Part shown: one piece after another, positions 1 through 41,209 of the stretch
Numbering within the stretch: position 1 is the stretch's first letter
How the letters are laid out: each line of letters begins with the position of its first letter
Assembly: GCF_030064895.1 (NCBI RefSeq)
Contig: NZ_JASJEB010000026.1
Span: 1 to 41,209, forward strand
Length of the DNA stretch: 41,209 nt
Direction of reading: 5' to 3'
Source: Crocosphaera sp.
GTDB lineage: Bacteria; Cyanobacteriota; Cyanobacteriia; Cyanobacteriales; Microcystaceae
Notes under the pieces: model-generated
What the model saw: only the letters and a program-made list of their open reading frames with translations
Told to the model about the DNA's origin: nothing
Databases searched by the model: none
Made by a program: the position numbers and the translations under genes

Positions 1-62
1 AATCTTAAATAGCCAATTATGAGCAATTTAAAAGCTAAATAATCTTATTTTTCAACTTTTTT

Positions 63-103
63 CTCCCCTCCTGCCTCCTGCCCCCTGCCTTCTGCCTCTA
101 CTT
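63..103. repeat. short tandem heptamer-like repeat tract
   Basis: Successive CTGCCTC, CTGCCCC and CTGCCTT units form a pyrimidine-rich degenerate heptamer run. Similar tracts recur at about 20537-20573 and, in the opposite orientation, near 12043-12055. They resemble the short tandemly repeated repetitive (STRR) sequences common in cyanobacterial intergenic DNA. No function is assigned. Confidence 0.6.
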
Positions 104-151
104 ATTAAGTATTCTTGTTCTAATGCAAGATGTGAGTAAAACAAAAATTGA

Positions 152-182
152 TGTGTCCTAACTTTATTTTTTTAATGCTATA
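152..182. repeat. right-half copy of the TATAGCA/TGCTATA palindromic element
   Basis: TGTGTCCTAAC followed by an AT-rich spacer and TGCTATA matches the right end of the 107-bp element found intact at 20354-20460 and 29869-29975. No convincing left end is visible upstream, so this looks like a decayed or partial copy. Confidence 0.45.
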
Positions 183-262
183 CCCCTACGCGAAAGTCAA
201 AAGTAGGTCAGAAAAGGGTTTCAGGTTTTGTCAATGTCCTAAGCAAAATGCGTAGTGCTATA
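179..262. repeat. 84-bp MITE-like palindromic element
   Basis: The left end TATACCCCTACGC and the reverse complement of the right end, TATAGCACTACGC, match at 11 of 13 positions. It is non-coding and short. It directly follows the half element ending at 182 and may be nested in it. Confidence 0.4.
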
Positions 263-270
263 TATGTAAA

Positions 271-1032
271 TCATTTTTCCAAAATCAATTCATATTGATA
301 CAAAGCAACAGGACTATTAATAGCTTTAAAATATTCAGGATCTTCGGGAGATAAATAAATAGCGGTTACTTGTTTTGCTGTTACTTTTTTAGGATTAATT
401 AATTGATAATCTGTTGTAGTTTCGACTTCATTAAGATAAATACTTGTTGGTCTTTGAAACAGTTGTTGTGTAATTTCAGTTGTTAGAAATTCTTGAGTAT
501 TTGGGGTTTCTTGACTACGACCTGTTATTGTAGAAATAAGTTGATTATCATCAGCCAAAAAAGTTATTTGACGATTAGGATTATCAGGAGAAATTTTAAC
601 AGAAAGAACCTGCTCATCTCCTAGATAAGCTTTAGCAATATTTTCCCCGTTAAATATGCGATCGGCAACAATCAAATTTTTATTAGAGGAGAAAGAAGAG
701 AGAGAAAGGATACTAGTAATTGATAGTTTTTGCTGTTGAAAACGAACTTTAAAAGTAAACGGTTGATTTAAGTATTTTTCGTTTTTTTCAAAGCCGGGAG
801 TAACAACTTTTGGTGCTAAAGGGGCTATTTGTTCCCTTAATATACTGGTAGCTTTCCAAGTTCCTGCCATCCATTCGGGATAGATTAAATCAACATCAGT
901 TTGAGTAATATTTAGCTTACTATTCCAATTAGGATAAGCATTCAATCTATTAGTTATTTCCCCTGCTTGACTAGGTTGAGGAGAGATAAAGATAAAAAGT
1001 AAATTGAGGAGTAAAATTAGAATTAGTTTCAT
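271..1032 (-). CDS. exported DUF6816-like protein
   Basis: A 253-residue protein with an N-terminal hydrophobic signal peptide (residues 1-23, ending near SQAGE) and no other membrane segment, so it is probably periplasmic or thylakoid-lumenal. The pattern WMAGTW, then APLAP and VTPGFE, then a C-terminal half rich in short beta-like segments, is what I recall for DUF6816, a family of cyanobacteria and chloroplasts with no assigned biochemical role. The TRAP solute-binding gene lies 42 bp upstream on the same strand, so the two could be cotranscribed. The assignment rests on recalled motifs; that the gene is real is well supported by length and signal peptide. Confidence 0.7.
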   Translation of the reverse strand: MKLILILLLNLLFIFISPQPSQAGEITNRLNAYPNWNSKLNITQTDVDLIYPEWMAGTWKATSILREQIAPLAPKVVTPGFEKNEKYLNQPFTFKVRFQQQKLSITSILSLSSFSSNKNLIVADRIFNGENIAKAYLGDEQVLSVKISPDNPNRQITFLADDNQLISTITGRSQETPNTQEFLTTEITQQLFQRPTSIYLNEVETTTDYQLINPKKVTAKQVTAIYLSPEDPEYFKAINSPVALYQYELILEK

Positions 1033-1074
1033 GTGTCAGTTATTAGTTATCAGTGACCAGTGACCAGTTATCAG

Positions 1075-2181
1075 TTATTTTTGATTAAAGGCAAAATTTG
1101 CGTAACTTAATTCATTTATTTTATTCCATTCTGATACTTCTTTTCTAAATTTATTCCAGGATTCATATACTTCTTTAAACGTAGCATCTTTACTAGCATT
1201 TTCTTCGTATAAATCAAAAGCAATAGTTTGCGCTGCTGTTAAAATCTCCTGAGAATAAGGGATTAATTGTGTTCCTCCTTGTAGTAAAGATTGCAGGGCA
1301 ACCCTATTTTGTGCATCGTATTGACTCAACATATTTAAGTTAGCTTCCATCGCTGCTGCTTGCAACATAGCTTGGTATTCTTGTGGTAATTTATCCCAAG
1401 CAGATCGATTAATTTGTAAGTCTAAAGTTGCCCCAGGTTCCCACCAACCCGGATAATAATAATAGTCCGCTGCTTTATTTAAACCTAATTTTTCATCGTC
1501 GTAAGGGCCAACCCATTCCGCAGCATCGATCGCACCGGTATCCAAAGCTAAGAAAACTTCACCTCCAGGCAAGACTTGCACATTTACCCCTAACCGGGTC
1601 ATAACCTCTCCTCCCAGTCCAGGAATACGCATTTTTAAGCCTTTGAGGTCATTAACAGACTGAACTTGACGTTTAAACCATCCTCCCATTTGCGCCCCGG
1701 TATTCCCTGCCGGAAAGCTAATAATGTTAAAATCTGCGTAGATTCTGTGCATGGTTTCTAAGCCACCACCATGATAAAACCAGGCGTTTTGTTGTTGGGC
1801 AGTTAAACCAAAAGGCATGGCAGTACCGAAGCCCAAAGCCGGATTTTTCCCCACATAATAATAACTAGGAGAGTGGCCACATTGCACGGTTCCCTGTTGT
1901 ACTGCGTCTAATACTTCTAACCCTGGTACAATCTCCCCGGCAGCATAAGGTATGATGGTAAACTTGCCCCCACTCATAGCTTGAACGCGATCGCAAACCG
2001 TTTGGGCCCCACCAAAAATGGTATCTAGGGACTTGGGCCAACTGGTTTGCATTTTCCAGCGAACAGTAGGTAAGCTATCTCCTGTCCCGGTTCCTTGTGT
2101 GGACTGGGTTTGACAGGAACTAAGAACAGTGGCAGTAGTTGCACCTAATGCAGTATTACTAAGGAAGTGGCGACGTTTCAT
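1075..2181 (-). CDS. TRAP transporter solute-binding protein (DctP family), Tat lipoprotein
   Basis: A 368-residue periplasmic binding protein of the TRAP (DctP/TakP) family, which captures organic or 2-oxo acids for a DctQM-type permease. The N-terminus has a twin-arginine motif (MKRRHFLSN) followed by VLSSC, a lipobox-like site, so it is probably Tat-exported and lipid-anchored. The family core is visible: SWPKSLD near residue 48, MSGGKF, the GLKMRIPG segment around 182 with the arginine that normally binds the ligand carboxylate, and a [16 protein letters not shown] stretch near 214-229. No dctQ or dctM membrane gene is in the window, so this is an orphan component whose permease must lie elsewhere. 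The substrate cannot be read from sequence. Confidence 0.88.
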
Positions 2182-2224
2182 GGTTTAGATGGGATATTTT
2201 AGGTTATTTATCAAAATAGCAGAT

Positions 2225-2326
2225 ATAGCAGTTCCCATACTTGTGAGGTACACAGTTTTCTAGTTTTAGGAGTTCGGAGTTCGGAGTTCAGAGTTAGGTG
2301 TACCTCATGAGTCCGAGAAACGCTAT
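2225..2326. repeat. 102-bp MITE-like element with long imperfect terminal inverted repeats
   Basis: Left end ATAGCAGTTCCCATACTTG continues into TGAGGTACAC; the right end is GTGTACCTCA followed by TGAGTCCGAGAAACGCTAT. The inner 10 bp of the arms pair perfectly and the outer 19 bp imperfectly. The loop carries GGAGTTC heptamers. Same architecture as the 107-bp element elsewhere in the window (ATAGC ends, heptamers in the loop) but a different sequence. It lies upstream of the TRAP gene. Confidence 0.6.
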
Positions 2327-2387
2327 TTATCTAGTTAAGGCGATTTAATAAAGAATAATAATTGAAAATGAATTTTTAATCTATAGA

Positions 2388-2413
2388 TAGGGGTAAACGG
2401 CCGTTTACCCCTA
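2388..2413. repeat. 26-bp perfect palindrome downstream of brnA
   Basis: TAGGGGTAAACGG followed by its exact reverse complement. It lies about 30 bp past the brnA stop codon. There is no U-run, so it is a weak terminator candidate; it reads more like a REP-type repeat. A related sequence (GGGTTTAA, 5-nt loop, TTAAACCC) lies at 14126-14146. Confidence 0.65.
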
Positions 2414-2444
2414 CTCAATGATTTTTTAATATTAATCAAAATTG

Positions 2445-2720
2445 CTATTGTTTAGCTTCCATACAAGCTCTCAATAAAGTATTAATATAGCTTTGATAAG
2501 ATTCTTCTTTATTTTTCAACCACTGCAAAACATCTCTATCTATTTGTAAAGTAATTGTTTCTGTTTGAAGATGGGATTTTTTACCACGACGCACTGTTGC
2601 TGACTTTAACATTTCAGGCGTAATTTCTGGACAATCTGAGAAATCAATCTCTTCATCAGTCATATTGTCCAATTTTTCCCAGTCAGTTAAAGATTTTTTT
2701 AAAATAGATTCGTTGTTCAT
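2445..2720 (-). CDS. brnA: BrnA-family antitoxin
   Basis: A 91-residue protein. The C-terminal part, residues about 55-91 (ETITLQIDRDVLQWLKNKEESYQSY...LLRACME), is a ribbon-helix-helix DNA-binding domain as in BrnA antitoxins, which neutralise BrnT and autorepress the operon. The N-terminal part is acidic and carries the DFSDCPEITPEML segment typical of the family. It overlaps the 3' end of brnT by 38 bp in another frame, and the toxin-first order is the standard one for brnTA. The neighbouring palindrome at 2388-2413 lies past its 3' end. Confidence 0.88.
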   Translation of the reverse strand: MNNESILKKSLTDWEKLDNMTDEEIDFSDCPEITPEMLKSATVRRGKKSHLQTETITLQIDRDVLQWLKNKEESYQSYINTLLRACMEAKQ

Positions 2721-2961
2721 TTTTATTTGCTTTTCTAATAGAAATAATTCTAAGCGTATTTTTATTTTCAGTATAAACCACTACTACAACTCTTTCTATT
2801 AATAATCCTAACGCACACCATCGTTGTTCATGATAATTAAAGCGATTATCTTCAAAAATAACTGTATCTTGCTCAAAAATGATCTCCACGTCAAGGAAAT
2901 CGATACCATGTTTACGAATATTGCTGAGTCGTTTATCTTCGTCCCATTCAAAGGTTGTCAT
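2683..2961 (-). CDS. brnT: BrnT-family ribonuclease toxin
   Basis: A 92-residue protein starting at MTTFEWDEDK. An in-frame ATG 33 bp further upstream is possible, but family members begin with the FEWDxxKxxxNxxKHGI motif, so the internal start at 2961 is preferred. Features of the RelE-fold BrnT ribonucleases are visible: FEWDEDKRLSNIRKHGIDF, EDNRFNYHEQRWCALGLL, VVVYTE and RIISIRKANKNEQRIY. BrnT cleaves RNA and arrests growth when BrnA is lost. The active-site-like basic and aromatic residues appear intact, so the pair is probably functional. Confidence 0.88.
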   Translation of the reverse strand: MTTFEWDEDKRLSNIRKHGIDFLDVEIIFEQDTVIFEDNRFNYHEQRWCALGLLIERVVVVVYTENKNTLRIISIRKANKNEQRIYFKKIFN

Positions 2962-2999
2962 ATCTATAGGTATTAGCGTTGTTGAAGTCTCCATGCTTT

Positions 3000-3447
3000 G
3001 AAAAACTGGATTCTAGCTGTTAAGCTACGACGGGATAAATCCACGTCTTCATTCGTTAACTTATTAGATTCTCATCTAACTTAATGCCCTTCAACAGACA
3101 TCTACATCCCTCGATTCGATAATTACTATCAAACTGTGGACTTACTTTTTTAGGTCAAACCTTGAAGATTTTACGCTTTGAAGGCTAATTTCTTACTTCT
3201 CAAAGCAACCCTATATCTTCAGTTGAAAGGCGTGCATTTGCCAGCTTAATTATTTTTTTGAAGCACTCCCTAACAATACTTTGCTTGTAAATCGGCCGTC
3301 ATACTGTCGATTTAATCCGTTGTTTCGGCATTACAGGAGTCTCACCTCTAATCGTTAGTTCACAGTGTCACTGGACTTAGCAACCATTTTACCATTAGAT
3401 ACAGGGGGTTAAAACCCCCGTTCGCTCCACCGCCACGCCTTAAAAGG
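3000..3447. other. 448-bp gene-less tract, possible relic of a mobile element
   Basis: No intact ORF. The tract looks different from the surrounding AT-rich intergenic DNA and has several short hairpins, including GGGGGTT/AACCCCC at 3404-3419. On the minus strand one frame reads CELTIRGETPVMPKQRIKSTV then stop (about 3306-3371), with a stop just upstream; this vaguely resembles a TnpB C-terminal tail with the structured right end that follows such genes. The identification is weak, and an unknown structured RNA is an alternative. Confidence 0.25.
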
Positions 3448-3729
3448 ATGTGGCTAACTCTCGCTCACGGCTTTTTAGGTTTAGAAACTTTAGGTGATCT
3501 ACTTTTTAAGACTCTTGATCAGGAAACTTATGAGTTTGATCGGAATAAAGTTAAGCAACTAGCAGAATCAATAGACTGCTCAAGACAAGGAAAATGCTGG
3601 CAAGATACATTAATTGTTCCTGATGGAAAAGGAGGCGTTAAATTAAGTACAAGTCGTAAATCAGTTAAGGTTGCAGTAGAACGTTGTCTTGAAGTCTTAA
3701 CTTCAGATGATGAGAAATATTTAGGATAG
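3448..3729 (+). CDS. small hypothetical protein, possibly a gene fragment
   Basis: A 93-residue ORF starting at ATG after AAAAGG. I do not recognise the family. The sequence is mixed and protein-like (LGLETLGDLLFKTLDQETYEFD; then DTLIVPDGKGGVKLS), with no signal peptide or membrane segment. The reading frame stays open upstream of the ATG into the gene-less tract at 3000-3447, so it could be the surviving 3' part of a longer gene cut by an insertion. Codon use resembles the neighbours. Confidence 0.45.
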   Translation: MWLTLAHGFLGLETLGDLLFKTLDQETYEFDRNKVKQLAESIDCSRQGKCWQDTLIVPDGKGGVKLSTSRKSVKVAVERCLEVLTSDDEKYLG

Positions 3730-3808
3730 GAATTGTTAGAAACAGGAACAGCATTAAAATTTAGATGTTAAATCCTTGATTCTCATCTTAAGCTGTTTCC
3801 TAACCTAG

Positions 3809-4582
3809 TTAACCGCTTGAGTCAGGAGAATACTGTAATAAGATACTTCTGACTTGTTCAATAGATAAACTCAAAGCATCTGCTATTTGTTCTAAAGTTA
3901 ATCCTAATTCTTGAAGACGATAAACAGCCAATAATTGATTATCTTCTAAACTTTTTAACTTACCCTCTGCATTTTCTTTTAATTTGCGTTCTTGTTCAGC
4001 CAATTCTTGAGGAGTTAAAACTAATTCACCTTCAGGAGTAAAATAACGTAACTTTCTCTCATAAATACCTAAATATAATTCTAATTGTTCGCTCCATAAA
4101 TATCCATTTTCATCTGGATTAATCGGTTGATATATTCCTTCAGATAACCTAAAACCTTGAAACTCTAAACTAACAGGATCAAACCAGAAATAATTAGGAG
4201 TACGAAAAATGTTCTGATAGAGTTCTTTTTTCTTCGTTCGGTCAACTTTCGCCGTAGAATCTGACAGTATTTCTACAATAACATGAGGATACTGTCCCTT
4301 TTCTCCCCAAACAACCCAACTTTTACGAGGTCGTTTTTCCGTATTTAAAACCACGAAAAAATCAGGCCCACAAAAATCTCTTTTTTTCAGTTGCTCCGCA
4401 TTATAATAAATACTCAGATTACCAGTTGCATAGTAATCATTCCTATCTGACCAAAAACTTTCTAGACAGTTTAAAAGTAGAATAATTTGTTGTAAATGAA
4501 GATCGCTTTCCAAAGGAGGTTCATCACTCCATAAATCAGTAGGAAGATAGATAAGATCAGAGGAGGGATTTAGGGTTGTCAT
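3809..4582 (-). CDS. Uma2-family (DUF820) endonuclease-like protein
   Basis: A 257-residue protein of the Uma2/DUF820 family, a PD-(D/E)XK nuclease fold much expanded in cyanobacteria with no proven physiological role. The nuclease-like core is seen at GPDFFVVLN, HVIVEILSDSTAKVDRTKKKELYQNI and NYFWFDP, giving the Asp, Glu and Lys expected of the fold. The C-terminus carries a helical linker rich in E and K (about 190-215) and an HTH-like tail (LTLEQIADALSLSIEQVRSIL). It is divergent from larB, with about 80 bp between the starts. A second family member is at 33704-34453. Confidence 0.88.
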   Translation of the reverse strand: MTTLNPSSDLIYLPTDLWSDEPPLESDLHLQQIILLLNCLESFWSDRNDYYATGNLSIYYNAEQLKKRDFCGPDFFVVLNTEKRPRKSWVVWGEKGQYPHVIVEILSDSTAKVDRTKKKELYQNIFRTPNYFWFDPVSLEFQGFRLSEGIYQPINPDENGYLWSEQLELYLGIYERKLRYFTPEGELVLTPQELAEQERKLKENAEGKLKSLEDNQLLAVYRLQELGLTLEQIADALSLSIEQVRSILLQYSPDSSG

Positions 4583-4665
4583 AGTTTTAATCCCCTAGCA
4601 TAGATGTACTTAAGGTAACACAACTAAACTAAAATAAACAATGGATACTCAATAATAGCCTTTGC

Positions 4666-5472
4666 ATGAACCCTGACGCGCTGCAAGAACTCCTCAAAGC
4701 CATTTCCAGAGGAGAAATAAACCCCGAAACTGCCCTGGAACAACTGAAAAACCTTAATTTTGAACCAGTGGCCGACTTTGCTAAAATTGACCATCATCGT
4801 CACCTCAGAACGGGGTTTCCTGAAGTCATTTGGGGACCAGGAAAAACCCCAGAACAAATTATACAAATTATGAACACCATGGCCCGCCATTCTCCTGTGG
4901 TGATGGCCACTCGCATCGAAGCAGCGATCGCAGAACAACTAGAAGCGGAGATACCCTCTCTCATTTATTATCCCACTGCCCGTATTTGCGCCCTGAAAAC
5001 AGGCCAAACACAGTTTCAGGCTTCGGGAATCATTTCTATCCTAACGGCTGGTACGGCGGATTTACCCGTGGCTGAGGAAGCAGCGATTACAGCGCAATTA
5101 TGTGGCTTTCAAACCCAAAAACTCTGGGATGTGGGGGTTGCGGGTATTCATCGCTTATTGAGTCACCGAGAATTATTAAATCAAGCCGATGTCATTATTG
5201 TAGTAGCAGGAATGGAAGGGGCTTTACCTAGTGTAGTGGCTGGTATGGTAGATTGTCCCGTGATTGGAGTCCCTACAAGTATAGGTTATGGCACCAGTTT
5301 CGGCGGAGTTGCCCCTTTATTAACCATGTTAAATTCCTGTGCAACTGGTATCGGTGTGGTCAACATTGATAATGGTTTTGGGGCAGCTATTTTGGCCGGG
5401 CAAATTTTACGCACTGCTCAAAGAATCAGTTCGCGAAATAATAACCTACCCCAGACAAATTATCTAGAGTAG
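4666..5472 (+). CDS. larB: nickel-pincer cofactor biosynthesis protein LarB
   Basis: A 268-residue protein matching LarB, which carboxylates and hydrolyses nicotinic acid adenine dinucleotide in the first step of Ni-pincer nucleotide synthesis. The N-terminal family signature KIDHHRHLRTGFPEVIWGPGKT is at about 41-62. The C-terminal PurE-like (AIR carboxylase) half contains GTADLPVAEEA, the glycine-rich VVAGMEGALPSVVAGMVDCPVIGVPTS and GYGTSFGGVAPLLTMLNSC. Length is typical. No larC, larE or larA is in the window. The gene stands alone, divergent from the Uma2 gene and convergent with the rhodanese gene. Long open frames on the opposite strand are shadows of this gene. Confidence 0.93.
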   Translation: MNPDALQELLKAISRGEINPETALEQLKNLNFEPVADFAKIDHHRHLRTGFPEVIWGPGKTPEQIIQIMNTMARHSPVVMATRIEAAIAEQLEAEIPSLIYYPTARICALKTGQTQFQASGIISILTAGTADLPVAEEAAITAQLCGFQTQKLWDVGVAGIHRLLSHRELLNQADVIIVVAGMEGALPSVVAGMVDCPVIGVPTSIGYGTSFGGVAPLLTMLNSCATGIGVVNIDNGFGAAILAGQILRTAQRISSRNNNLPQTNYLE

Positions 5473-5515
5473 GTTATGCTGTAATGACTAACAAAATTAA
5501 TGTAACGGTTGTCGA

Positions 5516-5857
5516 TTATCCTTCGACGGGATAACCGGCAGCTTTCCAAGCATTTAAACCACCAACTAACTCGGCTACGTTTTCGTAACCAGCACCACGT
5601 AGTCTATTTACGGCTAAAACAGTTTGTTTTTCTGTTGCGCCATAGACATAAATATCACGGTCGAGTTCAAAGTTACTTAAAGCTCTGTTAACTAACTCAT
5701 CCATAGGGAAAGAAGTAGCTCCAGTAATATGAGTGTTGTTGAAAGCTGATCTATCTCTGACATCAATGATGGTTAAGGCAGGTTCACCCCAGTCAAGACG
5801 TTGTTTGAGGTCGGAAACTGCGGATTTGCTTTTAAGGGGCTGTGGAATAGGAATCAT
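5516..5857 (-). CDS. rhodanese-like domain protein lacking the catalytic cysteine
   Basis: A 113-residue single rhodanese domain. The fold signatures are present: IDVRDRSAFNNTHITGA (about 31-47), an IYVYG loop and the C-terminal LVGGLNAWKAAGYPVEG. The active-site loop reads VYGATEKQT, so the persulfide-forming Cys expected at residue 73 is Gly. It is therefore unlikely to transfer sulfur and may act in binding or regulation. It is convergent with larB, with 43 bp between stops. Confidence 0.88.
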   Translation of the reverse strand: MIPIPQPLKSKSAVSDLKQRLDWGEPALTIIDVRDRSAFNNTHITGATSFPMDELVNRALSNFELDRDIYVYGATEKQTVLAVNRLRGAGYENVAELVGGLNAWKAAGYPVEG

Positions 5858-6035
5858 TAAAGTCTATGTAATGAGTTACTACATTTATAATGTAACAAAA
5901 TATTACGAAAATGTAAAGTTTTATTGTGAAGGATTGACAAAAAAAATTTCTGAATATCGTCACGCATTGTTATTAAGGCGTTATGGAGGTTCGGAGTACC
6001 TCGGAATGAAAGATATATGGCAATATCTTAGTTCT

Positions 6036-6098
6036 TCCCACACCCCCCACACTCCCCACACTCCCCACACCCCCCAAACTTCCCAAACTCCCCACACT
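6036..6098. repeat. degenerate CCCCACACT-type tandem repeat
   Basis: About six or seven imperfect 9-bp units of the CCCCACACT kind occupy the gap between the rhodanese gene start and the ferredoxin gene stop. There are no spacers, so it is not a CRISPR array. The rest of 5858-6109 is AT-rich and shows nothing else. Confidence 0.75.
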
Positions 6099-6109
6099 AT
6101 TTGAATAAT

Positions 6110-6349
6110 TTACCAACCCAAGTCACTGTATAGACTAATAGTTACCGAGTCGCTACCTCTAGGAATGGCACTAATACAAGCACAAATAGGGGTTCCGTCT
6201 TCCAACTCTACCTCGCACGCATGACAAGAACCCATTAAACAGCCTGTAGGAATGGTTATTCCTGCTCGTTTCGCCACTTCTAACATGGGTTCTCCTGCTT
6301 GGGCTTCTATGGTAATATCATCGGGTAAAAATCGCACTGTAACCATCAT
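6110..6349 (-). CDS. small 2Fe-2S ferredoxin-like protein
   Basis: A 79-residue 2Fe-2S protein. Cys37, Cys42 and Cys45 form a CX4CX2C motif (GCLMGSCHACEV), and Cys56/Cys58 lie 10 to 12 residues further on. This spacing resembles the plant-type domain of molybdenum hydroxylases more than photosynthetic ferredoxin, where the fourth Cys is about 29 residues away. MMV gives two adjacent possible starts (6349 or 6346). It follows cobQ by 18 bp on the same strand, so the two are probably cotranscribed and it may serve as an electron donor. Partner unknown. Confidence 0.85.
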   Translation of the reverse strand: MMVTVRFLPDDITIEAQAGEPMLEVAKRAGITIPTGCLMGSCHACEVELEDGTPICACISAIPRGSDSVTISLYSDLGW

Positions 6350-6367
6350 AAAATCTTCCTCAAATAA

Positions 6368-7852
6368 TTAGTTAGTTAATAATGGACTTAAATCAACAAA
6401 TTCATCGACAAGATCAGCTAATTTATCTAAAATAATCTCTCGTTGTTCTCTGTAATTAGCAATTCCTGTGGGTAGAGAAGACAAACCTCGACGATTTCTG
6501 AGATAATTTAACCAAGTTCTTCGCCAAGCACCATTATCAAAAATACCATGTAAATAACACCCCCAAACTGATTGATTATCATTAACAATTCCCAAACTAA
6601 TATCTTCAAATAAAGTATGAATATTCGGGTTCTTATGTTCAGTTTTATTCTTAGATAAACGAGTAATTCCTTGATGAATTTCGTACCCTGTGATGGGAAA
6701 TCCAGGATAAGGATAAACAGAAGAAGTTTGACGTTGACGGACAATTTTTTCCGAGGTTATAACTGTTTCAATTGGTAAAAAGCTTAGTCCAGTATAAGAG
6801 GCATGATTACCTTCTAATTGGTCGGGATCAAACACCATTTTTCCTAACATTTGGAATCCCCCACAAATACCAAAAATAATCCCTCCTGCTGCTACGTAAT
6901 CTTGTAATTTTTTAACCATAGCAGTACCATGCAAAGCAATTAAATCATTAATGGTAGTTTTGGACCCTGGAATAATAACTGCATCAGGATAACCTAAATT
7001 ATCCTTTAAATCTAAATAGGTTACAGAGACAGTCTTTTCAGCATCCAAAGGTTCAAAATCGGTAAAATTAGCGATATGGGGTAATCGTAAAACTGTTATA
7101 TTAATCTCTTGTTCTCCTCTCCTCGGTCTTTCTAATAAATCCAAAGAATCCTCCGCAGAAAAGGAAATATCACGCCAAGGAATCACCCCCAAAACAGGAA
7201 TTCCTGTATAATCTTCTAACCATTCAATTCCCGAATCTAAAAGCGATCGATGTCCTCGAAACTTATTAATAATAATCCCTTTAATTAAAGCTCGTTCCGA
7301 CTCATCTAATAATTGTAAAGTACCCACTACATGAGCAAAAGACCCTCCGCGATCAATATCCACAACTAATACAGTAGGTGCGTTAAGATATTTAGCAACT
7401 CTCATATTAGTTAAATCTCGATGTTTGAGATTAATTTCTGCCGGACTTCCTGCACCTTCACAAACTACAAAATCATATTCTGTTGCCAAACGTTCTAAAG
7501 ATTGAGTAATCGCATTCCAACCCTTTTCAAAATACTGTTCGTAATAATTAACTGCTGTGGTAACTCCGGCTGCTTTTCCCCCTAAAATAACTTGTGAGGT
7601 CATATTTCCTTGGGGTTTGAGGAGAATAGGGTTCATTTCCACTCTGGGATTGATTCCTGCGGCCCAAGCTTGTACCGCTTGAGCATGACCAATTTCTCCA
7701 CCAGTAGTGGTAACATAAGCATTGAGTGCCATATTTTGCCCTTTGAAGGGGGTAACGTGCCAACCCCGACGGGCTAAAATACGACATATTGCCGTGGTAA
7801 TAAAGGATTTTCCGGCGTGGGAAGTGGTTCCCACTACCATCATGGCTTTCAT
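6368..7852 (-). CDS. cobQ: cobyric acid synthase CobQ
   Basis: A 494-residue glutamine-dependent amidotransferase that amidates four carboxyls (b, d, e, g) of adenosyl-cobyrinic acid a,c-diamide in cobalamin (or pseudocobalamin) synthesis. The N-terminal dethiobiotin-synthetase-like ATPase domain begins MVVGTTSHAGKSF (P-loop variant, residues 6-17) and contains PFKGQNMALNA. The C-terminal class I glutaminase domain has FGICGGFQMLGK with nucleophile Cys330 and the CYLHGIFDN histidine near 458. Length is normal. It probably forms an operon with the downstream 2Fe-2S gene. No cobalamin riboswitch was seen in the 274 bp upstream. Confidence 0.95.
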   Translation of the reverse strand: MKAMMVVGTTSHAGKSFITTAICRILARRGWHVTPFKGQNMALNAYVTTTGGEIGHAQAVQAWAAGINPRVEMNPILLKPQGNMTSQVILGGKAAGVTTAVNYYEQYFEKGWNAITQSLERLATEYDFVVCEGAGSPAEINLKHRDLTNMRVAKYLNAPTVLVVDIDRGGSFAHVVGTLQLLDESERALIKGIIINKFRGHRSLLDSGIEWLEDYTGIPVLGVIPWRDISFSAEDSLDLLERPRRGEQEINITVLRLPHIANFTDFEPLDAEKTVSVTYLDLKDNLGYPDAVIIPGSKTTINDLIALHGTAMVKKLQDYVAAGGIIFGICGGFQMLGKMVFDPDQLEGNHASYTGLSFLPIETVITSEKIVRQRQTSSVYPYPGFPITGYEIHQGITRLSKNKTEHKNPNIHTLFEDISLGIVNDNQSVWGCYLHGIFDNGAWRRTWLNYLRNRRGLSSLPTGIANYREQREIILDKLADLVDEFVDLSPLLTN

Positions 7853-8126
7853 TGAATATTGAAACCTATACTTAGTGAATAGTGAACAGTCATCAGTTAT
7901 GAGTGACCGATAATGCTTAAAAAGGAAAGCTAAACCAACAATTTAAACGGTTTAATTGATAATCATACCTTAATTTTGTCTCATAAGATAATCAGGGATT
8001 TTCTCTGATTATTCGTTATGTTATCTCATTTAACTAATGAATGAGAATGGCTTACTTAAATCATGTTTGAGAATTGCTATAATTGAGTCTAACTTTATTT
8101 TAATCGTTCTGAGGAGTCTTAGTCAG

Positions 8127-8588
8127 ATGAAAAAACTAATTTTTGCTTTACCGGTCTTATTTGGTGTCCTGGGAATACCCTCCCAAAGTTTAGCTCATAC
8201 TATGTTTACTAACTATTTATTGAATGATAAATTAGAATTTCAAACTACTTATAGTACCGATGAAGTAGCTGAAAATGCTGAAGTTTATGTCTATGCACCG
8301 AATAATTTTGATGAACCTTGGTTAGAGTCTAGAACTGATGAAGAAGGGCGTTTTTCTTTTCTTCCTGATAGTTCTATTCCTGGAGACTGGGAAGTACAAA
8401 TTATCGATGAAGGTCACGGAGAAGTTATTATTGTTCCTGTGACTGAAGATGGGGTAGATTATGAAAATATTAGTTATGAATTCAAACAAGACTTACATTA
8501 TAGTTCTACTCCTATGTCTCCTCTTCATAGTTTATTAATTACTGCTGGAGTGGCCGGTTTATGGTTTACTGTTTTGCGTAAAAGTTAA
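8127..8588 (+). CDS. periplasmic DUF4198/NikL-like protein, possible Ni/Co uptake accessory
   Basis: A 153-residue protein. The ATG at 8127 is chosen because GAGGAG lies about 10 bp upstream and because it gives a clean signal peptide (MKKLIFALPVLFGVLGIPSQSLA). The mature protein begins with His (AHTMF) and has a carboxypeptidase-regulatory-like beta domain (FQTTYSTDE, then TDEEGRFSFLPDSSIPGDWEVQIIDEGHGE), ending in a C-terminal membrane helix (LLITAGVAGLWFTVL). This layout resembles the DUF4198 and NikL/CbiL-type accessory proteins of nickel and cobalt transporters. It is divergent from cobQ. The metal role is inferred from architecture and neighbours. Confidence 0.7.
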   Translation: MKKLIFALPVLFGVLGIPSQSLAHTMFTNYLLNDKLEFQTTYSTDEVAENAEVYVYAPNNFDEPWLESRTDEEGRFSFLPDSSIPGDWEVQIIDEGHGEVIIVPVTEDGVDYENISYEFKQDLHYSSTPMSPLHSLLITAGVAGLWFTVLRKS

Positions 8589-9007
8589 GAGATATTTTTT
8601 GTTTATTTCCCAATAAACTTAACTCAATTATTGATGGTGTATTAACAAGATATTTAACAGTATTTTTGTTAATGCACCTTATTTTTTGATAAAAATTTTC
8701 ATCATATTAGTTGTTCATGATACTTAAAAAAAGTTGAATTTTAATTAACAAAATGTCGGCAGAAATCCTCATCTATAAATTCTCTCAAAAATACTCATAT
8801 TTTAGATGGGGATGAATGCAGACCAAAATTTTATAAAACATCCACTTAAGTTCAGTTGCTTGTTAGAATCGTCAACTATAAATTAAACTTCTGACTTCTG
8901 ACTTCATTCAACCCTACTTCACTTAACTTGCAACTTGATTGAAAATATGAGATAATAGCTGTTTGTGTGTAAATCTAAATTAATCGAGTAAATTGCTAAA
9001 TTAAATT
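8589..9007. other. 419-bp intergenic region before rpmG
   Basis: Contains the hairpin at 8765-8813, a short CTTCTGA direct repeat near 8888-8903, and presumably the rpmG-rpsR promoter, which I could not place with confidence. No ORF or RNA gene recognised. Confidence 0.5.
8765..8813. repeat. 11-bp stem hairpin, shared with 35057-35103
   Basis: ATCCTCATCTA pairs with TAGATGGGGAT (one G-U) across a 27-nt AT-rich loop. The loop side AATACTCATATTTTAGATGGGG also occurs, partly inverted, at 35057-35103, so both belong to one dispersed palindromic repeat family. It could act as a weak transcription terminator. Confidence 0.5.
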
Positions 9008-9202
9008 ATGGCCAGTAAAAAAGGGGTTCGACTAATTATTACCCTAGAATGTACAGAATGTCGGACAAACGCCAATAAAAGATCCCGGGGGGTTAGTCGC
9101 TATACCACCACGAAAAACCGTCGTAATACCACAGGAAGAGTAGAACTCAAAAAGTTCTGTACCCACTGTAATGCTCACACGGTCCACAAAGAAATTAAAT
9201 AA
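9008..9202 (+). CDS. rpmG: 50S ribosomal protein L33
   Basis: A 64-residue bL33. Typical sequence [18 protein letters not shown], then [12 protein letters not shown] and [19 protein letters not shown]. The two CxxC pairs (CTEC and CTHC) make it the zinc-binding form. It is followed after 32 bp by rpsR, the usual cyanobacterial pair. Confidence 0.97.
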
Positions 9203-9234
9203 TTGCTTACCACAAAATAAGGAAAAAGTCAAGT

Positions 9235-9450
9235 ATGAGTTACTATCGGAAACGTTTATCTCCCATTCCTCCTAAGCAACCCATCAACTACAAAGATACA
9301 GAATTGCTGAGGAAATTTATCACCGAACGGGGTAAAATTTTACCAAGACGTATCACAGGGTTAACAGCAAAACAACAACGGGCCTTGACCACTGCGGTAA
9401 AACGGGCTAGGTTCTTAGCTCTATTGCCCTTTGTAAATAAAGAAGCTTAA
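9235..9450 (+). CDS. rpsR: 30S ribosomal protein S18
   Basis: A 71-residue bS18 with the characteristic [50 protein letters not shown] core. It lies directly downstream of rpmG, and the two are almost certainly cotranscribed. The long hairpin at 9465-9510 follows. Confidence 0.97.
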
Positions 9451-9464
9451 CCATGATTCTAATG

Positions 9465-9510
9465 TTGGGTATTTGGGGTCAGTATTGTCTCTTAACCCCC
9501 AAAGTCCCAA
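9465..9510 (+). terminator. long imperfect hairpin between rpsR and the RNase gene
   Basis: TTGGG-TA-TTTGGGG pairs with CCCCAAA-GT-CCCAA: 5 bp, a 2x2 internal loop, then 7 bp. The loop is 18 nt. There is no U-run, so it is more likely an mRNA 3'-end stabiliser, a partial terminator or a processing site than a classical intrinsic terminator. It separates ribosomal genes from a downstream RNase gene. Confidence 0.55.
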
Positions 9511-9590
9511 TATAAGCCCCGAAAGCTGATCTAAAAAAGGTTACTATAACAATAGTTAGGGAAAATTTTAACAAGTAAGGCAAAAAACGG

Positions 9591-11603
9591 GTGGAAAAAG
9601 GTAAATTAGTTGAATTTAGAGTCAATGGGGAATATCGTCTGGCGGTAGTTGATCGTCCAGAGGGAAAAAAAGATTGGATGGTTATTGACGGTCAAGGTCA
9701 TTCCCACAAACTGCGACCCCAACGAGTGGACTATGAAGTGCCAGGGGGTCCCTACAATAGCGATGATATACCTCAATTTCTCCAAGAGATTCAACCTTAC
9801 CTTGATCCCTCTAATTTAGAAGTAGCTTGGGAATTATTAGTAGAAGATGGAGAAGGGGTGACAGCAGCAGACTTGGCCAGCTTTCTCTACTCTGAACAAA
9901 CGCCACAGTTCTGTTATGCGGCACATCGCCTCCTATCTGAAGATAAAATATATTTTAAGAAAAAAGGGGATAACTATGAACCTCGTTCCCCCAGCCAAGT
10001 CGAGGAAATTCAACATCAATTACAAGTTCAACAACAACGTCAACAAGAAAAAGAACTCTTTCTTGAACATATTAAACAAGGGATGGCCGGGGAAGCGGTA
10101 GAATGGACTCAGAGCGATCGCACTCGGTTAGAATTATTAGAAAAATTTGTCTTACAACCAGAGCAAAGTCATCGTAATGCTCAAGACTTACTCAAAGAAC
10201 TGGAACAGGCAACAACCCCTGATGCAGCTTTTGACCTACTGGTGGCTTTAAAATGGTGGAGTCCCAATGAAAACCTATTCTTAAAGCGAAGCTCTTATCC
10301 GGTCAATTTTCCTCAAAAGGTATTAGATGTGGCCTCTTCTTACTTACAAAATTTGCCCCCCGATGCTGATAGCGATCGCTTAGACTTGACCCATCTAAAA
10401 GTCTATACCATTGACGATGAAAGCACAGAAGAAATTGACGACGGTTTGAGTGTTGAGTATCTAGAGAATGATCAAGTCAAATTATGGATACATATCGCTG
10501 ATCCCACCCGTTTAGTGACTCCAGGGGATGAATTAGACTTAGAAGCAAGAAAACGTAGTACAACCCTATATTTGCCCACAGGCATGATCTCCATGTTTCC
10601 TATGGAGTTAGCCACAGGACCCATGAGTTTACGTCAAGGTAAACTCTGCGCTGCTTTGAGTTTTGGGGTTATTTTAGATAATGAGGGGGCTGTTGTAGAC
10701 TATTCTATCCATGCCAGTCTCATTAAACCAACCTATCGCCTCACCTACCACGATGTGGATGAGATGTTACAGTTAGGTATTACCGCCGAAGCAGAGTTAG
10801 CGGTATTAGCAGAGGCGGCCAAAAAACGACACCAGTGGCGACAGTCTCAAGGTTCCATCACCATCAAAATGCCAGAAGCTATTATTAAGGTGAAGTCGGA
10901 CGAAGAAATTGTCATTGAATTGTTAGAAACCTCCATTTCCCGTCAATTAGTGGCAGAAATGATGATTTTAGCCGGAGAAGTGGCAGGGAGTTATTGTGGA
11001 GAAAATGGTATCCCCGTTCCCTTTCGAGGACAACCTCAACCGGAGTTACCCCCAGAAGAAGAGTTATTATTATTGCCTCCTGGCCCAGTTAGAGCTTGTG
11101 CTTTGCGCCGTTGTATGCCTCGCGGCGAAATGGGAACCCTCCCCAGTCGTCACGCTAGTTTAGGATTAGATAGTTATACCCAAGTAACGTCTCCTATTCG
11201 TCGTTATACAGATTTATTGACCCATTTTCAAATTAAAGCCCATCTGAGGGGGGATGAGTTACCTTTTCCTTTGGATGTAATGCAGCAAATTTTATATAGT
11301 GTGACTCTTTCTGCTCAAGAAGCGTCTTTAGTTGAGCGACAAACAAACCGTTATTGGGGTTTAGAATTTTTACGCCGTAACGCTAATGAGGTTTGGCAAG
11401 GGTTGGTATTACGCTGGTTACGCGAAGATGAAGGGTTAGGAGTGATCCTTTTGGAAGAATTAGGGTTAGAATTACCCCATCGTTTTGAGCGTTCTGTATC
11501 TTTAGGCGATCGCCTCAATGTACAAGTCAGTCGCGCTGATCCTCACCGTGATGAGATTCGTTTCCGTGAAATGCTTGAATCTGAGAGCGTAATTAATCAA
11601 TAA
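9591..11603 (+). CDS. RNase II/RNase R family 3'-5' exoribonuclease
   Basis: A 670-residue exoribonuclease of the RNB family that degrades RNA hydrolytically from the 3' end. It starts with GTG. The N-terminal 250 residues are the cyanobacterial/chloroplast type without clear cold-shock domains. The RNB domain begins near 265, with TIDDESTEEIDDGLS supplying the metal-binding aspartates (Asp275/276, Asp283/284), followed by HIADPTRLV, RKRSTTLYLPTG, and YTQVTSPIRRYTDLL near 525-540. A short S1-like tail ends the protein. Cyanobacteria usually carry two RNB paralogues; the length fits the shorter, non-Zam one. It follows rpsR by 140 bp. Confidence 0.92.
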   Translation: MEKGKLVEFRVNGEYRLAVVDRPEGKKDWMVIDGQGHSHKLRPQRVDYEVPGGPYNSDDIPQFLQEIQPYLDPSNLEVAWELLVEDGEGVTAADLASFLYSEQTPQFCYAAHRLLSEDKIYFKKKGDNYEPRSPSQVEEIQHQLQVQQQRQQEKELFLEHIKQGMAGEAVEWTQSDRTRLELLEKFVLQPEQSHRNAQDLLKELEQATTPDAAFDLLVALKWWSPNENLFLKRSSYPVNFPQKVLDVASSYLQNLPPDADSDRLDLTHLKVYTIDDESTEEIDDGLSVEYLENDQVKLWIHIADPTRLVTPGDELDLEARKRSTTLYLPTGMISMFPMELATGPMSLRQGKLCAALSFGVILDNEGAVVDYSIHASLIKPTYRLTYHDVDEMLQLGITAEAELAVLAEAAKKRHQWRQSQGSITIKMPEAIIKVKSDEEIVIELLETSISRQLVAEMMILAGEVAGSYCGENGIPVPFRGQPQPELPPEEELLLLPPGPVRACALRRCMPRGEMGTLPSRHASLGLDSYTQVTSPIRRYTDLLTHFQIKAHLRGDELPFPLDVMQQILYSVTLSAQEASLVERQTNRYWGLEFLRRNANEVWQGLVLRWLREDEGLGVILLEELGLELPHRFERSVSLGDRLNVQVSRADPHRDEIRFREMLESESVINQ

Positions 11604-11626
11604 AAGTAGATTATTCAAGAATAATA

Positions 11627-12004
11627 ATGGATGAAAATTACGTTTTTACTGCTCAACAAATTGTTTATTTAACTGATAACTTCCATCGTCTTTATTGTGA
11701 GGTTATTCAAGTAGTTGAATCTCGTCAATTGTGTTGGGTTCGTCCATTATGTTTAGTTGATATGGCTGAAGAAAACGAGATTTATGCACAATTATTAACC
11801 CCAAAATTATTGGTAGATGTACGTTCCACTTCTGATTTATTATATCCGATAAACCTATTTCAACCAGCATTAGATACAGAAGTAATTCCTTTATTAAGTC
11901 AGCTAAGTAGTCCAGATTATCCCGTTAATAATAATCCCATTGCTAGGGAAAAGTTACATCAATTTATAACTAAAATTTGGCAAGAATATTCTGAACTATT
12001 TTAA
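11627..12004 (+). CDS. conserved cyanobacterial hypothetical protein
   Basis: A 125-residue soluble protein with no signal peptide or membrane segment, starting 23 bp after the RNase stop and probably cotranscribed. The N-terminal half is beta-rich (YVFTAQQIVYLTDNFHRLYCEVIQVV, then QLCWVRPLCLVD) and the C-terminal half helical (REKLHQFITKIWQEYSELF). I recall no named domain. The tight spacing behind the RNase could mean a shared role in RNA metabolism, but nothing in the sequence proves it. Confidence 0.72.
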   Translation: MDENYVFTAQQIVYLTDNFHRLYCEVIQVVESRQLCWVRPLCLVDMAEENEIYAQLLTPKLLVDVRSTSDLLYPINLFQPALDTEVIPLLSQLSSPDYPVNNNPIAREKLHQFITKIWQEYSELF

Positions 12005-12092
12005 GTACCTGGACAAAAATAAATGTTATAGTTAAGAAGAGGCAGGAGGCAGGGTGATGTTGAAAAAATGTCCTAACTGTACTGAAGGTTGC

Positions 12093-12118
12093 TGTACATT
12101 AATCTTTAACAATGTACA
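12093..12118. repeat. 8-bp stem hairpin TGTACATT/AATGTACA
   Basis: An inverted repeat with a 10-nt loop in the 241-bp gap between two convergent genes. Nearby are a purine-rich GGCAGGAGGCAGGG run and a TGTCCTAAC word shared with the MITE-like elements. A terminator role is possible but no U-run follows. Confidence 0.4.
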
Positions 12119-12245
12119 ATTAACAATTAATAAATAACAATGATCTCTTATTTTTAGACAAGGATTAGTAAATGCCTTAAGACGAGAGAGATTGTAAAAA
12201 TTAAACTAATTGTAAGTTGATAAAATCATAAAAATTATGAAACGA

Positions 12246-12662
12246 TCAACTATTTTTTCTAAGATTATCTAAATAAGTTAACCATTTAGCTGCTAAATCA
12301 ATCTCAGTAAAGGGAATTTTAACCACCGATTTATTTTCCTCGATAAAACTAAACTGAATTACAGGTTTTCCCTTTTTGGGTAAATTAGCTAAATCAACAG
12401 ATTTATCATTAACTAATAATTCTATTTTATTAACATCATTTAACAAAAATTTAGGTAAAGTGTCAGGAATAGAACGGCCAGGTTTTCCCCAAGTAATTTC
12501 TTTGTCTTTAACACCAATGATGGCATAAATATCATATTTAGCCTGATCAAAATCTTCCGCCCATACCCGATAAGCTTCTAACTTTTGATATTCATTCCAA
12601 CCACCCCAAGCTAAAAGAAAAAAGACCAGTAATAATGATAACCAAAAAAGACCTCTTACCAT
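12246..12662 (-). CDS. membrane-anchored hypothetical protein
   Basis: A 138-residue protein. The start MVRGLFWLSL at 12662 is preferred to an in-frame ATG 78 bp upstream because it puts the single hydrophobic anchor (LFWLSLLLVFFLLAWGGW) at the N-terminus. The remainder is a small soluble domain with DIYAIIGVKDKEITWGKPGRS and VIQFSFIEENKSVVKIPFTEID. Family not recognised. It is divergent from the cyclophilin gene and may share its promoter region. Confidence 0.68.
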   Translation of the reverse strand: MVRGLFWLSLLLVFFLLAWGGWNEYQKLEAYRVWAEDFDQAKYDIYAIIGVKDKEITWGKPGRSIPDTLPKFLLNDVNKIELLVNDKSVDLANLPKKGKPVIQFSFIEENKSVVKIPFTEIDLAAKWLTYLDNLRKNS

Positions 12663-12819
12663 TGTTAAAATCCCTAGAAAATGAATAAATATACTTTTAT
12701 TGTAAACATAAATAATAATTCTCCTCAAGACTTCATACAAGAGAGGGTATCAATTAGACCCCAAATTGTGGTAAATAAAAACAATGAAAATGCTCATTCA
12801 TGGTAATCCTTAAAAATTG

Positions 12820-13971
12820 ATGAAATTAAAACAAAGTTTTTGGTTTAATATCCTATCTAATTGGGAACATTGGTGCAAAAAAACTATAGTCGCTATGATG
12901 GTAGTGACCCTATCTATTAGTTTATCTGGGGCAACCTGGAATCAGTTTGGCACAAATTCCATGTTAATTGGCGCGCTTGCTCAAGGAAACGCCATTACTA
13001 ACCCCGAAGCTATTTTAAGGTACGCTTTACCTATTGATAACGAACCGATTCGCAAAGTTCAAGATGCGATCGAAGATATTTCCAATCATCTGAGGGGAAA
13101 ACGTTGGCCTCCCATCGCTAAAGATGCTAAAACCGCTTCCTTTGTACTCGCCATACGCAGCGATAAAATTATCGAGGGGGTTCCTAGCGATCGCCAACCC
13201 CAAGCAGAAATGCTGTTAGAAAATGTTAAAACAGGGGTCAGCGAACTGCAAGAAGCAGTAAAAAATAAGGATAGAGAACAGGTATGGCTAACAAGAAGAG
13301 CTATTCTCGATAATATTGGTGAGATTGAAGCCTTAATGGTGGAAGGTTTCCCTTTTGATGTCCCCACAGAATACGCCAACTTGCCTCAGTTAAAAGGACG
13401 GGCTACGGTTAAACTAGAAACGACCAAAGGGGACCTTACCATTGTGGTTGATGGTTACAACGCCCCTATTAATGGAGGAAACTTTGTTGATCTGGTGCAA
13501 CGAGGTTTCTACGATGGTTTACCTTTTCTTGACTCAGAAGATGGTTTTGCCATCCAAACAGGTGATCCTAAAGGGACAGAAGAAGGGTTTATTGACCCAG
13601 AAACAGGAGAATATCGTGCTATTCCCATGGAAATTTTAGTTAAAGGCGAGGAAACACCAATTTATGGTGCAACTCTCGAAGAGGTAGGTATTTATTTACC
13701 AGACTTAGTTCTTCCCTTTAATTCTTATGGGGCTGTTGCTTTAGCTCGTCCTAGTTTAGATCCTAACGGTGGATCATCACAATTTTTCTTTTTTAAATTT
13801 GACAGTGAATTAACTCCTCCTGGGTTTAACGTAATGGATGGCCGTTATTCTGTTTTTGGCTATCTAGTTAATGGGAAAGAAACATTAGCAGAGTTGACCA
13901 AAAAAGATCAAATTGTTTCAGCAGAAGTGATCGATGGGTTAGATAATTTAGTTCAACCTCAAAACAGTTAA
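12820..13971 (+). CDS. CYP38/TLP40-type cyclophilin peptidyl-prolyl isomerase
   Basis: A 383-residue exported protein. The N-terminus has a positively charged stretch and a hydrophobic segment (TIVAMMVVTLSISLSGA), so it is targeted to the periplasm or thylakoid lumen. Residues about 60-175 form the helical domain typical of CYP38/TLP40 (EPIRKVQDAIEDISNHLRG, then GVSELQEAVKNKDREQVW). The C-terminal part is a cyclophilin domain (ATVKLETTKGDLTIVVDGYNAPI, GNFVDLVQRGFYDGLPF, SQFFFF). In plants this protein supports photosystem II assembly and has little isomerase activity. The ATG at 12820 is used; a terminator hairpin lies 31 bp past the stop. Confidence 0.92.
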   Translation: MKLKQSFWFNILSNWEHWCKKTIVAMMVVTLSISLSGATWNQFGTNSMLIGALAQGNAITNPEAILRYALPIDNEPIRKVQDAIEDISNHLRGKRWPPIAKDAKTASFVLAIRSDKIIEGVPSDRQPQAEMLLENVKTGVSELQEAVKNKDREQVWLTRRAILDNIGEIEALMVEGFPFDVPTEYANLPQLKGRATVKLETTKGDLTIVVDGYNAPINGGNFVDLVQRGFYDGLPFLDSEDGFAIQTGDPKGTEEGFIDPETGEYRAIPMEILVKGEETPIYGATLEEVGIYLPDLVLPFNSYGAVALARPSLDPNGGSSQFFFFKFDSELTPPGFNVMDGRYSVFGYLVNGKETLAELTKKDQIVSAEVIDGLDNLVQPQNS

Positions 13972-14002
13972 TTCCCAAAAGCTTAATACTTAAATTGTAA
14001 GT

Positions 14003-14033
14003 AATGTGAACAATAATAATGTTCACATTTTTT
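14003..14033 (+). terminator. intrinsic terminator of the cyclophilin gene (copy 1)
   Basis: AATGTGAACA, 7-nt loop, TGTTCACATT, then a run of T. A 10-bp perfect stem just after the cyclophilin stop codon. A near-identical hairpin lies at 14518-14548. Confidence 0.85.
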
Positions 14034-14125
14034 ATTTGAAAATATATCACTCAATAATGATATGTAAGAAGCGATAATATATCAGGACATAATAGTGTTA
14101 TTTCGCTACTAATAGATTCTTGTAG

Positions 14126-14146
14126 GGGTTTAACACTGTTAAACCC
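14126..14146. repeat. 8-bp stem REP-like hairpin
   Basis: GGGTTTAA, 5-nt loop, TTAAACCC, preceded by TGTAG. Similar in design to the perfect palindrome at 2388-2413. Lies between the terminator and the first nrd-type promoter block. Confidence 0.55.
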
Positions 14147-14229
14147 TTCTCTTCATTTTCTTGTAACTGATAATTATAGTAGAGATCACAATCATCGGGA
14201 GGAAAACAAGCTAAAGTAAAAATCCGCGA

Positions 14230-14245
14230 GATCTACATATAGAGT
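14230..14245. promoter_or_regulatory. NrdR-box-like palindrome 1, copy 1
   Basis: GATCTACATATAGAGT; read on the other strand, ACTCTATATGTAGATC agrees with the recalled NrdR consensus acaCwAtATaTwGtgt at about 12 of 16 positions. The next box starts 43 bp on, about four helical turns, matching the paired same-face boxes known for NrdR, the ATP/dATP-sensing repressor of ribonucleotide reductase genes. Confidence 0.65.
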
Positions 14246-14264
14246 AATTGAGCCAATATTGTTC

Positions 14265-14293
14265 AAGACAGAACACTATATATGTGGTATAAG
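14265..14293 (+). promoter_or_regulatory. extended -10 promoter of the 45-codon gene
   Basis: A -35-like AAGACA (14265-14270), 17-bp spacer, and extended -10 TGG-TATAAG (14285-14293). The second NrdR-like box fills the spacer, the classical position for repression. The predicted transcript starts near 14300, giving a leader of about 34 nt with a strong Shine-Dalgarno. Confidence 0.6.
14273..14288. promoter_or_regulatory. NrdR-box-like palindrome 2, copy 1
   Basis: ACACTATATATGTGGT matches the recalled NrdR consensus acaCwAtATaTwGtgt at about 13 of 16 positions. It lies between the -35 and -10 elements of the promoter at 14265-14293. The NrdR gene itself is not in the window. Confidence 0.7.
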
Positions 14294-14333
14294 GAAAAAG
14301 TAGCATTATACATTAGTAGACATGGAGGTTTAA

Positions 14334-14471
14334 ATGGAAGAAATAGTAACAAAAATTCTTGAAAACGTAGATAAAAATGGAGGGCAGACCGTCTATGTTA
14401 TTCTGGCAGTATGTGTTTTGATTATTGTTCTGACACAAAGTATGATTGAAATCATTAAAGTGATTCAATAG
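14334..14471 (+). CDS. 45-residue single-pass membrane protein under an nrd-type promoter
   Basis: ATG at 14334 with a perfect GGAGG at 14324-14328, 5 bp upstream; stop TAG at 14469-14471. Residues 1-18 are polar and mixed-charge (MEEIVTKILENVDKNGGQ), followed by a hydrophobic helix of about 20 residues (TVYVILAVCVLIIVLTQSM) and a short tail IEIIKVIQ. It has its own promoter with two NrdR-like boxes, almost a copy of the nrdA promoter, and its own intrinsic terminator at 14518-14548, so it is a self-contained transcription unit. I do not recognise the family. Co-regulation with ribonucleotide reductase suggests a role linked to dNTP supply, for example as a small membrane regulator, but that is inference. 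Confidence 0.75.
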   Translation: MEEIVTKILENVDKNGGQTVYVILAVCVLIIVLTQSMIEIIKVIQ

Positions 14472-14517
14472 AGTAGCAAATAGTACACATATTTAACACT
14501 TAAATCAGTAATCAATT

Positions 14518-14548
14518 AATGTGAACAACAATAGTGTTCACATTTTTT
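14518..14548 (+). terminator. intrinsic terminator of the 45-codon gene (copy 2)
   Basis: AATGTGAACA, 7-nt loop, TGTTCACATT, then TTTT. Same stem and same loop length as the hairpin at 14003-14033. It isolates the small gene from nrdA. Confidence 0.85.
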
Positions 14549-14688
14549 CTTGAAAAATAGTTTAAAAAACTTGCTTAAATGCTTGGCTTTAATAGTATTA
14601 ATTCCCTCGTATAATACTTAACTCTCCATTAATTGTAGTAGAGATCACAATTATGAGGTACAAAACAAGCTAAGGTAAAAATCCGCGC

Positions 14689-14704
14689 TATCTACATATA
14701 GAGT
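14689..14704. promoter_or_regulatory. NrdR-box-like palindrome 1, copy 2
   Basis: TATCTACATATAGAGT, identical to the copy-1 box from position 2 on. Starts 43 bp before the next box. Confidence 0.65.
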
Positions 14705-14723
14705 AATTGAGCTAATATTCTTG

Positions 14724-14752
14724 GAGACAGAACACCATATCTGTGGTATAAC
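14724..14752 (+). promoter_or_regulatory. extended -10 promoter of nrdA
   Basis: A -35-like GAGACA (14724-14729), 17-bp spacer, extended -10 TGG-TATAAC (14744-14752). Same design as the promoter at 14265-14293, with the NrdR-like box in the spacer. Confidence 0.6.
14732..14747. promoter_or_regulatory. NrdR-box-like palindrome 2, copy 2
   Basis: ACACCATATCTGTGGT. Its outer bases are symmetric (ACACC against ACCAC on the other strand). It lies in the nrdA promoter spacer. Confidence 0.65.
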
Positions 14753-14839
14753 CAAAAAGTGTCCTTATCAAGTTGACATAAATTGCCTGGAAAAAATTAA
14801 GTACAAAATTATTATTTTTCATTCGTCCTAATAGTATAA

Positions 14840-17149
14840 ATGATGCAACCCACCGTCTTAACTTCCCCTCAACAAACCTTTAATAACGACACTCAAACCT
14901 CTTCTATCTACCATTCACACCTAGGAGACGGTAAAATTAGAGTGAGACGACGGGACGGATCTTGGACTGCGTTAAATATAGCCAAGATTCGGGCAGTGGT
15001 AGAATGGGCTTGTGCTGGACAAGAAGTAAATAATATTGCCCTAGAAGCAGGGTTAACAACTCGTCTCCGGGACGGCATTACCACCAGAGAGATCCAGGAT
15101 AACCTAATTAACTGTGCTTTGGAAATGTGTAGTCCAGACGAACCAGACTGGCGTTATGTTGCAGGAAGACTTCATATCTGGAGTCTCTGGAAAGATACCC
15201 TAGTCAATCGTGGTTATCAGTATGGCAGCTATGAAATTACAGCCAGGACTAAAGTAGAATGCAAACAATACGATAATCGTCTCTTAACCTATTCTACAGC
15301 AGAATTACGAGAAGCCGGAACATGGATTAATTCAGACTGGGATACTGACTATGACTATGCTGGGGCGGTTTTGTTAACCAGTCGTTACCTTTTGGAAGAT
15401 GAACTTCCCCAAGAAGCGTTTTTAACCTGTGCTTTACTTTTGGCAACGGTAGAAAGTCCCGAAAATAGATTACCTTGGGCAAAACGATTTTATGAAGCCA
15501 TAGCCAAGCGCAAAGTGTCTCTGGCAACCCCTATTTTAGCTAATTTACGGGTTCCGGGGGGATCTTTGACCAGTTGTTTTATTTTGTCCATCGATGACAA
15601 CCTGGAGAGCATTTTTGAGGAGATTACTAACACGGCGAGGATCTCCAAAAATGGCGGTGGTGTTGGGGTCAATGTCAGTCGTATTCGGGCCACTGGTAGC
15701 TGGGTGATGGGCAAAAATAACGCTTCTGGGGGCGTTATTCCTTGGATTAAATTATTAAATGATACTGCGATCGCTGTTAACCAAGGAGGAAGACGGGCCG
15801 GGGCCGTTACGGTTGGCTTGGATATTTGGCATTTAGATGTACCAGAATTTTTGGAAATACAGACAGAAAATGGCGATCAAAGACGGAAAGCTTATGATGT
15901 TTTTCCTCAGTTAATTTTGACCGATGAATTTATGCGTCGGGTGGAAAATAAGCAGGAATGGACGTTAGTTGATCCTTATGAAGTTAAGGAAAAGTTTGGT
16001 ATTGAGTTAGCCGAATTATGGGGGGAAAAGTTTGAGGAAGCTTATCGTTTAATCGAGGGCCGATTAGATAGAGAAATTACTCTCTATAAGCGTGTTAATG
16101 CTCGTGAATTGTTTAAAACAATGATGCGATCACAGGTGGAAACGGGGATGCCTTATTTAGCTTTTAAAGATACCATTAATAGGGCTAATCCTAATAAGCA
16201 CGTTGGCTATATTCCGGGTGTAAATTTATGCACAGAGAGCTTCTCAAATGTTACTCCAGGACAAGAAGCACATTGTTGTAATTTAGTTAGTTTAAATTTA
16301 GCAAATATTGAGGAAGAAGAACTCGATTATCTCTGTAATATTTCGGTTCGTATTCTCGATAATACCATCGATATTACTAACCCTCCCTTTGGCGATGCAA
16401 AAGCACATAATGATCGATATCGTACTGTTGGAGTCGGTTGTATGGGGTTAGCTGACTGGTTGGCTAAAAAGGGTTTAACCTACGAAAATATAACAGAAAT
16501 TAGTAACTTATTTGAAGAGGTAGGTTATTGGTGTACCCATACGTCTATGGAGTTGGCAAAAGAAAGAAGTCCTTATAATGCTTTTGAGGGAAGTGACTGG
16601 AGTAAAGGGTTATTAATAGGCTCAAAACCTGTTGATTGGTTCCTTGAAAATGCTGCTAAAAAAGAGCGTTGGGTTCAGTTATCAGAAGACATTAAAACAT
16701 TCGGTATTCGTAACTCCCATATAACTGCGATCGCACCTAATACTTCTTCTTCTTTGGTACAGGGTTGCACTGCTAGTATTCTTCCTGTTTATAGTCGTTT
16801 CTTCTACGATAAATGGGCAAAAGGAACTGTTCCTATTGCACCTCCTTTTATTCAAGAATCTTTTTGGTTTTATCACGAAAATAAGACCTTAGATCAGCAA
16901 AAAGTGGTTAAAGCAGTTGCCACTATTCAACAATGGATAGATACAGGTATTTCTATGGAATTGTTGTTTAATTTGAATCAAGGTGTTTACTTTGCTGATG
17001 AACCGGAACGTTGTTTAACTGCTAAGGATATTTTTGAGACGTTACTATTAGCTTGGAAAGAAGGTTGTAAGGCAATATATTACGTTAGGACTGTACAAAA
17101 AGACGATTTTAAAGAGTCTGATAATAATTGCACTGCTTGTGCTAATTAA
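14840..17149 (+). CDS. nrdA: class I ribonucleoside-diphosphate reductase, alpha subunit
   Basis: A 769-residue catalytic subunit that reduces ribonucleoside diphosphates to deoxy forms. Residues about 32-115 are an ATP-cone (IRVRRRDGSWTALNIAKI), so dATP feedback control is expected. Active-site residues are present: Cys246 (SLTSCF), the NLCTE trio Asn462, Cys464 and Glu466, and Cys480 (HCCNLVSLNL). The paired tyrosines of the radical-transfer chain (CKAIYYVRT) and the C-terminal redox pair Cys764/Cys767 are also there. Two adjacent ATGs (14840, 14843) are possible starts. The partner nrdB is 1.9 kb downstream, separated by DUF29 genes. Expression is probably NrdR-controlled. Confidence 0.97.
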   Translation: MMQPTVLTSPQQTFNNDTQTSSIYHSHLGDGKIRVRRRDGSWTALNIAKIRAVVEWACAGQEVNNIALEAGLTTRLRDGITTREIQDNLINCALEMCSPDEPDWRYVAGRLHIWSLWKDTLVNRGYQYGSYEITARTKVECKQYDNRLLTYSTAELREAGTWINSDWDTDYDYAGAVLLTSRYLLEDELPQEAFLTCALLLATVESPENRLPWAKRFYEAIAKRKVSLATPILANLRVPGGSLTSCFILSIDDNLESIFEEITNTARISKNGGGVGVNVSRIRATGSWVMGKNNASGGVIPWIKLLNDTAIAVNQGGRRAGAVTVGLDIWHLDVPEFLEIQTENGDQRRKAYDVFPQLILTDEFMRRVENKQEWTLVDPYEVKEKFGIELAELWGEKFEEAYRLIEGRLDREITLYKRVNARELFKTMMRSQVETGMPYLAFKDTINRANPNKHVGYIPGVNLCTESFSNVTPGQEAHCCNLVSLNLANIEEEELDYLCNISVRILDNTIDITNPPFGDAKAHNDRYRTVGVGCMGLADWLAKKGLTYENITEISNLFEEVGYWCTHTSMELAKERSPYNAFEGSDWSKGLLIGSKPVDWFLENAAKKERWVQLSEDIKTFGIRNSHITAIAPNTSSSLVQGCTASILPVYSRFFYDKWAKGTVPIAPPFIQESFWFYHENKTLDQQKVVKAVATIQQWIDTGISMELLFNLNQGVYFADEPERCLTAKDIFETLLLAWKEGCKAIYYVRTVQKDDFKESDNNCTACAN

Positions 17150-17164
17150 TAATTAATTCCGTAG

Positions 17165-17187
17165 GGTGGGCAAAATGTCCACCTTTT
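17165..17187 (+). terminator. intrinsic terminator after nrdA
   Basis: GGTGGGCA, AAA loop, TGTCCACC (one G-U), then TTTT. An 8-bp stem 15 bp past the nrdA stop, suggesting that nrdA is monocistronic. The preceding GTAGGGTGGG is a common cyanobacterial repeat word, seen again near 41152. Confidence 0.75.
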
Positions 17188-17301
17188 AAATTTTTAAATT
17201 AATTGATATTGAGAATTTTTTTAGGTATATATGTATGTCTAGAAAATTTAAACAATATCCTCTAAAATAGTAGTTTTATATCTATTATTTTTGAGGGGAT
17301 A

Positions 17302-17736
17302 ATGAATCAAAATTTATATGATACCGACTACCATCTTTGGTTAGAAAAAACTGTCCAAATATTACAAGAAAGAAAATTAAAAGATTTGGACATCCCTAAT
17401 TTAATAGAGGAAATATCTGATATGGGAATTAGTCAAAAAAAAGCAGTAAAAAGTAACTTAAAAATTCTGCTTTGTCACCTATTAAAATATAAATATCAAC
17501 CAGAAAAGCGTTCAAAAAGCTGGTTATCTACTATTTTTGAACATCGGGACAGACTAGAAGATGATTTTTCTGATAGTCCCAGTTTAAAACGATATTTTGG
17601 GGAAGTTTTTGAACCTTGCTATCAAAAAGCAAGAAAACAAGCATCAATTGAAACAGGTTTACCCTTAGAAATTTTTCCCATTAACTGTCCTTTTACTCAT
17701 GAAAAAGTATTAAATATGGATTATTTACCTGAATAG
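17302..17736 (+). CDS. DUF29 family protein (copy A)
   Basis: A 144-residue DUF29 protein, a small helical family of unknown function widespread in cyanobacteria. The hallmark start YDTDYHLWLEKTVQILQERK is followed by LDIPNLIEEISDMG, HLLKYKYQPEKRSKSW, EHRDRL, DSPSLKRYF and ETGLPLEIFP. It is the most divergent of three tandem paralogues sitting between nrdA and nrdB. A perfect palindrome at 17757-17784 follows it. No link to nucleotide reduction is known. Confidence 0.92.
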   Translation: MNQNLYDTDYHLWLEKTVQILQERKLKDLDIPNLIEEISDMGISQKKAVKSNLKILLCHLLKYKYQPEKRSKSWLSTIFEHRDRLEDDFSDSPSLKRYFGEVFEPCYQKARKQASIETGLPLEIFPINCPFTHEKVLNMDYLPE

Positions 17737-18038
17737 TATAAAAAACTATCAACAGATATTAAATGTTTTTAAAAACATTTAATAATAATTTATTTATGAC
17801 CATAATAATCAAGAAATAAAGTTAGTAATTATTTCAATAACTTCAACTAAATTCTCTTTAGATAGGTTTCACAAGGAACATAAAGACGAATATAATTAGA
17901 CATAATTTTTTACTATAATTTTATCTCAGTAAGTCGATGCACTGCCTACTCTAGTATTTTAGACTGAGGTGCTTCATGTTAAAATTTTATAATCAGTCTA
18001 AAGAGTTAAGATGATACTAATCAAAAACAGAGGTCATT
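17737..18038. other. 302-bp intergenic region between DUF29 copies A and B
   Basis: Contains the palindrome at 17757-17784 and, close to copy B, the AGAGGTCATT Shine-Dalgarno region. Otherwise AT-rich with nothing recognised. Confidence 0.5.
17757..17784 (+). terminator. 28-bp perfect AT-rich palindrome after DUF29 copy A
   Basis: TATTAAATGTTTTT followed by its exact reverse complement, about 20 bp past the stop codon. It could act as a terminator, though without a GC-rich stem it may be weak. Confidence 0.5.
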
Positions 18039-18473
18039 ATGAAAACGAACTTATATGATAAAGATTATTATTTATGGTTAGAAGAAACTGTACAATTATT
18101 ACAAGAGGGAAAATTTACATATTTAGATATTCCTAATTTGATAGAGGAAATAAAAGATATGGGAATTAGTCAAAAAAAAGCAGTAAAAAGTAACTCTCGG
18201 ATACTATTAATGCACCTATTAAAATGGAAATATCAACCCAGTAAATGCTCAAAAAGTTGGAAGTGTTCTATTATTGAACATAGAAAAAGAATTAGAGATA
18301 GTTTTGAAGATAGTCCTAGTTTAAAAGTTTATTTTGCTGATAACTTTGACTTATGTTATCAAGATGCTAGAGAATTAGCTGCCGCAGAAACAGGATTATC
18401 TATCAATGAATTTCCTATTGAATCTCCTTTTTCCCAACAAGATACCTTGAAACCAGATTATTTCCCCGAATAA
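18039..18473 (+). CDS. DUF29 family protein (copy B)
   Basis: A 144-residue DUF29 protein with the same order of motifs as copy A (YDKDYYLWLEETVQLLQEGK, LDIPNLIEEIKDMG, HLLKWKYQPSKCSKSW, DSPSLKVYF, ETGLSINEFP). The DNA around the ribosome-binding site and the first 25 codons is almost identical to copy C (18023-18099 against 18478-18554), while the rest has drifted. It probably forms a two-gene unit with copy C, 14 bp downstream. Confidence 0.92.
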   Translation: MKTNLYDKDYYLWLEETVQLLQEGKFTYLDIPNLIEEIKDMGISQKKAVKSNSRILLMHLLKWKYQPSKCSKSWKCSIIEHRKRIRDSFEDSPSLKVYFADNFDLCYQDARELAAAETGLSINEFPIESPFSQQDTLKPDYFPE

Positions 18474-18487
18474 AAATAGAGGTCATT

Positions 18488-18919
18488 ATGAAAACGAACT
18501 TATATGATAAAGATTATTATTTATGGTTAGAAGAAACTGTACAATTATTGCGAGAGGGACGATTGACAGATTTAGACATCCCTAATTTAATAGAGGAAAT
18601 GAAAGATATGGGAAGAAGTGAGAAAAATGCTTTAGAAAGCAACTTAATCGTCCTATTAATGCACTTACTAAAATGGAAGTATCAACCTCAGAAACAAAGC
18701 GGTAGTTGGCGTAGAAGTATCCGAGAACATAGAAGACGTATCTTAAAAGCCTTTAGAAATAGTCCCAGTTTAAAAAGATATTTTGAGGTAGTTTTTGATG
18801 AAAGTTATCAAGAAGCACGAAAACAAGCCGCCGATGAAACCGGACTTTGTTTAAATACCTTTCCAAAAAATTGTCATTTTAAAATTGAGGAAATTCTTGA
18901 TTCTGAATACCTACCATAA
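18488..18919 (+). CDS. DUF29 family protein (copy C)
   Basis: A 143-residue DUF29 protein starting 14 bp after copy B. Its N-terminal 21 residues equal those of copy B, and the body diverges (IEEMKDMGRSEKNALESNLIVLLMHLL; SWRRSIREHRRRI, more basic). The sharp change from near-identity to ordinary paralogue divergence suggests recent local duplication or gene conversion of the 5' end. Function unknown. Confidence 0.92.
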   Translation: MKTNLYDKDYYLWLEETVQLLREGRLTDLDIPNLIEEMKDMGRSEKNALESNLIVLLMHLLKWKYQPQKQSGSWRRSIREHRRRILKAFRNSPSLKRYFEVVFDESYQEARKQAADETGLCLNTFPKNCHFKIEEILDSEYLP

Positions 18920-19009
18920 AAGCTTTGTCTATATAGAAGAAATAAAAACATTGGTGATCATTGAAACAAAAAAAAATTTGAATTAACTGAGTGATAGAAA
19001 AAAATCTTC

Positions 19010-19015
19010 TATAAT
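19010..19015 (+). promoter_or_regulatory. candidate -10 element of nrdB
   Basis: TATAAT 31 bp upstream of the nrdB ATG. No matching -35 at good spacing, and no clear pair of NrdR-like boxes, unlike nrdA. A single CTATATAG core lies near 18929-18936. Confidence 0.4.
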
Positions 19016-19046
19016 TAGTTAATGTACCTTGATTATTAAATTATAA

Positions 19047-20105
19047 ATGATTGTCACGAATCAAACAGAAATGCCCATCAATCCTATCTTTAATCCAGAA
19101 GGAGATGATGCTATTGAAAATCGTTCTATCTGGTTTGGGAATACCACAAACTTGATGCAATTAAACGATGTTCGTTACACATGGGCAGTGGGTTTATATC
19201 AACAAATGAGGGAAAATTTCTGGATTCCTCAAAGATTGGATGTTACTCAAGATGTAACTGATTATGCTAATTTAACGGATGATGAAAGATACGCTTATGA
19301 TGGAATTTTATCCTATCTTACCTTTTTAGATTCTGTTCAAACTTGTAATATTCCTCACCTAAAAGGTAGTATTACTGCCCCAGAAATTAGTCTTTGTATG
19401 GCAGAACAAATCTCTCAAGAAGGGATGCACAACCAAAGTTATCAATATCTAATTGAAACAATTATTCCTCCAGAAAGAAGGACTCAAGTTTATGATTTTT
19501 GGCGTACTGATAAAGTTTTAAAAGATCGCTGTGAATTCATTGCTAAGTTGTATCAAAAGTATATTGATGATGCAACTGCTGAAAACTATTTTATTGCGTT
19601 GATGGCTGATTTTTTGTTAGAAGGACTCTATTTTTATAATGGGTTTATTTACTTCTATAATTTAGCATCTCGGATGTTAATGCCAGGGTCTGCTGACATT
19701 TTTAAAATGATTAATCGTGATGAGTTAAGTCACGTTAGATTATATCAAAAATTAATCCCAGAAGCGAGAAAAGTTTTTCCTCATTCTGTTGAACAAATCT
19801 ATGAAATGTTTGACATGGCGGTTAATTATGAATGTCGCTGGACTAATCATATTGTTGGGGATAATATCTTAGGAATTACTGAGTCTAGTACAGAAAAATA
19901 TACCAAGTATTTGGCTAATATTAGATTACGCTCTATTGGTTTAGAACCCCTTTATCCTGAACCTAAATACAATAAGAGTCCTTACACCCATTTAGAAAGG
20001 TTTTCTGATACTAAAAAAGAGGCACATACTAAGGCGAATTTCTTTGAAGCAACTGTTACCAGTTATGTCATGTCTTCCGGTTTAACAGGATGGGATGAAA
20101 TTTAG
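19047..20105 (+). CDS. nrdB: class I ribonucleoside-diphosphate reductase, beta subunit
   Basis: A 352-residue ferritin-like subunit that generates the radical used by NrdA. Ligands of the dimetal site are visible: Asp95 (TFLDSVQT), Glu125 and His128 in SQEGMHNQSY, Glu192 (LLEGLYFY), and Glu226 and His229 in INRDELSHV. Tyr132 lies exactly where the stable tyrosyl radical sits in E. coli R2 (ExxHxxxY), so this is a Tyr-radical enzyme and not the Phe-bearing class Ic type. Length is normal. It has its own upstream region and is not in an operon with nrdA. Confidence 0.96.
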   Translation: MIVTNQTEMPINPIFNPEGDDAIENRSIWFGNTTNLMQLNDVRYTWAVGLYQQMRENFWIPQRLDVTQDVTDYANLTDDERYAYDGILSYLTFLDSVQTCNIPHLKGSITAPEISLCMAEQISQEGMHNQSYQYLIETIIPPERRTQVYDFWRTDKVLKDRCEFIAKLYQKYIDDATAENYFIALMADFLLEGLYFYNGFIYFYNLASRMLMPGSADIFKMINRDELSHVRLYQKLIPEARKVFPHSVEQIYEMFDMAVNYECRWTNHIVGDNILGITESSTEKYTKYLANIRLRSIGLEPLYPEPKYNKSPYTHLERFSDTKKEAHTKANFFEATVTSYVMSSGLTGWDEI

Positions 20106-20601
20106 GTTTCAATAATGAATAATTACCTCTCCCCAATATCAGAATTTTAAAAAATAAAATATGAATGTTTTTTATCCTTTGAAGGAGAGGTTTTAAACCG
20201 AATTAATTAATTATCAGTTATCCATTGAGAACAGTCTGTAATCCTTTGTGAGAAAGCATTTTGTTGTTGTATAAAATTATGACAATAGAATGCTTCATTT
20301 TTTATTATACTCACATCTTGCACCTGACGTTGAAAACCCAATTTTGACCTAAATATAGCAGTCGCCAAGGCTATTAGGACATTTTTCTGTTGCCTGTTGC
20401 CTGTTGCCTGTTGCCTTAAAATACAATTTATGTGTCCTAACTAACCTGTCTATTGCTATAGCAAGGAATTTAATAGGGTTTCAGCCCTTAAAAATCCCCT
20501 TTTAAAGTCCATAGCTTACAACTTGAAAATCCTCCTGTCTCCTGCCTTCTGCCCCCTGCCTCTTCTAAAAAATAAAATGGGTTTGAGAAACGGATTTAGT
20601 A
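20106..20601. other. 496-bp intergenic region with mobile-like and heptamer repeats
   Basis: No gene recognised. It holds the 107-bp element at 20354-20460 and a CTGCCTC-type heptamer tract near 20537-20573. It separates nrdB from the convergent FGase-like gene. Confidence 0.6.
20354..20460. mobile_element. 107-bp MITE-like element, copy 1
   Basis: Ends TATAGCA and TGCTATA; inner inverted words TTAGGACA and TGTCCTAA; centre with four GTTGCCT heptamers. It appears identical along its whole length to 29869-29975, 9.5 kb away. Terminal TA dinucleotides would fit TA-target insertion as used by IS630/mariner-type transposases, but no such transposase is in the window. Confidence 0.75.
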
Positions 20602-21936
20602 TTACCATATATTTTGCATATTCTTGATGCCAGCTACAAATGCTGCACCGACCAATTGACAACGCTCGTAAAAATCTTGTTCACTGGTTTGGATGTTAGA
20701 AGTTTCGTTGGATGTTACAAGTCCCCTATTATATTCAATTGTCACTGTATTTATGGTTTTTGATATTAAGTTGTCATCATTAATATCAAGATAATAATTG
20801 GCTTTTTTTATTACTTCTTCTAACCTTTTCAGCATGGTATTGGTAGCACCATAAACATCAGGACGCGATTTCTCCCAATTATCAATATTAATGGGTAGTC
20901 TGTTAGAAGCCTCCTGTATCATGGTTATAAAGGGATTGACAAAAGCTTCCATTTGAGATTGATTAACAGTACTATATTTATCCGGCTCGTCAGGATTTGA
21001 GACATCTAGGACTGACACCAATGGTCTAACTAACTCTTGATACGATTTCAAATCATAGGTATTGCGTAGATAATCTAGTAGTGCTTTGGTCTCTGTACCA
21101 CCATTGTGCGGTGCAAATTTAGTTAAGTTCATACCATCTAGTTTTGGTGAAAATAACGCATCGAGTATTTCATGGGAAAATGCTGAATAACTATGTGGTT
21201 CTAAACAGATAATAGGATAATTCGGACTTGTCATATACGCAGCAGCACGACATGCTCCAGCTACAGCAATACTCAAATCATGATTCTTTTTTAACCCTAG
21301 TTTTGTTTCTTCAGTAGGCTGAGAAATATCTTTGTATAGAGGGGTCCCACGATAAGTGTGTGTATTGTAGACCTGATTAGTTCGACCTTCTTTTGCTGGG
21401 GCGCGATTGCCATTGCTAATAATCAAATTTGTCAATACTGCCGAACCACAGACAAAATTTTGATTATTTTGCCAAATACTTCCAGATACTTCCAAAAGCC
21501 CAACATCTGCTTGATTCCAAATTGTGTAAGGATTACTAGAGCATACGGATTGATCAGCAATTACTTCATCAGATAATAGTCCATCAACACAAGAAGGTGG
21601 TAAGGTTCCGGCATGTGGTACATCAAGTATCATTTGTTTTTGAGTGCCTAAACGACTAGGTCGGATAAAGCTGATGCTGGAGTCACTACACCCCGTAATA
21701 AAAAGTGTATCGACCAATGATACAACGTATACTGGCGTATCTTTGTACTCAAAATATGGTCGTGCCACCAACAGCATGGCATCATACATTTCTTGTGACA
21801 TATTAGGATATTGTTTTTTTAACCAACTAGAGAATATGACTTGCTCTGAAAACTCTTCGAGTATATTTTCATTGCTTAAATTCTTTCCGGTAAAACGCTG
21901 TATAAAATCAATTGCTGTTCTGTGCATACTGACCAT
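20602..21936 (-). CDS. divergent N-formylglutamate amidohydrolase-like protein
   Basis: A 444-residue protein with no signal peptide. Residues about 102-300 follow the order of the N-formylglutamate amidohydrolase (HutG-type) fold: ILDVPHAGTLPPS with His108, then LLSDEVIADQS, ISNGNRAPAKEG at 173-184 where the family usually has VDLNR, RGTPLYKD, CLEPHSYS with His248, and a HNGGTET segment. Family enzymes are zinc amidohydrolases. The extra 100-residue N-terminal and 130-residue C-terminal regions are unusual. The gene is flanked by repeats and decayed DNA, which fits an accessory gene. The substrate is unknown. MVSM gives two close start choices. Confidence 0.6.
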   Translation of the reverse strand: MVSMHRTAIDFIQRFTGKNLSNENILEEFSEQVIFSSWLKKQYPNMSQEMYDAMLLVARPYFEYKDTPVYVVSLVDTLFITGCSDSSISFIRPSRLGTQKQMILDVPHAGTLPPSCVDGLLSDEVIADQSVCSSNPYTIWNQADVGLLEVSGSIWQNNQNFVCGSAVLTNLIISNGNRAPAKEGRTNQVYNTHTYRGTPLYKDISQPTEETKLGLKKNHDLSIAVAGACRAAAYMTSPNYPIICLEPHSYSAFSHEILDALFSPKLDGMNLTKFAPHNGGTETKALLDYLRNTYDLKSYQELVRPLVSVLDVSNPDEPDKYSTVNQSQMEAFVNPFITMIQEASNRLPINIDNWEKSRPDVYGATNTMLKRLEEVIKKANYYLDINDDNLISKTINTVTIEYNRGLVTSNETSNIQTSEQDFYERCQLVGAAFVAGIKNMQNIW

Positions 21937-22045
21937 TTATTTTTCTAACATAAACTAAATAAACATTACCATATCTGATGTTTTCAGATTTCTTGGTTTA
22001 GAAATCTGCTATCCTTTCATAATTTTATTTTTTTTTGATACTTAA

Positions 22046-22846
22046 TCAAAATGTTTCTGGTTTATACGTGGATGTAACTTGATAAATTCCCCAAACTGGT
22101 TTAACACTAATGGTTAGAAACCCTACATTTTCTAACCATTGTTTAAGATTACCTTGAGCATAAATAGCTGAATAAGGTTCTCTAAATAGTTTAATGAGCA
22201 ATTGAAGATGTTTTAATCTATTTTGATTAGCATCTAAGATAATTAACTGTCCTTGGGGTTTAAGTAATCTAAAACTTTCTTTGATAATTAGTTGAGAAAT
22301 AGAATTAGGGGTTTCATGCAATAGTAAGGAAATGGTAATTAAATCATAGGAATTTGTTAACATTTCCGTAGCTTCTGCTAATCCATGTTTCCATTGTATT
22401 TCTAAATTTTTATCTTCTGCTTTTTTCTCAGCCATTATTAACATATAGGGAGATAAATCTAAGCCTGTAACTAAGGCTTCTGAAAATATTTGTTTTAATT
22501 TTATGGTATTGGAACCAGTTCCACAACCTAAATCTAGAATTTTCTTAGGTTTGAAGCTAATTTCATTCAATAAACATTGACGTATCCATTGTTCATAAGG
22601 CAAGGTTGCCAAGGGGGTTATGATATCATAAGTAATAGCAGCAATGGAATTAAGATAACCTTGGGGAATTCCATGATAATTAACTGATGTATAATAAGAA
22701 GGATAGGTAAATAATGGTCGTTGAAAATGAGTAATTTCTTCCTCCCAATCTATTGATTCATACCATTTCAGATTTTTGTCTCCTATCAAGGTTGCGATAA
22801 AATAGTTCAGAAACATCTGGCTAATTTTTGTAAACTTAATTGTCAT
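22046..22846 (-). CDS. class I SAM-dependent methyltransferase
   Basis: A 266-residue Rossmann-fold methyltransferase. Motif I is ILDLGCGTGSN (about 103-113), followed by VTGLDLSPYML with the acidic ribose-binding residue, then LAEATEML and ITISLLLHETP, and the post-IV region LLKPQGQLIILDANQ. The C-terminal FREPYSAIYAQGNLKQWLENVGF corresponds to FHEPYHQDYIRDNLEERLEKAGF in the protein at 39752, so the two are paralogues. Substrate unknown. A decayed gene lies directly upstream. Confidence 0.9.
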   Translation of the reverse strand: MTIKFTKISQMFLNYFIATLIGDKNLKWYESIDWEEEITHFQRPLFTYPSYYTSVNYHGIPQGYLNSIAAITYDIITPLATLPYEQWIRQCLLNEISFKPKKILDLGCGTGSNTIKLKQIFSEALVTGLDLSPYMLIMAEKKAEDKNLEIQWKHGLAEATEMLTNSYDLITISLLLHETPNSISQLIIKESFRLLKPQGQLIILDANQNRLKHLQLLIKLFREPYSAIYAQGNLKQWLENVGFLTISVKPVWGIYQVTSTYKPETF

Positions 22847-22917
22847 AGATTATTTAATGATACTAATGATATGGAATTCAAACTCAAACCAGTAACTAAA
22901 AACAATTCTTCTTTTTA

Positions 22918-23202
22918 ATTGATACTTAATTTCGTTAAAGTTCTTTCTACAATTTTGATTAGTGGTGCTACACTTTGGGAATTAGCAAATTTATACGCTA
23001 GTTTCAATGGTTGAGATTTTAGCAATCACTTGAACTGAATTTTTTTAGTAGATAGATTTGCTTTAATTAGTCATGGTATTGAAGGAATTATTGCAGCCTA
23101 TTATGCTAGATCACAAAATCAAAACCCATATCAGTATAGCATCTATACCTTTTTTGTGGGAACTCCTGGTTTATTAGAATTGAAAATAAGGAAATTGGGA
23201 CT
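22918..23202 (+). pseudogene. decayed small membrane-protein gene with two in-frame TGA codons
   Basis: One frame reads ILNFVKVLSTILISGATLW, ELANLYASFNG, stop, DFSNHLN, stop, IFLVDRFALISHGIEG, IIAAYYARSQNQNPYQ, YSIYTFFVGTPGLLEL. Both stops are TGA at places where Trp would fit (NGW-D, LNW-I), so single TGG to TGA changes look likely. The frame resembles a cyanobacterial integral-membrane hypothetical with an SHGIEG and YTFFVGT pattern. After LLEL the frame fails and a different sequence, the IS607-like relic, begins. No good ATG is visible at the 5' end. Confidence 0.65.
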
Positions 23203-23316
23203 TTAGTAATTGCTTTTAAAGATAGATTATGCCGATTTGGATTTGAATATTTTGAAAACTTTTTAACAATACATGAAGGAAAGCTAAATTTACTGTATAA
23301 AAAGAATAATGGCTAA
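23185..23316 (+). pseudogene. relic of an IS607-type serine recombinase
   Basis: A 43-codon open stretch reads NKEIGTLVIAFKDRLCRFGF then EYFENFLTIHEGKLNLLYKK. The VIAFKDRLCRFGFE segment is characteristic of IS607-family TnpA resolvases (usually VxYKDRLxRFGF). The catalytic N-terminal domain and C-terminus are missing. The relic begins where the decayed membrane-protein gene ends, so it may mark a deletion or insertion junction. A 33-codon frame MAKKDEIALKVRKVV... follows (23309-23410), of unknown origin. Confidence 0.6.
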
Positions 23317-23459
23317 AAAAGATGAAATAGCCTTAAAAGTCAGAAAAGTAGTTAACTCCTTATTTTCTTACTGCTGGCATAATAAATATAAAATAAAAAT
23401 GAAATATTAATTAGTGAATCTTTGCTATAATCCCAAAAAACACTAAGGTTAAAACCTAA

Positions 23460-24359
23460 ATGACTGTTTTATTACCTGCTATTATTCCGGTTGCCTTTAT
23501 TATCATTATTGGAGTTATTGCTGGCAAAACATTAAGCCTTGAGAAACAAACTTTATCCCAATTAATTGTTTATATTTTAGCCCCTGCTTTAATAGCTGAC
23601 AGTTTATACACAACCACTATTTCAGCAGAAAATGCAACCCGATTATTATTAGGGGTATTTATTGTTGCTTTTATTCTTTTTTTGCTGGTTTATTTAATTA
23701 GTTATATTCTCAAATTTCCTCCCATTACTCGTAAAAGTTTAATCGCCACTAGCTTACATCCTAATACTGGTAATATGGGACTACCTTTGGTGGATTTTGC
23801 TTTAGGGGAAGAGGGGTTACAAAGGGCAATTATTTATCTGATTGGTTCCAGTATTTTATTATTTGGTATTGCACCAGCTATCCTCGCCGGAACCAGTTTA
23901 AAACATAGTTTAAAAGTAACTTTCAAATTACCTTTAATGTGGGCAATTTTGGCAGGGCTAACTTTAAGATTTTTTCAAATAAAACTCCCTTTTAATTTAG
24001 GAGAAGCTTTACATATATTAGGTAGAGCGGCTATTCCTGTTGCCTTAATTATTCTGGGTATGGAATTAGTAAAAACAAAATTTAAAGTGACTAAATTTGA
24101 ACTAATTTCTCTTAATTTTAGGTTAGTATTAGCCCCTTTAATTTCTTTACTCATAGGCACAATTATTCAATTACCTCCCTTAGATTTACAAGTTTTTATC
24201 CTACAAAGTGCCATGCCAACCGCAGTAAATACTATTGTTTTAGCAGCAGAATTTGGTGGAGAATCTACCAAAGTTGCTAGGACTATTGTTGTCACAACAT
24301 TACTTAGTTTTCTTACCCTACCTTTAGTTTTATGGGTCGCCGATAACGTAAACTATTAA
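23460..24359 (+). CDS. AEC family (auxin efflux carrier-like) transporter
   Basis: A 299-residue membrane protein with about ten hydrophobic helices. It fits the AEC/MleP family of secondary carriers for organic anions or related solutes (PAIIPVAFIIIIGVIAGK; SLHPNTGNMGLPLVDFALG; the C-terminal SAMPTAVNTIVLAAEFGG with the conserved polar, helix-breaking residues). Substrate cannot be inferred. It stands alone, downstream of the decayed region and convergent with the metal ATPase operon; a hairpin at 24372-24391 lies between. Confidence 0.88.
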   Translation: MTVLLPAIIPVAFIIIIGVIAGKTLSLEKQTLSQLIVYILAPALIADSLYTTTISAENATRLLLGVFIVAFILFLLVYLISYILKFPPITRKSLIATSLHPNTGNMGLPLVDFALGEEGLQRAIIYLIGSSILLFGIAPAILAGTSLKHSLKVTFKLPLMWAILAGLTLRFFQIKLPFNLGEALHILGRAAIPVALIILGMELVKTKFKVTKFELISLNFRLVLAPLISLLIGTIIQLPPLDLQVFILQSAMPTAVNTIVLAAEFGGESTKVARTIVVTTLLSFLTLPLVLWVADNVNY

Positions 24360-24371
24360 GTAGTTAAATAA

Positions 24372-24391
24372 CCCCGCAGTTACTGACGGGG
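24372..24391. terminator. candidate bidirectional terminator
   Basis: CCCCG pairs with CGGGG around a 10-nt loop that can itself form AGT/ACT, located between two convergent genes. On the minus strand it is followed by TTATTTAA. Confidence 0.55.
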
Positions 24392-24407
24392 AGACGGGGA
24401 GTAGGTT

Positions 24408-24839
24408 TTATGGACAAAGTTCAATGGTCCAATTACCAGAATTATCACCCCGAGAACAGGATTGTTGAGTTCCTGCTTCTACTAAACCCCATTGACCTGT
24501 GGATTGATCAAACTCAAACTTAAGTCGGTAACGTAACCCTTTAACCGAATCATCAGGTAAGTTCATTTGAGTTAACATCAAAGTCCTTTTAAAACCTTCT
24601 TGTTCAATTACTTCAATTTCTTGAGAAAAATTTCCCTCAACCGGTTCCTCTTTGTTACCAAATAAGTTTAAGGCGATGGTTTCAGGATCTTCTGCTGTTA
24701 ATTCTCCTTCAAGTTTACTAAGATCAACAGGACGGTAAGATTCTTCTTTCCCTAAAGGACTATTCTGGGCAGTACAACCCATCATAATTAAGCAAACACC
24801 AAAACCCAATGCTATCGATCGCCAGGAATATTTATTCAT
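24408..24839 (-). CDS. small lipoprotein, last gene of the metal ATPase operon
   Basis: A 143-residue protein. The start MNKYSWRS at 24839 is chosen because it gives a signal peptide with lipobox-like IMMGC (Cys22); an in-frame ATG 30 bp upstream would bury it. The mature domain is beta-rich (EIEVIEQEGFKRTLMLTQMN, LRYRLKFEFDQSTGQWGLVEAG) with three further Cys residues. The start overlaps the end of the upstream DUF5132 gene by 8 bp, implying translational coupling. Family not recognised. Confidence 0.75.
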   Translation of the reverse strand: MNKYSWRSIALGFGVCLIMMGCTAQNSPLGKEESYRPVDLSKLEGELTAEDPETIALNLFGNKEEPVEGNFSQEIEVIEQEGFKRTLMLTQMNLPDDSVKGLRYRLKFEFDQSTGQWGLVEAGTQQSCSRGDNSGNWTIELCP

Positions 24840-25068
24840 CGATTTTTTGATTTTTATCTGACATTTCATAAGACAAATATATACCAGTTTTGATCACAGA
24901 CTTAATGATCGGACGAGCATATTTAGCAGCAGCAGGAAGAGCAATAGTCCCTAATAAAATTGCTCCTAAACCTACCACACCACTAGAATCACCCTTATGA
25001 TGGTGATCGTCGATGATTTCTTTTAAGTGTAGGCTAAAAACCGATTTATCCCAGTGAATAGGTGACAT
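24832..25068 (-). CDS. DUF5132 family small membrane protein
   Basis: A 78-residue protein with one hydrophobic segment (VVGLGAILLGTIALPAAAKYARP) followed by IIKSVIKTGIYLSYEMSDKNQ, the pattern I recall for DUF5132, a family often coded beside HMA-domain P-type ATPases. The N-terminal DDHHHKGD is His-rich and could bind metal. It is 26 bp downstream of the ATPase gene, in the same operon. Confidence 0.75.
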   Translation of the reverse strand: MSPIHWDKSVFSLHLKEIIDDHHHKGDSSGVVGLGAILLGTIALPAAAKYARPIIKSVIKTGIYLSYEMSDKNQKIDE

Positions 25069-25094
25069 GAGTAGACAACTCCTAAATAGAAAAG

Positions 25095-27209
25095 TTAACT
25101 GCTTTCTAGCTGATGTTGAACCAAAGGCCGTAAACTATTTAATCCGGCGGCGATCGCAGTGCCATTATGGATGAGGGTGGCTAATAATGGGTTAAGGCCA
25201 ACGCTGGTGGCCAAACCTAACGCCGCTAAGTTGGGGGCAACCACCATCAAAGTATTTTGATTAATTAAAGCTTTGGTAGCTTTGGCAATGGCGATCGCTT
25301 CTAACAAGTCCATCAAGTTATTGTTCATCAACACCACATCGGCGGTATCTCTGGCAATCTCGGACCCGTTTTCAAAGGAAATGGAGACATCTGCATAGGC
25401 CAAGGCCACTGAGTCGTTGAGTCCATCTCCCACAAAAGCGACGGTTTTACACCCATTATGCAAGTCACGGACAATTTTTGCCTTATCTTCGGGAAACGCC
25501 TCTGCATGGACGTTAGAGAGGGGAATCTGTAAACGTTCGGCCACTTCTGTTGCCCTGGTTTGGTTGTCTCCTGTGAGAAGATTGACCTCGATATCATAGT
25601 CTTTCTGTAAGCGTTGGATTAATTTGGTACTTTCGGGACGCAGGGGGTCGGTATAGTAGATAATGCCCTGAAATTCTCCATCACAGGCTACATAAATGGG
25701 TGATAAAGCCGATTTTTCTTGCATTTGAGGGGTTTCTTGGATGGCTACCCCTTTACTGATTAATAGTTTTTGACTGCCCACTAACACGGTTTTCCCTGCA
25801 ATAGTGGCTACCATCCCTAACCCTACTTCGTAGTCCCAATGGTCACGGGGTAAGATATTAATGTTCTCCTGTTGGGCATATTTAGCGATCGCTTCGGCAA
25901 TGGGGTGAGTAATGCGTTGTTCCGTGGATGCTGCTAATTGAAGCAGGGTGTTGGCATTTACTGTTTCTGTGACGGTTTCTACCCCCATAACTTGAATATT
26001 GCCTTCTGTGAGGGTTCCGGTTTTATCGAAGACAATGGTATCAATTTCTGATAATAGTTCTAAGGTACGACCACTTCTGACTAAAATGCCGTGACGGGTG
26101 GTATGATTTAAAGCCCCTAAAAAGGCGGTGGGAATGGAAACCCTAATACCTGTTACAAAATCTAAGGTAAGAATAGAAGCCACTCTTTGGGGATCTTGGG
26201 TAACAATTAAAATTAGGCCAGCTAAACATAGGGATGGCATCATTAATTGTTCTGCTAAATTGGCTGCGTAGTTAGCCATGCGAGTGTCATGGACGGGGGC
26301 TTTTTCGAGTAGTTGAATACTAGCTGCTGCACGGGTTTTTTCTCCTACTTTGTCACATTTTATGCGAATTTCCCCTGATCTTAATAGGGTAGAGGCATAA
26401 ACATCAGTCTCTATTTCTGCCACAACGGGCATTGATTCTCCTGTTAATTGTTGTTGATCAATGATGGCTTTTCCTTTAATTACTTTGCCATCAACGGGAA
26501 TTCTTTCTCCTGGATAGACTACTACAATATCCCCTATTTCTACTCCATTACTTTCTACATGAATAATTTTATTATCTCTTTCTACCCAAGCAAAATGGCC
26601 AATAGTATCTAATAAATTGTTGGTTTTTATTTCTGTGGATCGGGCGGTTTTTTCACGAATAATATCTCCTAGTTCGTGTAGGGTAATTACTAATGCTGGT
26701 GTTACCATTTGTCCTTGCAAACCGCTAAAAATTAGGGCTAAACTATCTAAACAATCGATGTTTATTGTTTGCTTATTAGATAAACTTTCGTAAGCTCTTT
26801 TTACCACAGGAAAAGCTGCTTTTAGTAGGATTAAACTAGCAACTAATTTCAAGCCAGGAATGGGTAATTTGCTGGCTCCAAATGCTAATATTGTGGCTAA
26901 ACTAGGAAGGGTTAAAGTTGACCATTCTTCTAGATTTTTTTTCTTTTCTTTTTTGATGATTAAATTATAATTTGTTTCGGCTTTTTCTATAATATCAACG
27001 ATGTATTCCTCAATTTTATACTCTTTTTTGAAATTATAATCAATCACAACAGAAGCTGCCCAATCATTTAAGCGAACTTTTTCAATACCATTTGCTGCTT
27101 TTAAAAGCTGTTTAAGACGTAAAGCAAAACGCCGATCATAGCTTAAACGATGAATACGAAAGCGGACTCTTCCAGGTATATGATGAACGATCTGGGGAAT
27201 AGTCTTCAT
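25095..27209 (-). CDS. heavy-metal P1B-type ATPase without the CPx motif
   Basis: A 704-residue P-type ATPase. The N-terminus (1-80) is an HMA_2-like domain (VHHIPGRVRFRIHRLSYDRR) without a CxxC metal site. Catalytic motifs are intact: TGES 256-259, DKTGT with phosphorylated Asp395, THPIAEAI, GLGMV, and GDGLNDSVALAYADVSIS. The transmembrane segment that should hold CPC, CPH or SPC reads LDFVTGIRVSIPTAFLGAL (349-367), so the usual metal-ligand Cys is absent. This variant resembles Mycobacterium CtpC-like subgroups and argues against a standard Cu or Zn exporter. It is the second gene of a four-gene operon. Confidence 0.92.
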   Translation of the reverse strand: MKTIPQIVHHIPGRVRFRIHRLSYDRRFALRLKQLLKAANGIEKVRLNDWAASVVIDYNFKKEYKIEEYIVDIIEKAETNYNLIIKKEKKKNLEEWSTLTLPSLATILAFGASKLPIPGLKLVASLILLKAAFPVVKRAYESLSNKQTINIDCLDSLALIFSGLQGQMVTPALVITLHELGDIIREKTARSTEIKTNNLLDTIGHFAWVERDNKIIHVESNGVEIGDIVVVYPGERIPVDGKVIKGKAIIDQQQLTGESMPVVAEIETDVYASTLLRSGEIRIKCDKVGEKTRAAASIQLLEKAPVHDTRMANYAANLAEQLMMPSLCLAGLILIVTQDPQRVASILTLDFVTGIRVSIPTAFLGALNHTTRHGILVRSGRTLELLSEIDTIVFDKTGTLTEGNIQVMGVETVTETVNANTLLQLAASTEQRITHPIAEAIAKYAQQENINILPRDHWDYEVGLGMVATIAGKTVLVGSQKLLISKGVAIQETPQMQEKSALSPIYVACDGEFQGIIYYTDPLRPESTKLIQRLQKDYDIEVNLLTGDNQTRATEVAERLQIPLSNVHAEAFPEDKAKIVRDLHNGCKTVAFVGDGLNDSVALAYADVSISFENGSEIARDTADVVLMNNNLMDLLEAIAIAKATKALINQNTLMVVAPNLAALGLATSVGLNPLLATLIHNGTAIAAGLNSLRPLVQHQLESS

Positions 27210-27248
27210 GGAGATTGTTTAGATTTTCAATGAGCTTATTTTTCGATT

Positions 27249-27785
27249 TTATGAGACAGTTTGTTCTGCTTTATTCATAATATTTAGTAAACGTAAACCT
27301 AATTCTACATCAGATAATCCTTGCGCCTCATAATTAATCACTATTGAAGCTGCCGGACGATTAATACGGCACTTGATCACATGATCATCTTCTTCCAATA
27401 GTTGGGATAAAACCCGACAAAATTCTATATCCTGGGCTAGTCTGGGAATTTTAACCCGTATTCTTCCAGGAACAGAGTGAATAATAGTATATTTGCTATT
27501 TTCTTCCCTTTCTGTTTCTAAACGTCCGTTAGAGCTAGTGGTAGCTGTTACTGGAGTTATCTTTTTGAGATTAACAAAAATTTGACGAGAAATACTGGCA
27601 ATGGCTAAATTAACAATCAGCGCGTTAGCCCCTCTCAATTGTAAACGACTCGTAATAAAAATCCCCAGAATAACCGGAAGAATCATCTCAACTTCGCTAT
27701 GATCGTTTAAAAACTGGATGAGTTTTTCTTCTGCTTCTTGCAATTTTATGCCATCAGTTGTTGCAACCGAAGCTTGATCTATCAT
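27249..27785 (-). CDS. HMA_2-domain membrane protein, first gene of the metal ATPase operon
   Basis: A 178-residue protein. Residues about 35-80 form a membrane hairpin (VEMILPVILGIFI, then GANALIVNLAIASISRQIF). The C-terminal part (IHSVPGRIRVKIPRLAQDIEF, CRVLSQLLEEDDHVIKCRIN, RPAASIVINYE) is an HMA_2-like ferredoxin-fold domain without CxxC, closely similar to the N-terminus of the downstream ATPase. It lies 39 bp upstream of that ATPase. It may serve as a partner or targeting subunit. Confidence 0.82.
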   Translation of the reverse strand: MIDQASVATTDGIKLQEAEEKLIQFLNDHSEVEMILPVILGIFITSRLQLRGANALIVNLAIASISRQIFVNLKKITPVTATTSSNGRLETEREENSKYTIIHSVPGRIRVKIPRLAQDIEFCRVLSQLLEEDDHVIKCRINRPAASIVINYEAQGLSDVELGLRLLNIMNKAEQTVS

Positions 27786-27971
27786 TCTTTATTTCCCTTG
27801 CAGTTCGGCCTTTAATACAGTTAATTTCCTATGGGAAGATCAACTCTATAGTTATATATTAATGATAATTGATCTTATATAGATTAATCAACTTGAAAAG
27901 AATAGCAACTTTATTCTGGTCTTATCCGTCTTTATGCTTAATTTTAAATTAGCTTATTTATTTGCTTGTTC

Positions 27972-29843
27972 ATGATGAATATGGTAAAAGACAGGAGATT
28001 TATCCTGATATCTTTGTTATTTGCCCTAGTTTCTCTGTCTTACGGGTTTCTTGTTATCAAAGACTTTCTGCATCCTTTAGTGGGAAGTGGAGATACTTCT
28101 CAATGGTCTTACATTGGTTATTATTTTGCGAAAAACCTAAGTTTTAATCCTTTTCCTCATTTGAACTTAGTTAGTGACCAAGTCTTTTACCCCTATGGTA
28201 CCAATCATGTTTTTCAATCTTGGATGATCGAAGAAAATATGATTTATTCTCTTCTTTTCTCCTGGTTTGGTTCGGGTCCTTGGTTACAGTTTATTACCTT
28301 TTTTTCTGTTTTGTTGAGTGCGTTGGGAGTCACTGCTTTATTAACAGTAGATTATGGATTAATTCGGGCTAGTGGATCTGGATTAATTATCACATTTTTT
28401 AATTTTTATAGTATTCATAAATATCCTCATCATCTTAATTTTTGTTTCTTGCATTGGACTATTTTGAGCTTTGTTGCTGACTTTTTAATAGTCAAAAAAG
28501 TGTTTCTTAGGGAATTTATTCCATTACGATTAATCTTAGTAAGAATTGCTTTAATTTTTCTCTGTTTAGGTCAAGATTTAGGTTATGTCGCTGGTTATGC
28601 TTTAATGTCTTTAACCGTTTCACTTTCCTGGATCTTTTTATTAATGGTTTATCGAGAAATTAGTGAAAGAATATCAATTATAGAAATTACTTATAATGTC
28701 TGGAAAGACTACAAAGAAGAATTTAGACAATTTCCTCGTCAATGTTTATTATTAATAGCAATCATCGGTATTTCTGGATTTCTTTATGTTCCGATTGTTC
28801 TACAAATTTTCCAGGAAGCACAAAGACCTGAATTTGCCAATATTCCTACCCATGTAGTAACTTGGACCAATCCTTTAAGATTATTTATTCCTTGGTTACC
28901 TAACTTAAATCCTGAACCTCGTTATCGAGATACTTTTAAAGATTTAATCGAAGGAGATGCTTTAGGAGAAGGTAGTATTGGCTGGTTTTTATTAATTATT
29001 GGTTTAGGGGGACTTTGGCAGTTTCGCCGTAAAATCGCTATATATATTCCTCTAATTATAATTCTTTTACTGTGTCTTTTTTACCATACCGACTATTTCC
29101 CTACCCTAAAAATATTTCCTTGGTTTAGCTTTCATCGCATCGCAGGTAGAAGTAGCGTTATTTATCCAATTATTTTTACTCTTTTCTCTCTAGGAATTAC
29201 TTTTAATCATCTACGTCATCCCCTGAGAAAAATCTTAACTATTCTTCTTGTTTGTTTAGCTTGTGCGGAACTTTATACCGGTTATTCTTTTAAGCAAGGC
29301 TATAAAACATTACCGTTAGCTCAGGAATTTTATGATTACATGAACTTTGTCAAAAATCAGCCATCACAAGCAGTTTTAGATTATCCTTTCTGTGTCACAG
29401 GTGGGAATACAGTGGGTTCAAGAGAAGGATTATGTCCTTATTATGGTGAGTTAAATACCTTACACGCCAATAAAATATTTCATGAGAAAAAAGTTGTTGG
29501 ACAATATTTTGGTCGTCTCCATTCTTCACAAATTGTACCCTTTATAGAAACCGGATGGGATCAATTATTCAGTGTTACTCAGCAAGGTCAATGTTTTAAT
29601 CAACAACAGTGGACATTTTTTGAGGACTTTTACAAGTATAATGATTTTGCAGGTATTAATCTTTATGTTGATTTGTTGCCTCAAAAGTGTTTGCCTGAAT
29701 TCTATCAAAGATTAGGTGAACCTGCTATTGAAGCCAATTTACCCAATGCTAGGCGCGCGCAATTTATTCCAAAACCTGAAAGTTTAAGAAATCAAGTTAA
29801 CAAAAATTTAGGGAAAACCATAAAATTGGAATTACCTTCTTAG
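27972..29843 (+). CDS. polytopic GT-C-like membrane protein
   Basis: A 623-residue membrane protein with about eleven hydrophobic helices and a soluble C-terminal domain of about 180 residues. The ATG at 27972 is used; a TTG two codons upstream is possible. After the first helix comes a loop with GSGDTSQWSYIGYYF, then NPFPH, then FYPYGTNHVFQSW; an acidic motif followed by a PYG motif is what I associate with GT-C glycosyltransferases and DUF6311-like proteins. No exact family is claimed. A role in polysaccharide or glycolipid assembly is possible. It is divergent from the metal ATPase operon. Confidence 0.7.
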   Translation: MMNMVKDRRFILISLLFALVSLSYGFLVIKDFLHPLVGSGDTSQWSYIGYYFAKNLSFNPFPHLNLVSDQVFYPYGTNHVFQSWMIEENMIYSLLFSWFGSGPWLQFITFFSVLLSALGVTALLTVDYGLIRASGSGLIITFFNFYSIHKYPHHLNFCFLHWTILSFVADFLIVKKVFLREFIPLRLILVRIALIFLCLGQDLGYVAGYALMSLTVSLSWIFLLMVYREISERISIIEITYNVWKDYKEEFRQFPRQCLLLIAIIGISGFLYVPIVLQIFQEAQRPEFANIPTHVVTWTNPLRLFIPWLPNLNPEPRYRDTFKDLIEGDALGEGSIGWFLLIIGLGGLWQFRRKIAIYIPLIIILLLCLFYHTDYFPTLKIFPWFSFHRIAGRSSVIYPIIFTLFSLGITFNHLRHPLRKILTILLVCLACAELYTGYSFKQGYKTLPLAQEFYDYMNFVKNQPSQAVLDYPFCVTGGNTVGSREGLCPYYGELNTLHANKIFHEKKVVGQYFGRLHSSQIVPFIETGWDQLFSVTQQGQCFNQQQWTFFEDFYKYNDFAGINLYVDLLPQKCLPEFYQRLGEPAIEANLPNARRAQFIPKPESLRNQVNKNLGKTIKLELPS

Positions 29844-29868
29844 GGAGTTAGAGGTTATTTATATTAAC

Positions 29869-29975
29869 TATAGCAGTCGCCAAGGCTATTAGGACATTTT
29901 TCTGTTGCCTGTTGCCTGTTGCCTGTTGCCTTAAAATACAATTTATGTGTCCTAACTAACCTGTCTATTGCTATA
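29869..29975. mobile_element. 107-bp MITE-like element, copy 2
   Basis: Same sequence as 20354-20460 by eye over its full length, including four GTTGCCT units. It lies between the GT-C-like gene and queE. The flanks differ from those of copy 1, so the boundaries TATAGCA and TGCTATA are well defined. Confidence 0.75.
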
Positions 29976-30005
29976 AAATAAGTTTTATCCTAACTTCTGA
30001 CTTTC

Positions 30006-30647
30006 CTAACGAACCCCCAAAAATTTATGAGTTTGTAAACTCATGCGCCATTGAGAATGGTTGAGAATATAATCAAAAATTAGGTCTTTACTTTCGGGAT
30101 GATTCCATTCAGGTTGTAAGTATTTAATGGTTTCAGGAGGAACCTTTTTTGCTTGTTCTTCGGCCCAATTTAAGTCCTCTTCGTTAGCAATGACAACCTT
30201 TAGTTCGTTAACCTGGGAATATATACTTTTATGGGGAAGTTTAAAAGGTTTGGGGGAAAAAGTTACCCAGTCAAACTCTCCACTAAAAGGATGGGCCCCT
30301 GATGTTTCTAAATGAACCCGTAACCGTAACTTTTCTAACGCCTTAGTTAAGGGCGATAAGTCATACATCAAGGGTTCTCCTCCTGTAATTACTACCATGA
30401 AAGGGTTAGCTTTTTGAGAGGCTTCTGCTAACATTTTAGTAGACTGTTGAGGATATGTTTTGCTAGTCCAGGACTCTTTTTGATCACACCAAGGACAATG
30501 AACATCACACCCTGCTAAACGAATGAAAAAAGCATTTGTCCCTGTCCAGGTTCCTTCCCCCTGTAAGGAGTGAAAGGTCTCTACAATGGGATAATTAACT
30601 AATTGGGGTGCGATCGCTTTTTTGCTCACTGACGCTAAACTATTCAT
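30006..30647 (-). CDS. queE: 7-carboxy-7-deazaguanine synthase QueE
   Basis: A 213-residue radical-SAM enzyme that contracts 6-carboxytetrahydropterin to 7-carboxy-7-deazaguanine in the preQ0/queuosine pathway. The N-terminal ETFHSLQGEGTWTG is the family signature. The cluster motif is GCDVHCPWC (CX3CX2C), followed by VVITGGEPLMYD, LETSGAHPF and FSPKPFK. Length is typical of the shorter bacterial forms. It is divergent from the CAP lipoprotein gene by 50 bp. No other queuosine genes are in the window. Confidence 0.95.
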   Translation of the reverse strand: MNSLASVSKKAIAPQLVNYPIVETFHSLQGEGTWTGTNAFFIRLAGCDVHCPWCDQKESWTSKTYPQQSTKMLAEASQKANPFMVVITGGEPLMYDLSPLTKALEKLRLRVHLETSGAHPFSGEFDWVTFSPKPFKLPHKSIYSQVNELKVVIANEEDLNWAEEQAKKVPPETIKYLQPEWNHPESKDLIFDYILNHSQWRMSLQTHKFLGVR

Positions 30648-30697
30648 ACTCTATTCTTAACACTCCTAACAATTTTAACTGTTTTTTCTGTTGCCCT

Positions 30698-31729
30698 ATG
30701 AAAAATCATTCTTATCAACGCTTATTTACTTTTTGTTTGTTGACATTGGGTTTAATGGCTTGTGAGTCTCTTGAACCTATCGCTATTCAAAATATTCCTA
30801 TCACTGAAACCACACCTTCTAATCCTCCTCCTAGTTTAACCGATCCTGCACTTCTAAAAACACTGGAAAAAGCAACTTACCGAGAAATTAATCAATATCG
30901 TTTATCTAAAAATTTACCACCCTTAAAACTTAATCCTCAAATTAGTCAACAAGCTAGAATTCATAGTGAAAGAATTGCTGCTGGTATCATTCCTATTAGT
31001 GAGCAAAATTTAGAAAAACGATTAGAAATTATTGGTTTAAGTACCCCCCATGAAAATGGAGCAGAAAATTTAGCTACCCATAAAAATGATTATGACCCTG
31101 TTCAAGCCACTCTAAAACAGTGGTTAAATGATCCCAAAACTGTGAAAAATATTGAAGGCAAATACGATGAAACTGGAATTGGTATAGCACAAAATAGTAA
31201 AGGAGAATATTATTTTACACAAATATTTATAAAAGGAAAGCCTTCTATTATTGCCCGTTCTCCTGAAGTTAGTAATAGTTTAGAACCCTGGAAAAAATCA
31301 GATATTTTAATAGAAAATGCTAGTCAAAATGGTCAATTTTTAGTTGCCCTAGAAGAAGAAATAAACCGTAAAGTTAATCAGTATCGTCTTTCCAAAAATT
31401 TACCCCCATTAACAATGAATGCGGAAATTAGTTATGTTGCTAGACAACATAGCCGAGATATGGCAAACAAAAAAACAACCTTTAGTCATGATGGTTTTGA
31501 TAAGAGAGCCGAAGCAGTGGGAAAAACGATTCCATATCGTTCTTTTGCAGAAAACTTAGCTTACATAAAAGGCTATCCTAACTTAGCTGATGTCGCAGTT
31601 GAAGGATGGATAAATAGTCAAGGTCATCGTGAAGCTATGGAAGGTAATTTTAATTTAACTGGGGTAGGAATTGCTAAAAATGCTGATGGGGAATACTATT
31701 TTACTCAGTTATTTTTATTAGAAAGATAA
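30698..31729 (+). CDS. lipoprotein with two CAP/SCP domains
   Basis: A 343-residue protein. The ATG at 30698 gives a signal peptide with lipobox LMAC (Cys22). Two tandem CAP (SCP/PR1) domains follow. The second (about 220-343) keeps the family pocket: FSHDGFDKRA, FAENLAY and GWINSQGHREAMEGNF. The first (about 55-200) lacks the FSH histidine (reads IIPISEQNLEKR) but keeps GAENLATH and a shortened tail, so it is probably a degenerate copy. The repeated words NQYRLSKNLPPL and GEYYFTQ show internal duplication. Exact role unknown. Confidence 0.88.
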   Translation: MKNHSYQRLFTFCLLTLGLMACESLEPIAIQNIPITETTPSNPPPSLTDPALLKTLEKATYREINQYRLSKNLPPLKLNPQISQQARIHSERIAAGIIPISEQNLEKRLEIIGLSTPHENGAENLATHKNDYDPVQATLKQWLNDPKTVKNIEGKYDETGIGIAQNSKGEYYFTQIFIKGKPSIIARSPEVSNSLEPWKKSDILIENASQNGQFLVALEEEINRKVNQYRLSKNLPPLTMNAEISYVARQHSRDMANKKTTFSHDGFDKRAEAVGKTIPYRSFAENLAYIKGYPNLADVAVEGWINSQGHREAMEGNFNLTGVGIAKNADGEYYFTQLFLLER

Positions 31730-31921
31730 ACATTTATAGTAATTAATAATTGTAAATTGATTAGTAAGTATTAAGTTATGATTTGTCAAAGATAAACTTA
31801 AATATAACGCGTAAAAATTAAATTGAATTCAAAAGCTAAACCATGAAAAATCAACGCTGACAAGTTACATAATTTGTTAAAATAGATACAGATAAATTTA
31901 CCTCTACATTTAACAAAAATT

Positions 31922-33241
31922 ATGCACCCAAACATTGATAAAGTCCAACAAGCCTTATCTCATTTAGAAATTATTACCGATCCCCATCAAATTACGAAAT
32001 TATCCCTTGATTATTACCATTTTAGTCCTATTTTGCAGCAAAAATTGCAAGATAAACGGGGAGATATAGTCATTCGTCCTACCACAGAAGCAGAAGTCAT
32101 AGAAGTCGCCCAAACTTGTGTTACATACAAAGTTCCCTTAACCGTTAGAGGGGCCGGAACCGGTAATTATGGTCAATGTATTCCCCTAGAAGGAGGTGTA
32201 ATTCTTGATACTACAAAAATGCAACAAATTCTTTGGTTAGAACAAGGGGTTGCTTGTGTGGAACCTGGTGTGAAAATGGCCGCCTTTGATAAACTGGCCA
32301 GACAAACCGGTTGGGAGTTGCGTATGGCACCTTCTACCTACCGTACAGCGACTATTGGAGGGTTTATTGGTGGTGGTAGTGTGGGGATGGGATCTGTAAA
32401 CTATGGACAATTACGCGATCGAGGCAATGTTCGCGCTTTACGCATTGTAACCTTAGAAGATGAACCCTGTTTGATGGAATTAAGAGGGGATGAAGTACAA
32501 AAAGTAAATCACGCCTATGGTACTAATGGTATTATTACACAATTAGAAATTCCCTTAGCTCCTACTTATCCTTGGGCTGAAATTATCGTTACTTTTAATG
32601 ATTTTATGCAAGCTGCAAAGTTTGGTCAAGGGTTAGGAGATAGCGACGGTATTGTTAAAAAATTAATCACCGTTCATGCTTCCCCCATTTGTGGTTATTT
32701 ACATCATTTAAAAGACTATTTACCCGAGAATAAACACGCTGCATTGTTGATGGTTTCGGAATATGATTTAGAGGCATTGAAGGATTTAGTTTATGAATAT
32801 AATGGGGAAATAACTTATCTAAAAACCGCCGAAGAAGCGAGTAAAGGAACCAGTTTATTAGAGTTTACTTGGAATCATACCACTCTTCATGCTCGTGCAA
32901 TTGATCCCAGTATTACTTATTTACAAACCTTTTACTTTACCTTAGATAATGTGGAACACTTTTATAATCATTTTGGGGATGAAGTAATGATTCATTTAGA
33001 GTTTTTGAAATTTCAAGGTAAAGTTATTCCGGCAGGGTTACAGTTGTTTCATTTTACAACAGAAGAAAGAGTCAATGAAATCATCCGTTATCACGAAGAA
33101 AATGGTGCAGGTATTGCCAACCCTCACACCTATTTGTTAGAAGGAGGAGGCCGAAGAACCATTGATTCTCCCCAGTTAAACTTCAAAAAAGAAGTCGATC
33201 CATACAGTTTAATGAACCCTGGTAAAATGATGATTAATTAA
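31922..33241 (+). CDS. FAD-binding oxidoreductase (GlcD/VAO-like)
   Basis: A 439-residue flavoprotein of the PCMH/VAO fold. The FAD domain spans about 40-220 (DIVIRPTTEAEVIEVAQTC, PLTVRGAGTGNYGQ, GGVILDTTKM, ACVEPGVKM, TIGGFIGGGSVGMGSVNYG). The C-terminal domain ends with the family-like DPYSLMNPGKMMIN. No Fe-S motif and no signal peptide, so it is likely cytoplasmic. The substrate, perhaps a 2-hydroxy acid, is not determined. It is probably transcribed alone. Confidence 0.85.
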   Translation: MHPNIDKVQQALSHLEIITDPHQITKLSLDYYHFSPILQQKLQDKRGDIVIRPTTEAEVIEVAQTCVTYKVPLTVRGAGTGNYGQCIPLEGGVILDTTKMQQILWLEQGVACVEPGVKMAAFDKLARQTGWELRMAPSTYRTATIGGFIGGGSVGMGSVNYGQLRDRGNVRALRIVTLEDEPCLMELRGDEVQKVNHAYGTNGIITQLEIPLAPTYPWAEIIVTFNDFMQAAKFGQGLGDSDGIVKKLITVHASPICGYLHHLKDYLPENKHAALLMVSEYDLEALKDLVYEYNGEITYLKTAEEASKGTSLLEFTWNHTTLHARAIDPSITYLQTFYFTLDNVEHFYNHFGDEVMIHLEFLKFQGKVIPAGLQLFHFTTEERVNEIIRYHEENGAGIANPHTYLLEGGGRRTIDSPQLNFKKEVDPYSLMNPGKMMIN

Positions 33242-33282
33242 TTAATTGTTATTTAGAATAGGATTATACTTAATTCAAAATC

Positions 33283-33392
33283 ATTAAACTATAATCCTAA
33301 TAATTATCTTTCCTCTGGTGAAGATTAATAGGGTGTTCTAGCATTAATTTGGACTAGAAAGCAAGATTAGTATTTCGGAGTAGATTTCACTA
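33283..33392 (+). pseudogene. decayed 5' shard of a Uma2 gene
   Basis: ATTAAACTATAATCCTAA and then CTTTCCTCTGGTGAAGATT match the start of the intact Uma2 gene at 33704, and GCATTAATTTGGACTAGAAAG with TATTTCGGAGTAGAT matches a later part. About 80 bp between them are deleted, and stops are present. A non-functional partial duplicate. Confidence 0.75.
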
Positions 33393-33434
33393 TGTGTTGT
33401 GTTATAGTACAAATTCTATAAACGTCTATTTGTA

Positions 33435-33617
33435 ATGATAGTGAGAATAAACATGATAATTTTAGATTATTATCACAATTTTACTAATCTTGATTTGTTC
33501 AATGTTTTGTTTATTATCCTTAGTCCTTTTTTTCTTTTAAACCGACTATTGGATACCATAACATCAATGTTCAAAAATAATTCTTCTGAGGTAACGACAG
33601 AAACTGAGGAAAGTTAG
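33435..33617 (+). CDS. possible small membrane protein
   Basis: A 60-codon ORF with one strong hydrophobic stretch (LDLFNVLFIILSPFFLLNRLL) and a polar tail (SSEVTTETEES). A second ATG at 33453 follows GTGAG at a plausible distance. It lies between the Uma2 shard and the intact Uma2 gene. No family recognised, and it may be a chance ORF in AT-rich DNA. Confidence 0.35.
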   Translation: MIVRINMIILDYYHNFTNLDLFNVLFIILSPFFLLNRLLDTITSMFKNNSSEVTTETEES

Positions 33618-33703
33618 TCTAACCTGAACAATAATCTATTTAGGGAATATATAATAAAGTTAAGCCATAAGTTCAACATATCTGAGTGACTTAAAATAAT
33701 GCC

Positions 33704-34453
33704 ATGCTATTAAACTATAATCCTAAACATTGTCTTCCCTCTGCCGAAGATTTACCCGACTCTGATGATACACCTGTGGATAATCAATTACAAGACCTCA
33801 TTCCTCATCTATTATTAGATATTCTGGCTTTAATTTGGTCTGAAAGACAAGATTGGTATTTTGGAGTAGATATGGGTATCTACTACGATCCCTATCAGCC
33901 AGCTATTGTTCCTGATGGATTTTTAAGTGTTGGAGTTCCTCGTATTATTGATGAAGACTTACGGTTATCTTATGTCTTATGGGAAGAACAAAAAGTGCCA
34001 ATTTTAGCCTTAGAAGTAGTTTCTCATAAAAGAAGAAAAGAATATACTAAAAAGAAAGACTTTTATGCAGAAATGGGAATTTTATATTACGTAATTTATA
34101 ATCCTTTACGGAAAAGAAAACCCAAATTAGAAGTCTATCAATTAAATAATGGAAATTATGAATTATTACCGGGGGAAACTATTTGGTTATCAGAACTCAA
34201 TTTAGGAATAGGAAAAGAAATAGGAACTTATCAAGGTATAGAAAGAGAATGGTTATATTGGTATGATGAAAATGGCCAGCGTTATTTAACCCCCGAAGAA
34301 AGAATTAAAGAAGAAAGAGAAGCAGGAAAACTGGAGGGTAAATTAGAGTCTGTTCCTCAATTATTAGCATTAGGTTTAAGTGTAGAGCAAATTGCTGAAG
34401 CTTTAAATTTAGGTATTGAGAAAGTCAGAAAAATAACTGAAAATAATGACTAA
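33704..34453 (+). CDS. Uma2-family (DUF820) endonuclease-like protein
   Basis: A 249-residue Uma2 protein. The PD-(D/E)XK-like core is seen at VPDGFLSVG, ILALEVVSHKRRKEYTKKKDFY and ILYYVIYNP. A helical EERIKEEREAGKLEGKLES linker leads to the HTH-like tail LSVEQIAEALNLGIEKVRKI. It has the same domain order as the paralogue at 3809. Partial decayed copies of its 5' end (33283-33392) and of its 3' end (35122-35212) flank it. Confidence 0.88.
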   Translation: MLLNYNPKHCLPSAEDLPDSDDTPVDNQLQDLIPHLLLDILALIWSERQDWYFGVDMGIYYDPYQPAIVPDGFLSVGVPRIIDEDLRLSYVLWEEQKVPILALEVVSHKRRKEYTKKKDFYAEMGILYYVIYNPLRKRKPKLEVYQLNNGNYELLPGETIWLSELNLGIGKEIGTYQGIEREWLYWYDENGQRYLTPEERIKEEREAGKLEGKLESVPQLLALGLSVEQIAEALNLGIEKVRKITENND

Positions 34454-34649
34454 TCAAAATCTTACTCAAACTGTTAAAAATAACCTCATATAGTAATCAG
34501 TTTTCAGTTGTGAAAATTAAGTCTGAGTAGAAGGCAATGGGGAACTTCGGAACAGGAAATAAGAAAAGAGATATCTGATGAATCATTTCTTATTGCTCCC
34601 AATTTTTTTGAGTTGCCATTAAAATAAGGAAAATTACACAGTAATCTTC

Positions 34650-35033
34650 ATGGAACTTATTCAACTTTTAACTGAAAATCTCGGCGTAGAAGAGTCACAA
34701 GCTCAAGGTGGTGCTGGACTTCTTTTTCAACTGGCAAAAGACAAGTTAGGGGACGATGATTTTGCTACAATCGCAAATTATGTTCCAGGTATAGAAAATT
34801 TGCTCTCATCTGCTCCAGAAGCTGGAGGAATGATGGGTGCATTAGGTGGACTAGCTTCAGCTATGGGAGGGGAAGCAGCCGGAATCGGAAATCTAATGAG
34901 TTTAGCAGGGGGTTTCTCCAAGCTGGGATTAGATAGTGGAATGATAGCCCAGTTTGTCCCGATTATCCTCTCTTTTCTTCAAAATCAAGGAGGCGATGAA
35001 ATTAAAAACCTTCTAGAAAACGTTTTGAATTGA
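34650..35033 (+). CDS. DUF2780 family protein
   Basis: A 127-residue protein with MELIQLLTENLGVEESQAQGGAGLLFQLAK, VPGIENLLSSAPEAGGMMG and FSKLGLDSGMIAQFVPIILSFLQNQGG, the pattern of DUF2780 (VcgC/VcgE type), whose function is unknown. It is Gly/Ala-rich and has no signal peptide. It lies between the Uma2 3' end and a decayed copy of that 3' end. The hairpin at 35057-35103 follows. Confidence 0.85.
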   Translation: MELIQLLTENLGVEESQAQGGAGLLFQLAKDKLGDDDFATIANYVPGIENLLSSAPEAGGMMGALGGLASAMGGEAAGIGNLMSLAGGFSKLGLDSGMIAQFVPIILSFLQNQGGDEIKNLLENVLN

Positions 35034-35056
35034 GACCCTATCCTTTCAAAATTCAT

Positions 35057-35103
35057 CCCTATCTAAAATATGAGTATTCCTAAAATGGTATTTTTAGATG
35101 GGG
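35057..35103 (+). terminator. hairpin after DUF2780 gene, related to 8765-8813
   Basis: CCCTATCTAAAA pairs with TTTTAGATGGGG (one G-U) around a loop of about 23 nt, 23 bp past the stop codon. It belongs to the same dispersed palindrome family as 8765-8813. Confidence 0.55.
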
Positions 35104-35121
35104 ACTTCTCTTGAGATTATG

Positions 35122-35212
35122 TTAAATTTAGGCGTTGAGAAAGTAAGAAAAATAACCGAAAATAATAACTAATTAGAATCTTGCTCAAACTGTTAAAAAT
35201 AACCTCATAGTA
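35122..35212 (+). pseudogene. decayed 3' shard of a Uma2 gene
   Basis: TTAAATTTAGGCGTTGAGAA and about 70 further bases match the end of the intact Uma2 gene and its 3' flank at 34403-34493 with few mismatches. Only the last codons and flank survive. Together the two stretches form direct repeats around the DUF2780 gene. Confidence 0.75.
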
Positions 35213-35294
35213 TAAGAAAATATTACAAATTCCCCACAACCCCTGAGTAATTTTGCTACATTAAACGTTAGATATCTCTGCATCTATTTCAACT

Positions 35295-37103
35295 ATGGCT
35301 CTAATTGTCCAAAAATACGGAGGAACCTCCGTCGGGTCAGTAGAACGGATTCAAACCGTTGCCCAACGCATCCATCGAACCGTTCAACAAGGAAATACAG
35401 TAGTTGTGGTCGTCTCTGCTATGGGCAAAACCACCGATACTTTGGTGAATTTAGCACAAGAAATTACCGCCAACCCTTCCCGACGAGAGATGGATATGTT
35501 ACTCTCCACCGGGGAACAGGTGACTATTGCGCTGATGACTATGGCCTTACAAGAAATAGGACAACCAGCCATCTCCTTAACCGGGGCGCAAGTAGGCATT
35601 GTTACCGAAGCCGAACATAGTCGGGCCCGCATTCTCTCCATTAAACCCGATCGCATCAAAGGCCATCTGGATCAAGCTCAAGTTGTTGTTGTAGCAGGGT
35701 TTCAAGGAATTAGTTCCCGAGAAAATTTAGAAATAACCACCCTAGGCCGTGGAGGTTCAGATACTTCGGCAGTGGCCCTCGCAGCTTCCTTAAACGCTAG
35801 TTTTTGCGAGATATACACCGATGTTCCGGGTATTTTAACCACAGATCCCCGTCTCGTCCCCTCAGCGAGATTAATGGCAGAAATTACCTGCGATGAGATG
35901 TTAGAATTAGCTAGTTTAGGAGCGAAAGTTCTGCACCCCAGAGCCGTAGAAATAGCTCGCAACTATGGAGTTCCTTTGGTGGTCCGTTCCAGTTGGAGTG
36001 ATGCACCTGGTACTCGTGTAGTTTCCCCTATTCCCAAACCCAGATCCTTAGAGGGATTAGAACTAACCAAAGCAGTGGATGGGGTAGAATGTGACCGAGA
36101 TCAGGGAAAAATTGCCCTATTACGGGTTCCCGATCGCCCAGGTATCGCAGCCCGTTTATTTGGAGAGATCGCCCATCAACAGGTGGATGTGGACTTAATT
36201 ATTCAATCTATCCACGAAGGAAATAGTAACGATATTGCCTTTACCGTGGTCAAAAATGTCTTAAACAAAGCCGAGGCCGTAGCAGAAGCGATCGCCCCTG
36301 TATTACGCAGTACCCCCTCCAACCCCACAGAAGCGGAGGTGATGATAGAAACGGGGGTAGCGAAAATTTCTATTGCAGGTGCCGGAATGATCGGCCGGCC
36401 AGGTATTGCAGCAAAAATGTTTAAAACCTTAGCTGAGGCTAATATTAACATCGAAATGATCTCCACCTCGGAAGTTAAGGTGAGTTGTGTGGTTGCCCAA
36501 AAAGACGGCGATCAAGCGATAAAAGTGTTATGTGAAGTCTTTGATGTGGAGTTATGCTCTAACCCACTAAACGCCCAAACCGTAGCCACGGCCCCTCCTG
36601 TGCGTGGGGTGGCCTTAGATATGAAACAGGCGCAAATAGCTATTCGTCATGTTCAGGATAAACCAGGGATGGCGGCCAGCATTTTTGGGGTGTTGGCGGA
36701 CAATAATATTAGTGTGGATACTATTATTCAATCTCAGCGTTGTCGTATTTTGGCAGGAAAACCCACCCGTGATATTGCCTTTACGGTAGCCCAAGTAGAT
36801 GTTGAAGCAGCTTGTAAGGCGTTAAATCATCTTTCTGATGGCTTTGATGAGGTGGTAGTGGATGAAGATATTGCTAAGGTGAGTATTGTGGGTGCCGGTA
36901 TGATCGGACAACCGGGCGTTGCTGCTCAGTTTTTTGGGGCCTTGGCTCAACAAAAGATAAACATCAAAATGATTGCTACTTCTGAGATTAAAATTAGTTG
37001 TGTGGTTCCCAAAGAAGAAGGGGTAAAGGCTTTAAAATCTGTTCATGATGCTTTTGAGTTAGCTGGTATGGAAACAAAAGTAAGTCAATCCTTAACTGAT
37101 TAA
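35295..37103 (+). CDS. lysC: aspartate kinase
   Basis: A 602-residue kinase for the first step from aspartate to lysine, threonine and methionine. The N-terminal kinase domain starts with VQKYGGTSVGSVERI (KYGGTSV 7-13) and contains STGEQVTIALM and TTLGRGGSDTSAVALAA. The C-terminal half holds four ACT domains in two pairs (from about 270, 353, 443 and 525), with the repeated signatures DRPGIAARLF, AGMIGRPGIAAKMF, DKPGMAASIF and AGMIGQPGVAAQFF. Four ACT domains are characteristic of cyanobacterial enzymes and imply allosteric control by lysine and/or threonine. Confidence 0.96.
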   Translation: MALIVQKYGGTSVGSVERIQTVAQRIHRTVQQGNTVVVVVSAMGKTTDTLVNLAQEITANPSRREMDMLLSTGEQVTIALMTMALQEIGQPAISLTGAQVGIVTEAEHSRARILSIKPDRIKGHLDQAQVVVVAGFQGISSRENLEITTLGRGGSDTSAVALAASLNASFCEIYTDVPGILTTDPRLVPSARLMAEITCDEMLELASLGAKVLHPRAVEIARNYGVPLVVRSSWSDAPGTRVVSPIPKPRSLEGLELTKAVDGVECDRDQGKIALLRVPDRPGIAARLFGEIAHQQVDVDLIIQSIHEGNSNDIAFTVVKNVLNKAEAVAEAIAPVLRSTPSNPTEAEVMIETGVAKISIAGAGMIGRPGIAAKMFKTLAEANINIEMISTSEVKVSCVVAQKDGDQAIKVLCEVFDVELCSNPLNAQTVATAPPVRGVALDMKQAQIAIRHVQDKPGMAASIFGVLADNNISVDTIIQSQRCRILAGKPTRDIAFTVAQVDVEAACKALNHLSDGFDEVVVDEDIAKVSIVGAGMIGQPGVAAQFFGALAQQKINIKMIATSEIKISCVVPKEEGVKALKSVHDAFELAGMETKVSQSLTD

Positions 37104-37239
37104 GATTTAAACTAGAAGAAACTCCCACCGTTAACCCCTTGGGTGGTCATTTCATTTATCATTTATCATTCGTTTGGAAGTAGGCTTGAAACCTCTCCCA
37201 AACTTCTTTCTCCCTTTAGGGAGAGGCTTGAAACCAAAA

Positions 37240-37267
37240 TGTTCAATGTTCAATGTTCAATGTTCAA
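37240..37267. repeat. four tandem TGTTCAA heptamers
   Basis: An exact 4x7-bp tandem repeat between the convergent lysC and purH genes. Just upstream, CTCTCCC and GGGAGAG form an inverted repeat flanked by direct copies of AGGCTTGAAACC (about 37182-37235). Confidence 0.8.
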
Positions 37268-37326
37268 TATTTGGTCAAATTTGCTGCAACTGAGCTTAAT
37301 TGTTGCAGCACAAAAAACCATCATTA

Positions 37327-38877
37327 TCAATGGAGAAAATGACGCATTTTTGTCAACACCATCACTAACCCTAACTCATTGGCCGCAGCAATAGAATCTT
37401 TATCCCGTAGGGATCCCCCAGGTTGCACGATCGCCTGTATCCCAGAAGCAGCAGCAGTGCGTACAGAGTCATCAAAGGGGAAGAAACCATCACTAGCAAG
37501 ATAGCCTCCATTAGTACCTTCTCCTGCTTCTTCTAGAGCAATTTTCACCGCCCCTACGCGATTCATTTGACCGGCACCAATGCCCAAGGTGGTACGATTT
37601 TTGGTCACCACGATCGCATTTGATTTAACGTGCTTGGCTACTTTCCAGGCAAATAATAACTCGGCCAGTTGCTCAGGAGTCGGTTGTTTTTCCGTTACCA
37701 CTTCCCAGTTATCCGGCACATCTACCGCATCGTCGGAGTCTTGTACCAATAATCCACCGGCGATCGCTTTTACCGTTTGCTTCGGCCCTTGGGTTACATC
37801 AGGCAATAACAAGACCCTAACTTTAGCTTTTTTACTAATAATCTCCTTAGCTTCTTCGGTGCAACCAGGAGTTACCACACATTCTAAGAAGGTTTTAGTT
37901 AATTTCTCTGCGGTTTCCCCATCTAATGGTTGGTTTAAGGCAACAATTCCCCCAAAGGCGGAAATAGAGTCGGCGTTAAAGGCTTGTTCGTAGGCATCTG
38001 CTAAACTGGCAGCTACGGCTACCCCACAGGGGTTAGTGTGTTTAAGAACGGCTGCTGCTGGTTCTTTGGGGTCAAATTCAGCAATAATCCGTCTTGCTGC
38101 TTCTAAGTCAACTAAATTATTGTAACTGAGTTCTTTTCCTTGCAGTTGTGTTGCCGCAGCCCATCCTGTTGCTTTGGTTCCCCGTTGATACCAAGTTGCG
38201 CTTTGATGGGGGTTTTCTCCATAACGCAGGGTTTGCAAGGCTGTTCCGGCAGCGGTATAACGACTGGGTAAGGTGGCGGTTTCTGCTGTGGAAAGACTGG
38301 CAAAATAATCTGCGATCGCTCCATCGTAGGCGTTGGTTAAGGCAAAGGTTTCTCCTGCCATTTTTTGTCGAAAATTCAAGGATGCTTCCCCGTTATTATC
38401 CTTTAATTCTTGTAAGTAACTGTCGTAGTATTTAGGGTTCGATAAAACAGTAACGTGGGCAAAATTTTTAGCAGAAGCACGGAGTAAAGTCGGTCCACCA
38501 ATATCAATTTTTTCTATCGCTTCAGCTACTGTAACACCAGGTTTAGCGATGGTTTCTTCAAAGGGATAAAGATTAACCACGACTAAATCAATGGGACGAA
38601 TATCATTACTGTTCATATCCTCCATATCTTCTGGCACATTTCTACGGGACAAAATACCGCCATGAATGCGAGGATGCAGGGTTTTAACTCTTCCTCCTAA
38701 AATTTCTGGGGAACCTGTATAGTCACTAACTTTTGTAACTGTGAGTCCGGCTTCTTGTAGGGTTTTGGCCGTGCCTCCACTACTGATTAATTCAAAACCA
38801 AATTCATTGACTAATTGACGGGCTAATTCAACAATTCCTGTTTTATCTGATACACTCAGTAAGGCTAACCTTGCCAT
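37327..38877 (-). CDS. purH: bifunctional AICAR transformylase/IMP cyclohydrolase
   Basis: A 516-residue enzyme for the last two steps of IMP synthesis. The N-terminal MGS-like cyclohydrolase domain spans about 1-195 (LLSVSDKTGIVELAR, ISSGGTAKTL, RVKTLHPRIHGGIL). The transformylase domain contains KELSYNNLVDLEAA and the catalytic KHTNPCG (279-285), followed by SAFGGIVALN and the C-terminal DGFFPFDDSV and IVQPGGSLRD. Length is typical. It is convergent with lysC and monocistronic. Confidence 0.97.
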   Translation of the reverse strand: MARLALLSVSDKTGIVELARQLVNEFGFELISSGGTAKTLQEAGLTVTKVSDYTGSPEILGGRVKTLHPRIHGGILSRRNVPEDMEDMNSNDIRPIDLVVVNLYPFEETIAKPGVTVAEAIEKIDIGGPTLLRASAKNFAHVTVLSNPKYYDSYLQELKDNNGEASLNFRQKMAGETFALTNAYDGAIADYFASLSTAETATLPSRYTAAGTALQTLRYGENPHQSATWYQRGTKATGWAAATQLQGKELSYNNLVDLEAARRIIAEFDPKEPAAAVLKHTNPCGVAVAASLADAYEQAFNADSISAFGGIVALNQPLDGETAEKLTKTFLECVVTPGCTEEAKEIISKKAKVRVLLLPDVTQGPKQTVKAIAGGLLVQDSDDAVDVPDNWEVVTEKQPTPEQLAELLFAWKVAKHVKSNAIVVTKNRTTLGIGAGQMNRVGAVKIALEEAGEGTNGGYLASDGFFPFDDSVRTAAASGIQAIVQPGGSLRDKDSIAAANELGLVMVLTKMRHFLH

Positions 38878-39067
38878 TGGGAAATTATCTCTCGAATAAA
38901 CTGATATTTGCTTCTATTGTCCTATAAGTTTCTTGATTATAAGCTAAAACAAATCTTAATTTGCCACAGAAAAATTACGGATAAAGACATAAAAAGGGGT
39001 ATAAGGATCATATTTTAATTGTCCTTGTCCCCCCATTTATGTTAATATCTTCTCGATAAACGGTGCT

Positions 39068-39286
39068 TTAATCGTTGTTCCAATCCTGCGCTGGAATTAA
39101 ATCAGCAATGCAATCTCTGAGTAAGAAATCATTCCTTTCTAACTCAGTTTCTATACAACACCATTCCCCTGAAGGAAGATATTGACACAAGGTATAGATT
39201 CTTTGTTGTCTATCTACTTTCCCTTGTTCTACTAGATGCAATGCCTCATCTTTGATATCTTCTATGGTATACCTTGTCATTAACAT
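39068..39286 (-). CDS. DUF4327 family protein
   Basis: A 72-residue small soluble protein with YTIEDIKDEALHLVEQGKVD, RQQRIYTLCQYLPSGEWCCI and DFLLRDCIADLIPAQDW, the pattern I recall for DUF4327, a family restricted to cyanobacteria. Function unknown. MLM gives two possible starts (39286 or 39280). It lies upstream of purH on the same strand with 190 bp between them. Confidence 0.85.
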   Translation of the reverse strand: MLMTRYTIEDIKDEALHLVEQGKVDRQQRIYTLCQYLPSGEWCCIETELERNDFLLRDCIADLIPAQDWNND

Positions 39287-39751
39287 AGCCCAGTCCCTCC
39301 TTAAGCGTTAACTCTAAAATAATGTTTATGTTTCGGTTAAATAGACTTGTAATTAAGAAAATAAATGGACAGGACACGAAACCTAGCAGTTCAGACAACT
39401 GGCCTATAAAACTACCTGAGTATTAGTCCCTATTCATATTGTAGCCATTGTAACATTCTAGTGAAAGGAAAATTATTAAGACTTAATTAAAGTTAGATTA
39501 AACATTAGAAATCCTCTCTAACATTATACTTTTTATTAGGGATGAAAAACACCTTTTATATTCTGCAAAAAGGATGTCAAATTAATACAATTGTTAATAT
39601 ATTTTCTATGGCTATTTTAAATGCTCAGGAGTTAGACAATAATTATTAGAAATGATCTCATTGATAAATATCCCTTGACCTAACTTTTTAGATTAGATAC
39701 ACTAAAAAAGGTTTTTTTAATATTTTCTCCCCTTACTAAAAACTGGTTTCA
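39287..39751. other. 465-bp AT-rich intergenic region
   Basis: Divergent region between the DUF4327 and methyltransferase genes. A 35-codon ORF (39542-39649) was seen but has a weak ribosome-binding site and no recognisable features. No RNA gene or repeat was found. Confidence 0.5.
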
Positions 39752-40846
39752 ATGCAATCAACCTCTAATCCTAATTTACTGTCACCATTCTCTGATACCT
39801 TGACCAAGTTGGCTTATCAAGGGTTCCAACAAACTAAAAGTGTCTTTAGTTTTACTCATAAAACAATCAGCGATCACTTAACAAATACCTTTGTTCCCAC
39901 TCGTCAAGATATCACTTCTCCTCTCTCTCCAGAATCATTATTAAAATTACAGGAAAGTCGGAGTCAACTGTGTGACATAGACTGGGAAGATGCCCAAAAA
40001 GGGGTCTATCCTGTGGAAGTTTTATTTGATAGTTTTTTGCCAGATTTCCTTCGCTATTATCCTGAAGTATGGCTAGATTTACCGAAAATATGGTCAAGAT
40101 TGCAACGCAAAGAATATCAATCTTTTGCCGACAACATTGAAAAAGAAGGTTATCCCAGTTACTATTTACAAAACTTTCATCATCAAACCGACGGTTATCT
40201 GAGTGACTCCTCAGCTAATCTTTATGACTTACAAGTAGACCTTCTTTTTAACGGGGTAGCCGATAGTATGCGCCGTCGTATTCTTGCTCCTTTAAAAGAA
40301 GGATTAAAGACATTTTCCTCTGTTCCAGCTTATCAGATTAAAATGTTAGACGTTGCTTGTGGAACTGGACGTACTTTAAAAGGACTTCGGGCAACCTTTC
40401 CTAAAGCGTCTTTATTCGGGGTTGACTTATCACCTGCCTATCTCCGTAAAGCCAACCAACTGCTATCAGAAAACCCTCGGGAACTGCCCCAACTCTCCCA
40501 TGCTAATGCAGAAGACTTGCCGCATCCCGATAACTTTTTTCATGGGGTTAGTTGTGTGTTTCTCTTTCATGAGTTACCTGGGTTTGCTCGTCAACAAGTT
40601 ATTGATGAGTGTTTTCGGGTGACAAAACCAGGAGGAACGTTTGTTATTTGTGATTCCATGCAGTTATCAGATTTTGTTGAGTTTGAAGTGATGCTGAACA
40701 ATTTTTCTGCTATGTTTCATGAACCTTACCATCAAGATTATATCAGAGATAACTTAGAGGAAAGATTAGAAAAAGCTGGGTTTGAATTAGTGGAAACTCA
40801 ACTACATTTTGTTAGTAAATATTGGATTGCTCGTAAACCAGAGTAA
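39752..40846 (+). CDS. class I SAM-dependent methyltransferase
   Basis: A 364-residue protein. An N-terminal region of about 190 residues of unknown role (PEVWLDLPKIWSRLQRKEYQSF; YYLQNFHHQTDGYLSD) precedes the Rossmann methyltransferase domain: MLDVACGTGRTLKGL (about 199-213), FGVDLSPAYL, HANAEDLPHPDNFFHGVSCVFLFHELP and RVTKPGGTFVICDSM. The C-terminus FHEPYHQDYIRDNLEERLEKAGF matches the paralogue at 22046. It recalls the large cyanobacterial methyltransferases of quinone or lipid type; the substrate is unproven. Confidence 0.9.
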   Translation: MQSTSNPNLLSPFSDTLTKLAYQGFQQTKSVFSFTHKTISDHLTNTFVPTRQDITSPLSPESLLKLQESRSQLCDIDWEDAQKGVYPVEVLFDSFLPDFLRYYPEVWLDLPKIWSRLQRKEYQSFADNIEKEGYPSYYLQNFHHQTDGYLSDSSANLYDLQVDLLFNGVADSMRRRILAPLKEGLKTFSSVPAYQIKMLDVACGTGRTLKGLRATFPKASLFGVDLSPAYLRKANQLLSENPRELPQLSHANAEDLPHPDNFFHGVSCVFLFHELPGFARQQVIDECFRVTKPGGTFVICDSMQLSDFVEFEVMLNNFSAMFHEPYHQDYIRDNLEERLEKAGFELVETQLHFVSKYWIARKPE

Positions 40847-40860
40847 AATGGGTCAAGTGG

Positions 40861-40879
40861 GGCATTAAAAGATAATGCC
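40861..40879 (+). terminator. hairpin after the methyltransferase gene
   Basis: GGCATTA, 5-nt loop, TAATGCC, 14 bp after the stop codon. There is no U-run, so terminator function is uncertain. Confidence 0.5.
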
Positions 40880-40932
40880 TCATAAACTAAAATAGCTTAA
40901 TTTTCATCGAAAAAATTAAGCGTGTAGGGAAT

Positions 40933-40949
40933 GTGAGCATCTTGCTCAC
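40933..40949. repeat. 7-bp stem hairpin in the 3' intergenic region
   Basis: GTGAGCA, TCT loop, TGCTCAC, preceded by GTAGGGAAT. The stretch 40880-41209 holds no gene that I can support; a GTAGGGTGGG repeat word like that after nrdA lies near 41152. Confidence 0.5.
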
Positions 40950-41209
40950 TAGGCCAATGCTATACCAAACTAAAAAAGAGCTTAACGACTGATATTAAGC
41001 CCTCACACATAAGAATTGAGAATTTAGAATTAAAGGTTTGACTATATTTGTGTTGAATGTTTAGGATACAATGAAAAAACTCTGAATCCTTATTCTATTT
41101 TTGTTTTTTCGGCTCTCCCGTAGTTATGGTGATAAGTAAAACTTATACTTCGTAGGGTGGGTTAGGCGCAGGGTTGATTTTAATGAAAAGGGCATAAGTT
41201 TTGGTCTGC

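Follow-up and report, generated by a model that had tools for sequence, protein, structure and literature searches.

A 45-codon gene behind a copy of the nrdA promoter in Crocosphaera, probably an orphan of a STAND-linked family of small membrane proteins

Introduction

What would a gene of only 45 codons do behind its own copy of the promoter for nrdA, which encodes the large subunit of ribonucleotide reductase (RNR)? The question arises at positions 14334-14471 (+ strand) of the window, a 41,209-nucleotide contig of a Crocosphaera strain (NZ_JASJEB010000026.1; genome G000). An initial annotation of this DNA described the open reading frame (ORF) as the gene of a membrane protein co-regulated with RNR, and proposed that its product might be a partner, tether or regulator of the enzyme.

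Results

A small gene with start and stop signals of its own

The ORF opens with ATG at 14334-14336 and its stop codon ends at 14471, giving 45 codons that translate as MEEIVTKILENVDKNGGQTVYVILAVCVLIIVLTQSMIEIIKVIQ. A ribosome-binding site (RBS), GGAGG at 14324-14328 (+), lies 5 nt before the ATG, so that the start signals and length first described for the gene are borne out. The single hydrophobic helix claimed for the product is also readily seen: the best 19-residue Kyte-Doolittle mean is 2.65, over residues 20-38, and an AlphaFold2 model built on a 14-row alignment (mean pLDDT 83; pTM 0.51) has helices at residues 2-10 and 17-44. The codons of the longer, predicted transmembrane (TM) helix, residues 17-44, occupy 14382-14465 (+). 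A product made up of a membrane helix and a short N-terminal helix would most likely insert in the membrane.

The intrinsic terminator attributed to the ORF corresponds to a terminator-like hairpin followed by a T run at 14518-14544 (+), one of three terminator-like sites in the 1 kb searched, where 0.4 would be expected. Its surroundings, 14514-14559, are 87% identical to a first terminator-like hairpin region, 3' of a cyclophilin gene at 13999-14044 (+). Between this first hairpin and the promoter copy described below, 14124-14148 can form a hairpin of 11 pairs (one of them G-T) with a 3-nt loop.

A copy of the nrdA promoter with NrdR-like boxes

Upstream of the ORF, 14171-14309 (+; P1) is a copy of the nrdA promoter region at 14630-14768 (+; P2), 85% identical over 139 nt; the copy does not contain the nrdA leader beyond 14309. 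In P2, box 1 is at 14689-14704, box 2 at 14732-14747 and the -10 element, TATAAC, at 14747-14752. The corresponding elements of P1, all on the + strand, are box 1 at 14230-14245, box 2 at 14273-14288 and a likely -10, TATAAG, at 14288-14293, which follows TGTGG and overlaps box 2. The -10 region reads TGTGGTATAA in the promoters of the genus and TATGGTATAA in P1 of G006, a second genome of the genus. In both P1 and P2, box 1 retains the canonical C-9-G core, a near-consensus box 2 overlaps GTGGTATAA, and the spacer between the boxes is 27 bp. The near copy of the nrdA promoter with both NrdR-like boxes, as initially reported, is real.

Taken singly, the boxes are weak. Against a 16-nt NrdR consensus, P1 scores 11/16 for box 1 and 13/16 for box 2, where the right-half G comes one base late, and the P2 boxes score 11 and 11. 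Within the window, 108 16-mers score at least 11/16, and a loose scan for NrdR boxes found 8 sites where 7.2 were expected, so that single boxes are at chance level. The case for NrdR-like boxes rests on conservation. The box 2/-10 element precedes nrdA in all nine genomes of the genus and in two genomes of two other genera of the Microcystaceae. In the 5.5-Mb genome, a 20-nt pattern written from this element is matched perfectly at P1 and P2 and nowhere else; when up to 3 mismatches are allowed, the only further sites are two with 3 mismatches elsewhere in the genome, and a reversed control of the pattern gave no site. A sigma-70 scan flagged neither P1 nor P2. NrdR itself (TIGR00244) is found over the cut-off in eight of the nine genus genomes, that of the studied strain included. 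According to PMC12051234, the box pairs to which four NrdRs bind in vitro have spacings of 14-17 or 24-27 bp, which puts the 27-bp spacer at the edge of the permitted range, and a conserved C/G pair is described for NrdR boxes in PMC9110341. The core of box 1 is canonical; box 2 departs from the consensus by its late G.

Since the ORF has its own copy of the nrdA promoter, it is likely to be co-regulated with RNR through P1, the NrdR sites being putative. The co-regulation initially proposed is in this sense probable, with the promoter copy, the conserved box 2/-10 element and the presence of NrdR in its favour, and is best regarded as candidate regulation read from the sequence. Lying between tandem nrdA promoter copies, the gene probably has a transcript of its own, of roughly 250 nt, under the RNR switch.

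A riboswitch or small RNA in the repeated leader was considered and rejected, as Rfam at gathering scores gave no match anywhere in the window; at a lax setting, 13900-14900 gave three matches far below gathering, none of them in P1 or P2. The same searches bear on the idea that the product is a small hydrophobic peptide like the type I toxins, its expression being harmful when dNTPs run out. The size, the single TM helix and the stand-alone transcription unit would suit such a toxin, and a promoter-like site (10/12) lies on the opposite strand over the RBS. However, promoter-like sites are common in this AT-rich DNA (12 found, 5.5 expected), no antitoxin RNA was found, Rfam giving no match at gathering scores, and members of the protein family described below are linked to STAND genes, all of which makes a toxin of this kind very unlikely.

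The nrdA gene that follows P2, at 14840-17149 (+), encodes an RNR large subunit of 769 aa with an ATP-cone (Pfam), and the small-subunit gene nrdB is at 19047-20105 (+). Three DUF29 genes separate the two (17302-17736, 18039-18473 and 18488-18919). A second NrdA-like protein, 78% identical to that of the window, is encoded on contig C67 of the same genome (2201-4474; its upstream region is in locus L052); no box 2/-10 motif was found upstream of it at up to 4 mismatches. The nrdB of the window is the only PF00268 match in the genome and the one small-subunit gene found there. In G003, G004, G007 and some other genera, nrdA is matched in two pieces within open frames of about 1109-1139 aa, the pattern that an intein would give.

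A relative in the same position in one other genome

Among 59 related genomes, the only clear close relative of the small protein is in G006 (54% identity, E 1.9e-5), whose contig matches Cyanothece sp. BG0011; once their frames had been read, the other matches of this search beyond G006 and G013 were dismissed as chance. In G006, too, the gene is on the strand of nrdA and upstream of it, follows a copied nrdA promoter and has a similar hairpin 3' of the ORF. Here the copied segment spans the promoter and reaches into the first nrdA codons, so that the G006 small protein starts with the NrdA N-terminus. Set beside G005, which has a single promoter, G006 contains an insertion made up of the ORF, the hairpin and a second promoter with leader.

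Over 30 ungapped codons of the G000-G006 pair, dN is 0.25 and dS 0.88 (dN/dS about 0.29), and synonymous changes are favoured (Fisher p 0.006-0.016, depending on rounding). Conservation of the frame in related genomes had been named as a check on the gene; it is found in one sister genome, and as evidence of purifying selection this one close pair is good but not overwhelming. Taken with the signals around the ORF, 14334-14471 is very likely a real coding gene.

Its distribution is patchy. The gene is present in two of the nine genus genomes, G000 and G006, and was not found in the other seven (three of these 79-89% complete), each of which keeps nrdA behind a single promoter copy. Another member of the family is present in the same genus, in G002, on a contig different from that of nrdA. 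In a promoter tree rooted by midpoint, the two G000 copies pair (82/87) and the two G006 copies form an open trio with the single G005 copy (80/68). The G006 copies are 86% identical to each other and 91 and 89% identical to the G005 copy; because they differ more from one another than from G005, the comparison suggests that the duplication is older than the split between G005 and G006 and was then lost in G005.

Patchiness of this kind would also be seen if the ORF were a passive passenger beside nrdA, a decaying or neutral remnant whose promoter was duplicated accidentally by recombination. The direct repeats P1 and P2 would permit clean loss by homologous recombination, and the ease of such loss would explain the patchy presence; in addition, an orphan family copy in G013 resembles a STAND-linked copy within the ORF alone. 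On the other hand, the frame, the start context and the terminator are intact in both G000 and G006, synonymous changes are favoured between them, and both boxes and the TATA element have been retained in P1 despite the 15% divergence between P1 and P2. A passenger is a possible explanation, then, but a doubtful one.

A family of small proteins across the order

A profile (A1) made from the window ORF, the G006 ORF and two copies from G013 was used to gather further relatives. The family obtained in this way consists of small proteins of about 45-113 residues, spread across the order (Cyanobacteriales), which have in common a helix with the pattern G-x-(P/x)-x-x-I-(I/L)-A-(I/V)-A, often along with a basic tail. 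The window ORF is like them in being small and in having one TM helix after the conserved G. A second profile was built from 15 family members without any genus sequence, though its rows had themselves been gathered with A1. With E limited to 1e-3, it matched 79 of 388 genomes in the order; some of these matches are weak or contain stops. At the same threshold its sole match in G000 is the window ORF (E 2.4e-5) and its sole match in G006 is the ORF adjacent to nrdA (E 5.8e-9). The figure of 79 is used as the census of the family because an earlier count, 83/388 at E up to 0.1, includes chance matches inside long proteins. With a hidden Markov model of 25 members, the window ORF scores 19.6 bits, and none of 2000 shuffles that keep its hydrophobic pattern scores as high (maximum 13.4); this test is partly circular, since the window sequence was in the profile that first gathered the members.

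Outside the order, the family looks rare. Of 292 genomes in the phylum, 15 were matched with E limited to 1e-5, and 14 of these are in the order; at this threshold G000 itself gave no match. An origin in phages or plasmids was considered and set aside: with tblastn, the G013 protein had no match in plasmids and the G006 protein none in phages, and no confirmed relative of profile A1 was found in viral contigs.

No Pfam model matches the nine family members tested and no PADLOC model the ten tested. NCBIfam, put to ten members, gave one match, of L131 to the Psb35-related family, at E 0.0051 and 17 bits, where the cut-off is 80. Against a Psb35 profile, the subgroup of the family formed by L118, L131, L132 and L125 scores 9-19 bits, where shuffles reach at most 8.0, and a distant link of this subgroup to a photosystem II small protein is possible. 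For the window ORF, a Psb35-related identity was rejected, as a profile of 11 Psb35-related sequences gives it -1.1 bits and NCBIfam gives it no match; the studied strain has a separate match to NF047380, over the cut-off, on contig C36.

Divergent STAND NTPases beside the family genes

In more than half of the family loci, the small gene is divergent from a gene for a STAND-type protein and separated from it by about 70-850 bp. When a link was defined as a divergent STAND segment within 1.1 kb of the small gene, it was found in 22 of the 36 loci examined first and in 11 of the 20 examined later, leaving 23 of the 56 without a divergent STAND gene. The first loci are part of the places found at E up to 0.1, chosen by score and open-frame length before their neighbours were inspected; the later ones were drawn, with some skipped, from the remaining places found at E up to 1e-3. 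Counted strictly, the later loci give 9/20, which drops L142, where there is only a sub-threshold AAA_16 match with TPR repeats, and L141, which rests on L142. The same rule gave 0/159 for genes in nrdA loci of related genomes and 0/135 for distant genes in the family loci; the 41 control loci come from nrdA searches, overlap in part and include the window's own, and the 18 STAND segments used as reference include neighbours from both locus sets that had been checked by Pfam, and so favour the family loci over the controls.

By Pfam, the STAND partners are of several kinds: NB-ARC with TPR repeats, EAD4 with NB-ARC, NACHT with NCC-H, to which HEAT repeats are added in some, and nSTAND1-like ATPases. 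Weak HTH matches were obtained for a few, and in two loci there is a sub-threshold TRADD-like N match. That the class of partner varies while the small protein is constant is as expected of a shared downstream part. Several loci were left out of the STAND count: L108 and L136, whose divergent neighbour gives only sub-threshold TRADD-like N; L153, with sub-threshold HTH; L139, with no match; L124, a TPR-only fragment; and L125, with AAA_35. Among Pfam-checked divergent neighbours, those of L098 (peptidase M32), L105 (DUF2887), L143 (nothing over the cut-off) and L134 (no match) are not STAND proteins. Nor is there a divergent STAND NTPase within about 1.1 kb of the window ORF (for which 17 window proteins were put to Pfam), of the G006 ORF or of one of the two G013 copies. 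Divergent linkage to a STAND gene is typical of the family, not universal.

The G013 pair (L061:5976-6149 and L062:5790-5963) consists of one STAND-linked copy and one orphan, 95% identical in DNA. The likeness is confined to the ORF, from the ATG or its immediate neighbourhood to the first base past the stop, and the flanks differ. Judged by their translations, the neighbouring genes resemble those for homoserine kinase, LeuC and IS630-type transposases.

These neighbourhoods bear directly on the proposal that the 45-residue protein is a dedicated RNR accessory, whether partner, membrane tether or regulator. The nrdA-type promoter architecture, the adjacency to nrdA in two genomes and the presence of nrdB in the window would all suit such a role. 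However, seven of nine genus genomes keep nrdA and were not found to have the gene, the G002 family member is on another contig than nrdA, and outside the G000/G006 pair none of the 56 family loci (3-12 kb each) has a match to nrdA or nrdB. Conservation in cyanobacteria with placement beside nrdA, which had been named as a further check, is seen in G006 and in none of those 56 loci. Because the gene is absent from so much of its own genus and the family is linked to STAND NTPases instead, the idea of an RNR partner is disfavoured and now appears highly improbable.

Discussion

The reading that we prefer, with a probability of about 0.6, is that 14334-14471 is the gene of a single-pass membrane microprotein, an orphan of a STAND-linked cyanobacterial family placed under an RNR-type switch, and that its product is an effector or anchor and not an RNR subunit. 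Since its relatives elsewhere adjoin STAND sensors and not RNR, the gene has probably strayed from such a system and come under the control of a switch for DNA precursors. Through promoter duplication, the orphan gene would have come to be flanked by tandem nrdA promoter copies. At high dATP, NrdR would occupy the P1 boxes and the 45-residue gene would be repressed; at low dATP, release of NrdR from the boxes would allow the membrane protein and NrdA to be produced at the same time. By analogy with its STAND-linked cousins, which probably act in this way, the protein is probably a small membrane effector or anchor.

An alternative for the family as a whole is that the STAND protein merely controls the divergent promoter of the small gene. 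A bolder extension of the effector reading is that these undescribed single-TM microproteins are the membrane effectors of NLR-like STAND NTPases, and that at this locus dNTP depletion triggers one of them via NrdR with no STAND sensor involved. We regard this as speculative and rather unlikely. If it is true, depletion of DNA precursors, for example by a phage or by replication stress, would directly trigger a membrane effector. The finding suggests that a number of cyanobacterial NLR-like STAND proteins have a small protein as partner, and the locus offers a natural case in which part of a STAND system is seemingly controlled by a nucleotide-sensing RNR switch. Both the effector question and the link between dNTP state and a membrane response become testable.

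The family of STAND-linked single-TM small proteins is apparently undescribed so far. Among the matches listed in the open-access literature, titles and opening abstracts mention no small membrane protein beside cyanobacterial STAND, NB-ARC or NACHT genes or near RNR, and the accessible parts of PMC7159879, PMC8195603 and PMC10907252 contain no description of one paired with a STAND gene. STAND systems themselves are known; what would be new here is their small partner, found in an orphan setting behind an RNR promoter.

Several known systems invite comparison. The Psb35-related proteins (NF047380) likewise are small, come from cyanobacteria and have a hydrophobic stretch. Membrane proteins of under 50 aa, type I toxins among them, are similar in length and in their single TM helix; the 45-residue protein differs in that no antisense RNA was found and in belonging to a separate, STAND-linked family. 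The STAND/NLR-like conflict systems of multicellular bacteria (PMC7159879, PMC8195603) share with the family partners the NB-ARC, NACHT, nSTAND, EAD4 and NCC-H domains. They differ in that no small single-TM partner of this kind is described in the accessible parts of those papers, and the window and G006 genes differ further in having no STAND partner nearby. The closest parallel for the regulatory side is provided by the NrdR-regulated RNR promoters (PMC12051234, PMC9110341): the locus is like them in its two NrdR-like boxes, its 27-bp spacer, a box 2 lying over the likely -10 and an encoded NrdR, and unlike them in its off-consensus box 2 and in that a duplicated RNR promoter here precedes a small gene that is not an RNR gene.
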